Part shown: piece after piece, positions 1 through 57,267 of the stretch | Position numbering within the stretch: position 1 is the first letter of the stretch | Layout: each line of letters begins with the position of its first letter | Assembly (NCBI GenBank): GCA_016215155.1 | Contig: JACRLQ010000040.1 | Span: forward strand, 1 to 57,267 | Source of the DNA: Nitrospirota bacterium | Lineage (GTDB): Bacteria > Nitrospirota > Thermodesulfovibrionia > Thermodesulfovibrionales > UBA6898 | Reading direction: 5' to 3' | DNA length: 57,267 nt | Program-made: the position numbers and the translations under genes | The notes under the pieces: model-generated | What the model saw: the letters and a program-made list of their open reading frames with translations, nothing else | What the model was told of the DNA's origin: nothing | Databases searched by the model: none

Positions 1-1
1 T

Positions 2-322
2 GATCATCCGTCTTTTAACCTCGCGCAGGCGGTACTCATCATCGCTTATGAAATCTCCCTGACATCATTTCCGGTCAAGCCGCCGCAGTCCGTCATCAGC
101 AATGAGGTCTTTTTAGGCCTGTTTGAGAGACTCAAGGATGTCATGAAGATGGCGGGCTATGCCCCGAAGGGGATCAGGGACGAGGAGGGCGAGATCATGA
201 CCGACCTCAGGCGCCTCATTTCACGGGCCGCCATTACTGCCCGTGAGGCACGGATGCTTCACGGCATTATTTCACAGATAGAAGACGGCTTTCGAAAAAA
301 AACGAATGAGAATTCGAGATAA
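2..322 (+). CDS. trmJ: TrmJ-like tRNA 2'-O-methyltransferase, C-terminal part (cut by window start)
   Basis: The open frame runs in from the window edge and ends at TAA 320-322, giving 106 residues. It begins with FNLAQAVLIIAYE, the last conserved helix region of the SpoU/TrmH (SPOUT) fold. A helical C-terminal extension follows, with a tail (ISRAAITAREARMLHGI) typical of TrmJ, which methylates the ribose of position 32 in tRNA. The catalytic N-terminal motifs lie outside the window. SPOUT membership is well supported. TrmJ rather than another SpoU protein is an inference from the length and form of the C-terminal helices. Confidence 0.72.
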   Translation, partial: DHPSFNLAQAVLIIAYEISLTSFPVKPPQSVISNEVFLGLFERLKDVMKMAGYAPKGIRDEEGEIMTDLRRLISRAAITAREARMLHGIISQIEDGFRKKTNENSR

Positions 323-446
323 AGGACAGGCCTTAAAGACATCAAAATGTTTCCTAAGTCGCTTAATTGGGCGGTCAAGGAGTTTTGGTTATGAGGATTG
401 CCTCAGAGCCCGGAGATGATATAATGATAAATAAAGGGGAGGTCAT

Positions 447-908
447 ATGTTAAAAAGGATCCTGGGTACTGACGACAGTTACGCATTGCTTGTATTAAGG
501 ATTATGCTGGCGCTTGTCTTCTTCCCTCATGGAGCGCAGAAGGTCTTTGGCTGGTTTGGGGGAAACGGGTTCAGCCCCACGCTTGGGTTTTTTGTGTCGA
601 AGGGGATCCCGGCGGCCTTGGCGTTTCTGGCGATTATGGCCGAGTCGGTGGGTGTCGCGGCCCTTTTCGCGGGACTGTTTACCCGTGTCGCGGCGCTTGG
701 GATCGCTGTCAATATGATAATCTGCGCCGCCGGCAACCATGTGCAGAACGGGTTTTTTATGAACTGGACCGGAAAGCAGCAGGGAGAGGGGTTCGAATTT
801 CATATCCTGGCCGTAGCAATATCTCTTGCCCTCATCATAGGCGGCGGGGGCAGGTGGTCGGTGGACGGTTTGATCTCCGGGAAACGGGCCCCCGATAGTC
901 AGCGGTGA
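447..908 (+). CDS. DoxX family membrane protein
   Basis: The 153-residue protein has four hydrophobic stretches (about residues 12-30, 50-75, 78-98 and 118-138). It carries the DoxX hallmarks: LRIMLALVFFPHGAQK at the start of helix 1, a MAESVGVAALFAGL segment in helix 2 and a polar GFEFHIL loop before helix 4. DoxX proteins are small inner-membrane proteins named after the thiosulfate:quinone oxidoreductase subunit; most have no assigned role. A strong ribosome site (AAGGGGAGGT) lies just before ATG 447. Its stop overlaps the convergent gene on the other strand by ten bases. The specific function is unknown. Confidence 0.85.
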   Translation: MLKRILGTDDSYALLVLRIMLALVFFPHGAQKVFGWFGGNGFSPTLGFFVSKGIPAALAFLAIMAESVGVAALFAGLFTRVAALGIAVNMIICAAGNHVQNGFFMNWTGKQQGEGFEFHILAVAISLALIIGGGGRWSVDGLISGKRAPDSQR

Positions 909-1099
909 GCCGACGCTTTTTTGGGTAAACAGTTAGCCATACCCTTGTCGTATTCATAAAGATAATCCGATAGAGTCGGGCAGAGTCTGTAAGTCTGCTT
1001 AAAACAGTAAGTCTCCATTTTATCGATGCTCGGGACATATCTTGATTCTGACGCGCCGCAGGTGCCGATGTATCCTTCTTCAAAATAGGGACAGTTCAT
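899..1099 (-). CDS. Small cysteine-rich protein
   Basis: The 66-residue protein starts at ATG 1099 behind a good ribosome site (GGGAGGTGGTT), which favours this start over one five codons upstream. It has five cysteines, at residues 3, 14, 32, 40 and 57. The first four are spaced C-x10-C-x17-C-x7-C, which suggests a metal (zinc or Fe-S) site or disulfides. There is no signal peptide or membrane segment. Such short four-cysteine proteins are frequent and uncharacterised in sulfate-reducing and Nitrospirota-like bacteria. The gene converges on the DoxX gene and overlaps its end by ten bases. Confidence 0.6.
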   Translation of the reverse strand: MNCPYFEEGYIGTCGASESRYVPSIDKMETYCFKQTYRLCPTLSDYLYEYDKGMANCLPKKASAHR

Positions 1100-1310
1100 A
1101 ACCACCTCCCACATAAATAAAATTATTTTTATGCAGACAGCGTAGCATTCAACTATGAATAAAATTTGAAATTATGGGCTGGAGGAAAGAAACGTTTAAT
1201 TAAATATATTTAATCTGCGTTCATGATAAATTCACATTAGCGTGCTATCCTTGTTTAGAAACTAATTGATTAGTTTTTTGAGTTTAATATTTATAAGGGA
1301 GAACCAAACG

Positions 1311-2015
1311 ATGAAGATGAGGAGCTTTAGGGCGCTGATAATAGCAGTAGCGGCGGTTTTTATGTTTGCCGGACTAACGGAAGCAGTGATGGGTGGAGGC
1401 GGCATGATGGGCGGAGGGGGGAATGGACCTTTTTCCTCAAGCGCAAACGGCAGTTTCGGCATGATGAACGGGATGGCGGGAGCGCCTGTTGTTGGGGATG
1501 ACGGTACTGCATATATGGTGACCTACGATACTACGGCGCCAGCGGGGACTGCCCCGGCAAACGATGTTTTTCAGTCCAGGGTGATTGCGGTTGATCTTGC
1601 CGGGAACATGCGGACGATTACACTCAACGGCATTGTATCGAGACCTGTAATAGCAAACGGGTACCTGCTAGCATCGGCTTCGATGTCTGATATGGCTGAT
1701 TTCATGCTGGCAGGCGACTACAGAAATTATCAGGGCAACGGACAATCCGTCGTTTATGCGATGCCGTCCAATTTTACAGCCTCGACACAGCCTGTGGCTA
1801 TTGCGATTGACGGCGGTTTTGCTTCCGTTCCTGTAATAGCGAACGATCACATTTATATAATGGGGTCTGATTTCGGCAATGCCATGATGACGGGAAGTAA
1901 TACGTTTAACATGATGTACGGAAATTACAATTTCAATGGCAATAGTAACGCAAAGACATATCTGTATATATTCAATTTTGACGGCTCACTGGTATCCAAA
2001 ACCTTGATCCAGTAA
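1311..2015 (+). CDS. Secreted Gly/Met-rich protein of unknown function
   Basis: The 234-residue protein starts at ATG 1311 behind AAGGGAGAA. The first 27 residues form a clear signal peptide (basic start, long Ala/Val/Phe core, LTEA end). A low-complexity MGGGGMMGGGG stretch comes next. The rest is rich in Val, Gly, Asn and Met, with repeated IANGYLLAS / IANDHIYIMG phrases (around residues 120 and 180) that look like blades of a beta-propeller or PQQ-like repeat. No catalytic motif was recognised. A hairpin terminator follows 18 bases after the stop, so the gene is probably a single transcript. The preceding 210 bases hold no gene. Confidence 0.65.
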   Translation: MKMRSFRALIIAVAAVFMFAGLTEAVMGGGGMMGGGGNGPFSSSANGSFGMMNGMAGAPVVGDDGTAYMVTYDTTAPAGTAPANDVFQSRVIAVDLAGNMRTITLNGIVSRPVIANGYLLASASMSDMADFMLAGDYRNYQGNGQSVVYAMPSNFTASTQPVAIAIDGGFASVPVIANDHIYIMGSDFGNAMMTGSNTFNMMYGNYNFNGNSNAKTYLYIFNFDGSLVSKTLIQ

Positions 2016-2033
2016 AATACTTCCATAATAAAG

Positions 2034-2077
2034 GGAACAGGTTCCGGGTTAATATCGTGGGCCTGTTCCTTTTTTTT
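2034..2077 (+). terminator. Rho-independent terminator of the secreted-protein gene
   Basis: GGAACAGG at 2034-2041 pairs perfectly with CCTGTTCC at 2062-2069 and is followed by a run of eight T. It lies 18 bases after the stop of the upstream gene. Confidence 0.8.
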
Positions 2078-2107
2078 ATGTCTGCTGCATCTGAATCTGC
2101 AAATTAA

Positions 2108-2134
2108 ATGGCGGAGAGGGTGAGATTCGAACTC
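2108..2134 (-). repeat. 27-bp copy of the tRNA-Ser 3' end (putative att site)
   Basis: This stretch is identical to 10330-10356, the 3' end of the tRNA-Ser gene (acceptor, CCA and T-arm). The remaining two-thirds of a tRNA are absent: no D-arm or anticodon arm follows. A duplicated tRNA 3' end in the same orientation is the usual scar of site-specific integration by a tyrosine recombinase. The pair would bracket an 8.2-kb island. No integrase gene remains between them. Confidence 0.6.
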
Positions 2135-2222
2135 CCCCCCTTGCCTCGCAAACCCTTGTTTCACGCCGTTCTTAAAAAGGTCGTTCACGATCTGTTCACG
2201 CCAGCCTTTTTCCCGCCTTTAA

Positions 2223-2312
2223 ATCGACGCTTTCCACACCATCGCCCACAACAAGGACATGGTGGTCGACGGGGAAACGGTGATCACTGGACCGGCCAGC
2301 CTCAATAGGAAT
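2223..2312 (+). pseudogene. Remnant of a phospholipase D family nuclease
   Basis: One frame reads FHTIAHNKDMVVDGETV and then ITGPASLN. This matches the second catalytic HxK(x4)D motif of Nuc-like PLD-family endonucleases and the glycine-rich strand after it. A stop codon lies immediately before the fragment (2220-2222) and the family sequence ends about 30 residues later. Only the motif block survives. It lies just inside the putative island end, next to the tRNA-Ser fragment. Confidence 0.55.
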
Positions 2313-2934
2313 ACCATCTGCTTTCCCAGGACTCAAGCAGCCCGTCGAGCATGAGCATGATCGAGGATGTATCCGCTCCGGTCACTTTGCGTAGAGAATC
2401 CGCAGCTTTCAGTATGTCATGGATATTCTGCTCCACATCAGTTCTCACAGTTATTTTTCTACTCATTACAGTTTGCAGAGACTTAACGGCGTCAACCGCC
2501 CTAACCTCGTCATGTCCGCTTAAAGGTAAGGCCTGTAGCGCCGCAATGATATCGTTGTTTATTGTGGCGGTGCTCTTCTCGACAACAAGATGCGCATAAA
2601 GATCCTGATAAGAGCTATATTCCCCTCCATCCGCATATTGGATTTCTGTCTTAAGCTCATATGTCCCGGGTATATCAGGCGTAAAAGCATAATATAGCAT
2701 CGTCACAGTCTCGTTGGGTCCGATATGAACGTCGGAAACCCAGGGGTTAGTGGTTATCCACAGCCAAGCTGCCGGATCGTGAAGCCCTATCTCGGCCGGA
2801 TACGTCTCAGCTATTCTCAGATCAAAGGCGCTGCCGAGACTTTTCGCTGTTACCTCGACAGGTACCATGCGGGACGGATAGAAGAAGTCTGTCTGTTCGG
2901 TTCTATGTATATAGTGGAGAGATGTATTAACCAT
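2302..2934 (-). CDS. C-terminal remnant of a large secreted protein (hypothetical)
   Basis: The 210 residues have no signal peptide. The first half is a beta-rich segment resembling an Ig-like or cohesin-like sandwich (around residues 25-120, with ETVTMLYYAFTPDIPGTYEL). A helical tail follows. The reading frame opens only 20 bases from the inverted repeat of the RAYT element, and on the other side of that element lies a fragment of a large-protein paralogue. This suggests the 3' end of a big secreted protein separated from its front by insertion and deletion. Whether it is still translated is doubtful, as I see no convincing ribosome site. Confidence 0.4.
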   Translation of the reverse strand: MVNTSLHYIHRTEQTDFFYPSRMVPVEVTAKSLGSAFDLRIAETYPAEIGLHDPAAWLWITTNPWVSDVHIGPNETVTMLYYAFTPDIPGTYELKTEIQYADGGEYSSYQDLYAHLVVEKSTATINNDIIAALQALPLSGHDEVRAVDAVKSLQTVMSRKITVRTDVEQNIHDILKAADSLRKVTGADTSSIMLMLDGLLESWESRWYSY

Positions 2935-2956
2935 CGATGCATATCAGGGACAACAA

Positions 2957-3686
2957 AAAGGGGACAGGCTACTTTATTCATGCTGTCGCCTCCTTCATCG
3001 GTCTTCCTCGCCTTCTCATTGTCGATTCCAGTCCAAACTCACGGCAGACTTTCGTCAGCCATGTCGCGTCTCCCAGCGGCGTCTGCCGATTCACGCTCGC
3101 CCGTAAATGATCAAGTTCATTTTCCTCAAATGATGCGTCAACGTATTCAGTCCATTCTTTCGGTATCTCAATAGGTGCCTTATCAACCAGTCCTCGCTTG
3201 TCTGCGCCGACAACTTCATTGTGAGATGACCACCGCCATTCCTTTGCCGAAGAAATCATTTTTGCCCTTACAGGATTCCCTTCTATATACCTCAAAACCA
3301 TCAATAGGTGACTGTCCTCCTGTACCATGAAACTCTTGAATCTTCCTTGCCATACATGACCGCTGTTTCCGTAATGCCGGTGGTATCGTCTCACATGACT
3401 CGTCATCAACCATTGCATCCATCTGCTCAGGGCCTCTCCCTTCTCAGGACTCACCGCCATATGAAAATGATTCGACATCAGGCAATATCCATAGACCTTT
3501 ACCGGATATCTCTCTTTCGCCTCTTTCATCAGTTTCACGAATGCCTCATAATCTTTCTCTTTGTGGAAAACTTCCTGCCGTCCGTTTCCACGATTAATAA
3601 CGTGGTATACAATTCCATCCCCTATCCCTCTCACTATCCTCGGCATCGCTCCCTACTTGCTCTTATTAAAGTAGCCTGTCCCCTTT
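2957..3686. mobile_element. RAYT element with perfect 20-bp terminal inverted repeats
   Basis: AAAGGGGACAGGCTACTTTA at 2957-2976 is repeated exactly in inverse at 3667-3686. The match continues imperfectly for about nine bases outward on both sides. The enclosed 730 bp hold one Y1-type transposase gene. No clear target duplication is visible. RAYTs are known to act on REP-like palindromes, so these ends are plausible recognition sites. Confidence 0.7.
2978..3646 (-). CDS. REP-associated tyrosine transposase (RAYT, Y1_Tnp)
   Basis: The 222-residue protein has the IS200-like Y1 transposase fold. It shows YHVINRGNGRQEVF near the N-terminus, the metal-binding HxH as SNHFHMAV at about residue 60, VWQGRFKS near 100, and the helix with RYIEGNPVRA at about 120. 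The family nicks single-stranded DNA at REP palindromes with a tyrosine nucleophile. The start codon MPRIVRG matches the family start. The gene fills an element with terminal inverted repeats that sits between pieces of a decayed large secreted-protein gene. Confidence 0.88.
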   Translation of the reverse strand: MPRIVRGIGDGIVYHVINRGNGRQEVFHKEKDYEAFVKLMKEAKERYPVKVYGYCLMSNHFHMAVSPEKGEALSRWMQWLMTSHVRRYHRHYGNSGHVWQGRFKSFMVQEDSHLLMVLRYIEGNPVRAKMISSAKEWRWSSHNEVVGADKRGLVDKAPIEIPKEWTEYVDASFEENELDHLRASVNRQTPLGDATWLTKVCREFGLESTMRRRGRPMKEATA

Positions 3687-3701
3687 GTTTTGACCCCTTT
3701 T

Positions 3702-3761
3702 GCCGGTGGTTGTGAGCCTCCAGGAATTCCCCTGTCCCGAGGAGCCTGCAAATGGGCCGTT
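3702..3761 (-). pseudogene. Fragment of a paralogue of the large transglutaminase/Ig/lipase gene
   Basis: The 20 codons encode NGPFAGSSGQGNSWRLTTTG. The intact large gene encodes NGPFVGSSGQGNSWVLTTSG at 6524-6583, so 17 of 20 residues agree. The fragment lies directly beside the RAYT element and has no gene context of its own. It shows that a second copy of the large gene once stood here. Confidence 0.65.
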
Positions 3762-3780
3762 ATAAAATTGGGCAGTCATT

Positions 3781-4434
3781 TCATTTTTTATATGGCTTAA
3801 CGACGACTTTAACATTGGCTCTGAATTTTCCATTTCTGACGGTTATTGTTGCTGTGCCGAGCCCCTGTGCCGCAACTTTTCCTTCAGGACTGACTGTAAC
3901 GACCTTTTCATCACTACTGGAATAAGAGGTGCCCATAGCAGACGCTGTCATCTTTCTCTTTACGCTGTCGGAATATACTCCCTTAACATTTAATTTCGTG
4001 GTCTCTATGTCTTGTATATTTTGGACAGTACTTCCTGACGCTAATTTGTAGATAACCTCATAATTGTCCACTTCAATCCCATTTAACGCCACATTTGGTG
4101 GTAGTTTGACAAATAGATTTCGTGTAAGCTTAACTTTATTGCCTGAGTTATCATATGCCAATACTTCGAAATCGATAATCCCAGTTGTTTCATCTCTAGG
4201 TATCTCAATTTCCTCTCTATATTCATTAAAAATAATATTGTATGTCATTGGGGCAATCTCCAGCAGAACTTCTTTCCAATTTTCACCAGCATCCGGTTTG
4301 ACAATAACTGTCAACCGATCACCTTGGTAAACAACCTGCCCTTCTTTGGGTGAGATAATTTGCAGAGCGAAGGCCATTTGAGCAAAATAAATTACAAAAA
4401 TAAAGACGATTATTGTTATTAAAACTGATTTCAT
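3781..4434 (-). CDS. Secreted protein with C-terminal Big_2 Ig-like domain
   Basis: The 217-residue protein starts at ATG 4434 behind a strong ribosome site (TGAGGAGGTAAG on the minus strand), not at an ATG 20 codons upstream that lies inside the preceding gene. Residues 1-24 form a signal peptide. Residues 25-110 form a beta-rich domain starting with QIISPKEGQVVYQGD, like domains that follow 'structural' motifs in large exported proteins. The C-terminal 85 residues are a bacterial Ig-like (Big_2) domain with the signature YSSSDEKVVTVSPEGKVAA and then GTATITV. It starts 22 bases after the large gene and is probably co-transcribed. The DNA is AT-richer than the surroundings. A surface or adhesion role is inferred. 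Confidence 0.7.
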   Translation of the reverse strand: MKSVLITIIVFIFVIYFAQMAFALQIISPKEGQVVYQGDRLTVIVKPDAGENWKEVLLEIAPMTYNIIFNEYREEIEIPRDETTGIIDFEVLAYDNSGNKVKLTRNLFVKLPPNVALNGIEVDNYEVIYKLASGSTVQNIQDIETTKLNVKGVYSDSVKRKMTASAMGTSYSSSDEKVVTVSPEGKVAAQGLGTATITVRNGKFRANVKVVVKPYKK

Positions 4435-4456
4435 TCTTACCTCCTCAAAATTTGAC

Positions 4457-7400
4457 TCATTTTGTAAACAATTGAGAGTTGAGTGGCTCATCAAGCAAGA
4501 TTCTTATTTCTGCAATAGTTTTAGCTGCAATCCTCACAGTAAAGTGGTCGGTATCAATAACTTCCGTCGAACATCTTCTTAATACTCCCCCTTCTTGACT
4601 GGAACGCCTTACAATACGATCGTTTGTGTCATATTCAGCACCAAACACGTTTTCTCTCGTAAAACCGCAGCGTGACAAGACAAGCTTCCATAAGCCCCAT
4701 ATTTCAATGTCAATGCCCATCATTGCTGGTGGAGTTAGTCCAATAATTGCGTGGGCACTCAAGCTTGTCGATAATGGGAGATAGGCAGGATCAGACCAAT
4801 GCCCTCCAATAGTTGAACTCTGAATAAATGCGGGGAGCCTACCAGTGGCAAGATCATCAATTGCCCCACCAAGCGGCAAGACAGGATGAGCCTCAATTTT
4901 TTTACCGAGGGGCCCAAATATATTAATTTTGCCTCCTCTGATAAACTTCCCCACAGTTTCTCTGCACAAATCAAGATCGGGGAAATGATTGCGATCATCT
5001 CGATAAACTAGCAGCAAATCTGCCAGTTCTGACCCGAAATGTGGTGTAGCTATTGTTACGAATCTTCTTATTCTATCCTGGCATTCCACACTAAACTGAT
5101 CGCAATATGCTCGTGTAAGCAGTCCACCCATACTGTGAGCTATTATATCGACTTTATCTACTGCAAAAAAATTCTCTTTTGCTTCATTGATAGCTCCATC
5201 AATTTTAGATTTTAATTTTGTTATGTGCTGGAAAATGCTTCTCACTTGGCCTTCTTCAAAATAATTTACTCTTCGAATTTTGTTTTGATTTTCATAAAAC
5301 CCTTTATCATTAAACTTCGGTTCAAACACATCCCAGGCGGATGCATCACCCCACAGCCCATGCACCAACACAACCGGGGGGCGTTTCAGATGGATAGGCG
5401 GCAACAGATCTTTGCCGGTAAGTAGGTAACTGACTAAGTCAAAGGTGGGCTGGATGTAACGCTCAGGAGCGTCTTTATCTTCCGTCTCCTTGGGCGAGGT
5501 CCATCGAACAAAACTGTCCGGGGCCTGATAAACGGCCCCGGCCACTCCATTGTTAAACACAACAGGGAGTACTGTCGTAGCAGCTCCGCTGCCGTCAAGC
5601 AGCGTTCCGGTTCCGACCTGTGGGGTGGTAAGCTGTGGGTCCACGATGCGCCATGCGAGGTTGTCAAAAGCATTCTGGTTGTTTTTTACCGTAAGCTGCA
5701 GCCTGATCTTTGCCGCCCCGTCCGTCACAGCTCCGATTACAGGAGTCTTCCCATCCTCATCGTCGACCATCCTGAATTGCCCTATGGGTATGGATAGCGG
5801 CTGACCTATGATCTCAGCATCCGTCCCTCTGTTTAAAACAACCTGAGCTTTATAGTCGGCCTCAACCTCAAGCACAGACCCGGCGGCTATCGTGTCCGAG
5901 TCCGTCCCCTGCGTCTTGCCGCCTGTAAGCATGTCTTCCCATATGCCGTTTTTCATTATATCTATGTCCGCTGTTGATGCTGAATATTCAGGCGGCAAAA
6001 TGGTATATTCGAGCTTCGCATCCGAATACGAATAACCCTTGTCGTTCAAAAGTATATATTTGGGACTCAAGGTCAGACCCACATCCACTCCAAACACCTT
6101 GTATTGCTCCCTCTGCACATTGCCTGCGGCAACCGGCTGCTGACCTGCATAAAATACCGCCTGCTGTCCGGCATTTAAGGTAACATCCGCTACAGGAAGT
6201 CTGCATATCCCGTTTGTGCATGCCAGGACTGATTCTACGTACTCCGTAAACGCCATAGGTTTTAGTACGCTCAGGTCGCCGGGGAAGTCGTCGCTGAAGG
6301 ATGGAACCACGGTCCATGTCACCATGGGATTGTAAAGCACCTTCGGAACTCTTATTGTCGCTTGACCTCCAGCCTCAACGGCGTTCACCATTGGCTGCGG
6401 CCCTGTGGTGTATGTTGTCTGGTACTTGCCGTTTCCAAGGTTCGTCGTCGGACCTGTAGCGCCTCCTCCCTGGACAGGGGTGAACGCGACAGTCCCGCTT
6501 GGAATCTTCTCTGTTATCACCTTGCCGGAGGTTGTAAGGACCCAGGAATTCCCTTGTCCCGAGGAACCCACAAATGGACCGTTAAGGCTTACATCTTCCC
6601 TCATCAGGATAAATTCGGCGATGAGAGGTGCTTTTAATGGTGTGCCTGCTTTGGAGGCGTTTACCGGCTCCCCCTTGTCGTTTAAGATCTGCATCTGGCG
6701 CAGGTATATTCCAGGAGGGATGTACCCATCTGAGGACCTGAACCCCTTTGTATAGAGCTCGAAGTAAGCCGGCGGTATGTTTGCACTTAGGTCTTTGGCC
6801 TCGACTGTATATTTAGTCCCGACCGTATCTCCGAGGAAGGCAGTACTGACAGCGCCATAGTATTCCGTAGTCACGGTAACCGTTTGGGTTGAAGGACAAT
6901 CCCCATATAATGGGTATGGATTCGCACAGGACCTCCCGTCATAGAATTCTATACCCCTCGGATTCAGAGGAAGTGTCATTCCGGCATATCTGGACTGCAT
7001 ATTGTTTGTTATGAATTTTATTTTTCGATTGGATATGGAATTGCCATGTTTGTCCACCACTTTTGCGACAAAACTCCCCATAGGGTTATTTGCAAGCCCT
7101 AAGACCCCGTCTCCAAGAGATTTCCTTATCTCAACAGGAGCATCAGGAATGCCAAAGATCTGAAAGGGGGGAGACAGGCTTATCGTGCCGGTAGAGTTTT
7201 TGACCGCAGCCGCAATAACGTTGACGCCAATCTGTGTGACGTATTGATCAGAAGGGTCTAGTCTCATATAGCCGGGATTGGTCTCTGTCTTTGTGCCGGT
7301 GTATAATTTGGCCGAAGCCATGCCGTTGATGTCGGTTATCGTATCATAGGTAGTATTCCCATTGCCGAAGACCCCGCCGCCCGCCACAACAGTAAATGTT

Positions 7401-8998
7401 ACTGTTGCGCCCCTTACACGCTTACCGCTATTGTCAACAACTATGACCTCGGGATCTCTTGCCGGACTGCCTCCGACTGTCACTCGCTGCCTGTCCGTCG
7501 CAGTGATTTTAGCGATTGCACTGGCGGACATAGGGTCATCATTATGGGACATCGCATTGGGATTACTCAGAATACCTCGTAGATCCGTATTGACCCAGTT
7601 TGCAGGAAGGATAACGCTCATCCCTCCAGCTATCATGCCTGATAGCATATACCCTGCCTCCCCGGTTGCAGGGCTTTCCTTGATATACCCGATGCCTGTC
7701 CAGTCTTTGTAGAAAATTAGGGATTGGGGCTCAGGGGTCGGGGATTGGGGAATACGGACGACAAGTCCCTGGTTGACGGCGTTTGTGATGTCCTCTTTGA
7801 TGTTGTCGTCAAGGTCGAGGGTCGGCAGAAGGGTGTCTACGTTTGTTTTGTCGATGGTGGCGATGCTGCATAGCAAAGAGGGCGTATTGCAATTCGCCCC
7901 TACGACCTGAAACAGCTTTGCTGTCGAGATACTCTCCACCTGGAAGTCATCCTCGAATATCCTGTTTTCAAGGACCGACCCTTGCAATGCAGATAATTGC
8001 ATAAAGGTCTTTTGCCTGTTTTCATCTCCCCCTTGGGTTAAGGGGGAGCGGGAGGGGGTTGCACCAACAGCCCTCAAACCCGCATCCACATATACCCCTT
8101 TCCACTCAAATCCGTGCGGGATGTCGAGAAGATACGTCACATCCAACACGCCTCCGATTGTGGTTATAGTCGGGACCGGCCTGGCGAATTGTAAATGGAG
8201 CAGAGCGGCAAGCTCATCTTCCGCCTTGTTCCAATTGTCTATGTATCGGTTCGTTTCCTTAAAGAGTATCGTTTCAGCATCATCTTCTTCGCTGATCGTC
8301 GTCTGCTCAGGATCAAGCGCCTTCTGCGCTACGGTCCCTATTGCCGAAAGATTAGCAGTGATCTGCGTGGAGGTTATTCGTTCAGTTCCATTTGGCGATA
8401 TAAGCTCGATCGTAAGGTTATAATCCGTTCCCATCGGCAGACCGTCTTTGCCGGCAACCACCATTTCGCCGTCAACCTTCAACAAAGGCCTCAATCTTAC
8501 GAGGTAGGCAGGCGTATTATCCAGTCCTCCGTAAGAATCGATAATCTGCTGGTCCTCCACTGTTTCCGGCTCGTAACTTAGGGTGATCTTTCGGTTCGAT
8601 AGGCGCAGGGAATTGAGGCTGATACTGAATAGCTCGCTGTTATTGGCATCCGAAGCAGTGAATTTAACTTTGTGCTTTAAATCATCAGGTATTTCGGTGT
8701 ATTCATGAGTTACGGCGAGCTGATCATACTGCATACTTGAGGGAAGGATATTCATCACCTCGGGTATAAGAGAGCGTGTCAGCCTATAGCTTTCAGCTTG
8801 CTGGCCACTACTAGCTGAGAGCTTTTCTTTAAAATACTCAAGTGGCGTCTCTGTCTGCATTGTGCTGAGGTATTCGTCTCTTATGGCTGAAAGCTGAGCG
8901 CCGTCCGCTGATAGCTCAAGAGGCGTATTGTACGTATAGCCCGTGACTTTTATGCTGGTGTCCAAGCCAAGCCATACGGGATTGCTGTTGTCTATCAT
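4457..8998 (-). CDS. Large secreted protein: transglutaminase remnant, Ig-like domains, C-terminal lipase-like hydrolase (3' part of a broken gene)
   Basis: Residues 1-15 (SNPVWLGLDTS) are the end of a transglutaminase-like core. The same frame is open further upstream to about 9195 and reads IEHVWVESFIPYGNYRG, the His-containing strand. The ATG at 8998 has no ribosome site and is unlikely to be a real start. Residues about 500-720 hold Big_1-like Ig repeats (VDNSGKRVRGATVTFTVVAG; VVDKHGNSISNRKIKF). Residues about 1205-1400 form an alpha/beta hydrolase with the oxyanion-type VVLVHGLWGDASAW and nucleophile elbow AHSMGG near 1286, as in triacylglycerol lipases. The hydrolase end is clearly AT-richer than the Ig part, which hints at a chimera. 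The gene once continued from 9908; see the findings. Confidence 0.7.
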   Translation of the reverse strand: MIDNSNPVWLGLDTSIKVTGYTYNTPLELSADGAQLSAIRDEYLSTMQTETPLEYFKEKLSASSGQQAESYRLTRSLIPEVMNILPSSMQYDQLAVTHEYTEIPDDLKHKVKFTASDANNSELFSISLNSLRLSNRKITLSYEPETVEDQQIIDSYGGLDNTPAYLVRLRPLLKVDGEMVVAGKDGLPMGTDYNLTIELISPNGTERITSTQITANLSAIGTVAQKALDPEQTTISEEDDAETILFKETNRYIDNWNKAEDELAALLHLQFARPVPTITTIGGVLDVTYLLDIPHGFEWKGVYVDAGLRAVGATPSRSPLTQGGDENRQKTFMQLSALQGSVLENRIFEDDFQVESISTAKLFQVVGANCNTPSLLCSIATIDKTNVDTLLPTLDLDDNIKEDITNAVNQGLVVRIPQSPTPEPQSLIFYKDWTGIGYIKESPATGEAGYMLSGMIAGGMSVILPANWVNTDLRGILSNPNAMSHNDDPMSASAIAKITATDRQRVTVGGSPARDPEVIVVDNSGKRVRGATVTFTVVAGGGVFGNGNTTYDTITDINGMASAKLYTGTKTETNPGYMRLDPSDQYVTQIGVNVIAAAVKNSTGTISLSPPFQIFGIPDAPVEIRKSLGDGVLGLANNPMGSFVAKVVDKHGNSISNRKIKFITNNMQSRYAGMTLPLNPRGIEFYDGRSCANPYPLYGDCPSTQTVTVTTEYYGAVSTAFLGDTVGTKYTVEAKDLSANIPPAYFELYTKGFRSSDGYIPPGIYLRQMQILNDKGEPVNASKAGTPLKAPLIAEFILMREDVSLNGPFVGSSGQGNSWVLTTSGKVITEKIPSGTVAFTPVQGGGATGPTTNLGNGKYQTTYTTGPQPMVNAVEAGGQATIRVPKVLYNPMVTWTVVPSFSDDFPGDLSVLKPMAFTEYVESVLACTNGICRLPVADVTLNAGQQAVFYAGQQPVAAGNVQREQYKVFGVDVGLTLSPKYILLNDKGYSYSDAKLEYTILPPEYSASTADIDIMKNGIWEDMLTGGKTQGTDSDTIAAGSVLEVEADYKAQVVLNRGTDAEIIGQPLSIPIGQFRMVDDEDGKTPVIGAVTDGAAKIRLQLTVKNNQNAFDNLAWRIVDPQLTTPQVGTGTLLDGSGAATTVLPVVFNNGVAGAVYQAPDSFVRWTSPKETEDKDAPERYIQPTFDLVSYLLTGKDLLPPIHLKRPPVVLVHGLWGDASAWDVFEPKFNDKGFYENQNKIRRVNYFEEGQVRSIFQHITKLKSKIDGAINEAKENFFAVDKVDIIAHSMGGLLTRAYCDQFSVECQDRIRRFVTIATPHFGSELADLLLVYRDDRNHFPDLDLCRETVGKFIRGGKINIFGPLGKKIEAHPVLPLGGAIDDLATGRLPAFIQSSTIGGHWSDPAYLPLSTSLSAHAIIGLTPPAMMGIDIEIWGLWKLVLSRCGFTRENVFGAEYDTNDRIVRRSSQEGGVLRRCSTEVIDTDHFTVRIAAKTIAEIRILLDEPLNSQLFTK

Positions 8999-9089
8999 GG
9001 TCCCGCGGTAATTGCCATAAGGAATGAAGCTTTCAACCCAGACGTGCTCTATCTGAAAATTGGCAATAGTCCCGGCGGAAATTATAGAC

Positions 9090-9908
9090 TTATGCGGTAT
9101 TCCCGCCTTTTGGAAGAACTCCGCTATTTTTGCAGGGTCGTTTATTCCCGTCAGGTTTTTTACGTGTTGAAGCGAGGGGAATTCTATCCTGTCTGCGCGT
9201 CTCTTCAGCGCCTTTCATGCACCCCCAGTACCATTCGGTCGAGATGGAATTTTTTACATATTCATATATGGATACCGGGTTCCATTTCAATGACTGGGCA
9301 AGGGTAGCCATCTCCTCGGAGATCGGCGCTTCTTCCGTGCTTTTGAGGTCATCGGGACTGACTGTCTTGTTTCCGCCCTTGTAGGCAGGTTTTATCGGAG
9401 GGTCCTGGCTTGGCTCTTTTGAAGGGTGGTTGAGGTTTCGATAGGGAAGACTCCCTAATATGGGGATGTTCTTTTTATGAAGAATTTTTTCGAGACAAGC
9501 GTCTATGGCGTCAAGCTCTTTCTGAGTCGCCTTTCCGTTGGGAGGCAGGCTGTCCAACAGGCTGAGATACTCGTACATCGCCCTGTTGTAACCCTCTTCC
9601 ATAGCCCTGTGCCGGTCAATCGCCAATTGACCAAGGGATTTCACTTCCTCTTCCCTTTGCCTGAACTTCTCATGCAGGGATGAATGGGCCGCCTTTATCT
9701 CGCCTGACTTTGCCTTAAGGCGGGTCACTTCCTGATCAGCAGGTTCTCCTTTTTTCTGTTTCTCCTTGGCCTTCTTCACGACGGAATGGTTGTCTTCAAG
9801 GTTTTTCTGGAATGTCTTTTCAAGGGCGGTATCTGCCGCTTCGGAAATGGCGAATGCACATAGAAGAACGATTGATAATGCAAAGAACCTGACAAACCCC
9901 TTCTTCAT
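9090..9908 (-). CDS. N-terminal part of the broken transglutaminase-lipase gene
   Basis: ATG 9908 follows GGGAGGATTGG and begins MKKGFVRFFALSIVLLCAF, a good signal peptide ending near SEAAD. A long charged coiled coil (about residues 30-125) follows, then a transglutaminase-like start, MATLAQSLKWNPVSIYEYVK and TEWYWGCMKGAEETRRQ. The family sequence then stops and the frame drifts into 30 unrelated residues up to the stop at 9090. The sequence that should follow is found shifted by one frame at about 9195 and continues into the large gene below. The two pieces are halves of one original gene of about 1,800 residues. Confidence 0.7.
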   Translation of the reverse strand: MKKGFVRFFALSIVLLCAFAISEAADTALEKTFQKNLEDNHSVVKKAKEKQKKGEPADQEVTRLKAKSGEIKAAHSSLHEKFRQREEEVKSLGQLAIDRHRAMEEGYNRAMYEYLSLLDSLPPNGKATQKELDAIDACLEKILHKKNIPILGSLPYRNLNHPSKEPSQDPPIKPAYKGGNKTVSPDDLKSTEEAPISEEMATLAQSLKWNPVSIYEYVKNSISTEWYWGCMKGAEETRRQDRIPLASTRKKPDGNKRPCKNSGVLPKGGNTA

Positions 9909-10329
9909 CCAATCCTCCCAACCAACAAATATATGCTGATTCCCACTATCTTTCGGATGACGACCCCCAAAAGACAGGTCGAAAGCTATCATAATGATCC
10001 GGCAAATGTTTATCAAACTCTACTTACAGCTTTAGACTTCTTCATTCCGGCCCCCTTTTCTTTCAGTACGCACAGGGGACAACCCGCTCCCAGCCGCTTC
10101 TATAAGCTATCCTAAGATGCTGGGTCCGTCCGAGATGGCTGATTTAGATATTAGCCACCTCGCGCTTGAAGAGGGTGAGGAAGGGGGCGGACCGCGGCGG
10201 AATCGAACCCACCAAAACTATTTTGGGTGGACTTCATCGAGCGAGAGAGGAAAGATTCTGTTCACGGTATTTAAAGGGGCGGCCCTTACTCACGAATGGC
10301 GTCAAATAAGGGTTTCGCCCCATTTTAGT

Positions 10330-10356
10330 ATGGCGGAGAGGGTGAGATTCGAACTC
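10330..10356 (-). repeat. 27-bp direct repeat at tRNA-Ser 3' end (putative att site, intact side)
   Basis: This is the same sequence as 2108-2134, in the same orientation. It covers the encoded CCA, the acceptor 3' strand and most of the T-arm of the tRNA-Ser gene, plus one flanking base. Confidence 0.6.
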
Positions 10357-10420
10357 ACGGTAGGGTTTCCCCTACAACGATTTTCAAGACCGTCGCTTTC
10401 AACCGCTCAGCCACCTCTCC
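10331..10420 (-). tRNA. tRNA-Ser (anticodon UGA)
   Basis: Read on the minus strand, the 90-base gene starts GGAGAGG, which pairs with CCTCTCC before G-CCA (CCA is encoded). The D-arm TGGCTGAGCGGTTGAAAGC is of serine type. The anticodon stem ACGGT/ATCGT encloses CTTGAAA with anticodon TGA, which reads UCA. A long variable arm with GTAGGG/CCCTAC follows, and the T-arm is GTGAG-TTCGAAT-CTCAC. All stems close. It lies between the putative island and the tol operon and is transcribed away from tolQ. Confidence 0.96.
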
Positions 10421-10429
10421 GGGGTTTTT

Positions 10430-10435
10430 ATTATA
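10430..10435 (-). promoter_or_regulatory. -10 element of tRNA-Ser
   Basis: On the minus strand GCTATAATAAAAACCCC ends just before the tRNA 5' end. TATAAT is a perfect -10 box about ten bases from the mature end. No good -35 box lies at the normal distance. Confidence 0.45.
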
Positions 10436-10524
10436 GCAGAAAATAATTTTGGGTTCGTTTATTATATACTAAAATCCGATATCGTTATATAATTATAAAA
10501 GCTGTAAAAGTAAAAAAAATTAAT

Positions 10525-10553
10525 TTGACATTATAAATACGTACCAATAAAAT
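10525..10553 (+). promoter_or_regulatory. Sigma-70 promoter of the tol operon
   Basis: TTGACA at 10525-10530 and TAAAAT at 10548-10553 are separated by exactly 17 bases. The start of transcription would fall near 10560, about 22 bases before tolQ. The surrounding DNA is AT-rich. Confidence 0.75.
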
Positions 10554-10582
10554 TCAGAGAAATCTAAAGAGGACAACTATTG

Positions 10583-11212
10583 ATGAACAGTTCAATTCTT
10601 CAGCTGATACTTAACGCGGGACTCGTCGTAAAGGGGGTCATGCTGATCCTTCTTTTTTTCTCGATAGTATCGTGGGCCATAATCTTTTTTAAACAGCGGT
10701 ACTTTTCCAGGGCCAATAAAGAATCCGACCAGTTCCTCCGCTCCTACAGGACAAACAGGGACCCGAGGAGCCTTTTCAAGGTCACGAAAAACATGACGCT
10801 GAGCCCTATCGCCAATGTCTTCAAGTCCGTATATACCGAGGAGGCCACGAGGGACAGGGGAGAAGTGAAACGTCTCCTGAGGCGCTATGAGACCCTGGAG
10901 TCCGTGAAACTCGAAAAGTATCTGAATTTCCTGGCGACGACAGGCTCTACCTCTCCTTTTATAGGGCTGTTCGGGACGGTCTGGGGCATCATGAACTCCT
11001 TCCATGGCATCGGGGCGGCCGGGTCAGCGTCGCTCGCTGTCGTTGCCCCGGGAATAGCGGAGGCCCTTATCGCGACGGCGATAGGTCTCGCGGCTGCAAT
11101 ACCTGCCGTCATCGCGTATAACTACTATCTCAGCATGGCCAGGAAGATGATCATCGAGATGGAGGACTTCTCCGAAGACTTACTTGAACTGTTCGGCAGG
11201 GTGGAGAGTTGA
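10583..11212 (+). CDS. tolQ: TolQ, proton-channel subunit of the Tol-Pal system
   Basis: The 209-residue protein belongs to the MotA/TolQ/ExbB family of inner-membrane stator subunits. With TolR it turns proton flow into force that drives TolA and Pal during outer-membrane constriction. Three membrane helices are visible (about residues 15-35, 125-150 and 165-185), with the family motif STSPFIGLFGTVWGIMNSF before helix 2 and a GIAEALIATAIGLAAAIPA channel helix. GAGG at 10569-10572 serves as ribosome site; a TTG one codon earlier is also possible. It is the first gene of a long operon behind a near-consensus promoter and overlaps tolR by four bases. Confidence 0.95.
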   Translation: MNSSILQLILNAGLVVKGVMLILLFFSIVSWAIIFFKQRYFSRANKESDQFLRSYRTNRDPRSLFKVTKNMTLSPIANVFKSVYTEEATRDRGEVKRLLRRYETLESVKLEKYLNFLATTGSTSPFIGLFGTVWGIMNSFHGIGAAGSASLAVVAPGIAEALIATAIGLAAAIPAVIAYNYYLSMARKMIIEMEDFSEDLLELFGRVES

Positions 11213-11610
11213 AGACCGAGCGGCAAAGGACGGTACTTTCCGAGATAAACGTGACGCCCCTGGTGGACGTCATGCTCGTGCTGCTCGTCATCTTCATGGT
11301 CACCGCGCCGCTTTTACAGCAGGGGGTTGACGTCAATCTTCCGAAGGCAAAGGGCAAGGACCTGCCGCCTGAGGAGAGGATCTCGGTAGTAATAAAAAGC
11401 GACCGCTCGGTACACCTGAATGAAACCCGCCTGAGCATCCCGGAACTGCGTAAAAAACTTGAGGCGATAAGCAAACTGAACCCGAATGTATTTCTTAAGG
11501 CCGACAAAGACGTGCCTTACGGACTCGTCGTCGAGGTAATGGGGGAGATAAAGGAGGCGGGCATAGAAAAGCTCGGGATGATCACGGAACCAAAACTTGA
11601 CCTGAAATGA
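11209..11610 (+). CDS. tolR: TolR, ExbD/TolR family stator protein
   Basis: The 133-residue protein starts with TTG at 11209 inside the tolQ stop (TTGA), so translation is probably coupled. It has a short cytoplasmic start (SEINVTPLVDVMLVLLVIFM) in which the Asp of the single membrane helix is the proton-carrying residue of the family. A periplasmic ExbD-type domain of about 95 residues follows (SVVIKSDRSVHLNE, FLKADKDVPYG). It partners TolQ in the inner membrane. Confidence 0.94.
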   Translation: MKTERQRTVLSEINVTPLVDVMLVLLVIFMVTAPLLQQGVDVNLPKAKGKDLPPEERISVVIKSDRSVHLNETRLSIPELRKKLEAISKLNPNVFLKADKDVPYGLVVEVMGEIKEAGIEKLGMITEPKLDLK

Positions 11611-12293
11611 AGGGGCCGAGTCTCCAGAAGACGGCCGCCGTATCCGCTGCCCTTCACGCTACGATCTTTCTGCTTTCTATGATTGCGCTAAGAAACACAC
11701 GTGTTTTCATGATGCCCTCGCCATATACCGTAAATCTTGTCTCATTGCCCGGCGGCGCCCCGGACCACTCCGGCGCGGTGTCTCCGCGGGAGGCAGCCAA
11801 AGCCGCTCCCGAGCCGGTGAAGGTATCGAAAAAAGACAAAGAAAATACGAAGGAGCAGCAGAAGCGCATCGATGACAGCATAGCCGTGCTGAAGTCAAAA
11901 AAAAAGATCGAAAAAATTGTAGAAATAAGGAAGGCGATGGTCTCGATAGGAGGCGTTTCCAATCGACCCAAGTCATCGACGAAATCAGACAAGAAGCCCG
12001 TTGGGGCCGGAACACCCGGAGGGCTGGCAGGAGAGGAGACCTATGCTGACAAGGTTGGACAGGAGATCGAAAAGAGTTGGTCTTATCCTGATAATTTAAA
12101 AAAGAATTTTGAAACCGTGGTAATGATAAATATCTCAAGGGACGGAACAGTCTCGATCAAGGATATAGAAAAAAAGTCAGGGGACAGACTTTTTGACAGA
12201 TCTGTGTTAAAGGCCATAGAATCAGCCTCGCCTGTAAGTCGCCCCCCTTATGACAGCTTCGAATTAGGGCTAAGGTTCGGCCAAAAAAAATGA
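11607..12293 (+). CDS. tolA: TolA/TonB-like energy transducer
   Basis: The 228-residue protein overlaps tolR by ATGA. One membrane helix lies near residues 10-28. A charged, Lys/Glu-rich helical middle follows (about 65-115, with KKDKENTKEQQKRIDDS). The C-terminal 80 residues form a TonB/TolA-type domain (VGQEIEKSWSYPD, VVMINISRDGTVS, FDRSVLKAIESASPV). Position between tolR and tolB makes TolA the likely role: spanning the periplasm from TolQR to Pal/TolB. The middle is shorter than in enterobacterial TolA. Confidence 0.85.
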   Translation: MKGPSLQKTAAVSAALHATIFLLSMIALRNTRVFMMPSPYTVNLVSLPGGAPDHSGAVSPREAAKAAPEPVKVSKKDKENTKEQQKRIDDSIAVLKSKKKIEKIVEIRKAMVSIGGVSNRPKSSTKSDKKPVGAGTPGGLAGEETYADKVGQEIEKSWSYPDNLKKNFETVVMINISRDGTVSIKDIEKKSGDRLFDRSVLKAIESASPVSRPPYDSFELGLRFGQKK

Positions 12294-12323
12294 CGAAAGT
12301 AAACAAAAAGCAAAGTTCAATGA

Positions 12324-12483
12324 CTAGAACCTATCTCAAATTCCCATTGTCTGCAAATCGCGGGCCCATTGTCGTCATTCCCGCGCAGGCGGGAATCCAT
12401 GTTTCTCGGGCCTCTAAGTGGACCCCCGCCTTCGCGGGGGTGACGCTTTTCGGGCAAATTACCCATTTAGAGATAGGTTCTAG
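12324..12483. repeat. 160-bp MITE-like repeat between tolA and tolB
   Basis: The ends CTAGAACCTATCTC(-)AAAT at 12324 and its inverse ending at 12483 form terminal inverted repeats of about 18 bases. The interior carries two GC-rich hairpins, ATTCCCGC/GCGGGAAT (12378-12400) and CCCCCGC/GCGGGGG (12423-12440). A second, modified copy lies at 38262-38420 and a solitary end at 52691-52711. It contains no stop in the tolB frame, so it creates a false N-terminal extension of tolB. Confidence 0.75.
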
Positions 12484-12571
12484 AGAAAAACTTACTTTAA
12501 TCGGAAATTCGAGGTCAATCATTCCGACTTATTCGGAACCGTGCCTGAGGAAGGGGCCCGGACACGCCGTG

Positions 12572-13840
12572 ATGACGGCAGAAAACAATAAATACAGACT
12601 TGCAAGTCTGCTGCTTATCTTCATTTTATTGCTGCCTGCGTTTGCACAGGCAAAAATCTATATCGACATTACATCTCCGTCGTTGAAGAAACTCCCCCTG
12701 GCGATTTATGACCTGCAGGGCGCTCATGGCGCGGAGATATCCGATATCATAAGGCAGGACCTCGATTTTACAGGTCTCTTTATGAACATAGACAAGGCTT
12801 CTTATGTCGAGACCCTGTCCCAGCAATTCAACCCTGCAAACTGGACACCTCTGGGCATCGAGGCCGTCATAAAGGGGACTGTCTCCGGGGACAATATGCT
12901 TACTGCATCCATAATACTTTACGATACCTCCGAGGGGAAGGAGATCATGAACAAGCAGTACCAGGCTGAAAAGAGCCTCTTGAGGCAGCTTTCGCACGGG
13001 ATGTCAAATGACATATATACCGCATTGACGGGGAGACCCGGCATTTTCAGGACAAAGATAGTCTTTGTGGGCGATGACGACGGTGAAAAGGGCATGTACC
13101 TGATGGACTGGGACGGCCACAGGATGAAGAAACTTGGGCTCAAGGGCTCGGTCATGCTCACCCCGCACTGGTCGCCCGACGGCACAAAGATCCTGTACTC
13201 GTCGGACCGCGCTAGACAATGGTCCGTATATTTGTTAGACTTCCTGAAAATGTCTGAAAGGAAGGTGTTTTCCGCGAAAGGGATAAACATGGCCGGAGAT
13301 TTTTTCCCCAACGGGAGTTCTTTCGTTTTTTCATCGTCCAAGGACGGGACCCCTGGAATATACTCCCATAACCTCGAAACGAGCGCGACGAAGAAGATAA
13401 CCTCTTCTCACGGGATTGAGGTGTCTCCGTCCGTCTCCCCGGACGGAAACCAGATAGCATTTGTCTCTGACAGGGGCGGGAGCCCCCAGATTTATGTGAT
13501 GAGGTCGGACGGCAGCGACTTAAGGAGAATAACGTTCGAAGGCTCGTACAACACGTCCCCCGCATGGTCGCCCCTTGGCGACAGGCTTGCCTTTTCAGGC
13601 AGGCGCGCCGGGAAAAACCAGATTTTCATAATGAAACCCGATGGGACTGAACTGGTCCAGCTGACGCAGGCCGGAAATAATGAGGACCCGTCGTTCTCTC
13701 CCGATGGAAGATACCTTACGTTTACGTCCGACAGGGACAGGAACAAGGCGATTTATGTCATGAGGGCAAACGGAGAGGGACAAAGAAGAATAACACCAAA
13801 AGACGTCAGGGCCCTTGGCCCCAGATGGTCACCAAACTGA
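12572..13840 (+). CDS. tolB: TolB, periplasmic beta-propeller of the Tol-Pal system
   Basis: ATG 12572 starts MTAENNKYRLASLLLIFILL, a signal peptide ending near AFAQA. The same frame is open for 94 more codons, but those read through the MITE-like repeat and encode its typical VIPAQAGIH phrase, so the short form of 422 residues is chosen. The TolB N-domain (about residues 28-150) is followed by a propeller of repeats with SPDG and SDR cores (LTPHWSPDGTKILYSSDR, VSPSVSPDGNQIAFVSDR, DPSFSPDGRYLTFTSDR). TolB binds Pal and connects it to TolA. The repeat upstream may affect expression of this and later genes. Confidence 0.93.
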   Translation: MTAENNKYRLASLLLIFILLLPAFAQAKIYIDITSPSLKKLPLAIYDLQGAHGAEISDIIRQDLDFTGLFMNIDKASYVETLSQQFNPANWTPLGIEAVIKGTVSGDNMLTASIILYDTSEGKEIMNKQYQAEKSLLRQLSHGMSNDIYTALTGRPGIFRTKIVFVGDDDGEKGMYLMDWDGHRMKKLGLKGSVMLTPHWSPDGTKILYSSDRARQWSVYLLDFLKMSERKVFSAKGINMAGDFFPNGSSFVFSSSKDGTPGIYSHNLETSATKKITSSHGIEVSPSVSPDGNQIAFVSDRGGSPQIYVMRSDGSDLRRITFEGSYNTSPAWSPLGDRLAFSGRRAGKNQIFIMKPDGTELVQLTQAGNNEDPSFSPDGRYLTFTSDRDRNKAIYVMRANGEGQRRITPKDVRALGPRWSPN

Positions 13841-13860
13841 GAAAAAAAAGGGAGGACTGG

Positions 13861-14430
13861 ATGAAAAAGTACTGGATTTTCTTTCTGCTTATTGCGCTTG
13901 CCGTGTCAGGATGCCAGCAGAAGACAACTGCCAAACCGGACGACACGCAGATGCAGGCGCAGAAGGACGGGGCGCAGACAAAGAAGGATGTTGACAGGAT
14001 AACCGACGGCAGAGACGGCTCCAAGGTCGAATCCGTCGATTCGAAGGACGGCTCTTCTTCAAAATCGGGAGAGGAAAAAGAAGGTATGTTTAAGGACGTG
14101 CTTTTTGACTATGATAAATACGATGTCAAAGAGTCCTTCCAGCCTGTGATCAAATCCATCGCGGCCTGGATGACAAAAAACAGTTCCGCGAGGCTCTCTA
14201 TCGAAGGTCACTGCGATGACCGGGGCACAAATGAATATAACCTTGCGCTCGGTGACAGAAGGGCCAAGTCCGTGAGGGATTCTCTGGTTGCCGTTGGGGT
14301 CTCCTCATCGAGACTGGACATCATAAGCTACGGAGAGGAAAAACCGCTCTGCCGCGAAGAGACCGAGGACTGTTGGGCAAAAAACAGGCGCGCGCATTTC
14401 GTAGTACTGGTCACGAAGGCGGGCAAATAG
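13861..14430 (+). CDS. pal: Pal, peptidoglycan-associated outer-membrane lipoprotein
   Basis: ATG 13861 follows GGGAGGACTGG and begins MKKYWIFFLLIALAVSGC, a lipoprotein signal with the modified Cys at residue 18. A Ser/Lys/Asp-rich linker follows. The C-terminal OmpA-type domain binds peptidoglycan: VLFDYDKYDVKESFQPV, SIEGHCDDRGTNEYN and LALGDRRAKSVRDSL carry the family's diaminopimelate-binding Asp and Arg. It has 189 residues and lies 20 bases after tolB, before cpoB, as in most Tol-Pal operons. Confidence 0.94.
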   Translation: MKKYWIFFLLIALAVSGCQQKTTAKPDDTQMQAQKDGAQTKKDVDRITDGRDGSKVESVDSKDGSSSKSGEEKEGMFKDVLFDYDKYDVKESFQPVIKSIAAWMTKNSSARLSIEGHCDDRGTNEYNLALGDRRAKSVRDSLVAVGVSSSRLDIISYGEEKPLCREETEDCWAKNRRAHFVVLVTKAGK

Positions 14431-15356
14431 TGAAAAAGACGGCGATTTCCATCATTTTACTGACCCTTGCGGCTTGCGCCTCGAACAGCGACTTCGATTC
14501 GCTGAAGCGCGATACCGATAACCTCAGACGGGAATCGTCGGAAGCGAAAAAGGAGATCGATTCCCTCAAGGAATTCAGCCTTCGGGTCGTCAGGGAAGAC
14601 TCCTTCAACGCGATGCGTGATGGCCAGATCGAGTTAAACTCCAGGGTCTCGGATCTGGCCGGCGGACTGCAGGAATTGAGGGGCAGGTTCGATGAGAGCA
14701 AATATTACCAGGAGAAAATATTTAAAGAAACAGCAGCGGAAAGAGACCTGTTGAGGGCGCAGATTGCCGGGGCCGAACTCCAGCTGAAGGCCCTAAAAGA
14801 CAGGTTCGCCGTATTGGAAGACGCGATTAAGGCGAAAGAGGCCGCAAAGGCCCAGCAGGATGCCGGCACAACCGCTCCCGAGAAGCCCGAAGAGGGCGCT
14901 GAACAGGCCAAACCGGACGATCAAAACGGCGATAATACTGTCGAACGAAGCGGAAACGGCGATGATAAGGTAAAGGCCTACGACGCGGCGTATCAGGCGG
15001 TAAAAGATAAAAAATACAAAGAGGCCAGGGAGAAGCTTTCTTCATTTATCAAGGACTCACCCGGGCATAGGCTTGCGGGTAACGCACAGTTCTGGATAGC
15101 GGAGACTTACTACGCGGAGAAGGACTTCGAGAGCGCCATACTTGCGTATGAAACGCTGCTTAAAAAGTACCCTGACAGCGAAAAGACCTCCGGGGCCATG
15201 TTGAAGCAGGGCTACGCCTTTATCGAGATAGGCGACTCAAAGACCGGCAAGGCCATACTGGAGAAACTGCTCCAGAAATACCATGATTCCAAAGAGGCCG
15301 GTCTTGCCAAAAAGAAACTGGCCGAGATAGAGAAAAAGCCGGGCAGGAAAAAATGA
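14430..15356 (+). CDS. cpoB: CpoB/YbgF-like coiled-coil TPR lipoprotein
   Basis: GTG 14430 overlaps the pal stop by one base and gives MKKTAISIILLTLAACAS, a lipobox with Cys 16. Earlier start codons in frame lie inside pal. Residues 20-140 form a coiled coil (trimerisation region). A Gly/Asp linker follows and about 120 C-terminal residues form three TPRs (YDAAYQAVKDKKYKEAREKL, AQFWIAETYYAEKDFESA). CpoB coordinates outer-membrane constriction with peptidoglycan synthesis. A lipid anchor rather than a plain signal peptide differs from the E. coli protein. Confidence 0.87.
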   Translation: MKKTAISIILLTLAACASNSDFDSLKRDTDNLRRESSEAKKEIDSLKEFSLRVVREDSFNAMRDGQIELNSRVSDLAGGLQELRGRFDESKYYQEKIFKETAAERDLLRAQIAGAELQLKALKDRFAVLEDAIKAKEAAKAQQDAGTTAPEKPEEGAEQAKPDDQNGDNTVERSGNGDDKVKAYDAAYQAVKDKKYKEAREKLSSFIKDSPGHRLAGNAQFWIAETYYAEKDFESAILAYETLLKKYPDSEKTSGAMLKQGYAFIEIGDSKTGKAILEKLLQKYHDSKEAGLAKKKLAEIEKKPGRKK

Positions 15357-16369
15357 TCCCCCTGGAGGACAATTTCTTCAGGGTGATCGACTACCTCCGG
15401 CTCTCGGTAACCGACAGGTGTAACCTGAGGTGTGTTTACTGCATGCCCGCCTCCGGCCTTCAGCCGTTCGACCACTCGGACATCCTGAGCTATGAGGAAA
15501 TAATCCGGATAGTAAGAGTCGCCGCGCGGCTTGGCGTACGGAAGGTCCGGATCACAGGCGGAGAACCGCTCACCAGAAAAAATTTATCGTTTCTCGTCTC
15601 TTCACTAAAAAAGATAGAAGGCATCGAGGACCTGAGTATGACGACAAACGGCATACTCCTCGATAAATACGCGCAGGAACTCTCCGCCGCGGGGCTCGAC
15701 AGGGTGAACATAAGTCTTGATTCGTTCAACCCCGACAGATATAGACAGATAACCCGCGGAGGCGACCTCAGTGACGTACTGAGGGGGATCGAGGCGGCGG
15801 AGAAAGCGGGTCTGAGGCCCCTTAAGATCAACATGGTGCCTTTAAGAGGGGTCAACGACGATGAGATAGAGCAGTTTGCGAGAATGACCCTCGGCTCTGA
15901 ATACCACTTCCGGTTCATAGAGTTTATGCCGTCAGGCGTTATCGATACCTGGGAACCCGGTAAATATATTACGACCGAGGAGATGAAGGAGATAATCGGG
16001 AAGAAAATAGGCCCCCTGACACCGGTGAAGCTAAGGAAAAACGGCCCGTCGAAGTATTTCAGGCTTCAGGGCGCCAAAGGGGTCATCGGCTTTATAAGCG
16101 CGCTTTCCCATCATTTCTGCGGTGAGTGCAACCGCCTCAGGCTGACCTCGGAGGGTAAGCTGCGGCCATGTCTTTTTTCAGAGACCGAGATCGACCTGAG
16201 GTCTCCGCTGAGGACAGGGGCCGACGACGCCGAGATTGAAAGGCTGCTGAGGCTCTCTATCGCGGTCAAGCCGGAGGGCCATAACATCAACGCTGCGATG
16301 TCGGAGCTGCCGGGTCCGGGCCGGCAACATAACTTCTCCAAAAGGCCCATGCCGAGGATAGGCGGATGA
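15353..16369 (+). CDS. moaA: MoaA, GTP 3',8-cyclase of molybdenum cofactor synthesis
   Basis: The 338-residue radical SAM enzyme has the N-terminal cluster motif CNLRCVYC in the context RLSVTDRCNLRCVYCMP, and KVRITGGEPL for SAM binding. The second, substrate-binding [4Fe-4S] ligands are in HHFCGECNRLRLT and KLRPCLF. It turns GTP into 3',8-cyclo-GTP with MoaC acting next. The last residues (KRPMPRIGG) include the conserved C-terminal Gly-Gly. It overlaps cpoB by ATGA, an uncommon join of Tol-Pal and molybdopterin genes. Confidence 0.96.
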   Translation: MIPLEDNFFRVIDYLRLSVTDRCNLRCVYCMPASGLQPFDHSDILSYEEIIRIVRVAARLGVRKVRITGGEPLTRKNLSFLVSSLKKIEGIEDLSMTTNGILLDKYAQELSAAGLDRVNISLDSFNPDRYRQITRGGDLSDVLRGIEAAEKAGLRPLKINMVPLRGVNDDEIEQFARMTLGSEYHFRFIEFMPSGVIDTWEPGKYITTEEMKEIIGKKIGPLTPVKLRKNGPSKYFRLQGAKGVIGFISALSHHFCGECNRLRLTSEGKLRPCLFSETEIDLRSPLRTGADDAEIERLLRLSIAVKPEGHNINAAMSELPGPGRQHNFSKRPMPRIGG

Positions 16370-16839
16370 AGGGCCTCACCCATTTCGACAAAAGCGGAAA
16401 GGCCAGGATGGTCGATGTGTCCGGAAAGGGACCCACGGTGAGAGAGGCCCTTGCCCAGGCTGCCGTCCTTATGAACAAAAAGACATATGGACTTATAAAG
16501 GCAGGCGCGATAGAAAAAGGCGACGTCCTGGGGGTGGCGAGGGTATCGGGGATCATGGCGGCAAAGAAGACCCCGGAGCTTATACCCATGTGCCATCCGG
16601 TCAACTTATCTTCCGTCGAGATCGACTTCAGGTTAAGCAGCAAGACCCACTCAGTCGTCGTCAGCGCGCGCGTCAGATGCACGGGCCCCACCGGGGTCGA
16701 GATGGAGGCCCTCACAGCGGTCTCTGCCGCCGCCCTTACGATCTACGACATGTGCAAGGCCGTTGACAAGGGGATGGTAATAACCGACATCATGCTCCTC
16801 GAAAAAAGCGGCGGCAAAAGCGGCGATTTCAGGAGATGA
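16366..16839 (+). CDS. moaC: MoaC, cyclic pyranopterin monophosphate synthase
   Basis: The 157-residue protein carries the MoaC signature set: LTHFDKSGKARMVDVS at the start, GIMAAKKTPELIPMCHPV with the active-site His, GVEMEALTAVSAAALTIYD and the Lys/Asp stretch MCKAVDKGMVI. It turns the MoaA product into cPMP. It overlaps moaA and the next gene by ATGA, so the three are translated in sequence. Confidence 0.96.
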   Translation: MKGLTHFDKSGKARMVDVSGKGPTVREALAQAAVLMNKKTYGLIKAGAIEKGDVLGVARVSGIMAAKKTPELIPMCHPVNLSSVEIDFRLSSKTHSVVVSARVRCTGPTGVEMEALTAVSAAALTIYDMCKAVDKGMVITDIMLLEKSGGKSGDFRR

Positions 16840-17624
16840 CGCAGTCGGATCTGGACCGCTTTAAAAAGTGGTTCTCCGGATATACCCGTCTTTTTTTTTC
16901 GGAAAACCCTGACGAGCAGAAAAACATAGACCTCAAGGTCCGGCATACGGAAGAGGTATGCGCCCTAAGCAGACGGCTGACTGAGGGGCTTACTCCGGAC
17001 AAAGACCTGTCTCTTCTGGCCGAGACGGCCGCCCTCTTTCATGATGTGGGCCGGTTCCCGCAATACGCAAAATACAAGACCTTCAGAGACAGCATATCCA
17101 TAAACCACGGGATGCTTGGAGCGGAGGTCCTCATATCCGAGGGTACGCTTCAAGGGCTCCCCCCGGATGAGCAGGCGGTGATCATCAATGCGGTGAGGTT
17201 CCATAACGCGCTTGCCGTCCCTGGTCTGAAAGTTGAAAAGGAGCTGCTCATACTGAAGCTCGTGCGCGACTCCGATAAGCTCGACATATGGCGCATCTTC
17301 CTCGGGTTTTTCGAGCCCGGCTCAGGCGTGGACGTCGCCTCGGAGGCGGGACTCGGCCTGCCTGACCTTCCGGGTTATTCCGGGGACGCGCTCGAGAGCA
17401 TATTCCATAAAAAGACCGCGGTGCTTAGGGACCTCAGGTCCCTCAATGATTTCAAGCTTATGCTCATGTCCTGGACCTATGACCTTAACTTCAGGGCCTC
17501 TTACGAACTGCTGGCTGAAAAGGACTACATAAACAGGCTTGCCCTGCTTTTGCCCGAAACCGAAGGCGTCAATAAGGCAAAGGCGCTGCTCACCGCGCAT
17601 CTGGCGGACAGGCTTGGCAATTAA
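16836..17624 (+). CDS. HD-domain metal-dependent phosphohydrolase
   Basis: The 262-residue soluble protein has the HD pattern: an upstream His (VRHTEEVCALSRRL near residue 35), the HD pair in ETAALFHDVGRFPQYAKYKTF near 70, a further His in ISINHGMLGAEVL, and KLVRDSDKLDIW with the final Asp near 150. All metal ligands look intact. HD proteins hydrolyse nucleotides or other phosphoesters; the substrate here is not evident. It overlaps moaC by ATGA, which may point to nucleotide or cofactor turnover, but that is a guess. Confidence 0.8.
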   Translation: MTQSDLDRFKKWFSGYTRLFFSENPDEQKNIDLKVRHTEEVCALSRRLTEGLTPDKDLSLLAETAALFHDVGRFPQYAKYKTFRDSISINHGMLGAEVLISEGTLQGLPPDEQAVIINAVRFHNALAVPGLKVEKELLILKLVRDSDKLDIWRIFLGFFEPGSGVDVASEAGLGLPDLPGYSGDALESIFHKKTAVLRDLRSLNDFKLMLMSWTYDLNFRASYELLAEKDYINRLALLLPETEGVNKAKALLTAHLADRLGN

Positions 17625-17651
17625 AAGGCGCGTCAGGGTAAAATAATCCCC

Positions 17652-18365
17652 ATGCAGGCGCTTACCGTTATCTCAGGACTATTATACATGGCCGGTTTTT
17701 ACAGGACAGGTTTCGTCTATGCCGGGCTCCTCTGCCAGATGATTTATATGGCTTACAGGGGCATGGCACTGGGAAGACTGCCTATCGTAGGCCCTCACGA
17801 CACTCTTTTTTTTATGTCGGCCTCAACCATGGTCTTTGCGCTTGCCGTGACGGCCAGACATAAAGAGAGGCTCCGGCTGCTTTTGCCCCTGGTGGGGCTT
17901 GCCCTTTTTTTTACGGCCCTTTCCGCCCTCTATAAGCCGCATAATACGCCGTTGCCGCCGGTGCTCAAGACCTTCTGGTTCGAGTCCCACGTGGCGCTTT
18001 CCTTTTTCTCGTATGCCCTCTTTGGGATTGCGGCGGTCTTCGGGGGGCTTTTTCTTTCCGTCAAAGACCAGTATGTCGAGACACTGCAGTACAAGGCGAT
18101 TCTGGTAGGTTACTGCTTCTTTTCAACAGCCATGATATTCGGCGGCGTCTGGGCATATCTGGCATGGGGCACCTACTGGCTCTGGACCCCAAAAGAGCTC
18201 TGGACCGTCATACTGTGGCTTTTTTACAGTCTCTATCTCCACGCAAGGCTGAGGCAGTGGTGGGCCGGGCGGCCTTCGGCCATACTCGGCATCGTCGGGT
18301 TCTTTATCGTGATGTTCACCTATCTCGGAGTGAGCCTTTTTATGAAGAGCTCTCATTCATTCTGA
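17652..18365 (+). CDS. CcsA/HemX-like cytochrome c assembly membrane protein
   Basis: The 237-residue protein has about seven membrane helices and the heme-handling WWD region of the CcsA family: GGVWAYLAWGTYWLWTPKEL, followed by the conserved YLHARL helix and GVSLFMKSSHSF end. The usual Asp of the WDPKE motif is Thr here (WTPKE). In system II cytochrome c maturation CcsA and ResB (CcsB) export heme and attach it to apocytochromes. It starts 27 bases after the HD gene and is followed at once by resB. Confidence 0.85.
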   Translation: MQALTVISGLLYMAGFYRTGFVYAGLLCQMIYMAYRGMALGRLPIVGPHDTLFFMSASTMVFALAVTARHKERLRLLLPLVGLALFFTALSALYKPHNTPLPPVLKTFWFESHVALSFFSYALFGIAAVFGGLFLSVKDQYVETLQYKAILVGYCFFSTAMIFGGVWAYLAWGTYWLWTPKELWTVILWLFYSLYLHARLRQWWAGRPSAILGIVGFFIVMFTYLGVSLFMKSSHSF

Positions 18366-19102
18366 TGATCGGGATGGTAAAAAAAATATTCGGTGTTCTC
18401 GCATCCCTTCGGACCGGAATATGGCTTTTATTTTCACTCATTGCCATGCTCTTATACGGCTCGTTGATCATGCCCGTCAGGGAGGAGTTTCAGGCCCTTC
18501 ATACGACGCCTCTTTTTGAATGGCTTTATGATAGCCCCGCTGCCGTGACCTGGTGGCTCTTCGGCGCTATCGTAATACTTTCGCTGCTGACGGCGAACAC
18601 GGTCCTTTGCAGTATAGAGTCCCTCTTGCGAAAAAGGTCGGCCAGGAACCTCCTTCTTGTTATCTCTCCCCAAGTCATACATATCGGGTTCCTCTTTGTT
18701 CTGCTCGCCCATCTTTTGAGTTCATACGACAGCTTCCAGGGCATGGGGCAGGCCGCAAAGGGGACCACCCTTCAGCTCCCAAACGGCAGTGTCGCGATAA
18801 TAGACGACATACGCGCCGATATCGATCCGGCGGGTTTTATCAATGACTGGTCCGCCGATGTGCGCTATATGAGTGGCGGGAAGGAACTTGCGAAAGACTC
18901 GATGAGACCCAACAGCCCTTCTTTTTACGACGGCATCGGACTTTATATCAAGACGGTCCGGTTTGAACCATTCCCTGTCGCACTGATACAGATAAGCAGG
19001 GACCCCGGGGCCCCATGGGCCCTCGTGGGAGGGGTCCTTTTTCTTATAGGGATGACGACCCTGCTGGTCCTTAAGATCAGGATGGAAGAGGCCGTCCAAT
19101 AG
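18365..19102 (+). CDS. ResB-like cytochrome c biogenesis protein
   Basis: ATG 18365 overlaps the ccsA stop (TGATG). MIGMVKKIFGVLASLRTGIWL starts the 245-residue protein, and the LASLRTGIWLL phrase is typical of ResB. Membrane helices lie at about residues 10-35, 60-85, 98-115 and 215-235. The periplasmic part contains LQLPNGSVAIIDDIRADIDP and IGLYIKTVRFEPFP. It is much shorter than Bacillus ResB but matches the short ResB of anaerobic Gram-negatives paired with CcsA. It is the last gene of the tol-ccs run. Its 3' end overlaps the convergent PIN toxin by 26 bases. Confidence 0.8.
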   Translation: MIGMVKKIFGVLASLRTGIWLLFSLIAMLLYGSLIMPVREEFQALHTTPLFEWLYDSPAAVTWWLFGAIVILSLLTANTVLCSIESLLRKRSARNLLLVISPQVIHIGFLFVLLAHLLSSYDSFQGMGQAAKGTTLQLPNGSVAIIDDIRADIDPAGFINDWSADVRYMSGGKELAKDSMRPNSPSFYDGIGLYIKTVRFEPFPVALIQISRDPGAPWALVGGVLFLIGMTTLLVLKIRMEEAVQ

Positions 19103-19517
19103 GGAAAACAGTCAGGCCCAGACTTCTGAAGTCCCGGTCAAAGGTGAGACAGGGAATGCCTTCAAGCAAATGGGCAATGACCACATAAGAGATCGCGTCG
19201 CAAAAAGATAACCGCTTGTCTTTCGAGAGTTTTCTAAAGACCTTCTCTGCCTCTGCACGGACGGAATCATCATACGGGATTATGAAAAGAGCGGGTTTGA
19301 TTAAGTCAAGGAACGTGACAGCCATGCGATAATTTGCCCGGTATCTCAGAAGAGTTACTGTCTCGCTGATTATATCCCATGTAGTGTAAAGAATGACATT
19401 GTGTTTTTTGCAGTATTCAAGAAGGGCTCCGGCCGCTTTATAATTGGCGTCTTCGGGGCTGAGCGACGCAAAAAAGAATGATGTATCGCAGAAGGCCTTA
19501 TCATGAGGGAGGTTCAA
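19077..19517 (-). CDS. PIN-domain toxin (putative ribonuclease)
   Basis: The 146-residue protein has a PIN fold: AFCDTSFFFASLSPED gives the first acidic residue, DIISETVTLL the Glu, LSFCDAISYVVI and LTFDRDF the later Asp residues. The four-acid metal site looks complete. VapC-like PIN proteins cut RNA, often tRNA. The start overlaps the antitoxin stop by ATGA. The end overlaps resB by 26 bases on the other strand. Confidence 0.85.
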   Translation of the reverse strand: MNLPHDKAFCDTSFFFASLSPEDANYKAAGALLEYCKKHNVILYTTWDIISETVTLLRYRANYRMAVTFLDLIKPALFIIPYDDSVRAEAEKVFRKLSKDKRLSFCDAISYVVIAHLLEGIPCLTFDRDFRSLGLTVFPIGRPLPS

Positions 19518-19783
19518 AGCTCGTCCTCGGCAACGTAAAGATATTCTTTTACATTCTCCGAAATCGGATTCCTGTATGGTTTCTTTTTGCTTTTGAGCTG
19601 CTTTCGAATTTCAAGAAGCCGTGCCGCCGCCTCGCCTGGTTTTACCATTGCCGGGGTTTTTATCTCGGCAACAACCTCGTCATGCACAGTTATCTGGTAA
19701 ACAGCGTCAGGAGAGTTTTTTAAGGATTTAATGATGGTCGGAAGCTGCTTCCTGGCATCCGAAATGGAGATAACTGTTTTCAT
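19514..19783 (-). CDS. Phd/YefM-like antitoxin
   Basis: The 89-residue protein starts MKTVISISDARKQLPTIIKS, the standard Phd/YefM DNA-binding N-terminus. A strand (VYQITVHDEVVAEIKTP) and a charged helical C-terminus expected to bind the PIN toxin follow. It precedes the toxin and overlaps it by four bases, the usual type II antitoxin arrangement. TTGTACAA-type palindromes lie directly upstream and are the likely autoregulatory site. Confidence 0.83.
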   Translation of the reverse strand: MKTVISISDARKQLPTIIKSLKNSPDAVYQITVHDEVVAEIKTPAMVKPGEAAARLLEIRKQLKSKKKPYRNPISENVKEYLYVAEDEL

Positions 19784-19803
19784 TTGAATGACCTCGCATT
19801 GAA

Positions 19804-19830
19804 TTGTACTGTTTGTACATTATTGTACAA
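19804..19830. promoter_or_regulatory. Putative operator of the PIN/Phd module
   Basis: Three TTGTAC-based sites lie within 27 bases: a half site at 19804, TTTGTACA at 19812-19819 and TTGTACAA (a perfect palindrome) at 19823-19830. They sit 20-47 bases upstream of the antitoxin start, where Phd-type antitoxins bind their own promoter. Confidence 0.5.
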
Positions 19831-19887
19831 AATTAGGAGGGCTTTGGCAATGGGAGACAGGGGCAGGAGTTCCCCCATTTTTTTGCC

Positions 19888-19912
19888 GTCATTCCCGCGT
19901 AGGCGGGAATCC
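19888..19912. repeat. GC-rich hairpin repeat (ATTCCCGC family)
   Basis: ATTCCCGC and GCGGGAAT enclose GTAG. The same hairpin is the left half of the MITE-like repeat at 12324-12483. It lies in the 268-base space between the antitoxin and tlpA, which holds no gene. Confidence 0.6.
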
Positions 19913-20051
19913 ACTCTTTTCAGGTCAGTAAACTTTCGTACAAATCAGCCCATTCAGAGTTGTGCTCCTCAATAAGCTTGAACTTCCATACCCGACTCCA
20001 TTTTTTCATTTACGATTGCCTATTCAATCTCATTGCCGGTAAAATAAACTC

Positions 20052-20600
20052 ATGGATAATATAAACGCAAAAACATCAGTTTTTGTTTTATTCATATACC
20101 TGTCAATATTTCTTGCCTCGTTGACAGGCATGGCGGGCGCCGCGGACAATAAACCTGTTTCCCCTTTCGAGATCGACAAGCTCTCAAAGGCGCCTGAATA
20201 TACCCTGAAAGACCTCAATGCCGATAAGGTCCCGTCGTCATCATTTAAGGGCAAGGTTGTGCTGATTAATTTCTGGGCCACATGGTGTCCTGCCTGCATC
20301 GCTGAGCTGCCCTCTCTGAGCGTCCTCTATAAAGACAAAATCCTTAAATCGAAGGGGTTCGAGGTGATAACGGTGGCAGCGGGCAATTCCTCCGGAGAGG
20401 TCAGTGAATTCGTTAAGAAAAATGGTCTTGACCTGCGCGTTCTGCTGGATGAAAAGAAAACGGTTACAAGACAGTTCAAGGTCTTTTCGATCCCAACCAC
20501 GTTCCTGATAGACCGAAACGGAAATATCGTCGAAAAATTCTTCGGGGAATACGACTGGACGGACAAAGAGATCAGGGACAAAATAGAGAAACTTCTTTAA
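20052..20600 (+). CDS. TlpA/ResA-like periplasmic thiol-disulfide oxidoreductase
   Basis: The 182-residue protein has a signal anchor (about residues 8-30, IYLSIFLASLTGMAGAA). A TlpA-type thioredoxin fold follows: FKGKVVLINFWATWCPACIAE carries the CxxC (CPAC) near residue 80, and FSIPTTFLIDRNGNIV the cis-proline. Such proteins reduce apocytochrome or other exported thiols, which fits the nearby ccsA/resB genes, but the target is not shown. It stands alone between a repeat and the convergent opp genes. Confidence 0.88.
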   Translation: MDNINAKTSVFVLFIYLSIFLASLTGMAGAADNKPVSPFEIDKLSKAPEYTLKDLNADKVPSSSFKGKVVLINFWATWCPACIAELPSLSVLYKDKILKSKGFEVITVAAGNSSGEVSEFVKKNGLDLRVLLDEKKTVTRQFKVFSIPTTFLIDRNGNIVEKFFGEYDWTDKEIRDKIEKLL

Positions 20601-20640
20601 ATCCGCAAAAGCTTTCTCACGCAAAGCCGCCACGACTTCT

Positions 20641-21621
20641 CTACTCAGGATTATGCCACAAATGACATGAAACGAGACGCCCCTCGCTTTCCCTCAGTTT
20701 AGGAACAACCCTGTCGCACGGTCCGAAACGCTTCGGACATCTGGGGTGGAAAGGGCATCCGGAGGGGATGTTAAATGGGCTCGGGGCTTCTCCCCCCGCC
20801 GAAGCGACCCTTATGCCTTCAGGTTTTTTCATATCGCCCACGCTTATCTTTGGGGCCGAGGCAAGAAGCATTTCGGTATAAGGGTGAAAAGGTCTTGCAA
20901 AGAGGTCGTCGGCCTTTGCGTGTTCGACTATCCGGCCAAGATACATCACGCCTACCATATCGCTTAAGTAATGCACGACCCTGAGGTCGTGGCTTATAAA
21001 AAGAAAGGATATGCCGGTGCTTTTTTTGAGTTCCATAAGAAGATTGATTATCTGGGCCTGTATGGATACATCAAGGGCCGACAGGGGTTCGTCCGCGACG
21101 ATGATCTCGGGAGATACCGCGAGGGCCCTGGCTATGCATATCCTCTGCCTCTGGCCGCCGCTGAATTCGTGGGGATATCTCGTCATGACTTCAGGCCCCA
21201 TTCCTACGGTCCTTAAAATTTCGGCGACGACATCTTTATGGTCCTGACGTTTCCCGATCTTATGTATTATGAGCGGTTCGGAAATCGTGTCATACACGGT
21301 CCTCCGGGGGTTAAGCGAGGCGAAAGGGTCCTGGAAGACTATCTGCGCCGATTTTCTGAAGGACTTAAGCTCCTCCCTGCCCATGGCAAAGACGTCCTGT
21401 CCCTTAAAAAACACCCTGCCGCCGGTCGGGGTGGTTAGCCGCAGTACGAGCCGTGCGAGCGTGGACTTCCCGCACCCGCTTTCACCCACGAGGGCAAGGA
21501 CACTGTCCTTTTCGAGTGCAAAATCCACCCCGTCGACGGCCTTGAGAACTTTGTCGGGACCGCTGAAGCCTTTCCCTGAGAAGAAATATTTTTTAAGGGC
21601 CTCGACCCTCAGGAGTTCCAT
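20641..21621 (-). CDS. oppF: Peptide/nickel ABC transporter ATP-binding protein (OppF/DppF type)
   Basis: The 326-residue ATPase has Walker A GESGCGKST, Q-loop FQDPFASLNPRRTV, signature LSGGQ-like FSGGQRQRICIARAL and Walker B IIVADEPLSALD. The C-terminal GCPFHPRCPKRFGPCDR stretch is the Cys-containing Oligo_HPY region of OppF/DppF. It pairs with the OppD-type gene just upstream (13-base overlap). No permease or binding-protein gene is in the window, so the substrate is open. Confidence 0.92.
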   Translation of the reverse strand: MELLRVEALKKYFFSGKGFSGPDKVLKAVDGVDFALEKDSVLALVGESGCGKSTLARLVLRLTTPTGGRVFFKGQDVFAMGREELKSFRKSAQIVFQDPFASLNPRRTVYDTISEPLIIHKIGKRQDHKDVVAEILRTVGMGPEVMTRYPHEFSGGQRQRICIARALAVSPEIIVADEPLSALDVSIQAQIINLLMELKKSTGISFLFISHDLRVVHYLSDMVGVMYLGRIVEHAKADDLFARPFHPYTEMLLASAPKISVGDMKKPEGIRVASAGGEAPSPFNIPSGCPFHPRCPKRFGPCDRVVPKLRESEGRLVSCHLWHNPE

Positions 21622-22577
21622 CTGACCTCATCCGTGCGGATGCATCGCGCGAAATGACCCTCTGAGACCTTATACATGAACGGCTCTGCTGTTCGGCACG
21701 CGCTTATGGCGTAACTGCACCTGTTTTCATATTTGCAGCCCTCCGGAAGGTCCTGCATCCGGGGGACATTGCCGGGTATCGGTCTGAGCTGCGTGCCCTT
21801 TCCCTTCGGGATTGATCCAAGCAGGCCGATCGTATAGGGATGCCTCGGGTCATTGAAAATATCCGCCGTGTCGGCCAGCTCCACGAGCCTGCCGGCATAC
21901 ATTATGCCGACCCTGGAGGCGTTCTCCGCGATTATGCCAAGGTCATGAGTGATGAACAATATCGACATCTTTCGCTCTTCCCTGAGCCGCTCGATAAGCT
22001 CGAGTATCTGCGCCTGTATCGTGACATCGAGGGCGGTTGTCGGTTCATCCGCGATCAGAAGCGAGGGACCGCAGGCGACCGCCATGGCTATCATGACCCT
22101 CTGTCTCATGCCTCCCGACATCTGGTGCGGATATTCCTTCACCCTGATCTCGGGAGAAGGGATCCTTACGGCCTTTAAGAGTTCGACCGCCTTGTCCATC
22201 GCATCGCGCTTTGACATGTCAAGATGGGTGAAGAGGACCTCCGCAAGCTGATAGCCTATAGTCAGCACAGGGTTTAAAGAGGTCATAGGCTCCTGGAAGA
22301 TCATCGACATCTCTTTTCCCCTCAGGCGTCTTTTCGACTCTTTGTCCAGTGTAAGGAGGTCCATGCCCTTGAAGAGTATACTGCCGGAGGCGGAGGCATT
22401 TGGGGGAAGAAGCCCCATGATCGAAAGTGCTGTGATGCTCTTTCCGCAGCCGCTTTCGCCGGCAAGGCCGAAGATCTCCGATTCGGCAATTTCAAGATCG
22501 AGCCCGGAGACCGCGGTAACCGGTAATGTGTCGGAGCGGAAGGTGATGTCGAGACCCCTTACCTCAAGTAAGGACAC
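21609..22577 (-). CDS. oppD: Peptide/nickel ABC transporter ATP-binding protein (OppD/DppD type)
   Basis: The 322-residue ATPase has Walker A GESGCGKSI, Q-loop FQEPMTSLNPVLTIG, signature MSGGMRQRVMIAMA and Walker B LLIADEPTTALDVT. The MSGGMRQR signature and the C-terminal Oligo_HPY part (GCKYENRCSYAISACR) are typical of OppD/DppD. It lies between a TPR protein gene and the OppF-type gene in one tight minus-strand operon. Confidence 0.93.
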   Translation of the reverse strand: MSLLEVRGLDITFRSDTLPVTAVSGLDLEIAESEIFGLAGESGCGKSITALSIMGLLPPNASASGSILFKGMDLLTLDKESKRRLRGKEMSMIFQEPMTSLNPVLTIGYQLAEVLFTHLDMSKRDAMDKAVELLKAVRIPSPEIRVKEYPHQMSGGMRQRVMIAMAVACGPSLLIADEPTTALDVTIQAQILELIERLREERKMSILFITHDLGIIAENASRVGIMYAGRLVELADTADIFNDPRHPYTIGLLGSIPKGKGTQLRPIPGNVPRMQDLPEGCKYENRCSYAISACRTAEPFMYKVSEGHFARCIRTDEVRWNS

Positions 22578-22583
22578 CGTGGA

Positions 22584-23291
22584 TTACTTTTCCTCTTTTT
22601 TCAGGAACTTCAGGTAAGACTCGGCCTCTTTGAGATTCGGGTTGACCTCGAGGGCCTTCTGCCATTCTTCGAAGGCCAGTCCCGTAAGCCCGGACATGTA
22701 GTAGCTCAGTCCAAGCTGCACCCAGGCCGGTCCATAGGAGGGGTTGATGAGTTTCGCCTTGACGAAATGGACGATCGCCTCTTCGGTGAGTCCTTTGTTC
22801 CTGAGGGCGATCCCGAGCTTCGTATGGACGTCGGCCAGCTTAGGGAAGAGCTTGATCGCCTTTTTGTATTCCTCGATCGCCTCGTCGTTCATGTTGAACT
22901 CCAGGTACATGTTCCCGACCCTCATATGCTCATTGGCGAGTTTGCCGGCGATGAACGGGTCGATTGCGTTGGGGTCCGGGTGGGCGATCTGCGCGGCCAT
23001 CGAAAAAACTTCCTGGGCCTTCTTGAATTCCCCCATATCGTTATAGGTCACCGCAAGGTTAAGAGATACCTCTGTGTAGCGGGGATTAAGCTCCAGCGCC
23101 TTTTCGAAATGCTCGGCCGCCTTATTCATCTCACGCCTGAGGTTGTAGATGACGCCCAGCTTGTTATGCACATCGGCATACCTGGGGTTGGCTGTTATCA
23201 CTTCCCTGAGCACGGGCTCCGCGGCCTCGTAATTGCCCTCGGCGTAGAGCTTGTTGCCTAATTCATAAAGTTCCTGCAGATTTGAGCTCAT
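22584..23291 (-). CDS. TPR-repeat protein
   Basis: The 235-residue protein consists almost entirely of tetratricopeptide repeats, about six of them (LYELGNKLYAEGNYEAAEP, VHNKLGVIYNLRREMNKAAE, VSLNLAVTYNDMGEFKKAQE, VHTKLGIALRNKGLTEEAIV, AWVQLGLSYYMSGLTGLAFE). No signal peptide is visible, so it is probably cytoplasmic and a protein-protein scaffold. It ends six bases before the OppD-type gene and is likely co-transcribed with it. The partner is unknown. Confidence 0.82.
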   Translation of the reverse strand: MSSNLQELYELGNKLYAEGNYEAAEPVLREVITANPRYADVHNKLGVIYNLRREMNKAAEHFEKALELNPRYTEVSLNLAVTYNDMGEFKKAQEVFSMAAQIAHPDPNAIDPFIAGKLANEHMRVGNMYLEFNMNDEAIEEYKKAIKLFPKLADVHTKLGIALRNKGLTEEAIVHFVKAKLINPSYGPAWVQLGLSYYMSGLTGLAFEEWQKALEVNPNLKEAESYLKFLKKEEK

Positions 23292-23483
23292 ATGTGACTC
23301 ACATTATATGATGTATAAGAATTCATTGTCAACGCCCATGTCCCTGCGCATGACTCTTATAACAGCTGACTGTTCCTTTGTCGCTCCCAAGAGTTGCCTG
23401 ACGCCCCGGCATGCCGGCATACCGGTTTTTTTGGGCCTTGGAAATATCGTGTTCTTTTCTCATAAAAGGCCGCCTTTTTCTAT

Positions 23484-24509
23484 TTATTCGAGTTCAGTGA
23501 TTATGGGTTCCGGGGTCTTGTCCTTCGAAAAGGCGAGTACCGCCAGGTAAACAATATTTACAACAGGGACGATCATCAGCAGGCCGAGCCATTTGTTTTT
23601 ACCGAGATTTTCGACTATGCACATCCAGAGATAGACCATTATAAAGAAGCCCGCAACAGGGATGAATAAAAGTATAATCCACCACCAGGGCTTTCCCGCG
23701 GAGCCTACCATGGCCCACAGATTAAGAAGCGGCACCCATGCGGTCCATGCTGCCGGGCACTGAAGCTTCACGGCGATTCTGTACATGCAGAAACTGAAAA
23801 AGAGGTAAATAGCCAGACCTATGCCCAGGAAGACCAGCGTGAATCCGGCAAAGAGGCCGCCCATCAACATAGGGATGGCCACCAGTCCGCCTGAGTCCTT
23901 CAAAGGAAAACCTTTAGGAGTAATTGGTCTGGGCTCCGGAGCGGACGGCTTTGCAGGCGCAGCGGGCTTATCCGCTGGTGCCGGAGTTGACGGCTTTGCC
24001 GGTGCGGCAGGCGTCACCGCCGGAGTCGTTGCCGGCGCTGCCGGCGCCGGGGCTGGTTTTGCGGTCACCGGTGCGGCAGGCGTCGATGTTTTAGGCTGAG
24101 CAGTCTTCAGGGGCTCCGGTTTTGGCGGCTCCGCCCTGGCGGATGCGGCTTGGGCTGTTTTAACTTCCGCCGGTTTGACGACCTTCCTTCGCGGCTTTAC
24201 CCTGGTCCCCTCACCGGGGGCGGTCTTCACCGGACTAAAGGTCGGATCAACAAGATAGGCATCCCGGAAATATTCGTTGGCCTCATCAAATCTCTTGAGC
24301 TTGTAAAGGGCGTAACCCATAAGATAATACGCCGAAGGGTCCGGCTTTTCGGCTATGTACGCGTTTAGATGGCGGACGGCATCGCTATATTTCCCGCTGT
24401 AATAAGACTTAAGCGCGGACTTGTACTGGGCATCAGAATCGGCATATACTCTGCCGGCCACCGCCAGTGTCAAAAGCAGAAAAATAGCAGCCCAAACGGT
24501 CTTCTTCAT
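23484..24509 (-). CDS. Exported TPR protein with Pro/Ala linker and C-terminal DUF5684-like membrane domain
   Basis: The 341-residue protein starts with a signal peptide (MKKTVWAAIFLLLTLAVAG). Residues 25-95 form two TPRs (YKSALKSYYSGKYSDAVRHL, AYYLMGYALYKLKRFDEANE). Residues 110-200 are a Pro/Ala/Lys linker. Residues 205-330 hold about four membrane helices with AWTAWVPLLNLWAMVGSAGK and WWWIILLFIPVAGF, the pattern of DUF5684 seen near signal peptidases. The TPR part would face the periplasm. The 190 bases downstream hold no gene. Confidence 0.72.
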   Translation of the reverse strand: MKKTVWAAIFLLLTLAVAGRVYADSDAQYKSALKSYYSGKYSDAVRHLNAYIAEKPDPSAYYLMGYALYKLKRFDEANEYFRDAYLVDPTFSPVKTAPGEGTRVKPRRKVVKPAEVKTAQAASARAEPPKPEPLKTAQPKTSTPAAPVTAKPAPAPAAPATTPAVTPAAPAKPSTPAPADKPAAPAKPSAPEPRPITPKGFPLKDSGGLVAIPMLMGGLFAGFTLVFLGIGLAIYLFFSFCMYRIAVKLQCPAAWTAWVPLLNLWAMVGSAGKPWWWIILLFIPVAGFFIMVYLWMCIVENLGKNKWLGLLMIVPVVNIVYLAVLAFSKDKTPEPIITELE

Positions 24510-24534
24510 ATATGCCTCCCTATCCAGTCTCTGT

Positions 24535-25803
24535 TTACTCTTCGTCTTCGCCTAAACCATATAGTTTTTTTATCGTAGCTATAAGTTCGTCCCTGTCGTC
24601 CACATCCTCCTTGAGGGCCACCGTAGGAGGGTGAATAAGCTTATTTATGATAGCGCCGGCCATATAATCGACCGCCTTTATCTTTGTCTCGTCCAGGTCG
24701 GGGAACCTGTTTATGAATTTATCGAGTTCTTCCCTTCTGATCTCATCGGCCTTCTGTCTGAGCGCGACAATTGTGGGCACTGATTCCAGAGCGGACATCC
24801 ATCTGGAGAATTTTTCGACTTCTTCGTCTATGATGGCCTCCGCCTTTTGGGCCTCCGCCATTCTCCCCTGAACGTTCGTGTCGACCACGTCCTGGAGGTT
24901 GTCAACGTCATACAGGTATACATTGTCCAGGTTGTTGATCTCGGGGTCTATATTCCTTGGGACCGATATGTCTATGATAAATACGGGCTTCTGCCTCCGT
25001 TCCTTCATCACCTTCTGCATCTGGTCTTTGTTAAGCACGTAGGCCGGCGCGCCCGTGGAGCATATGATGATGTCGGCGTGGACCAATTCCTGAAGGAAAT
25101 CCTCAAAACGGACGGCCCTTCCGTTAAACTCGCTCGCCAGTTCGCAGCCCCGGTCATACGTGCGGTTGACGACCATGACCCCCGCAACCCCGTTATTTAC
25201 GAGGTGCCGGGCCGCAAGTTCGGCCATCTCGCCCGCCCCAAGGAGCATGAAGGACTTTCCGGAGAGGTCCTTGAATATCTTTCTTGCCAGTTCGACCGCC
25301 GCGAAACTTATAGATACGGCGTTCTCAGCTATCCTGGTCTCCGTCCTGACCCTTTTGGCGGTGGATATCGCCTTTTTCATGAGTTTGTTAAGGAGGACCC
25401 CGGTCGTTTTTTTGTCAAGCGCAAACGCGAAGCAGTCCTTGATCTGGCCGAGTATCTGGGGCTCTCCAAGCACCATCGAATCAAGGCTTGAGGAGACCCT
25501 GAATATGTGTCTGACGGCGTCAGGACCGCTCAGGGTGAAAAGGGCCCTCTCGAAGTCCGCCCTCTTTATGCCGTGGAATTCGGACAGAAAATTTCTTATG
25601 CTCTCGGTCGCGGCTGATGCGTTGCTTACGAAGGTATAGAGTTCGACCCGGTTGCAGGTTGAAAGGAGCGCCGCTTCCCTTACCTCAGGCAGTTTGCGGA
25701 GGCCGAAGATACCCTCTTCGAGCTTGCTGCCGTTGAAGGCAAGCTTCTCCCTGATATCGACACCAGCGGTCTTATGGTTTACGCCCTGGACAAGGATCTT
25801 CAT
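24535..25803 (-). CDS. hemA: HemA, glutamyl-tRNA reductase
   Basis: ATG 25803 (MKILVQGVNHKTAGVDIREKL) overlaps the ccsA stop by ATGA. An upstream in-frame start lies inside ccsA and is rejected. The 422-residue enzyme has the catalytic Cys in LLSTCNRVELYTF, the NADPH site LLGAGEMAELAARHL, NRTYDRGCELA and IDISVPRNIDPEI, and a helical dimerisation domain at the end. It reduces glutamyl-tRNA to glutamate-1-semialdehyde, the first step of tetrapyrrole synthesis. Coupling with a CcsA/HemX-type membrane protein is a common arrangement. Confidence 0.96.
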   Translation of the reverse strand: MKILVQGVNHKTAGVDIREKLAFNGSKLEEGIFGLRKLPEVREAALLSTCNRVELYTFVSNASAATESIRNFLSEFHGIKRADFERALFTLSGPDAVRHIFRVSSSLDSMVLGEPQILGQIKDCFAFALDKKTTGVLLNKLMKKAISTAKRVRTETRIAENAVSISFAAVELARKIFKDLSGKSFMLLGAGEMAELAARHLVNNGVAGVMVVNRTYDRGCELASEFNGRAVRFEDFLQELVHADIIICSTGAPAYVLNKDQMQKVMKERRQKPVFIIDISVPRNIDPEINNLDNVYLYDVDNLQDVVDTNVQGRMAEAQKAEAIIDEEVEKFSRWMSALESVPTIVALRQKADEIRREELDKFINRFPDLDETKIKAVDYMAGAIINKLIHPPTVALKEDVDDRDELIATIKKLYGLGEDEE

Positions 25804-26615
25804 ACGAAGGAATGGATGCTCTTCATGATGAGATTGACCCCGAAGAAGGTGAACAGCACGATACAGAACCCCACGATAGAGAGTATCGCGGCCCTCCTGC
25901 CCCTCCATCCGGCTATAAGTCTGACGTGAAGCACTGCCGCATAGATAAACCAGGTGATCAGGGACCAGACTTCTTTGGGGTCCCACCTCCAGTATCTCCC
26001 CCAGGCGCTTTCGGCCCATATTACGCCGGTGATGATCGCAAGCGTCAAAAGAGGCCAGCCTATTGTGATAAGCCTGTAGTTGATCTCATCGAGAATCTGC
26101 AGGTTCGGAAGCCGCTGAAAAAGACCGCCCAGACGCTTTGATTTCACATAGTGCTCCTGGACAAGATACATGATGCCTACTCCGAAGGCGAGGGCGAAGG
26201 CCGCGTCTCCGGTAAAAGCCAGGACGGTATGAACGCCGAACCAGTAGCTCTGAAGGACCGGGCTCAGGGGCTCGATCTTGCGGGGGAGTATGGAAGAAGT
26301 GAGCATCATGACAAATACGACCGGCATCACAAAAGACCCGAGAAGTCCGATTTTATAGCGGTATTCGAGAATAAAGAAAAGCATTATTATGCACCAGGAA
26401 AAAAACGATGAGGCCTCGTGGAGGTTCGAGATCGGGATATGTCCGGAATTGACATACCGCATGATTATATTTGCGGTATGAAAGGCGAACCCAAGCAGGG
26501 CCAGAACTATCATGATCCTTGAGGTGGTCCTCGTCCCCTTGAAAAGTTCCATGACACTTACCACCGCGGAGGCGAGGTATAGGGTCAGGGCCAGCTCAAA
26601 CAGATAGAGTTCCAT
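25800..26615 (-). CDS. CcsA/HemX-type cytochrome c assembly membrane protein
   Basis: The 271-residue protein starts at ATG 26615, overlapping the stop of a small upstream gene (TGATG); a TTG one codon earlier is possible. It has eight or so membrane helices and the intact WWD region ESAWGRYWRWDPKEVWSL with YAAVLHVRLIAGW and GVNLIMKSIHSF after it. It is the second CcsA-like protein of the window and, unlike the one at 17652, keeps the Asp of WDPKE. Position before hemA fits either CcsA or HemX, the membrane regulator of GluTR. Confidence 0.87.
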   Translation of the reverse strand: MELYLFELALTLYLASAVVSVMELFKGTRTTSRIMIVLALLGFAFHTANIIMRYVNSGHIPISNLHEASSFFSWCIIMLFFILEYRYKIGLLGSFVMPVVFVMMLTSSILPRKIEPLSPVLQSYWFGVHTVLAFTGDAAFALAFGVGIMYLVQEHYVKSKRLGGLFQRLPNLQILDEINYRLITIGWPLLTLAIITGVIWAESAWGRYWRWDPKEVWSLITWFIYAAVLHVRLIAGWRGRRAAILSIVGFCIVLFTFFGVNLIMKSIHSFV

Positions 26616-26785
26616 CAAAAGCAGCCCAGCTCACATTCTTTTATTCTGATGCCCAGTTCATCGGCGACCTTGCCTACCTCACTGTAGGGGACTTTCAGGT
26701 CTTCAGCTATCTTCCTGGCTGAGCCACAGGGGATCTTTTTGTCCGCGGAATATGTCAGTAATGCCTTTTCTATATCTTTAGTCAT
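26615..26785 (-). CDS. Small conserved-looking protein (56 residues)
   Basis: A 56-residue frame from ATG 26785 reads MTKDIEKALLTYSADKKIPC at its start and ends in RIKECELGCF. It overlaps ccsA by TGATG, which supports translation. The middle (GSARKIAEDLKVPYSEVGKVADELG) looks like a small winged or helix-turn-helix unit. Three cysteines (residues 20, 51, 55) may bind a metal. It leads the ccsA-hemA operon. The function is unknown; a regulatory role in heme synthesis would be a guess. Confidence 0.7.
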   Translation of the reverse strand: MTKDIEKALLTYSADKKIPCGSARKIAEDLKVPYSEVGKVADELGIRIKECELGCF

Positions 26786-26849
26786 TCAGTAGTCCCTGGT
26801 CTTCGGTAACGTTCATCTCTAAATAGAGTCCGTGTATAAAGAAAAAAGC

Positions 26850-26963
26850 CGTCATCCTCGGGCCTGCCTGCCGGCAGGCTTGACCCGGGGATCCAGAACA
26901 TACTGAAAACAATGGATTCCCGCCTTCGCCAACAGTAGGTGCCTTAAGCACGGGAATGACGCC
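26850..26963. repeat. Palindromic intergenic repeat carrying a 23-bp insert
   Basis: The 270-base gap between the small gene and the DUF4912 gene holds two hairpin units: CCTGCCTG-CCGGCAGG (26862-26880) and ATTCCCG...CGGGAAT (26917-26957). The loop of the second contains a 23-bp repeat (26929-26951) found at three other places. Related TCATTCCCG palindromes lie at 12324-12483, 19888 and 38262. Confidence 0.65.
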
Positions 26964-27059
26964 CAAAAACAGACATGACAGTTTATACACAGACACTAAC
27001 TATATATAAAATATACAATGTTCAGGGCCAAAAACACAATTTCGATGCGGCCCGGATAG

Positions 27060-28643
27060 TCAGTAGCCAACCCTGATGCCGGCTTCCTGCAGCTTCCTGA
27101 CTACTCCCAGCTCATCGAACTCAAGAATCGGCGGCACGGAGACCCTTGGAGACCTCCGGATCACCCTGAACCCTCCCTCGGCGTCGACCAACCCTATCTC
27201 GGCGATGATCTCTTTTCCTGACATCATGCTTTCAAAATAACCGCGTCCGGTTACCCGGTCCAGCCGTATTTCGAGGAAACTTCCTCCCGGAGCCGGTGTG
27301 TCGTCTCCGCCGGTAACATCGTAGATCCGGACGGCAAGTCTGTATTTGGCAGAGTTGACCTCCGGATCGATGACCTCCCAGTCAAGGTAAACGACCCTCG
27401 GATCAACAACCATAAGTATAAATGAGTTTTCGCCGTACGTTTCCGGCAGTCCTGCGGGTATTGGCTCTTCAGGGCCCCCCTGATAGTCCTCAGCCGGATC
27501 ATCCGCCGGCAGGAAGATCTTCAAAGGCCGCCTTACCCCCTCCCTTTCCTCCATCTCCGCGACAGAAAGAAGCTCCGTCGCCGGAGTTTTAAGAGTGGGG
27601 GATGTCTTTTCGGCTTTGGCGCTCACGGGGGGAGTGGATGGGGCGCCGAGGCCAACCTCGGGCGCTTTGCCCGGCGGCGCGTCAGCTCTGCTTTTTGGGG
27701 CCGGGCTGACGAGTTTCCCGGCACTTCCGGTTGCTTTGCCTGCCGCCTTTCTTAGAGCCGCCGGTTTTACAGACTTGACTATTGCCGCGCTTGCAGGCAC
27801 GAAAACAGGCTTCCGTGCTGACTCCTTTGATATCACCTGAGGTTTCCCTGCAGTCTTAACGGCGGCGCTTTTTGCCGCGGGCTTTCCGGAAGCCACGCTC
27901 TTTAACGGAGCGGCCATTTTTACGGAAACCGAGGAGTCTTTTTTAACGGGCTCTGTCTTTTTCCTGGACGCTGCCTGAATTCCGGTCACGGAAGTGGCTT
28001 TGTTCGTTGCCCCGGAGCTCTCTTTTTTTATGGCCGGCTTAGTAACAGGCTTTGCCCCGGTCCTCTTTTTTGGAGTAACGGGTTTTGCCGTTGCCGCCTT
28101 CATCTCCGTTTTTTTTGGTGCGATGGGTCCTTTCGTTGCTTTCTTCCCGATTTTTTTCACGGGTTTTATCTTCGGAACAACTTTCTCCGGAGCGGGTCTT
28201 TTCTCAACCGCCTTTTTCACGGCCTTCCTGACCGACGCCGCTGTTTTTACTTTTTTTATTACTGAAACAGTCCCGGCCGGCTTTTTTACAGGTGCAGCGG
28301 CGGCGACTTTGGCAGAGGGTTTCACCGTGACTTTTGTCTTGCCGGCAGGGGATTTTGATTTTAGCGCCGCCGTCTTTGGTAACGCCTTTTTTACTGTTTT
28401 AGAAACCGGCGCGGCCTTGACCGGTTTTTTCTTTGGCGCGGCCTTTGCCTCAGCCGTTTTTTTTCGCCCTGCGGTGACTTTATCTGATTTCGACGCCGCG
28501 ACTATTTTTTTCCTGGCGGATTTATCCGCCGCGCCGGGGTTTTTCTTTCCGGCTATGACCTCAGATGCCTTATTAACGGATTTTTTTTTCGTATTTTCTT
28601 TTTTGATGATTGTTGCCGTTCGTTTCTGCGCCTTTACCTTCAT
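27060..28643 (-). CDS. DUF4912 protein with long Lys/Ala-rich N-terminal region
   Basis: The 527-residue protein has two parts. Residues 1-350 are low-complexity, basic and full of KKP, KAA and PVKK units, like histone H1 or AlgP tails. Residues 375-527 form a DUF4912 domain (NSFILMVVDPRVVYLDWEV, YRLAVRIYDVTGG, FRVIRRSPRVSVP), a domain of unknown role seen in Nitrospirota, cyanobacteria and clostridia. The basic tail could bind nucleic acid or polyanions, but this is inferred from composition only. The long open frame on the other strand here is a by-product of the biased codons. Confidence 0.8.
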   Translation of the reverse strand: MKVKAQKRTATIIKKENTKKKSVNKASEVIAGKKNPGAADKSARKKIVAASKSDKVTAGRKKTAEAKAAPKKKPVKAAPVSKTVKKALPKTAALKSKSPAGKTKVTVKPSAKVAAAAPVKKPAGTVSVIKKVKTAASVRKAVKKAVEKRPAPEKVVPKIKPVKKIGKKATKGPIAPKKTEMKAATAKPVTPKKRTGAKPVTKPAIKKESSGATNKATSVTGIQAASRKKTEPVKKDSSVSVKMAAPLKSVASGKPAAKSAAVKTAGKPQVISKESARKPVFVPASAAIVKSVKPAALRKAAGKATGSAGKLVSPAPKSRADAPPGKAPEVGLGAPSTPPVSAKAEKTSPTLKTPATELLSVAEMEEREGVRRPLKIFLPADDPAEDYQGGPEEPIPAGLPETYGENSFILMVVDPRVVYLDWEVIDPEVNSAKYRLAVRIYDVTGGDDTPAPGGSFLEIRLDRVTGRGYFESMMSGKEIIAEIGLVDAEGGFRVIRRSPRVSVPPILEFDELGVVRKLQEAGIRVGY

Positions 28644-28718
28644 GCTTCCCCCTTTGCTCTATGCTGGAGTATATTGTATCAAAATTTGTCCGGACTGGAC
28701 AGGATTAATAAAGACCCG

Positions 28719-31367
28719 TCAATGCGCCTCAGCCCAATTCTTCCCGTGGCCTATATCGACCCTTACAGGCACGGACAGTTTAATCGCCTCTTCCATCTCG
28801 GTCTTTACGAGCGATCTCACCGCCGCCAGTTCCCGTTCAGGCAGTTCGACCAGGAGCTCGTCATGGATCTGAAGGACCATCCGCGCCTCAAGATGCTCTT
28901 TTTTGAACCTGTTACGGATATTTATCATCGCTATCTTTATGATATCCGCCGCGGTCCCCTGTATCGGAGTGTTCATGGCAAAACGTTCCCCCTGCTGCCG
29001 GACCGTCCTGTTTTTGTTATGCAGTTCCGGTATCGGCCTTCTTCTTCCAAGGAGAGTGCAGGCATAGCCTTTTTCTTCCGTCTCCTTTATAACGGCCGCA
29101 ATATACGCATTGACCCCGGGATGCTTCGCGAAATATTGCTTTATGAATCTATCGGCCTCGCGCGTGTCGATATTCAAAGTCCCGGAAAGCCCGAAGGCCG
29201 AGATGCCGTATATAACGCCGAAATTCACTGTTTTCGCCACTCTCCTCATGTCTGAGGTCACCCTGTCAGGGCCGACCCCGTAGATTTCGGAGGCGGTGCG
29301 CGTATGGATATCGCGACCGCTTCTGAAGGCCTCGATCAACCCCTCGTCCTGACTCAGATGCGCCAGAATTCTTAGTTCGATCTGCGAATAATCGGCGGAA
29401 AGGAGAAGGTTCCCTTCGTCGGCGATGAAGGCCTCGCGGATAGGTTTTCCCCACTCACCCCGCACCGGGATGTTCTGCAGGTTTGGTTCGCTGCTGCTTA
29501 ACCTGCCCGTGGCCGTGATGGTCTGGTTGAACGAGGTATGGATCCTTCCGGTTTCGCGGTCGGCTATGGCCGGCAGGATATCGAGATATGTGGTCTTGAG
29601 CTTTGTGAGGGTCCTGTACTGGAGGACCTCCCTGGGCAGCTCATGCTGCAGGGAGAGTTCTTCCAGGACGTCCACGTTCGTCGAAAAACCTGTCTTCGTC
29701 TTTTTAGAGGGCTGCAGCCCCAGGTTGTGAAACAAAATCGAACTCAGCTGCTTCGGAGAATTGATATTGAATTCCTCTCCGGCAAGGAAGAAGATCCTTT
29801 TTTGTATGCTGTCGATTTCCGCTGTGATCTTTTTCGAAAGCCTGTGCAGTTTCGAGGCGTCAATCTTTATCCCGGTCATTTCCATGTCCGAAAGGACCTC
29901 TATAAGCGGCATCTCTATATTGAAATAGACCTGATCCAGCCCCTTCTCCCCGAGCTTGTCAAAAAGCAGCCCCCTTAACTCAAAGCTCAGGGCCGCGTCT
30001 TCTGCGCAATAGGCCGTGGCTTCGTCCAGCGGGACCTCAGCAAAGGTCGCCCTTTTTTTGAGGACATCGGCAAAGGGCCGCTTCTTCTTCGACAGATACT
30101 CGAAGGCCGCCTCATCGAGGCTGTGGTTTGATTTGTTGGGGTTAAGAAGGTACGCGGCGATCATGGTGTCGTACAGGGGGCCTTTGATTTCGATATTTTC
30201 GCGTCTCAAAACAAGAATGTCATATTTGAGGTTATGGCCGATCTTGGCTATATTTTTATCTTTCATTACCGGGGAGAGAATGGAAAAGACCTGTTCAGCG
30301 GGAAGCTGGCTTTGAGTCCCCTCCGGCAGAAGGGAATGCCTCACCGGTACATATACCGATAAATCTTTTCCGCTGCAAAGTGAGATGCCGACGAAACTGT
30401 CGGAAAGAGGGTCACGCCCCGTTGCCTCGACGTCAAAACATACCTCGTCTTTTATGGACGAGATGACGTCATTGAGCTCCGTAACCGTGAGGATGGTTTT
30501 GTGCTGCCTGACCGGTCCGCTCCCTGAGGGGAGGAGTTTCATGAAGCTCGTAAATTCGAGCTCCCTGAAGACCGTCAGCAGGGCCAGCCAGTCAGGCTCG
30601 CGAAGGACCAGATCGCGCGCCTCGAGGTCGAGCGGGACGGACGTATCGATCGTCGCGAGCCTCAGGCTTAACCGCGCTGATTCGGCCCCTTCCGTGACCA
30701 TATTCCTCAGCCGCTCTTTTTTTATCTTATGGGGGTTTTGAAGCAGGTCTTCGAGGCTGTCAAAGGATGTCAGGAGCTCTCGCGCGGTCTTTTCCCCTAT
30801 CCCTTTTATCCCGGGGATGTTGTCGGACGTATCGCCCGTAAGCGCCATGAATTCGGTCACCCGTTCAGGCCCGACCCCGAATTTCTCCCTGACATACGCC
30901 GGATCAAGCACCCTGTCTTTCATGGGGTCGAAAATCTTTATGTGGTCATCGACAAGCTGCAGCATGTCCTTGTCCGCGGTGACTATGAATACCTGGTCAT
31001 TTTTGCCGGCCACCTGTTTTGCTATCGTCCCGATTATATCGTCGGCCTCATAGCCGGGGATTTCGAAGGTCCTGATATTAAACGCCGAGACGATCTTCCT
31101 GATATACGGCAGTTGTTGCACCAGTTCGGCAGGGGCCTCGGGTCTGTTCGCCTTATAGTCCTGAAAGAGCATGTGACGCTCCGTAGGGGCAGGGGTGTCG
31201 AATGACATTATGATGCCGTCGGGGTTTTTGTCCTTAATGATCTTCAGCAGCATATTCGTAAAGCCGAATATCGCGTTTGTGGGCAGGCCCTTCGAGGTCG
31301 TAAGCCCTCTTACGGCATAAAAGGCGCGATAGACATAAGAATTTCCATCGATCAGGTAAATGTTCAT
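28719..31367 (-). CDS. polA: DNA polymerase I
   Basis: The 882-residue enzyme has all three domains. Residues 1-290 are the 5'-3' exonuclease (DGNSYVYRAFYA, EADDIIGTIA, TADKDMLQL, MALTGDTSDNIPGIKGIGEK). Residues 310-480 are the 3'-5' proofreading domain with the Asp-x-Glu of CFDVEATGRDPL, so proofreading appears retained. Residues 500-882 are the polymerase, with LLSADYSQIELRI near 655, RRVAKTVNFGVIYG and QIHDELLVELPE near 835. It fills gaps in repair and removes Okazaki RNA primers. It is transcribed divergently from purB. Confidence 0.97.
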   Translation of the reverse strand: MNIYLIDGNSYVYRAFYAVRGLTTSKGLPTNAIFGFTNMLLKIIKDKNPDGIIMSFDTPAPTERHMLFQDYKANRPEAPAELVQQLPYIRKIVSAFNIRTFEIPGYEADDIIGTIAKQVAGKNDQVFIVTADKDMLQLVDDHIKIFDPMKDRVLDPAYVREKFGVGPERVTEFMALTGDTSDNIPGIKGIGEKTARELLTSFDSLEDLLQNPHKIKKERLRNMVTEGAESARLSLRLATIDTSVPLDLEARDLVLREPDWLALLTVFRELEFTSFMKLLPSGSGPVRQHKTILTVTELNDVISSIKDEVCFDVEATGRDPLSDSFVGISLCSGKDLSVYVPVRHSLLPEGTQSQLPAEQVFSILSPVMKDKNIAKIGHNLKYDILVLRRENIEIKGPLYDTMIAAYLLNPNKSNHSLDEAAFEYLSKKKRPFADVLKKRATFAEVPLDEATAYCAEDAALSFELRGLLFDKLGEKGLDQVYFNIEMPLIEVLSDMEMTGIKIDASKLHRLSKKITAEIDSIQKRIFFLAGEEFNINSPKQLSSILFHNLGLQPSKKTKTGFSTNVDVLEELSLQHELPREVLQYRTLTKLKTTYLDILPAIADRETGRIHTSFNQTITATGRLSSSEPNLQNIPVRGEWGKPIREAFIADEGNLLLSADYSQIELRILAHLSQDEGLIEAFRSGRDIHTRTASEIYGVGPDRVTSDMRRVAKTVNFGVIYGISAFGLSGTLNIDTREADRFIKQYFAKHPGVNAYIAAVIKETEEKGYACTLLGRRRPIPELHNKNRTVRQQGERFAMNTPIQGTAADIIKIAMINIRNRFKKEHLEARMVLQIHDELLVELPERELAAVRSLVKTEMEEAIKLSVPVRVDIGHGKNWAEAH

Positions 31368-31575
31368 GAGTGATTATACTCCCGCCGCCCGAGGCATGCA
31401 AGATTTGACGGACAGGTCAGCGCCGCCTGGGGGGACCCCTGGTGTCCGTCCCGGTCTTTGAACGGCCCATCCCGCCGCGGCCCCGATAGTTTTCATAATA
31501 TGGCGGATATTGTTAAAATACAGACCGGCGGCAGTTTCCACAATACCGGGGCAAAATTTATATGAAGAGGTATCC

Positions 31576-32871
31576 ATGATAGCACGCTATACACGAAAAG
31601 AGATGGGGAGGCTCTGGGAGCCTGAAAACAGGTTCAGCAAGTGGCTGGAGGTCGAGATCGCGGCCTGTGAGGCCTGGGCCGAACTCGGGAAGGTCCCCTT
31701 GAAATCCCTTGAGATCATCAGAAAAAAGGCGGGTTTCAGTGTCGGCAGGATCGACGAGATAGAGGCGGTCGTAAGGCATGACGTCATCGCCTTTCTGACT
31801 TCCGTGGCCGAGACGATCGGGCCTGAGTCGCGGTATGTGCATAAAGGGCTGACCTCCTCAGATGTAGTTGATACGGCGCAGTCTCTCCTTATGAAAGAGG
31901 CGGCCGATATCATAATAAAAGACCTGAAAAAGTTTATGGGTGTACTTTCGGTCCAGGCCCATCGCTATAAAAATACGGTCTGCATCGGGAGGAGCCATGG
32001 CGTACACGCTGAACCTATGACCTTCGGGCTGAAGTTCGCGCTCTGGTATGAAGAGGCGGGCCGGAACCTCTCCCGGATGGAGCGTGCCAAAAAAACGATA
32101 AGCATCGGGAAGTTTTCGGGCGCGGTCGGAACGTTTTCGAACATACCCGTGGAGATAGAGGAGAAGGTCTGTAAAAAGCTTGGACTGAAGCCTGAACCGA
32201 TTGCGACACAGGTCGTTCAGCGGGACAGGCATGCCGAATATCTTTCGACTCTGGCGATTATCGCGGCGTCCATCGAAAAGATCGTGGTCGAAATAAGACA
32301 CCTTCAGAGGACCGAGGTGCTGGAGGCCGAGGAACCTTTCGCGAAGGGGCAGAAGGGGTCTTCCGCAATGCCCCATAAGCGGAACCCCGTGGGATGCGAA
32401 AACCTGACGGGTCTTGCGAGGGTCGTAAGGTCAAATGCCCTCGCCTCTTTCGAAAACGTCGCCCTCTGGCACGAAAGGGACATATCCCACTCTTCGGTCG
32501 AACGGATCATAATCCCCGACAGCACTATTTTGATAGACTACATGCTTGACAGGCTTACAGGGATACTCTCCGACCTTCAGGTGTATCCCGATAGGATGAA
32601 GGAGAATATGGGCAGGAGCTACGGCCTTTATAACTCGCAGAACGCGCTTATAAGCCTGACCGAAAAAGGCATGACCCGGGAAGACGCCTACGCCATTGTG
32701 CAGCGCAACGCGATGAAGAGCTGGAAAACGAAGAAGGATTTCAAGGGTCTGCTTCTTAAGGACAGGGATGTAAGGAAATACCTCTCGGCAAAAGAGCTCG
32801 ATAACATATTCGATCTGAAAAATTACTTCAAACAGATCGATTATATCTTTGGAAGGGTTTTTAAAAAATAA
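31576..32871 (+). CDS. purB: Adenylosuccinate lyase
   Basis: ATG 31576 with GAAGAGG upstream gives MIARYTRKEMGRLW, the usual start of bacterial PurB; an ATG 22 codons earlier is not preferred. The 431-residue enzyme has KGLTSSDVVDTAQSL, CIGRSHGVHAEPMTFG with the catalytic His, and the signature GSSAMPHKRNPVGCEN. It cleaves SAICAR and adenylosuccinate in purine synthesis. purL follows in the same direction after 43 bases, so the two form a purine operon. Confidence 0.97.
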   Translation: MIARYTRKEMGRLWEPENRFSKWLEVEIAACEAWAELGKVPLKSLEIIRKKAGFSVGRIDEIEAVVRHDVIAFLTSVAETIGPESRYVHKGLTSSDVVDTAQSLLMKEAADIIIKDLKKFMGVLSVQAHRYKNTVCIGRSHGVHAEPMTFGLKFALWYEEAGRNLSRMERAKKTISIGKFSGAVGTFSNIPVEIEEKVCKKLGLKPEPIATQVVQRDRHAEYLSTLAIIAASIEKIVVEIRHLQRTEVLEAEEPFAKGQKGSSAMPHKRNPVGCENLTGLARVVRSNALASFENVALWHERDISHSSVERIIIPDSTILIDYMLDRLTGILSDLQVYPDRMKENMGRSYGLYNSQNALISLTEKGMTREDAYAIVQRNAMKSWKTKKDFKGLLLKDRDVRKYLSAKELDNIFDLKNYFKQIDYIFGRVFKK

Positions 32872-32914
32872 CGCGGCCCCGTTACGGTGATTTGCCGCCC
32901 GGAAGGACTGAAGA

Positions 32915-35900
32915 TTGTCTCTCATATACCGATATAAAACCCCCGCTTTAAGCGGCGCAAGGGCGGCGGAGCTTCTGATGTATGCCAGGGAATTTATATC
33001 CCCCGGTATAAAAGAGCTCCGGACGGAGTTCTGCTATTACATCGATGTCGGACATCCTCTTGAGGGCCATGAGCTGCAACTGCTCGGCTGGCTCATCAGC
33101 GAGACGTTCGAGCCCGGCAACTTTTCGGACCGGAGTTTTATGGACATTGCGCCTTTGACCGGCGCCGGACAACTTTTTTTCGAGGTCGGGCCGCGCATGA
33201 ACTTTACGACCGCCTGGTCGTCAAACGCCGTATCTGTATGCCATGCCTGCGGGCTTACGGGGATTACCAGGGTCGAGAGGTCAAGGAGATACAGGTTCAC
33301 CTGCGATGAACAGTCCGGCTTGCCGTCCGTCGGGCATCCTTCCGTTGTCCGTTTTCTGGAACTGGTCCATGACCGTATGACGGAATGTCTTTATCCTGAG
33401 GTCCTCAAAAGCTTTGACCCCGGAACAAAGGCCGAGCCCGTCAGGATAATACCTCTTGTCGAAGAAGGAAGACCGGCGCTTGAGAGGATCAACAGGGAGA
33501 TGGGCCTCGGGCTTGATGACTGGGACCTTGATTATTATTACAACCTCTTCGTGAAGGACATCGGACGCAACCCTACCAATGTCGAATGCTTTGACCTGAG
33601 CCAGTCCAACAGCGAGCACTCCCGCCACTGGTTTTTCAGGGGCCGTCTTGTTATCGACGGCAAGGAAGTCCCCGGCAACCTGATGAAGGTAGTAAAGCAG
33701 CCGCTCGACAGGAACCCAAACAACAGCGTCATCGCATTCAGGGACAACTCAAGCTCCATAAGGGGTTACAGGATAACCACAATAATGCCTGAGACGCCGG
33801 GGAGGCCCTCAAGATTTCTGCGTCGTGAAGCTGATTACAACATAATATTTACCGCAGAAACACATAATTTCCCAAGTGGTGTCGCCCCCTTCCCGGGGGC
33901 TGAGACCGGCACGGGCGGCAGGATCAGGGACGTACAGGCCACGGGAAAAGGCGCGCTTGTGATAGCGGGAACCGCCGCCTATTGTGTCGGGAACCTTCAG
34001 GTCCCCGGCTACATAATGCCCTGGGAAGACCCGGCATTCGCATACCCTTCGAACCTGGCAAGCCCGCTTTCGATAGAGATCGAGGCGAGCAACGGCGCGT
34101 CGGACTACGGCAATAAATTCGGCGAGCCTGTTATTCAGGGTTACACGAGGTCATTTGGGCTGAGGATGCCGGACGGCCACCGGAGGGAATGGCTGAAGCC
34201 GATCATGTTTACCGGAGGCGTCGGCCAGATGGACGCGCGGCATAATGAAAAACAGCCTCCGTCGAAAGGCATGCTTGTGACGAAACTCGGGGGCCCGGCA
34301 TACCGCATCGGCATGGGAGGGGGCGCCGCCTCAAGCATGATACAGGGGCAGAACGTGGCGGAACTCGATTTCAACGCGGTCCAGCGCGGCGACGCCGAGA
34401 TGGAACAGAAGATGAACAGGGTCATAAGGGCCTGCGTCGAGCTGGGCGACAATAATCCGATCATAAGCATACATGATCAGGGCGCAGGCGGAAACTGCAA
34501 TGTCGTTAAAGAGATAATCTATCCTGCCGGGGCGAAGATAGAGGTAAGAAAAATACTGCTCGGCGACAATACCCTCTCCGTCCTTGAGATATGGGGCGCG
34601 GAATACCAGGAACAAAACGCCCTTCTGATAAGCGCTGACAGGGCCCCGGAGTTTACCGCGATATGCGGCAGGGAGAAGGTCCCCTGCGCGTTCATAGGAG
34701 AGATAACGGGCGACGGGTATATCGTGCTTCATGATGAGACCGACGGGAGCACCCCTGTGAACCTTGATCTTGAGAAGGTCTTGGGTGACATGCCTCAAAA
34801 GACCTTTAAACTGGAACGTCAGAGGCGCAGCCTGAGACCTCTTGAACTGCCGCGGGGAATGACTGTAAGGCAAGGTCTTGACCGTGTTTTGAGGCTGGTG
34901 TCAGTCGGGTCCAAGAGGTTCCTCACCGGCAAGGTGGACAGGTCGGTGACAGGCCTTATCGCAAGACAGCAGTGCGCAGGGCCGCTTCAGCTTACTGTAT
35001 CGGATGTCGCAGTCATTTCTCAGAGCCACTTCGGGTTGACCGGCGCCGCCATATCTATAGGGGAGCAGCCGCTTAAGGGATTGATCGATCCCGCGGCCAT
35101 GGCGAGGATGAGCGTCGCCGAGGCGCTTACGAACATGGTCTGGGCGGGGATAAGCGGGCTTGAAGATATAAAATGTTCCGGGAACTGGATGTGGGCGCCG
35201 AAACTTCCGGGCGAGGGGGCTGACCTCTATGACGCGGCGGTAGCGATGCGGGACATCATGATCGAACTGGGGATTGCGGTGGACGGCGGCAAAGACAGTC
35301 TTTCGATGGCGGCGAAGGTGACCGATTCCTCGGGCAAAACGGAGATGGTCAAGTCCCCCGGCACGCTCGTGATCTCGGCCTATGCTACATGCCCCGACAT
35401 TACAAAGGTCATCACGCCTGACCTCAAAAGGCCCGGCGAAAGCAGGCTGCTTTTGATCAGTCCTTCAGGAACGAAAAACAGGATGGGAGGCTCCGCGCTC
35501 GCACAGTGTTATTCCCAGGTGGGTGACGAGTCCCCTGATGTCGACGATCCGGCAGTCCTCAAACGCTCGTTCAATGCCGTGCAGCGCTTTATCTGCGAGG
35601 ACCTTATCCTTTCGGGCCATGACAGAAGCGACGGCGGATTGATTACAGCACTCCTTGAGATGGCTTTTTCAGGCAATTGCGGAATAGAGATAACCCTCAA
35701 AAGCGCGGAAGTGCATAAGCGCGAAGGCACTGAAGCCCCGGAATTAAAAACTTCCTATCTTCCGATCTTCCAATCTTCCGCACTTTCCTTGCTCTTTTCC
35801 GAGGAACTGGGAATGGTTGTCGAATACATGCCCGAAAATGAAGACAGGATAGCCCGAGTTCTAAAAGAAGAAAATATACCGTATCAGGTCATAGGAAAAA

Positions 35901-36934
35901 CTATCAGACCGAAGGGCATAGAGATAAAGATCGCCGGAAGGGTTGTTTTAAAAGTAGACATGAGGGAATTGAGGTCGATCTGGGAGGAGACGAGTTATCA
36001 ACTTGAACGTCTCCAGAGGGACCCTTCTTTGGCTGAAGAAGAACGAAAGAATATTTATGACAGAAAAGGGCCTCTGTTCCGCATCCCCTTCACCCCTGAA
36101 CCCACGTCAACGTCGGTCCTCGAAGGTCCCGGCAAGCCCCGGGTGGCCGTCATCAGGGAAGAAGGCAGCAACGGCGACAGGGAGATGACATCGGCCTTCT
36201 TCCTGGCAGGCTTTGAACCATGGGATGTCACGATGACGGATATGCTCTCCGGCAAGGTTGACCTTAAAGATTTCAGGGGCCTGGCGTTTGTAGGCGGGTT
36301 CAGCTACGCCGATGTCCTCGATTCCGCCAAGGGCTGGGCAGGCGTGATCAGATTTAATACAAAGCTCTGGCGGCAGTTTCAGGATTTTTATGCGCGTCCC
36401 GACACTTTCAGTTTGGGGGTCTGTAACGGCTGCCAGCTGATGGCGCTTCTGGGGTGGGTGCCGTGGCAGGGGATAAAGGACGATATCCAGCCAAGGTTTG
36501 TACATAACAGCTCGGGCAGGTTCGAATCCCGTTTCGCTTCTTTGAAAATACTGAAGAGCCCTTCGATCATGTTAAGCGGCATGGAAGACTCCGTGCTCGG
36601 CATCTGGGTTGCCCATGGCGAGGGCCGCGCCTACTTCCCTGATGAGAAGATCATGAAGAAAGTCCTCGCTGAAGGTCTTGCCCCCGCGCGTTATGCCGAC
36701 GATGAAGGGGAGGCGACACAAAGGTATCCGTTTAACCCTAACGGTTCCCCTGAGGGGATCGCCGCGCTTTGCTCCCCCGACGGCAGGCACCTTGCCATCA
36801 TGCCGCATCCCGAGCGGACGGTCCTTAAATGGCAGTGGGGGTGGATGCCTGAGGAGTTGAAACGCGACCTTAAGGCATCTCCTTGGATTAGGATGTTCCA
36901 GAACGCCCGCACCTGGTGCGTGGGCCGGAAGTAA
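32915..36934 (+). CDS. purL: Phosphoribosylformylglycinamidine synthase, single-chain PurL with glutaminase domain
   Basis: TTG 32915 with GGAAGGA upstream starts a 1339-residue enzyme of the large type, in which PurS-like, PurL and PurQ parts are fused. The ATP-binding core has IIFTAETHNFPSGVAPFPGA and ISIHDQGAGGNC; a second half repeats the fold (VDGGKDSLSMAA, LSGHDRSDGGL). The C-terminal class I glutaminase has SLGVCNGCQLMALLG with the nucleophile Cys and MPHPERTVLKWQWGW with the His. It makes FGAM from FGAR, glutamine and ATP. The fused form is typical of gammaproteobacteria and eukaryotes; its presence in a Nitrospirota-like genome suggests an old transfer or lineage-specific use. Confidence 0.96.
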   Translation: MSLIYRYKTPALSGARAAELLMYAREFISPGIKELRTEFCYYIDVGHPLEGHELQLLGWLISETFEPGNFSDRSFMDIAPLTGAGQLFFEVGPRMNFTTAWSSNAVSVCHACGLTGITRVERSRRYRFTCDEQSGLPSVGHPSVVRFLELVHDRMTECLYPEVLKSFDPGTKAEPVRIIPLVEEGRPALERINREMGLGLDDWDLDYYYNLFVKDIGRNPTNVECFDLSQSNSEHSRHWFFRGRLVIDGKEVPGNLMKVVKQPLDRNPNNSVIAFRDNSSSIRGYRITTIMPETPGRPSRFLRREADYNIIFTAETHNFPSGVAPFPGAETGTGGRIRDVQATGKGALVIAGTAAYCVGNLQVPGYIMPWEDPAFAYPSNLASPLSIEIEASNGASDYGNKFGEPVIQGYTRSFGLRMPDGHRREWLKPIMFTGGVGQMDARHNEKQPPSKGMLVTKLGGPAYRIGMGGGAASSMIQGQNVAELDFNAVQRGDAEMEQKMNRVIRACVELGDNNPIISIHDQGAGGNCNVVKEIIYPAGAKIEVRKILLGDNTLSVLEIWGAEYQEQNALLISADRAPEFTAICGREKVPCAFIGEITGDGYIVLHDETDGSTPVNLDLEKVLGDMPQKTFKLERQRRSLRPLELPRGMTVRQGLDRVLRLVSVGSKRFLTGKVDRSVTGLIARQQCAGPLQLTVSDVAVISQSHFGLTGAAISIGEQPLKGLIDPAAMARMSVAEALTNMVWAGISGLEDIKCSGNWMWAPKLPGEGADLYDAAVAMRDIMIELGIAVDGGKDSLSMAAKVTDSSGKTEMVKSPGTLVISAYATCPDITKVITPDLKRPGESRLLLISPSGTKNRMGGSALAQCYSQVGDESPDVDDPAVLKRSFNAVQRFICEDLILSGHDRSDGGLITALLEMAFSGNCGIEITLKSAEVHKREGTEAPELKTSYLPIFQSSALSLLFSEELGMVVEYMPENEDRIARVLKEENIPYQVIGKTIRPKGIEIKIAGRVVLKVDMRELRSIWEETSYQLERLQRDPSLAEEERKNIYDRKGPLFRIPFTPEPTSTSVLEGPGKPRVAVIREEGSNGDREMTSAFFLAGFEPWDVTMTDMLSGKVDLKDFRGLAFVGGFSYADVLDSAKGWAGVIRFNTKLWRQFQDFYARPDTFSLGVCNGCQLMALLGWVPWQGIKDDIQPRFVHNSSGRFESRFASLKILKSPSIMLSGMEDSVLGIWVAHGEGRAYFPDEKIMKKVLAEGLAPARYADDEGEATQRYPFNPNGSPEGIAALCSPDGRHLAIMPHPERTVLKWQWGWMPEELKRDLKASPWIRMFQNARTWCVGRK

Positions 36935-37025
36935 TTCTCAGGTGAGTTCTGTCCTTAAACCCTTTTCTTCTGTCCGTCATGCGAAGTTCTTAATCTGGCG
37001 TCCATCGTAGTTCCCCTCTTTGGCA

Positions 37026-37048
37026 CCAACAGCAGGCGCTTTAAGCGA
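37026..37048 (+). repeat. Copy of the 23-bp insert repeat within a hairpin
   Basis: CCAACAGCAGG followed by CGCTTTAAGC matches the 23-bp repeat at 20 of 23 bases. It is flanked by CCCCTCTT on the left and AAGAGG with a later GGGG on the right, which pair. The 376-base gap between purL and the next gene contains this unit and the palindrome ATGCCCGA/TCGGGCAT (37102-37126) but no gene. Confidence 0.5.
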
Positions 37049-37310
37049 AGAGGAGTCAGGGGAGATTTTAGAATCTGTTTTCTGTGTCCGTTTTATCCGT
37101 CATGCCCGAGGACCTCAGTCGGGCATCCATTTTGTTTCAATCAGTCAAGGGGTAGTGTCCCCACCTCCATAGCGGCAGCCATTATCTGACCTCCGGCAAG
37201 ATTGCCCGCCCTTCCGATGAGACCTCCTGAATCAGCGGCGGATGACGACCGGGGGGTGTTTTGTGTATAATGGTGGGCGGTTATCACTAAACATCTTTAA
37301 GGAGGAAGTC

Positions 37311-38243
37311 ATGCGGAGTTTGTTCATCAGCTTATCAGGGAAACGGGACGTAAGGTCCGGCCTCTTTTTTGTCCTTCTGGCGTCTGTATTGTTGCTTGTC
37401 AACGGGGTCACGCCCGCGTTTGCCACTGAGGGCGGCGGGGGGGCATATCCGAACGGGGCCGAGGATTTCATGGCGGGGGCCGTCCCGCCTCCGGGGTCCT
37501 ATTTCATCAACTACCTGACGCATTACAGGGCCGACCGGCTCAACGACGGAAACGGTAACAGCGCCGTCCCGAATTTCGACCTGAAGGCAACGGCCAATGT
37601 ATTCAGATTCATATATGTGACGAAGCAGCAGGTGCTGGGCGGGTTCTGGGGCATGCATGCCTTTTTGCCGGTAGTCAACCTCGATGTAAAGGTCCCCGGG
37701 GCAAGCCAGTCCAATACCGGTATCGGTGACATCATCGTCGATCCCTTTATTCTTTCATGGCATTCAAAGAACTTTCATGCGGTGACCGCGCTCGACATCT
37801 ACGTTCCTACCGGCGCCTATGATGTCCGCGACCTCGCCAATATCGGCCGCAACCACTGGACCTTTGAACCCATCGTCGGCTTCACCTATATGAGCGACAG
37901 CGGCTTCGACATCTCCGCAAAAATCATGTATGACATCAACACCAAAAATGACGACACCGGATATAAATCCGGGCAGGAATTCCACTTCGACTACACTATA
38001 GCCAAAAAGTTCGACAACCTGAGCATAGGCCTGGGCGGATATTACTATAAGCAGACTACTGACGATAAGCAAAACGGAGTCAGGTTCGGAGACGGCAACA
38101 GGGGCCAGGCCATCGCATTCGGGCCGCAGATGAAATACGACCATAAAAACATGAGTTTCATTCTCAAATATCAGAAAGAAACGAACGTAAAAAACAGGCC
38201 CGAAGGAGACAAGTTCTGGTTTAAGTTCGTCTATGCGCTATAA
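37311..38243 (+). CDS. Phenol_MetA_deg-type outer-membrane beta-barrel protein
   Basis: ATG 37311 follows a consensus ribosome site (AAGGAGG). The 310-residue protein has a signal peptide ending near VTPAFA at about residue 38. It then shows the family start GAYPNGAEDFMAGAVPPPGSY and alternating beta-strands (NFHAVTALDIYVPTGAYDV, NIGRNHWTFEPIVGFTYM, KKFDNLSIGLGGYYY) to a C-terminal aromatic strand. The family, named from MetA of phenol degradation, is found in outer membranes and is thought to move small, often hydrophobic compounds. The substrate cannot be told from sequence. Confidence 0.8.
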   Translation: MRSLFISLSGKRDVRSGLFFVLLASVLLLVNGVTPAFATEGGGGAYPNGAEDFMAGAVPPPGSYFINYLTHYRADRLNDGNGNSAVPNFDLKATANVFRFIYVTKQQVLGGFWGMHAFLPVVNLDVKVPGASQSNTGIGDIIVDPFILSWHSKNFHAVTALDIYVPTGAYDVRDLANIGRNHWTFEPIVGFTYMSDSGFDISAKIMYDINTKNDDTGYKSGQEFHFDYTIAKKFDNLSIGLGGYYYKQTTDDKQNGVRFGDGNRGQAIAFGPQMKYDHKNMSFILKYQKETNVKNRPEGDKFWFKFVYAL

Positions 38244-38261
38244 GGATCTGAAGCAACCGTA

Positions 38262-38420
38262 GTTGCAATAAAAGACCTATTTGTCGTCATTACCGAGGTA
38301 GTAGTCGGGAATCCAAGTTTCTCGGGCTTTCAAGTGGACCCCCGCTGCTTAGAGCACCTACTGTTGGTTTCGCGGGGGTGACGCTTCTTTGGCAAATTAC
38401 TTATTTTGAGACAGGTTCAA
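38262..38420. repeat. Second copy of the MITE-like repeat, interrupted by a 23-bp insert
   Basis: From 38285 the sequence follows the interior and right end of the repeat at 12324-12483 (GTCGTCATT, GGGAATCCA, GTTTCTCGGGC, AAGTGGACCCCCGC, GGGGGTGACGCTT, GGCAAATTAC, GAGACAGGTTC). Between CCCCCGC (ends 38345) and TTCGCGGGGG, where the first copy has a single base, it holds a 23-bp unit in inverse orientation. The left inverted repeat is degraded. Confidence 0.7.
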
Positions 38421-38423
38421 ATA

Positions 38424-39011
38424 TTATTTGGCGGGAACCGACTGGCGTTTGCTGCTTTCTTCCTTGAGTTTTTGTATCTCTTCATTGAATTTTTTTATCT
38501 TCTCTTCCATCTCCGCGCTCCTTTTCTGGAGAGAATCAAACTGGTTGACAGGCATCCACACAGGCGCGTTTTTGATGTCCTCATCGAGCTGCTGTTTTTC
38601 CCTTATGAGACGTTCGCGCTCATCCCGGAGTTCTGCCGCCCTCGCGACAAGCGGGTCCTTCTCCGAAGATGGGTCCGCCGTCTTTGCCTCTTTCCCCGGG
38701 TCGGTCTTCTTTGCCCCGCCCCCGGGGCCCGCGCCGTCAGCCGCTTGTCTGTTTTCCGCGGGTTCAGTGTCACGCCCGGACGGGGCGCCTGCTCCGACGT
38801 TTTTTATCGACACCACGTCCTTCCTGTCTATCTCAAAGGCCCCGCCCATCTTGAAGCAGACAAACCGGTCAGACTCTTCCCGGCAGTCATCCGCGGTGAT
38901 ACTGCCTCCGTTTCTGAGCTGGACCTTCACATCCGCAAAAGACCGTTCAGCCGCAGCCGGGATTAAAAAAAAGGCGCACAGAAAGGCCCGGGACAAGGTA
39001 CATCTGATCAC
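38424..39011 (-). CDS. Exported coiled-coil protein of unknown function
   Basis: The 195-residue protein has an N-terminal signal (MIRCTLSRAFLCAFFLIPAA, cut near FA). A short beta domain follows (VKVQLRNGGSITADDC, FEIDRKDVVSIKNVG), a pattern resembling small secreted RNA/protein-binding sandwiches. A Gly/Lys/Asp linker leads to a C-terminal coiled coil (about residues 120-185, LRDERERLIREKQQLDEDI). Its start overlaps the stop of the DsbC-like gene by four bases, so the two are co-translated. The gene ends four bases from the MITE-like repeat. Confidence 0.65.
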   Translation of the reverse strand: MIRCTLSRAFLCAFFLIPAAAERSFADVKVQLRNGGSITADDCREESDRFVCFKMGGAFEIDRKDVVSIKNVGAGAPSGRDTEPAENRQAADGAGPGGGAKKTDPGKEAKTADPSSEKDPLVARAAELRDERERLIREKQQLDEDIKNAPVWMPVNQFDSLQKRSAEMEEKIKKFNEEIQKLKEESSKRQSVPAK

Positions 39012-39799
39012 GGGGTCTTTCTGGTGTGAGACATTATGAGCTCCCGCAGGGCCTTGGCGTCACTGCCGCCCGACATGACAAAGCCGTCCGGCATGATCAG
39101 GGTCGGGGTCCCGGTGATTCCCAGCTCGCCGGCAAGCTTCAGGTTCTCGTCTATGACCTTCGTCTCGCATACGGGCCGGGGGACCTGTCTTTTTTCGAAG
39201 TTGTCCTCAAGCATCTCAAGCGAGTTTCCGCACATGATGCTCTGCGATTTCCAGTATGCGTCGGGATGCATCTTCAAGGGCATAAGTTTCAAGTAAAAGG
39301 CGATATCCGACCCCTCGGCAATCACCTTCTTGAGCTCGAGGTGAAGTTTTGCGCAATAAGGGCAGTCAGGGTCGGTAAATACGAACACCTTGTGCGCGGC
39401 ATTTTTGTCACCCAGGACAAGAGAGCCTTCGAGCGGCACTTTGGATATGTCGATAACCCGTGCTTTCGGCTCGGCCGGTTTCTCCTGGGCCTTCGAAACA
39501 GGCGGGGTCACCTCAAGGATAGTCCCTCTTACCACATGTCTTTTCGAGAAACCCACATACAGCGCATCACGTTTCCCCCGGTCCTCAACCGAAACCTCCC
39601 ACATCCCCCGGACAGGGCTCATCTTGATGCCTGCCACCCTCGCGGTGGTGTTCTTCATATTCAAGAGGATCTGCTGTGCCTCTTTCGTCTCAAGAGAATG
39701 ACATTTTGAACAGTCGTCCTCGCAGCCGCCGAAACCGTAGGACATGGAACAGGGTATCAAAAAAAACAACGCCGATATAATCAATAATATTTTTTTCAT
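39008..39799 (-). CDS. DsbC-like periplasmic disulfide isomerase with an N-terminal CxxCH motif
   Basis: The 263-residue protein has a signal peptide (MKKILLIISALFFLIPCS). CEDDCSKCHSLETKEAQ follows, where CSKCH is a possible covalent heme site. A DsbC-type dimerisation domain (VAGIKMSPVRGMWEVSV) leads to a thioredoxin fold with the active site FVFTDPDCPYCAKLH near residue 150, extra cysteines (IMCGNSLE, RPVCETK) and the cis-proline GITGTPTLIM. It would shuffle disulfides of exported proteins. Heme binding is inferred from the motif and fits the ccs genes of this genome. A good ribosome site (AAGGAGG) precedes the ATG. Confidence 0.85.
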   Translation of the reverse strand: MKKILLIISALFFLIPCSMSYGFGGCEDDCSKCHSLETKEAQQILLNMKNTTARVAGIKMSPVRGMWEVSVEDRGKRDALYVGFSKRHVVRGTILEVTPPVSKAQEKPAEPKARVIDISKVPLEGSLVLGDKNAAHKVFVFTDPDCPYCAKLHLELKKVIAEGSDIAFYLKLMPLKMHPDAYWKSQSIMCGNSLEMLEDNFEKRQVPRPVCETKVIDENLKLAGELGITGTPTLIMPDGFVMSGGSDAKALRELIMSHTRKTP

Positions 39800-39888
39800 A
39801 GTGCCGGGCCTCCTTCAATGTTTAATTATATCACGAGGCGAAGGACAAAACATCACGGAAAATGACGGTCTGATCGCAGGGACCGCAC

Positions 39889-42018
39889 CTAGCGCGTGAC
39901 CCTCAGGATACCCTCCATCTGCCTTATCTTTTGTATGATCATTTTCAGCTGAGCGAGGTCTTTTACCCCGATCAGGAAGGTGATGAGTCCTCTCTGGTCC
40001 GGGGTCGAGGTGGCCTCCAGATGGTTGATATTGATATTGACGGAGGATATCAGCGCGCTCAGGTTGGCCAGAATACCCGGCTTGTCAACGGTCTCCACGA
40101 CCACCCGCGCGTTGGCCAGGAAATCCCCCGACGGCTGCCAGTCGACATCAATAAGTCTGGCCTCCTCGACAACCTGTTTTTCTATGTTGGGGCATTCCCT
40201 CCGGTGGATCGTGACCCCCTTGCCGACGGTAACAAAACCGACAAGGTTATCTCCCGGGATAGGGTAGCAGCACTTTGCCGTGTGATACAGGACATCATCG
40301 ATGCCCTTGATGCTGACACCCTTATGTTCCCTGAGGGGTTTCATGGTCCTGACAGGCTCGTGATCGCCGACCGCTTTCTCAGGGACAAGACGGTTCAGTA
40401 CCTGATGAGGGGAGATCTTGCCGAAACCCACGGACACAAAGAGCTCCTCCAGCGTGCCCAGGCCGAGAGACTTCGCGACCTTCAGAATATCTTCCGACTT
40501 CATCAGCGCGTTGCTCATGTTATGTCTTCTGAGTTCGGTCTCCAGAAGCTTGATCCCCAGTTCAACACTCTGCGCCTTCTCCTCCTGTTTGATCCACTGC
40601 CTGATCCGTGTCTTGGCCCTCGTCGTCACGACGAACTTCAGCCAGTCCCTGCTGGGGCCATGGGTCTGTGAGGTAACTATCTCTATCGTGTCGCCGTTTT
40701 TGAGGTTATACCGAAGCGGCACGATCTTTCCGTTTACCTTTGCTCCGACGCACCGGTGACCGACCTGCGTATGGACCCCGTACGCAAAATCCACGGGGGT
40801 GGAGCCGACCGGCATCTCCTTTATCTCCCCCTTGGGAGTAAAGACATAGACGACTTCCGGAACGACCTCCCCTTTGACCGCCTCGAGAAAATCCATCGCA
40901 TCCGGGACATCTTTCTGGACCTGGACGAGGTCCCGCAGCCATGAGATATACTTGCTGTTTTTTTCATCCAGGTCCCCTTTCTCCTTGTATTTCCAGTGGG
41001 AGGCGATGCCCTCTTCCGCTATCCTGTGCATCTCTTCGGTCCTTATCTGGAACTCGACCCTCTCACCCTTGGGCCCTATGACCGTGGTATGGAGAGACTG
41101 GTACATATTTGACTTAGGTACTCCGATATAGTCCTTGAACCTCCCCGGAATCGGGGTCCAGAGGGAGTGGATAAGGCCCAGGATCCCGTAGCAGTTGGCC
41201 TTGGTATCGGTGAGTATCCTGAGTCCTATGACGTCATGCACCTCGTCAAATATTATCTTCTGTTTCTGCATCTTCTGGTAGATGCCGTAGAAATGCTTGA
41301 CCCGCCCTGTAACTCTGCCGGGGACCCCCTCCTCTTTGAGCTTGGCGTTGATAATGCCTATGACCTCTTTTATATAGCCCTCCTGGTCCTCCTTCCTTTT
41401 GGCGACCTTCTTTGCAAGTTCGTCATAAAGTTCAGGCATCAGGTATTTAAAGCTGAGGTCCTCAAGCTCAAGCCTGAGCCAGCCGATACCAAGCCTGTTG
41501 GCCAGGGGCGCGTAGATTTCAAGGGTCTCGGAGGCTATCCTCTGCTGCTTCGCGGCCGGCAGGAATTCAAGGGTCCGCATGTTATGAAGCCTGTCGGCGA
41601 ACTTGATAAGGATGACCCTTACGTCCTCGGACATGGCAAGGAGCATCTTCCTGAAGTTCTCCGCCTGGGCCTCCTTCTTGGTCTGGAACTCGACCTTGGA
41701 GAGCTTCGTCAGCGATTTCACGATGAACGCGATGTCCTTCCCGAAAATACCCTTGAGGTCGTCGGTCGTAGTGCCGGTGTCTTCGACCGTGTCGTGGAGA
41801 AGACCCGCGGATATCGAGGCGGTATCCATCTTCATGTCGGCAAGAATATAGGCCACGGCAAGAGGATGTTTTATATAGGGCGATCCCTCATTTCTTTTCT
41901 GGCTGCAGTGCGCCTCGCTCGAAAAATGATACGATTTCCTGAGCATATCCAGGTCGGCGTCATTTTTATACGCCTGGACCTTCTCCAAAAGACCCTTAAG
42001 GGACAACATCTCTGACAT
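39889..42018 (-). CDS. RelA/SpoT bifunctional (p)ppGpp synthetase/hydrolase
   Basis: The 709-residue protein has an HD hydrolase domain (residues about 45-145, with the pair in AGLLHDTVEDTG and KFADRLHNMRTLEF), a nucleotidyltransferase domain (about 235-345, FYGIYQKMQKQ, VHDVIGLRILTD, YQSLHTTVIGP), a TGS domain (about 385-445, VYVFTPKGEIKEMPVGSTP) and a C-terminal ACT domain (about 630-709, NININHLEATST). Both catalytic halves look intact, so it should make and degrade the alarmone. It appears to be a single-gene unit. Confidence 0.95.
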   Translation of the reverse strand: MSEMLSLKGLLEKVQAYKNDADLDMLRKSYHFSSEAHCSQKRNEGSPYIKHPLAVAYILADMKMDTASISAGLLHDTVEDTGTTTDDLKGIFGKDIAFIVKSLTKLSKVEFQTKKEAQAENFRKMLLAMSEDVRVILIKFADRLHNMRTLEFLPAAKQQRIASETLEIYAPLANRLGIGWLRLELEDLSFKYLMPELYDELAKKVAKRKEDQEGYIKEVIGIINAKLKEEGVPGRVTGRVKHFYGIYQKMQKQKIIFDEVHDVIGLRILTDTKANCYGILGLIHSLWTPIPGRFKDYIGVPKSNMYQSLHTTVIGPKGERVEFQIRTEEMHRIAEEGIASHWKYKEKGDLDEKNSKYISWLRDLVQVQKDVPDAMDFLEAVKGEVVPEVVYVFTPKGEIKEMPVGSTPVDFAYGVHTQVGHRCVGAKVNGKIVPLRYNLKNGDTIEIVTSQTHGPSRDWLKFVVTTRAKTRIRQWIKQEEKAQSVELGIKLLETELRRHNMSNALMKSEDILKVAKSLGLGTLEELFVSVGFGKISPHQVLNRLVPEKAVGDHEPVRTMKPLREHKGVSIKGIDDVLYHTAKCCYPIPGDNLVGFVTVGKGVTIHRRECPNIEKQVVEEARLIDVDWQPSGDFLANARVVVETVDKPGILANLSALISSVNININHLEATSTPDQRGLITFLIGVKDLAQLKMIIQKIRQMEGILRVTR

Positions 42019-42107
42019 AGTATATTATTATACACATATCGCGGTCTTTGCTTAAGAGAGGTGAGGGGGGTTGCTTTCGGGTCTCCGGCGTGTGATACAA
42101 TTATGCC

Positions 42108-42368
42108 ATGGACGACCGTGACCGTTCACAGGACGTGGACCAATCCGCAGAGGTTATAGATGTTCAGTTCGGCTGCTGTCAGCTCAATAAAAAACTGCTC
42201 CTGAAGTCCCTCGACTCCCTTGCGCCCGGCGGTGAAATCGGTATCCTCGCGGAGAACTCCGATGTGATGAAGGAGATGGTCCGTAAGTACGCCCGTGAAA
42301 AGGGATGCGTTATAACCGGCATATCCGACCAAAACGGAACGTCTTTAATAAAATTAAAGAAAAACTGA
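42108..42368 (+). CDS. TusA-like sulfur-carrier fold protein with altered motif
   Basis: The 86-residue protein fits the TusA/SirA fold: VIDVQFGCCQLNKKLLLKSL, then LAPGGEIGILAENSDVM and a final IKLKK strand. The CPxP motif of TusA is replaced by CCQL, leaving the key Cys followed by another Cys and no prolines. Such variants are seen in sulfur-metabolising bacteria with unknown roles. The gene is divergent from relA/spoT and converges with the next small gene. Confidence 0.55.
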   Translation: MDDRDRSQDVDQSAEVIDVQFGCCQLNKKLLLKSLDSLAPGGEIGILAENSDVMKEMVRKYAREKGCVITGISDQNGTSLIKLKKN

Positions 42369-42405
42369 CAGGGCCGGCAGCCACCCGGGAACTCACGAAA
42401 AACCT

Positions 42406-42591
42406 TCAGTGTTTCTCGCCGAAGTCCCCTTTTTCATAACAGCCCGCGGGACAGCCGCGGCACATACCGGACAGATAAGTAAGGTCTTTCTTTTTCTCCG
42501 GGGCGGAACAATGCTCAAGATGCTCCTTGGCTTCGCCTACGGCTCGCTGCCAGAGGTTGAACTTCTTTCCGCAACGGGGGCACTCTTTCAT
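42406..42591 (-). CDS. Small zinc-ribbon-like Cys-rich protein
   Basis: The 61-residue protein starts MKECPRCGKKFNLWQRAV behind GTGAGG. Cysteine pairs CPRC at residues 4-7 and a His/Cys pair (HLEHC) around 25-28 form one possible zinc site. CRGCPAGC around 44-51 adds three further cysteines. There is no signal peptide. The fold resembles small zinc-finger proteins; no function is assigned. It converges on the TusA-like gene. Confidence 0.65.
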   Translation of the reverse strand: MKECPRCGKKFNLWQRAVGEAKEHLEHCSAPEKKKDLTYLSGMCRGCPAGCYEKGDFGEKH

Positions 42592-42644
42592 GGCCGCCTC
42601 ACATCTCGTTATTATTTATTTTTAGTTTACCACAGAAAATAATC

Positions 42645-42675
42645 TTGACAAAAATATTTAAAAAGCGCTTAATAA
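42645..42675 (+). promoter_or_regulatory. Sigma-70 promoter of the putative structured RNA
   Basis: TTGACA at 42645-42650 is perfect. TTAATA (42669-42674) or TAATAA one base later lies 18-19 bases downstream. Transcription would start near 42682, with no start codon or ribosome site leading into an open frame afterwards. Confidence 0.6.
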
Positions 42676-42683
42676 AATCAGGA

Positions 42684-42840
42684 GTAAAGAGCTTACCAAA
42701 AAGTGGTGGACCTGCTCCTCTTTCTCAGCAGAAAGGTTAAGATGTCTAGGATGTAAGGTTCAGACGTAAATGTCTTTAGCTGTATGTCTCAAGATGTAGA
42801 AACCGCTGAGATAAGAGGAGGACAGGCGCCACTTTTTTTT
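42684..42840 (+). ncRNA. Putative structured non-coding RNA, about 155 nt, with terminal U-run
   Basis: AAAAAGTGGTG (42699-42709) pairs with CGCCACTTTTT near the end. CCTG pairs with CAGG, and CTCCTCTTTCTCAGC (42714-42728) pairs with GCTGAGA-T-AAGAGGAG (42805-42820) with one bulge. Two small GA bulges interrupt what is otherwise a stem of 30 base pairs. The apex of about 75 bases holds AGAC/GTCT and GGTT/AACC helices. The 3' strand runs into eight T, as in an intrinsic terminator. A promoter lies directly upstream and no reading frame exists. The closed-stem shape and size recall 6S RNA, but I cannot confirm the family. SRP RNA motifs are absent. Confidence 0.6.
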
Positions 42841-42872
42841 GCATCTTCAGACGGCGCTGCCCGGGGAATATT

Positions 42873-44609
42873 TCAGTCGCTGGGGCGCATGGCCTTGACG
42901 ACAAGCTGAATATACCGTCCACCGTTCCATTCATTTATGGACGGGGTAAAAACCGCGTCTATCCTCCCCGGAGAGTTCAGATTACCGAAAGACCCGCCCA
43001 TGTCAAAGGCTATGGAGTCTATCGCGGAAGAGTTCCGCTTCAGTCTCATCTTAAGGTGGTTGTTCCCGACTATCTTGGGATTAAGCACTTCGAGGGACTT
43101 TGAACCGAAAAGGGGCTCGGGGTTGCCATAGCCGAAAGGCTCCAGCTGGTCGAGCTCCCTGATGAGTCCATGCGTGATGTCGGACAGCATGACGTTCGCG
43201 TCGATCTCCAGAGAGGGGACCAGGTCATCTTCCGACACGCTGCTTTTGATGGTCCGCCTTATGGCGGCTTCAAACTTTTCGATATTATCAGCCCTCAGGC
43301 GGATACCGGCCGCCTGCTTATGCCCGCCAAATCCGATCAGCATGTCGCCGCAGAAGGAAAGTCCTTCGCAGATATCAAAAGAAGGGATGCTCCTTGCTGA
43401 GCCCTTCGCCACCCCGTCCTCGATATTAAAAATAAATGCCGGGCAGCAGAACTCCTCGGCGACCCGTGACGCCACTATCCCCAGAACTCCGGGATGCCAG
43501 CCGACACCTGCAAGCACGATGACTGAATCGACCTCAGCGCGGCGAATGCGCGAGAGGGCATCCTGGTATACCTCGCTTTCGATCTTCTGCCTGCTTGTGT
43601 TCAGTCCGTCAAGCCATTGACTGAGCTGCGCGGCCTCTCTTTCATCCGTCGACAGAAGGAGCCTGACCACATCGGAGGAATCACCCATGCGTCCCGCAGC
43701 GTTTATCCTCGGCACAATAGTAAAGGACAGGAGTCCCGCCCGCACCTGTCTGGACTCAAGCCCTGAAACGGCCCTTAAAGCCCTGATACCTGGCCGCTGC
43801 CTGTCATTTAAGGACTTCAGGCCTTCTTTCATGATAATCCTGTTTTCTCCGGTCAGGGGGACAACGTCAGCCACGGTGCCCAGAGCGGCAAGGTCGAACA
43901 ATGAATAAAGGTCGTCAAGGGAAAAAGAAAATCCCTCGTCTGACGCCAGCGCCTGGGCGAACTTAAAGGCGATACCCGCGCCGGAGAGGTTTATAAGCGG
44001 GGAACACGGCGTAAGCTTCGGGTTTATAACGGCGAGCGCCTCCGGCAGTTCGAACGCGGTTTGATCTTCAGGAAAGGTATCACCGAGTGTTTTTTTCCTT
44101 ATGGGCTCGTGGTGGTCTGTAATTATAACGTCTATCCCGGCGGCCTTTGCCGAGGCGGCGGCATCGAAAGAAGAAATACCGCAATCCACGGTAAGGATGA
44201 TCGAGGCGCCGGTTTTTTTTGCGAGTTCGACTGAAGGAGGGTTAAACCCGTATCCATGTTCTGCCCTTGTGGGTATGAAATATCCGGCGTCTATCCCTGA
44301 AGACCGCAGCGCATGCGCCACAATGGCCGTAGCCGTGAGGCCGTCCGTGTCGTAATCGCCATGGATGAGGACCTTCTCATTCGCGGCCCGCGCCGTCCTG
44401 ATCCTCTCCACCGCCTCCCGCATCCCCGTCATCTCAAAGGGATCGGAGAGGCCCGAAGGGGACGGGTTAAGGAAGTCGGTGATGGAAGAGGACTCTTTTA
44501 TCCCCCTGTTTACCAGCACCTGGGCAAGCACGGGCGATATCGATGAGGCCCTTGACAGATACTCGATAAACTCCGGGTTTGTCTTGTTTACAAGCCAGCG
44601 CCTGCGCAT
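42873..44609 (-). CDS. recJ: RecJ, single-strand-specific 5'-3' exonuclease
   Basis: The 578-residue protein of the DHH family has VLIHGDYDTDGLTATAIV, ILTVDCGISS, VIITDHHEP with the DHH motif, and VADVVPLTGENRIIM. The DHHA1 part has IGFGGHKQAAGIRL, and an OB-like C-terminal domain follows. It degrades single-stranded DNA from 5' ends in repair and recombination. It lies 27 bases after secF in the yajC-secDF order and is likely transcribed with it. Confidence 0.95.
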   Translation of the reverse strand: MRRRWLVNKTNPEFIEYLSRASSISPVLAQVLVNRGIKESSSITDFLNPSPSGLSDPFEMTGMREAVERIRTARAANEKVLIHGDYDTDGLTATAIVAHALRSSGIDAGYFIPTRAEHGYGFNPPSVELAKKTGASIILTVDCGISSFDAAASAKAAGIDVIITDHHEPIRKKTLGDTFPEDQTAFELPEALAVINPKLTPCSPLINLSGAGIAFKFAQALASDEGFSFSLDDLYSLFDLAALGTVADVVPLTGENRIIMKEGLKSLNDRQRPGIRALRAVSGLESRQVRAGLLSFTIVPRINAAGRMGDSSDVVRLLLSTDEREAAQLSQWLDGLNTSRQKIESEVYQDALSRIRRAEVDSVIVLAGVGWHPGVLGIVASRVAEEFCCPAFIFNIEDGVAKGSARSIPSFDICEGLSFCGDMLIGFGGHKQAAGIRLRADNIEKFEAAIRRTIKSSVSEDDLVPSLEIDANVMLSDITHGLIRELDQLEPFGYGNPEPLFGSKSLEVLNPKIVGNNHLKMRLKRNSSAIDSIAFDMGGSFGNLNSPGRIDAVFTPSINEWNGGRYIQLVVKAMRPSD

Positions 44610-44636
44610 ATTGCCGTCTTCACCGGCTTGCCGGAA

Positions 44637-45548
44637 CTATTTTTTTGATAACGGCCTGTTTCCACCCCAAAGGAGGACCACCGGGCTCGCCACAAATATG
44701 GATGAGTATGTCCCGATCGCCACACCAATGATCATGGCGAGCGCAAAGTCATGCAGGACCTCGCCCCCGAAGAAAAACAGGGCAAGAGATGAAAGGAGCA
44801 CGGTAAATGAGGTCACGATGGTCCTCGAAAGCACCTCGTTTATGCTTAAATTCATTACCACGTCCACCGGGTCTTTTATCCTGATTTTAAGGTTCTCCCT
44901 TATCCTGTCGAAGACGACGACAGTATCGGTAAGGGAATAACCGGCTATGGTGAGCAATGCCGTGATAAGGATCAGGTTTATCTCCCGGCCAAGCATATAA
45001 AAGATCCCAAGCACCGCAAGCACATCGTGGAAGGTGGCTATCGTGGCCCCGACCGCGAAATTAAACTTGAACCTTATGGCTATATAAATAAGTATGCCCA
45101 CTGTGGCAAGGGCGACCGCCATTGCCGCGTCCGCGCGCAGACGCCCGCCGACCTTCGGCCCTATCACCGTAGTCGAGTCCACCACGTATTTGTTGTCCGG
45201 GAGTTTCTTCGTTATCGCAGCCGCAATCGCATCGGAGGCATGTCCCAGTTCGGACTCGGCCTTTTTGACCCTTATAAGGACCTTATTCACGGCAGGGAAA
45301 TCCTGAAGGTCGAAGTCTTTGATCCCTCCCTCCTCAAGGGCTACCCTGACAGCGTGAAGGTCCACGGTTTTTTCGAACTTGAGCTGGATGGAGGTCCCTC
45401 CGGCAAAGTCGATCCCGAGGTTCGCCCTTCCGTTTGCCACCTGGACAATGGCGACCACCCCGATGACGGAAAGTATCCCAGAAATTATAAAGGCAAACAT
45501 CCTTTTGCCCATGAAATCTATATTGGTATTTTTAATAAGTTCTAACAT
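44637..45548 (-). CDS. secF: SecF, protein translocase subunit
   Basis: The 303-residue RND-type protein has six membrane helices, a periplasmic P1-like segment, and the SecF signatures GIDFAGGTSIQLKF, AVLGIFYMLGREINL, GYSLTDTVVVFDRIRENL and SRTIVTSFTVLLSSLALF. With SecD it uses the proton gradient to help pull preproteins through SecYEG. It lies eight bases after secD. Confidence 0.96.
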   Translation of the reverse strand: MLELIKNTNIDFMGKRMFAFIISGILSVIGVVAIVQVANGRANLGIDFAGGTSIQLKFEKTVDLHAVRVALEEGGIKDFDLQDFPAVNKVLIRVKKAESELGHASDAIAAAITKKLPDNKYVVDSTTVIGPKVGGRLRADAAMAVALATVGILIYIAIRFKFNFAVGATIATFHDVLAVLGIFYMLGREINLILITALLTIAGYSLTDTVVVFDRIRENLKIRIKDPVDVVMNLSINEVLSRTIVTSFTVLLSSLALFFFGGEVLHDFALAMIIGVAIGTYSSIFVASPVVLLWGGNRPLSKK

Positions 45549-45556
45549 CGCGCCTC

Positions 45557-47179
45557 CTATATGCTCAGCTTCTTGACGTCATGTCTTGAATTTATAAGAT
45601 CAAAAACCGCCTTGGTCCCTATAAGCGCCGTATAGAGGTTGATTATGACACCAAGACTGAGGGTGACCGCAAAGCCCTTTATCGGCCCCGTGCCGAACTG
45701 AAAAAGCACGGCCGCCGTTATCAGTGTCGTTACATGGGCATCGAATATCGTCCAGAACGCCTTCTTGTAGCCGGAGTCAACCGCCGACCGGGGCGGTTTG
45801 CCCGACCTGATCTCGTCCCTGATCCTCTCGAACATCAGGACGTTTGAGTCGACCGCCATGCCTATCGCCAGTATTATACCGGCTATACCGGGCATGCTGA
45901 GCGTTGCGTTAAGCGAGGCCATCGCGCCGAACAAAAGAATGATGTTCAATAGAAGCGCGAAATCCGCGATGACACCTGAGAGCCGGTAATAAATAATCAT
46001 GAACAGGACCACCGCGATGGTCCCTATTATGCCGGCCATCGTCCCCGCCTGAATGGAATCTTCACCAAGGGACGGCCCTACGGTGACGTTCTGGAGCATC
46101 TTAAGCGGCGCCGGAAGCGCGCCTGCCTTGAGGACTATGCTCAGGTCCTTGGCGTCATCCATGCTGAAACTTCCCGTTATCTGGGCATTGCCCCCCGCGA
46201 TTTTTTCCTGTATGACCGGCGCGGAATAGATCGTATTGTCGAGGATTATGGCAAGCCTTTTCTTTTTGTTGGCCCCGGTGATCTCCTCGAATAATTTGGC
46301 CCCCTCCGTATTGAAAGATATCGATACGTAGGGCTCGCTGAAGCGTGAGTCGAGGCTCACCTTGGCCTCGCTCAGAAGATTGCCCGTCAATGCGGCCTGT
46401 TTCTTAAGAAGGAGGGGGAACTTCGTCGCCACCCCGGTCTCCTTGTTGACCCTCTTTTCAAAAAGTATCTGGTTATCGGCCGGGACCTTGTCCGCGAACT
46501 GGGCGAGGACATTGTCCTCTTCGCCGGGGGCCACGGACTGAGGGAGTTCCGACGCCAAAGGAGACTCGTCATCGACAAGCTTGAACTCAAGCTGCGCCGT
46601 CCTGCCGACGAGGTCTATGGCCCTGCGCGGGTCCTTCACGCCGGGGAGCTGCACGACGATCTCGTTTTCGCCCTGCCTGTGAATGGTCGGCTCGGCGACA
46701 CCAAACTGGTCAACCCTGTTTCTTATCGTCTCGAGCGCCTGGTCGACGGCGTTGTCCTTTATCCGCGTCACCTCTTTTGAGGATATTTTCAGGACAAGTC
46801 CCTGGCCCGAGGAGTTAATATCCAAAACAGGATAGTTGTCTTTAAGGGCGGAGGTCATCTCCTGAGAGGTCTGGGATATCTCGATCGCCGGACCGCTTCT
46901 CTTGACCTCGGACTGAAATTTCTTTTTTGCGAATAACTCCTTGATGAGATAGACGTATCTGTCGGTCGAGGTCTCGACCGCCTTCTCCCCTTCAACCTCG
47001 AACACGAGGTGGAGGCCGCCCTGAAGGTCCAGCCCGAGTATTATCCCCTTGCTGGGCATATTGTTTTTCCACCATGCCGGCATGACCTTGAAAAGGGGTG
47101 TATTGGGCAGAAAAAAGACGACTGAAACAAGTATGGTGATCCCTATAAGCAGGAACCTCCATAAAAGATTTTTTTTCAT
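45557..47179 (-). CDS. secD: SecD, protein translocase subunit
   Basis: The 540-residue protein has an N-terminal helix, then [15 protein letters not shown] and the large periplasmic P1 domain ([35 protein letters not shown]). The membrane part has [39 protein letters not shown] and a final TALIGTKA helix. All family blocks are present. It is the partner of the SecF just downstream and follows yajC by 79 bases. Confidence 0.96.
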
Positions 47180-47258
47180 TGGACCTCCGATAACAGGCTT
47201 AATTTATTCTTAATGCTTTTTGGCGCAAAACCCACGAAAACCGACCGGATATGCGGGA

Positions 47259-47582
47259 CTATTCGTCTTCGGACTCTCTCAATCCGGCTATATACCCTTT
47301 GCCGAATTTTACCTTTACGTTCTCCGCGATCTTCAGGGTCACGCTCTCGGGACGCACTTCCTCGACAAGGCCGTATATGCCTCCCGAGGTGATCACCTTG
47401 TCGCCTTTTTTGATGTTCTCAAGCATCAGTTTATGCTCTTTTGCCTTCTTCTGCTGCGGCCTGATGATGAGAAAAAAGAATATCACGAATATCAGTATAA
47501 GAGGAAGAAAGCCCATTATACCACCGGCCTGTCCGCCGCCCTGTGGCGCGGGTCCCATTGCGTAAGCCAATCCAGTAAACAT
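47259..47582 (-). CDS. yajC: YajC, Sec translocase accessory subunit
   Basis: The 107-residue protein has one membrane helix (GFLPLILIFVIFFFLIIRPQQKK) followed by the YajC cytoplasmic domain (MLENIKKGDKVITSGGIYGLV, VTLKIAENVKVKF). The ribosome site GAGGAGGTAA is strong. yajC-secD-secF order is the standard arrangement. Confidence 0.95.
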   Translation of the reverse strand: MFTGLAYAMGPAPQGGGQAGGIMGFLPLILIFVIFFFLIIRPQQKKAKEHKLMLENIKKGDKVITSGGIYGLVEEVRPESVTLKIAENVKVKFGKGYIAGLRESEDE

Positions 47583-47761
47583 AAGTTACCTCCTCAGGTT
47601 AAAAATTAATTAGATACTATACCCTCTTTAAGGCTTTTTTGGCAAGATTTGAACGTTTTTCCCCTGCTCCTTTTAATGATTTGCCCGAAGTCCCGCTCAC
47701 ACCGCCCTGCGTGGGCGGGCTTCCGATAGAGACGCGCCCCTCCGGTCTGTTAAAATAGAAA

Positions 47762-49720
47762 ATGAAAAAGTATCTTCTCCACAGGGGACCTTCCTCCTTT
47801 AACGTCGACTATGAAAATGATCTGAACCCTGAACAGTATGCCGCGGTGATGCACGGCGACGGTCCCGCGCTTGTTCTGGCAGGGGCGGGCACCGGGAAGA
47901 CGAGGGTCGTTACATACCGGGTAGCCAGGCTGCTGGAGTCCGGGACTCCGCCCGAAAATATTCTCCTTCTGACTTTCACCAACAAGGCCGCAAAAGAGAT
48001 GATGCGGAGGGCGGAGGGCCTTATCGGCAGAAATACCTCGGGACTGTTCGGAGGCACTTTCCATCACATAGCGAACCTAATACTCAGACAGCACTACGCT
48101 GCCGCGGGCTACAGACAGGGGTTTTCGATCCTGGACAGGGAAGACTCAAGGGAGCTGATAGAGTCCTCGGCGGCCGACATCTATAAAAAAGACTCGCTGC
48201 TTCCGAAGGGTCCGGTGCTCCTTGAGATCACGAGTCTTTCAAAAAATACGGGGCTTGCCGTCGAGACGGTCGTCCTTCGCAGGTTCCCCCATTTTGTGAA
48301 CATGCTTGATGAGATCGGAAGAATAACCGCGCATTATGAAGACAAGAAGCTGAGGCTGAACCTGATGGACTTCGACGACCTGCTCCTTAAATGGAAACAG
48401 GTACTCTCCGAAAATGACTCTATCCGGGAATTTTACTCGCTTAAGTTCAGATATCTTCTCGTCGATGAATATCAGGACACAAACAGGCTCCAGTCCGACA
48501 TAATCGACCTGTGCGCGGGGGCGACGAAGGACCTTATGGTCGTCGGGGACGACGCGCAGTCCATCTATTCTTTCAGGGGCGCCGATTTCCAGAATATTCT
48601 GAGGTTCCCCGAGCGCTATCAGAACACCTCGATCTTCAAGCTTACCACGAACTACCGCTCCACCCCGGAGATACTTAATCTCGCCAATATGATCATCTCA
48701 AAAAATAAAAACCAGTTCGAAAAGCAGCTGCGGTCGGTCATGAAATCCGGCGAGCTCCCCGAGGTCGTCCCGCTCAGGGACGTCTTCCAGGAGGCCGAAT
48801 TCGTGTCCTCCGTAATTATGGACATGCGCGCCGAAGGGACGTCCCTGGAGGAGATCGCGGTCCTCTACAGGTCGCACTACCAGTCCATGCCTCTTCAGAT
48901 GGAATTCCAGCGCCGGGGGATCCCGTTTGAGATCAGGTCGGGGCTCAAGTTTTTCGAACAGGCCCATATCAAGGACATACTCTCCTATCTGAAGGTCATC
49001 ATAAATCCCTTCGATGAGATAAGCTGGAAGCGCATACTGAAGCTCATCCGGGGCATAGGCAACATATCCGCCGGCAGGATCTGGAACTTCATCCGGACGG
49101 CCGCAAACCCTCTGGATGCCGTAAACGACGCCCAAAAACATGTCTCAAAAAAGTCCATTGAGGGCATCGGACGTTTTCTCGATATCGTAAGAGACCTGAG
49201 GGACGAGAAATATCTCACAGCGCCTTCCGGGGCGATAGACCATATCTTACGAAACGGTTATGAAGACCACCTGTATAACAACTATCCAAATGCCGAGGCC
49301 CGCATCGAGGACATCGAACAGCTGATACGTTTCGCCCAGAGGTACGACTCACTGGAGACGCTGATAAGCGACCTGGCGCTGCAGGGGATCTCCGACCCTG
49401 AAGACTCAGGGAGCGTGCTGCCGGAAGAAAAGGTCATACTCACCAGCGTACACCAGGCAAAGGGACTCGAGTGGGAACGGGTGTTTATAATAGGGATGAA
49501 TGACGGGCGGTTCCCCTCGTCCAAAGCCCTCAAAAGCGACGAGGAAGAGGAGGAGAGGAGGCTTTTCTATGTCGCCGCGACAAGGGCGCGCAATTCCCTC
49601 TGCCTCTGCTACCCCGTCTCATCGGATGACTGGGACACCATCGGGCTCCTCAGGCCGTCGAGGTTCCTAAGGGAACTCCCTGCCGGTTCTTTTGAGGAGA
49701 TCAGGGTGGAGGTAGTATAA
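47762..49720 (+). CDS. UvrD/PcrA/Rep-type superfamily 1 DNA helicase
   Basis: The 652-residue helicase has motif I LAGAGTGKTRVVTYR, motif II LLVDEYQDTNRLQ, motif III VGDDAQSIYSFRGAD, motif IV NYRSTPEIL, motif V TSVHQAKGLEWERVFIIG and motif VI ERRLFYVAATRAR. It begins DLNPEQYAAVMHGDGPALV, as PcrA/UvrD do. The family moves 3' to 5' on DNA in repair and replication restart. It is shorter than UvrD and lacks the long C-terminal tail, closer to Rep or short PcrA. It starts 180 bases upstream of yajC in the other direction. Confidence 0.92.
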   Translation: MKKYLLHRGPSSFNVDYENDLNPEQYAAVMHGDGPALVLAGAGTGKTRVVTYRVARLLESGTPPENILLLTFTNKAAKEMMRRAEGLIGRNTSGLFGGTFHHIANLILRQHYAAAGYRQGFSILDREDSRELIESSAADIYKKDSLLPKGPVLLEITSLSKNTGLAVETVVLRRFPHFVNMLDEIGRITAHYEDKKLRLNLMDFDDLLLKWKQVLSENDSIREFYSLKFRYLLVDEYQDTNRLQSDIIDLCAGATKDLMVVGDDAQSIYSFRGADFQNILRFPERYQNTSIFKLTTNYRSTPEILNLANMIISKNKNQFEKQLRSVMKSGELPEVVPLRDVFQEAEFVSSVIMDMRAEGTSLEEIAVLYRSHYQSMPLQMEFQRRGIPFEIRSGLKFFEQAHIKDILSYLKVIINPFDEISWKRILKLIRGIGNISAGRIWNFIRTAANPLDAVNDAQKHVSKKSIEGIGRFLDIVRDLRDEKYLTAPSGAIDHILRNGYEDHLYNNYPNAEARIEDIEQLIRFAQRYDSLETLISDLALQGISDPEDSGSVLPEEKVILTSVHQAKGLEWERVFIIGMNDGRFPSSKALKSDEEEEERRLFYVAATRARNSLCLCYPVSSDDWDTIGLLRPSRFLRELPAGSFEEIRVEVV

Positions 49721-49754
49721 TACAGATAATGTCTGCTATCATCTTGACCAGGAA

Positions 49755-50792
49755 ATGATTTATTCAGACGCCATAAGGGACGGGTTCAGGCTTGTCAACA
49801 GCAGGTGGCAGCTTATCGTCGTCCAGACGGTCATGATGCTCTTTAACTGCATAGGCTTTTTCATAATTGTAGGCATACCCCTTGGCGTCGCCTTCATCAT
49901 ATTCGGACTCGACCTTACCGGTCTTTCGCAGATGAACGACGTGCTGGCCCTCTTGAAAAACCCGGCGGAGATACTTTCAAAATACTTCGGCCTGATCCTC
50001 ATGGTCGTGGCCTGCCTTCTGTTTTATATCCTGATGGTCAGCACCGCCGGGCTTTACGTGTTCGGCGGTTCGGTCGGCGTCCTGGGCAGGGCGGTACAGG
50101 ACCCTTCTCAGAAGTTCAGTATGCGCGATTTTTTTGCCGACGGCAGGAGGCTCTTTTTCCCGATGATGTGGTATTCCGTCGTGGCCGGAATTGTCTTTCT
50201 GATAATAACCTTCGGTCTGGGCATCTTCGGAGGAGGTATCGCGGCGATAGTCTCCGCGGCAAAAGGTCAGGACTCGACGCTCGCGCTGTTTCTGGGCATC
50301 TTTTTCTCCATGGTCCTGGCGCTCACGGGCCTCTGCCTCATTCTCGGAGCTCTGGCGGTGACGGTCTATGGCATCGCGGTCCTCTATTACAGGAGGGATG
50401 GGGCTGTAAGATCGTTTACTTCCGCGTTGAGGTTCCTGCGGGCACACCCGCAGGCGTTCTGGCTTTATGTAGTACTCCTGTCAGGCTACATCATGGTCAG
50501 TTTCCTTGTAATGCTGATCGTGTATCCTTTTTATCTGATACCGATACTGGGCACGCTTATATCTTTTCCTTTTCATATAGCCCAGAGTTATCTGGGGCTG
50601 ATCATCCTGACCGTCGTCCTTAATTATTACTACACGCTGGAGATGAAAGGGGCGGGACCCGGGAGGGAGCAGGAAGAAGGTCCGGCCGTCATGCCGGACG
50701 AAGGGTCCATGAGTCCTGCAGATACTTCTCCTTCTCCAGCCGATACGCCAGGGCCAGTTCCTCATCCGAAGGATGACACCGGACCAAACTGA
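49755..50792 (+). CDS. Multi-pass inner-membrane protein of unknown function
   Basis: The 345-residue protein has about six long hydrophobic segments (residues near 20-50, 72-100, 130-165, 172-210, 232-258 and 262-292). They resemble the DUF7847/glycerophosphoryl-diester-phosphodiesterase-associated membrane domains with the early DAIRDGFRLVNSRWQLIVVQ. The C-terminal 45 residues are Pro/Ser/Asp-rich and disordered. That tail is encoded by DNA that overlaps the end of the convergent lipoate ligase by 104 bases. It starts 35 bases after the helicase gene and is probably its operon partner. Confidence 0.72.
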   Translation: MIYSDAIRDGFRLVNSRWQLIVVQTVMMLFNCIGFFIIVGIPLGVAFIIFGLDLTGLSQMNDVLALLKNPAEILSKYFGLILMVVACLLFYILMVSTAGLYVFGGSVGVLGRAVQDPSQKFSMRDFFADGRRLFFPMMWYSVVAGIVFLIITFGLGIFGGGIAAIVSAAKGQDSTLALFLGIFFSMVLALTGLCLILGALAVTVYGIAVLYYRRDGAVRSFTSALRFLRAHPQAFWLYVVLLSGYIMVSFLVMLIVYPFYLIPILGTLISFPFHIAQSYLGLIILTVVLNYYYTLEMKGAGPGREQEEGPAVMPDEGSMSPADTSPSPADTPGPVPHPKDDTGPN

Positions 50793-51567
50793 TCCCAAAG
50801 ATATTTTCGAAGCAGGCGGCAACGGTCCCGCGGAACAGGCCTTCATCCAGACCGGGAATAACGGCCTTCAGTCCCGTCATACACCTCCCCGGGTCCGTGT
50901 CTTTCCCTGTCACGAATATTCTCCGGAGCATCTCTTCAGCGTGGGAATACGGCAGAGAGCCCTGTTGCAGCATGGCGTCGGGCCACCGCCTCTGGGCAGA
51001 CCCGAGGACCTTCCTGCCCGCGCTGAGGACCTCTCCGTATGAACTCGTCTGAAAACAGAGCGGGCTGCCGGTGAGGACCCTTCCTTTTTCACGCTCGTTC
51101 TTCGTTTCAGTTGTTACCCCCGTCCTTTCGAGCGCCAGACTGAAGGCGCTGCTGATACCCCTATAGCTTTCCATAAGCCCTTTCGAAAAAGGCCCAAGGT
51201 CGGTCCTTGCCGAAAAACTGTAGGTCAGTTCATCGTCATGCAGGATCCCCCTGCCGCCGGTAGGCCTCCTTACAATCGGGACATCGTTTGCCCTGCAGTA
51301 TTGCGTGTCGATATCAGTTGCCCGCTGAAAACGGCCGAGGCTTACCGAGGGCCTGTCCCATCCGTAAAATCTTAGCGCCGGGGGCGCGTTGCCGCTCCTT
51401 ACGACCGTTACAATCGCTTCGTCAAGGGCCATATTGAAAGAGGCGGAGCAGTCGCCCGAGTCCATGAGTCTCCAGATCCCGCCATCCCCTGTCTTTGATA
51501 AAGAGGGGGCGCCGAAGCCAACAGTAGGCGCCTTAAGCAGCGGGGCGTCATCTCCTCCGGGTGGCAT
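50689..51567 (-). CDS. Lipoate-protein ligase A / octanoyltransferase (LplA/LipM family)
   Basis: The core of the 292-residue protein starts IWRLMDSGDCSASFNMALDE, the first conserved strand-helix of the biotin/lipoate protein ligase fold. LRFYGWDRPSVSLGRFQ and PIVRRPTGGRGILHDDELTY (the RRxxGGG-like lipoyl site) follow. A Cys (FQTSSYGEV region, CFQ) and Lys (GRKVLGSAQRR) are also present. It attaches or transfers lipoyl/octanoyl groups to E2 and GcvH domains. The first 30 residues (LLKAPTVGFGAPS) come from a 23-bp repeat, so an internal start at 51465 (GGAG five bases upstream) is possible. Confidence 0.83.
   Translation of the reverse strand: MPPGGDDAPLLKAPTVGFGAPSLSKTGDGGIWRLMDSGDCSASFNMALDEAIVTVVRSGNAPPALRFYGWDRPSVSLGRFQRATDIDTQYCRANDVPIVRRPTGGRGILHDDELTYSFSARTDLGPFSKGLMESYRGISSAFSLALERTGVTTETKNEREKGRVLTGSPLCFQTSSYGEVLSAGRKVLGSAQRRWPDAMLQQGSLPYSHAEEMLRRIFVTGKDTDPGRCMTGLKAVIPGLDEGLFRGTVAACFENIFGISLVRCHPSDEELALAYRLEKEKYLQDSWTLRPA
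51518..51540 (+). repeat. Copy of the 23-bp insert repeat inside the lipoate ligase 5' end
   Basis: CCAACAGTAGG at 51518-51528 followed by CGCCTTAAGCAG matches copies at 26929 and 38345 (inverse). On the minus strand it encodes LKAPTVG at the start of the lipoate ligase frame. Confidence 0.6.
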
Positions 51568-51571
51568 CCCC

Positions 51572-52402
51572 CTACCGACCCCCGAAAAAGGCCGCCCTCA
51601 TTTCATGTTTTATCCCGTGCTCCGTGACCCTGTCGTACTCCTCGTTGCGCGACTTGATATTTTTTATCAGGGAGTGTCCCACCTTTGCCGTCTCCGCCTC
51701 GACGGCCGAGCGTATTAAAGAGTTGACGTCGTATGAGGGGTCAAAGGGGACCAGCACTTCTTTTATATCGGAAATCATCCTCAGTGCCTCTGCCCGGTAT
51801 CCGGGGTCGGTCGTGATCTTTACATGGTCGTTTTCATGCTCAAGCAGGCCATTCATAAACGATCCCCACAGCGCGACTTCGCTGTCGGTCAGAGTGGATT
51901 CGGGCGCAAGAGCAGGCATTAAAACCGAGATGTCGGTCCTGAAGTCAAAATCGTATATATTGACCGCGGCGCGCAGGTAACCTCCTTCACGGTTGTAGGT
52001 GGATCCGAACTTATAGGACCAGCCCACGGTCCACCGCGTCTGGCCCGCGTACCGTCGGTTATCGCTGTAATCGAACGGGCCGTTGGCCCTGGTCGATTCC
52101 ATGACCTCCATAAAATTTCTGCCGGAAACGGGATAATATTCATACGTCACATCATCTATATAATTGGGGCTGAAGACCTGCTGCTTGGGCTGAACGACAG
52201 GGGCCTGGTCTTGCCTATGTACATGCCTTGACTCCTGCCTTGGCGCGGGCCTCGCCTTGGGTTTTTTGATATTGTAGGGGTTGTCCGTAACAATGAGGGT
52301 GCCTTCGTCGTTGAAGTACTGATAGACCTCGGCCCGTGCGGACGTATTGAGTGTAAGAAATGTGACAAGCAGGAATAAGAGTATTCGAAGACTCATAATC
52401 AA
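51572..52402 (-). CDS. DUF4124-DUF922 secreted putative Zn-dependent protease
   Basis: The 276-residue protein has a signal peptide (MSLRILLFLLVTFLTLNTSARA). A DUF4124 segment follows (VYQYFNDEGTLIVTDNPYN), then a basic linker. A DUF922 domain (about 95-230) carries ALWGSFMNGLLEHENDHVKI; HENDH fits the HExxH zinc motif and gives the family its label of secreted zinc protease. Activity has not been shown from sequence. It ends four bases before the lipoate ligase frame, which it probably shares a transcript with. Confidence 0.75.
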   Translation of the reverse strand: MIMSLRILLFLLVTFLTLNTSARAEVYQYFNDEGTLIVTDNPYNIKKPKARPAPRQESRHVHRQDQAPVVQPKQQVFSPNYIDDVTYEYYPVSGRNFMEVMESTRANGPFDYSDNRRYAGQTRWTVGWSYKFGSTYNREGGYLRAAVNIYDFDFRTDISVLMPALAPESTLTDSEVALWGSFMNGLLEHENDHVKITTDPGYRAEALRMISDIKEVLVPFDPSYDVNSLIRSAVEAETAKVGHSLIKNIKSRNEEYDRVTEHGIKHEMRAAFFGGR

Positions 52403-52559
52403 TAATAGAATATTTCAGGCAGGGAGGTCACTTTATTAATGGGTGACCCCCATGACTTTCAGTTATGCGGCCATTCCAAATTGCAATAGACAAGTCTGCC
52501 TCCGGGAGCTAACTATGAAATTCTCGAGGGATCAAAACAATATGGGATGTGTCCCTGGT

Positions 52560-52679
52560 TTATACTTTCGCGGACTTCCCCTGAAAGGTCACGACGTCTT
52601 TTATGCCAAGCACTTCGCCGTGAAAGATCTCCGCCTCATCGTCAAACTCAACCTTCGCTGTGTATCCCTTGTATTCCAT
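52560..52679 (-). pseudogene. Truncated HicB-family antitoxin
   Basis: ATG 52679 starts MEYKGYTAKVEFDDEAEIFH, then GEVLGIKDVVTFQGKS, the well-known start of the HicB (COG4226) family. The frame then stops after 39 residues, where full members have 100-110 with a C-terminal Arc/HTH domain. No hicA partner is adjacent. It lies beside a solitary end of the MITE-like repeat and the intact hicAB pair. Confidence 0.7.
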
Positions 52680-52690
52680 CGGTGAATTAT

Positions 52691-52711
52691 CCTTTTGAGA
52701 TAGGCTCTAGT
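52691..52711. repeat. Solitary end of the MITE-like repeat
   Basis: TTTTGAGATAGGCTCTAG resembles the right end of the repeats at 12465-12483 and 38401-38418 (GAGATAGGTTCTAG). No second end or hairpin body is nearby. It overlaps the end of the intact hicB gene. Confidence 0.45.
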
Positions 52712-53036
52712 GACTTAGCTTTGCGCTTACCAGCCTGTTGATGCTGACACCCGCTTCCGCAGCCTGCAGGGCCATCCGTCTGTGGACTTCGGATGGCACT
52801 CGCACAACGAATTTTCCGCTGTAATGCCGAAGGGCTATGGGTTCGGGAACCGCTTCATGGTTCCTCGTCATATCTTTAATGACTCCGGCCACAATGCTAC
52901 GAATACCCTTAAGCGCGGACCCTGGTGCTCCAGCCAGCCAGCTTAAACCGGGGAACTCCGCGCAAAGCCCTATATATTCTCCATCCTCCTCAGACCACGT
53001 AACACGGTACGTGTATTTGTCACTCGCCTTTTTCAT
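52707..53036 (-). CDS. hicB: HicB-type antitoxin with Arc/HicB C-terminal domain
   Basis: The 109-residue protein has the HicB partial RNase-H fold (YTYRVTWSEEDGEYIGLCAE, then FPGLSWLAGAPGSALKGI). A C-terminal ribbon-helix-helix domain follows (GKFVVRVPSEVHRRMALQAA, EAGVSINRLVSAKL) that should bind the promoter. It overlaps the upstream hicA by 17 bases. HicB neutralises the mRNA-cutting HicA toxin. Confidence 0.85.
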   Translation of the reverse strand: MKKASDKYTYRVTWSEEDGEYIGLCAEFPGLSWLAGAPGSALKGIRSIVAGVIKDMTRNHEAVPEPIALRHYSGKFVVRVPSEVHRRMALQAAEAGVSINRLVSAKLSH

Positions 53037-53280
53037 GCTCCGTTTCCTTCCTTTCTATCGCCTTAAGCACCTGCCTGACCTGATATGCCTTGCCCAGCCC
53101 CTTACTGTTTTGAATGTTCACTCGCGGATCGCCGGGCCACGGCGTTTTATATACCCTATGGCTCCCGCTTGAAGCCCGGGCCCGCCCGAAGTAATGGTCG
53201 CAGACCTTGCAAAGCGCGGCATAGCGGACGCCACCCGGGTTGGTCCGCATCTGCGCCACTATATCACGAATATCGGACAT
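53020..53280 (-). CDS. hicA: HicA-type toxin (mRNA interferase-like)
   Basis: The 86-residue protein matches the longer HicA subgroup: NPGGVRYAALCKVCDHYFG, GSHRVYKTPWPGDPRVNIQN with the catalytic His, and AYQVRQVLKAIERKE. HicA has a dsRNA-binding fold and cleaves mRNA. The ATG at 53280 is only about two bases downstream of the predicted transcription start, so the message may be leaderless. A later ATG at codon 11 also exists. Confidence 0.85.
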   Translation of the reverse strand: MSDIRDIVAQMRTNPGGVRYAALCKVCDHYFGRARASSGSHRVYKTPWPGDPRVNIQNSKGLGKAYQVRQVLKAIERKETEHEKGE

Positions 53281-53288
53281 ATACTGTT

Positions 53289-53317
53289 ATAGTATCAATA
53301 GTGATATCATATGTCAA
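53289..53317 (-). promoter_or_regulatory. Promoter of hicAB
   Basis: On the minus strand, TTGACA (53317-53312) and TACTAT (53294-53289) are separated by exactly 17 bases. The spacer holds the palindrome TGATATCA, a possible HicB operator. Confidence 0.65.
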
Positions 53318-53339
53318 CGGGGAGCGACATTATTGATTT

Positions 53340-53430
53340 GTCCGCATCGTCCAGATAAATGGGCTTTCGCGCATTACCCCGGGAGGTGACATGATACGCC
53401 GCCCCGTCGTATTCTATCCTCAGTGGCCTA
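53340..53430 (-). pseudogene. 5' fragment of a RAYT transposase gene
   Basis: Translated on the minus strand it reads RPLRIEYDGAAYHVTSRGNA and then RKPIYLDDAD. This is nearly identical to the N-terminus of the intact transposase at 54149-55000, and the DNA differs at only about ten of 90 positions. The rest of the gene is missing. Its start end abuts the higBA operator. Confidence 0.8.
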
Positions 53431-53436
53431 TTGTGA

Positions 53437-53460
53437 AATTATATAAATACTTATATAATT
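53437..53460. promoter_or_regulatory. Palindromic operator of higBA
   Basis: AATTATATAAATA at 53437 and TACTTATATAATT form a 24-bp inverted repeat with only two central mismatches. It lies five bases before the higB ATG and contains TATAAT/TATATA boxes that can serve as -10, so binding of the antitoxin would block transcription. Confidence 0.6.
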
Positions 53461-53464
53461 GTGT

Positions 53465-53779
53465 ATGAAGCCTTTGAAATTCGTCGGCTCAAGTCTTGAT
53501 GATCTGCGGAATTTCCCTTCTGAGGTCAGACGACATGCCGGTTTTGAGTTGGACGCGGTTCAGCGTGGTCTTGAGCCGTCTGATTGGAAGCCCATGAATA
53601 GTGTTGCGCGCGGGGTACGGGAAATACGCATTCATCTGTTTGGTGAATGGCGTATTATCTATATCGCCAAATTGTCGGATGCGGTCTATGTTCTGCATGC
53701 TTTTCAGAAAAAGACCAGAAAAACCAGGCGTGAAGATATGGATCTGGCTGCGCGCCGTTACAAACTGATAGGAGGTTAG
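53465..53779 (+). CDS. HigB/RelE-like toxin (Gp49, DUF891 family)
   Basis: ATG 53465 gives 104 residues: MKPLKFVGSSLDDLRNFPSE at the start, VREIRIHLFGEWRIIYIAKL in the core, and VYVLHAFQKKTRKTRREDMD, the Phe-Gln-Lys-Lys-Thr signature of phage-Gp49-like RelE toxins. These cleave mRNA on the ribosome. The toxin precedes the antitoxin, the HigBA order. An in-frame TTG two codons earlier is not preferred. Confidence 0.85.
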   Translation: MKPLKFVGSSLDDLRNFPSEVRRHAGFELDAVQRGLEPSDWKPMNSVARGVREIRIHLFGEWRIIYIAKLSDAVYVLHAFQKKTRKTRREDMDLAARRYKLIGG

Positions 53780-53782
53780 AGT

Positions 53783-54067
53783 ATGAAGGAACGGATCACA
53801 AAATCCAGCGGAAATGTTTTTACGGACCTGGGCTTCGATGCCGGCGAGGCTGTTGTTCTCCAGATGCGCGCAAAGCTCATGAACGATCTTCGGGGCTTTA
53901 TCAGTGCAAGCGGTATGTCTCAGACAGAGGCTGCGAAGCGCCTTGGCATCACGCAGTCGCGGGTGTCTGATCTTATGCGCGGGAAGTGGGACAAGTTCAG
54001 CCTCGAAATGCTGGTTTCACTTGAGGCCCGCGTCGGCCGCAAAGTTACACTCGATTTTGCAGCCTGA
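53783..54067 (+). CDS. HigA-like antitoxin, XRE family (HTH_37)
   Basis: The 94-residue protein starts MKERITKSSGNVFTDLGFDA, the typical N-terminus of antitoxins paired with Gp49-like toxins. It has a helix-turn-helix GMSQTEAAKRLGITQSRVSD near residues 48-67. It starts three bases after the toxin stop with GGAGG overlapping it. It should bind the palindrome upstream of the pair. Confidence 0.88.
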   Translation: MKERITKSSGNVFTDLGFDAGEAVVLQMRAKLMNDLRGFISASGMSQTEAAKRLGITQSRVSDLMRGKWDKFSLEMLVSLEARVGRKVTLDFAA

Positions 54068-54143
54068 GACCCTTTTAATCCAGTGAATTGGCTTATGGAC
54101 TTCCGCTCTTTCTCTCTACTTGACTTCTGAGTATTTCAGCCGG

Positions 54144-55056
54144 CGGAGTCAGGCCTTTTTATTTACAATCCTGCTTATCGTAGTATAGTGCAGCCCGAGG
54201 TAAGCGGCAATTTCATTCTGGCTGTAGCCGCATCGTTTAACCGCATCCAGAATCATCCGGTTTCTTTGTTTCTTCTTCCCGACAAGTTCCGCCGCGAAAA
54301 TCTCGCCCAGAGCGGGCCTGCCGAGATACCGCTGGCTTTTCGGTATCTCCTTCAGGCCGTCCACCCCTTTCAGGTATCCCTTAAGCTCTCCTGAGAAGCC
54401 TTCGTCTCCAAGGAGGCCCTGCCCCACGCGGTCCCTCCATATGTTTTTCTCCCCGATGCCGGCGTTTACGAATTCGCGGTAGCGCCGCTCCGCCTTTTTT
54501 CTTTTCGTCCCAAACCGGCCCAGGACCCAGTCGGTTGTGACAGTGGGATGGGGTTTCTCAAATCCGGCGGTGCCGCGATAGCTGCTCCATAGCCAGTCTT
54601 CCGGTTGCCCGGCAGCCCTGGCCCGTACAGGGTTCAGGACGGCGTAGCGGCAGACTTCGAGAAGGTGGGTTTCTTTCTGGATGAGGATTGCCTTATATCT
54701 GCCCTGGAATATGTGGCCGACCCGATTATGGGACCGGTTGAAAAGCTGGGTATAAATGCCATTGAGCTGACGCATGCCCTTGGAGAGATTTCCGTCGGGT
54801 GTCTCGATGACCAGGTGATAATGGTTGTTCATGAGGCAGTAGGCATGACAGAGCCAATTGAATTTAAGGTTGACCTTATTGAGGGCATCAAGAAACATTT
54901 CCCTGTCCGCATCGTCCAGATAAATGGGCTTTCGGGCATTGCCCCTGGAGGTCACATGATACACCGCCCCGTCGTATTCTATCCTAAGCGGCCTGGCCAT
55001 AGAGTGGAGTATAGCACAATTAAAAGCTAAATGCTAAAATTAAAGACCTGACCCCA
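54144..55056. mobile_element. Second RAYT element with imperfect inverted ends
   Basis: GGAGTCAGGCCTTTTTA at 54145 and the inverse of TTAAAGACCTGACCCC (55040-55055) pair at most positions. They flank one transposase gene whose stop codon lies within the left end. The ends differ from those of the element at 2957-3686. Confidence 0.5.
54149..55000 (-). CDS. REP-associated tyrosine transposase with C-terminal HTH
   Basis: The 283-residue protein starts MARPLRIEYDGAVYHVTSRG. It has the metal-binding HxH in LMNNHYHLVIETPDG, VGHIFQGRYKAILI and RYAVLNPVRARA, the Y1 transposase set. Unlike the copy at 2978 it ends in a helix-turn-helix (GYSQNEIAAYLGLHYTTISR, IVNKKA), a known longer RAYT form. A 90-bp fragment of the same gene lies at 53340-53430, which shows past activity or duplication in this patch. 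Confidence 0.9.
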   Translation of the reverse strand: MARPLRIEYDGAVYHVTSRGNARKPIYLDDADREMFLDALNKVNLKFNWLCHAYCLMNNHYHLVIETPDGNLSKGMRQLNGIYTQLFNRSHNRVGHIFQGRYKAILIQKETHLLEVCRYAVLNPVRARAAGQPEDWLWSSYRGTAGFEKPHPTVTTDWVLGRFGTKRKKAERRYREFVNAGIGEKNIWRDRVGQGLLGDEGFSGELKGYLKGVDGLKEIPKSQRYLGRPALGEIFAAELVGKKKQRNRMILDAVKRCGYSQNEIAAYLGLHYTTISRIVNKKA

Positions 55057-55149
55057 ATGGCCCCAATGAAAATGGATCGCCTTGAGGAGGAGATCAAAAA
55101 GATCGCTGCATAAGGGAAAACTGGATTCAGGTCATCTGATGAAAGTGCG

Positions 55150-55320
55150 AAAAATACTTGACACTATCCCGCTACTGTCTTCTCGCCCTTGCTCGTCAAG
55201 CGCTACCTTTGCCTTGAACTCTGCTGCATACCTCTTCCTCTTGGTCTTGCTCATCTGTGTGTGACCTCCTTGCCGTTTGTCGTATTTTACACTTTATACG
55301 ACTGTCCGATTTCCGGGGTC
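55150..55320 (-). pseudogene. Remnant of an IS3-family insertion sequence (orfA start)
   Basis: On the minus strand GAGGTGGACCCCGGAAATC (near 55320) resembles an IS3-type left end. GGAGG and ATG 55254 then start MSKTKRKRYAAEFKAKVALD, the usual OrfA N-terminus. The frame breaks soon after: GEKTVAG appears in another frame at about 55180. No orfB is present. The flanking DNA down to 55057 holds no gene that I can support. Confidence 0.65.
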
Positions 55321-55364
55321 CACCTCTGACAGACCCCCTATGTTTGTTAAGCGGCCGCTAACAT

Positions 55365-55475
55365 TCAACTAATTGTTTGCTTTAAGTCGAATATTTCTTT
55401 GTTCAGTTTTTCTATCTGCATGATATCAAGCCCAAATTTTTTAAGCATTTTGCTTCGGTGCGCTTTTTTCGTCAC
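55365..55475 (-). CDS. Small coiled-coil peptide (36 residues)
   Basis: GTG 55475 lies one base past the stop of the upstream gene (TGATGTG), so it may be translated by reinitiation. The peptide ends in MQIEKLNKEIFDLKQTIS with heptad-like spacing, and its start is basic (TKKAHRSKMLKKF). It is too short for family assignment. An internal ATG at codon 10 is an alternative start. It may be the third gene of the set with the two genes upstream. Confidence 0.35.
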   Translation of the reverse strand: MTKKAHRSKMLKKFGLDIMQIEKLNKEIFDLKQTIS

Positions 55476-55476
55476 A

Positions 55477-56322
55477 TCAAAGCGGGATAAAAAGAAGCAC
55501 TATAGCGATGAAATAAGACCACTTTTCCAAGACATTCCAATCAAAGTTGGTCAATAAGCCAGCAAGCATTAATAAGAATAAAATTGTGCATTCCCACAAT
55601 AAAACTTTTACCCCTAAATCCGCCCTTCTATTTAATGCACTGTGAAGGGTATCGACAATTTCGAGTGTCCTCTCTCTTTCGGCTAATAGCAGCGTCATGC
55701 TCGAAAGAGGCGTAGCAACGTTGATGAGCCCTACCGTCGCTTGAAGCATTTCTGAAATTGTTTTCAAAAATATTATCGATTCTGTATTCCGACTTTCATC
55801 GTGCTTACACATAACTTTATTAATCACTTCCTCAACAAAGGTGACATGTATGTCAGCTTTATTCCTGCCTGTAGCTATATACTTCCCAAGAAGAGCCAAG
55901 TAGGGCTTAGAATATTCTTTTGGAATGCCATAAGGCGATACTGCCAAATCAATAAGGCCAACCAACCTTTTTTGCGTATACTCTTTATTAAGTAGTCTAA
56001 GAGCTAGATTGAACCATTCATTGTCTTCCGGTTGATATGCGATAATCCGAGACTCAACCAATTTGAAAATGCGGTCAACAAGATAATCAGGCAGTGGGTT
56101 AAATTCCTGAAATTCTCTCAATGCGCAAAGGATGCCTGTCAATCTATTTGGAGAAAGCCTTTCTTCTTGGTTAACAAGTATGTCCGTAAGCATTAGACAC
56201 GATGCCATGTTATCTTTCCATTTATATAATGCATCTATAACAACTCCATAAACAAGACCGGGCTCATCATTCACCCCGTAGAGTGTTGAGTGAAAGATTT
56301 CATCAGCTTGTTCATTTATCAT
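55477..56322 (-). CDS. Helical protein with two C-terminal membrane segments, unknown function
   Basis: ATG 56322 is chosen because GGGAG lies six bases upstream, inside the end of the PRTase-like gene. The 281-residue protein is mostly alpha-helical (residues 1-220; repeated stretches such as NEWFNLALRLLNKEYTQKRL suggest HEAT-like packing). It ends with two membrane helices (about 238-255, LWECTILFLLMLAGLL, and 265-281, YFIAIVLLFIPL). No known domain was recognised. The DNA is AT-rich, unlike the main chromosome here. A soluble sensor or partner part tied to a membrane pore is the layout of many conflict-system effectors, but this is inference. Confidence 0.65.
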   Translation of the reverse strand: MINEQADEIFHSTLYGVNDEPGLVYGVVIDALYKWKDNMASCLMLTDILVNQEERLSPNRLTGILCALREFQEFNPLPDYLVDRIFKLVESRIIAYQPEDNEWFNLALRLLNKEYTQKRLVGLIDLAVSPYGIPKEYSKPYLALLGKYIATGRNKADIHVTFVEEVINKVMCKHDESRNTESIIFLKTISEMLQATVGLINVATPLSSMTLLLAERERTLEIVDTLHSALNRRADLGVKVLLWECTILFLLMLAGLLTNFDWNVLEKWSYFIAIVLLFIPL

Positions 56323-56324
56323 AT

Positions 56325-57266
56325 TTACTCCCACAGATCACTAAGCCTATTTTCGACTTGCCTGCTTTTTTCTGCGTCAGCAAAAGTTAGATAGTATGGC
56401 AGGTCACTTTTATAATAATGCTCGACTCTGACCCCAAGTTCAGCCATTTCCCTCTCATACTCGGATGAGAGATATTTTGTCTCATTGATTATATTTGTGC
56501 GCATGCAAAATGTTATGACTAGGATATTTAATTCATTTTGGGCATGTCTTTTAATGTATTTCACTAATTCTTTAGTGCTCTGTCCTATATTGATCACCGC
56601 TGAAAATATTATCAACGATTTATGGCGCTTAATTACAGAACTGGCATGATTCTCGGAATAATCCTTTACTATCAGTAGTTCCAAGTCTTTATTAACATCC
56701 TTCATTATTTTAGCAAATCCGTGAGATGTATGATCATCTCGGATAACCAACAAAGATGTCGAATGCTCTTTGACAAGTCGTGATAAATAACTAAAATAAT
56801 GCCTGTCATAGGATAGCAATGTAGATGCGTTGTCCTTTAATTCGAGCTTATGACAGTGATAAGATTTTAGGTTATATGCTGCGCCAAACCGTTCCGTTAC
56901 ACGTGCACCGCCAGTGACAAGCATGCGTTTAATATTACAAATATTGTCTGCCATGTGCCAGAAACGCAAAAATGCCTCTGCGTCAATATTGTTAAAACGT
57001 TCTCTCTGCTTTATGTCCCGTATGTTATCGACTTGATCAAGTTTCTTCTCAACAAAATAATTGAAACTCCCAAGTTCTTTATGCTCAGGTGTCTGGAAAA
57101 ATGAACTTGTTTTAGCTGATACATCTAAAATATATGAAAAAATGCCAGCAACTTTGATTTTAAATTTCTCTCTCAAAAGCCGCAGTAATTTCAGCAAAAA
57201 ATCACCCGTATTTACTACATCAACCATTACTAGCACGTCATCATCTTCAGTAATCTTATCAAAAGG
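56325..57266 (-). CDS. Tandem phosphoribosyltransferase-like protein (cut by window end)
   Basis: The open frame enters from the window end, giving 313 residues without a start. Near its beginning DDDVLVMVDVVNTGDFLLKL has the form of the PRPP-binding loop of type I phosphoribosyltransferases (hydrophobic strand, acidic residue, then TG). A second similar strand-loop, SLIIFSAVINIGQSTKELV, lies about 220 residues later, after RRxx-free linker HSTSLLVIRDDHTSHGFAK. Two degenerate PRTase folds in one chain are therefore likely. The second lacks the acidic pair, so it may be inactive. The gene is coupled to the next one by a three-base gap. PRTase-like proteins occur in several prokaryotic conflict systems. 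The missing N-terminus may hold another domain. Confidence 0.6.
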   Translation of the reverse strand, partial: PFDKITEDDDVLVMVDVVNTGDFLLKLLRLLREKFKIKVAGIFSYILDVSAKTSSFFQTPEHKELGSFNYFVEKKLDQVDNIRDIKQRERFNNIDAEAFLRFWHMADNICNIKRMLVTGGARVTERFGAAYNLKSYHCHKLELKDNASTLLSYDRHYFSYLSRLVKEHSTSLLVIRDDHTSHGFAKIMKDVNKDLELLIVKDYSENHASSVIKRHKSLIIFSAVINIGQSTKELVKYIKRHAQNELNILVITFCMRTNIINETKYLSSEYEREMAELGVRVEHYYKSDLPYYLTFADAEKSRQVENRLSDLWE

Positions 57267-57267
57267 A

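Follow-up and report, generated by a model that had tools for sequence, protein, structure and literature searches.

Nitrospirota are ecologically important bacteria. In a 2022 survey, only three annotated sRNAs were counted among them (PMC9029176). The closest described relatives in form of the RNA treated here are the 6S RNAs, which shut down RNA polymerase. What minimal 6S-1 RNAs that still work have kept is the central bubble (PMC8876501). In the Bacillus cereus group, 6S genes occur in tandem and are co-transcribed (PMC7726162); in a literature search that was not exhaustive, we did not find a tandem with a non-6S RNA in first position.

We analyzed a stretch of 57,267 nucleotides from a Nitrospirota bacterium (hereafter the window), in which an earlier note had proposed a stable, independently transcribed small RNA, either a divergent 6S or a new class. 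We refer to it as the rod RNA. In the labels used below, G000 is the source genome, and L-numbers are loci.

The window copy: locus, promoter and fold

The RNA is flanked by the 3' end of recJ on one side and a gene for a 61-aa Cys-rich protein on the other. The features of the locus are as follows.

42645-42650, + strand: -35 box TTGACA, read directly; 72 of 77 family copies likewise have a perfect TTGACA at this distance
42668-42673, + strand: weak -10 box CTTAAT with a 17-bp spacer; across the family, this box has a TA(T/A)AAT-like consensus preceded by GGNG
42680-42840, + strand: rod-shaped small RNA transcript, start deduced from the -10 box, end in the T-run
42680-42697, + strand: 5' leader, purine-rich, unpaired, of fixed length and weakly conserved across the family (from TTGACA-to-stem distances)
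42698-42729, + strand: 5' arm of the basal stem, GUGGUG(GN)CYUGCU(CCUC) with a 2-nt bulge, plus CUCAGC (from fold and conservation)
42730-42804, + strand: apex of 75 nt with a conserved AGAAAGG bulge, a G-U-rich rod and a GUAAAU hairpin loop (from fold and alignment)
42805-42837, + strand: 3' arm of the basal stem, GCUGAG ... CAGGCGCCACUUU (from fold and alignment)
42833-42840, + strand: T8 run, read directly; with the closing stem, an intrinsic terminator
42406-42591, - strand: 61-aa Cys-rich protein without a Pfam match
42108-42368, + strand: small TusA-like ORF (PF01206, 24 bits, below the cut-off), beyond the Cys-rich gene

The earlier note had called the promoter strong, which holds for the -35 box but not for the -10 box: CTTAAT, the best candidate in the window copy, has four of six matches to a -10 box and was not called in a strict sigma-70 promoter scan of the window. 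This box lies 17 bp from TTGACA, and the 18-19 bases reported before fit an alternative box one or two bases further. Because a few other nearby genes use the same TTGACA/-10 type, the promoter looks like an ordinary housekeeping promoter, and a special promoter class for the rod RNA was rejected on the same grounds. From its start at about 42680 to the T-run, the transcript would measure about 160 nt, close to the unit of about 155 bases without a reading frame described before, and a comparison of family copies revealed no conserved ORF. A small peptide from a GTG GTG frame (VVVLLLF...) was considered and rejected, as the frame meets a stop after 6 codons in L009, L012 and L015, varies in length from 6 to 60 codons, and carries indels that are not in threes.

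Folding of 42675-42840 yielded one continuous rod of -61.2 kcal/mol, compared with -40.1 +/- 3.9 in shuffles (z -5.4; none of 200 dinucleotide shuffles was as stable). This fold reproduces the paired ends with two GA bulges and a single-base bulge, as well as the 75-base apex, that had been read from the sequence earlier; the 3' strand runs into eight T as reported, with CGCCAC immediately 5' of the run. The complementary strand folds less stably (-49.5), and its apex mostly opens. The apex helices use G-U pairs, so the opposite strand folds worse, which indicates that the RNA is encoded on the + strand.

At the equivalent site of the relatives G001, G005, G006 and G013, rel lies close to recJ and the RNA is absent between them; the window copy and its two small neighbor genes were thus gained here or lost there. 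Both the TusA-like ORF and the Cys-rich gene fall within the stretch missing between rel and recJ in several relatives.

Distribution, covariation and anatomy of the family

The checks suggested with the earlier note included a comparison with Rfam, a search of related genomes, and a search for compensating base changes in the stem. In Rfam 15, neither 6S (RF00013) nor any other family scored above its gathering score for the window RNA, nor matched it at E up to 10. No family matched the other copies in 20 loci either; across these searches, the sole match to the RNA was RgsA, at the level of chance (9.7 bits against a cut-off of 88.4).

Relatives were present. BLASTN with a 206-base query detected them in 24 of 101 genomes. 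The near-palindromic sequence of the RNA places about half of these matches on its opposite strand; they were re-oriented using the promoter and the T-run. A covariance model, R1, built from 25 sequences, gave the window RNA 144.5 bits and matched 41 of 176 genomes of Thermodesulfovibrionales (Nitrospirota). Each of the 41 had 1 to 7 matches, and a few matches are antisense echoes of a sense match. In the phylum sample, R1 matched 32 of 395 genomes, all Thermodesulfovibrionales and none elsewhere in that sample; strict filters were used in the covariance-model searches, so weak members may be missed. The named matches are Nitrospirota MAGs, several of them labelled Thermodesulfovibrionales, plus the Ngb-4 assembly (Nitrospiraceae bacterium), which we take to be Candidatus Sulfobium mesophilum. 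NCBI places that organism in Nitrospirales; the order name used here follows the MAG titles. Eight DNA-pattern matches outside Nitrospirota (Rhodoferax, Archaeoglobales, Solimonas, Cupriavidus, Planctomycetaceae, Dyella, one Proteobacteria MAG and one Bacteroidia MAG) had no model score and were discarded as chance, and no rod-RNA match was found in viral contigs. Besides the window copy, the source genome carries one at G000:C15 (44.8 bits) and another at G000:C87 (36.7 bits).

Compensating changes were also observed. In an independent MAFFT alignment of 40 copies, the rod comprises 53 pairs, with 86.7% of cells paired. Changes on both sides occur in 27 of these 53 pairs and amount to 82 cells; shuffles gave 37.8 +/- 5.0 and slid-partner controls no more than 48, the latter a comparison that favors the rod somewhat, as its structure was derived by folding the same sequences. 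Double changes in the basal stem, such as column 54 with 155 (A-U to G-C, 11 sequences), are independent of this bias. Though it lies outside the covariance model, TTGACA is found upstream in 72 of the 77 copies with upstream sequence. In those 72, the spacer to a -10-like box is 16-18 bp, nearly always 17. Almost all copies have their basal stem 51-58 nt from TTGACA, and in nearly all, a T-run of at least 4 follows the stem.

The conservation in relatives excludes chance as an explanation, and the window locus is, on sequence evidence, almost certainly a real small-RNA gene. Judged by its promoter, terminator, covarying structure and lack of an ORF, it is an independently transcribed structured small RNA, and the earlier proposal to this effect is supported by the conservation, the covariation, the invariant promoter spacing and the terminator.

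The family tree contains old subfamilies common to several families of the order, not recent repeats. Copies are orthologous within genera and mostly non-syntenic between genera; no neighbor gene is widely common across genera, and the nearest neighbors have unrelated Pfam domains. As judged from these searches, the rod RNA is a new, ancient, multi-copy family limited to one Nitrospirota order. Of the two classes offered by the earlier note, the new one fits, and a divergent 6S was contradicted by the lack of a match at E up to 10 and of a bubble. At both L117 and L124, a pair of copies from different subfamilies, oppositely oriented and separated by about 2 kb, adjoins Hsp20 genes; L163 carries a copy of the same second subfamily.

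The most conserved part of the RNA is the base of the rod: GUGGUG, a 2-base bulge G(U/A/C), CUUGCU and CCUC, with the partner strand GAGG...AGCAAG, CACCAC. Conservation of the 5' arm (GUGGUGG.CUUGCU) reaches 1.4-1.9 bits at most positions, and the rod-base sequence is kept, as read from the alignment, beyond the demands of pairing alone. Above it lie a CUCAGC/GCUGAG helix, an AGAAA bulge and then an apex whose length and sequence vary with the subfamily; the complete RNAs measure from about 130 to 208 nt. The apices of L021 (1534-1614) and L096 (2426-2495) consist of tandem 15-nt units such as AGTCTCAAGATGTAA, which can pair mutually via G-U, so that the direct repeat doubles as an inverted repeat. 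The covariation-supported fold is a continuous rod with small bulges and no central bubble, in agreement with the earlier remark that the bubble signature of 6S is not evident.

Association with 6S RNA

Besides its canonical 6S (G000:C99, 88 bits), the source genome encodes two other 6S paralogues. In six genomes, including the source genome, a rod copy is followed head-to-tail, within about 15 nt, by a 6S paralogue (G000:C15:25996-26343 [L081], G001:C23, G003:C48, G014:C4 [29117-29465], G017:C90 and G021:C106); G021:C64 is a further rod-6S tandem, at a contig edge. The 6S paralogues of the tandems have a closing stem, a central bubble and, in most, a T-run terminator. Because the tandem leaves no promoter-sized gap and the T-run of the rod is shortened, the rod RNA and the 6S paralogue very probably share a transcript, in which the two halves fold as separate domains (z -6.1). 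The resemblance to 6S noted earlier was thus an apt hint, even though the RNA itself is not 6S. Most rod-RNA copies are not beside 6S. In family f5 (G062, G042, G089), the same 6S paralogue is solitary; it follows a TTGACA promoter of similar kind and has AATCAGAAGAAG as its first transcribed bases.

Other candidate structured RNAs were seen in these genomes. A second 6S-like RNA, which the Rfam 6S model scores at about 30-45 bits, under its cut-off, occurs in many genomes of the order. In the source genome, a solitary 6S paralogue has a cspA-like thermoregulator candidate (L083:3082-3462, - strand; 46 bits against a cut-off of 78) at a distance of less than 1 kb, and c-di-GMP-I-GGC riboswitch candidates at L002:190-265 (58.6 bits) and L079:179-258 (55.7 bits) score just under gathering score.

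Proposed function and comparison with known systems

We favor, with a probability of roughly 0.4, a trans-acting structured RNA whose bulged base binds a protein, probably within the 6S/RNA-polymerase circuit, over one that acts by antisense pairing. The RNA would fold at once into a single unbranched rod, the base of which, two short helices with a fixed two-base bulge, is a candidate protein-binding site; the apex, variable between copies, would supply specificity or spacing, or tune the protein site. A protein-binding site is most likely because the rod base is conserved at the sequence level far beyond the needs of pairing. The apparent co-transcription with a 6S paralogue in several genomes makes a partner within the 6S/RNA-polymerase circuit the likeliest, such that the rod RNA would be produced in step with 6S and bind either RNA polymerase itself or a factor working alongside it. 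However, the stem could instead be conserved in sequence because one of its strands pairs with a target, most copies are away from 6S, and the neighbor genes share no theme. The bolder idea of a second, bubble-less RNA regulator of RNA polymerase or 6S, built and regulated with 6S and expanded in Thermodesulfovibrionales, seems to us unlikely as it stands.

Multi-copy antisense RNAs with variable parts are common, and an Hfq-dependent antisense sRNA is the strongest of the alternatives, if a doubtful one. The 5' leader, or an opened part of the rod, would pair with mRNAs while the U-tail binds Hfq. Hfq is encoded in the source genome (G000:C41, 102 bits) and in most relatives, the intrinsic terminator provides a U-tail, and the leader is unpaired. 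However, this leader is the least conserved part across subfamilies, nearly everything else is paired, and the conserved sequence is sequestered within a stable stem. A pattern for the stem-strand complement also found no more matches in the source genome than a reversed control.

The rod RNA could also be a 6S paralogue that has diverged strongly but continues to trap RNA polymerase, the head-to-tail loci then being pairs of tandem 6S genes, like those of the Bacillus cereus group (PMC7726162), of which it is the first. We consider this improbable. Its shape, the six genomes in which it immediately precedes a 6S paralogue, and the solitary f5 paralogue with the same kind of promoter and first bases are all consistent with such an origin, but the covariation-supported fold is missing the central bubble that 6S needs (PMC8876501), and RF00013 matched neither the window RNA at E up to 10 nor the copies in 20 loci. 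Moreover, similarity to the local 6S paralogue is within that of shuffles (local alignment, p 0.21), and these genomes already hold one canonical and one or more extra 6S RNAs.

Still less probable is a dispersed repeat or small mobile element without a cellular role, the palindrome being a by-product. The 1 to 7 dispersed copies, their mostly non-syntenic placement between genera, and the several relatives in which the RNA is missing between rel and recJ would fit this explanation. In contrast, promoter, spacing, stem sequence and terminator persist, with compensatory changes, over deep divergence; within a genus the copies are orthologs, and they group into old subfamilies in place of recent identical repeats; and no linked transposase was present among the neighbors scanned.

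Finally, a CsrA sponge or a Ro60-bound Y RNA is refuted for the rod-RNA family by the absence of the proteins concerned. Like the CsrB/RsmZ sponges, the rod RNA is a multi-copy small RNA with GGA-containing repeats in some apices: the 15-nt repeats of L021 and L096 include some with AGGAUGUA, which resembles the CsrA site. Unlike them, it occurs without CsrA, which is absent from the source genome and every searched genome of its family, and its GGA is not invariant: most copies have at most one apical GGA, several have AAGA, and the motif is mostly paired in the rod. The plan of a lower stem that is bulged and conserved, topped by a variable apex, is common to Y RNA/YrlA and the rod RNA, but TROVE/Ro60 is absent from 100 of 101 genomes searched, and the sole carrier is not the source genome.

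The protein-binding reading preferred here concerns a well-supported new family with a defined structure and fixed promoter geometry, for which the 6S tandem is a clue useful for experiments. If the rod RNA acts on RNA polymerase, the bubble would not be the sole RNA route into the 6S circuit, and the tandem loci allow this to be tested. As in the tandem ssrSA-ssrSB operon of the Bacillus cereus group (PMC7726162), two structured RNAs stand in a row and the second has no promoter of its own; there, however, both members are 6S, whereas the first member here is a rod RNA in which no relation to 6S was detected. Compared with 6S RNA (SsrS, RF00013) and 6S-2, the rod RNA has no central bubble, 6S terminal-stem signature or covariance-model score, and it is restricted to one order, with the canonical 6S elsewhere in the source genome. 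Yet the two are alike in being rod-shaped RNAs of 150-200 nt whose ends pair, in having their own sigma-70-type promoter and several paralogues per genome, and, in six genomes, the rod RNA and a 6S paralogue are apparently transcribed as one unit.
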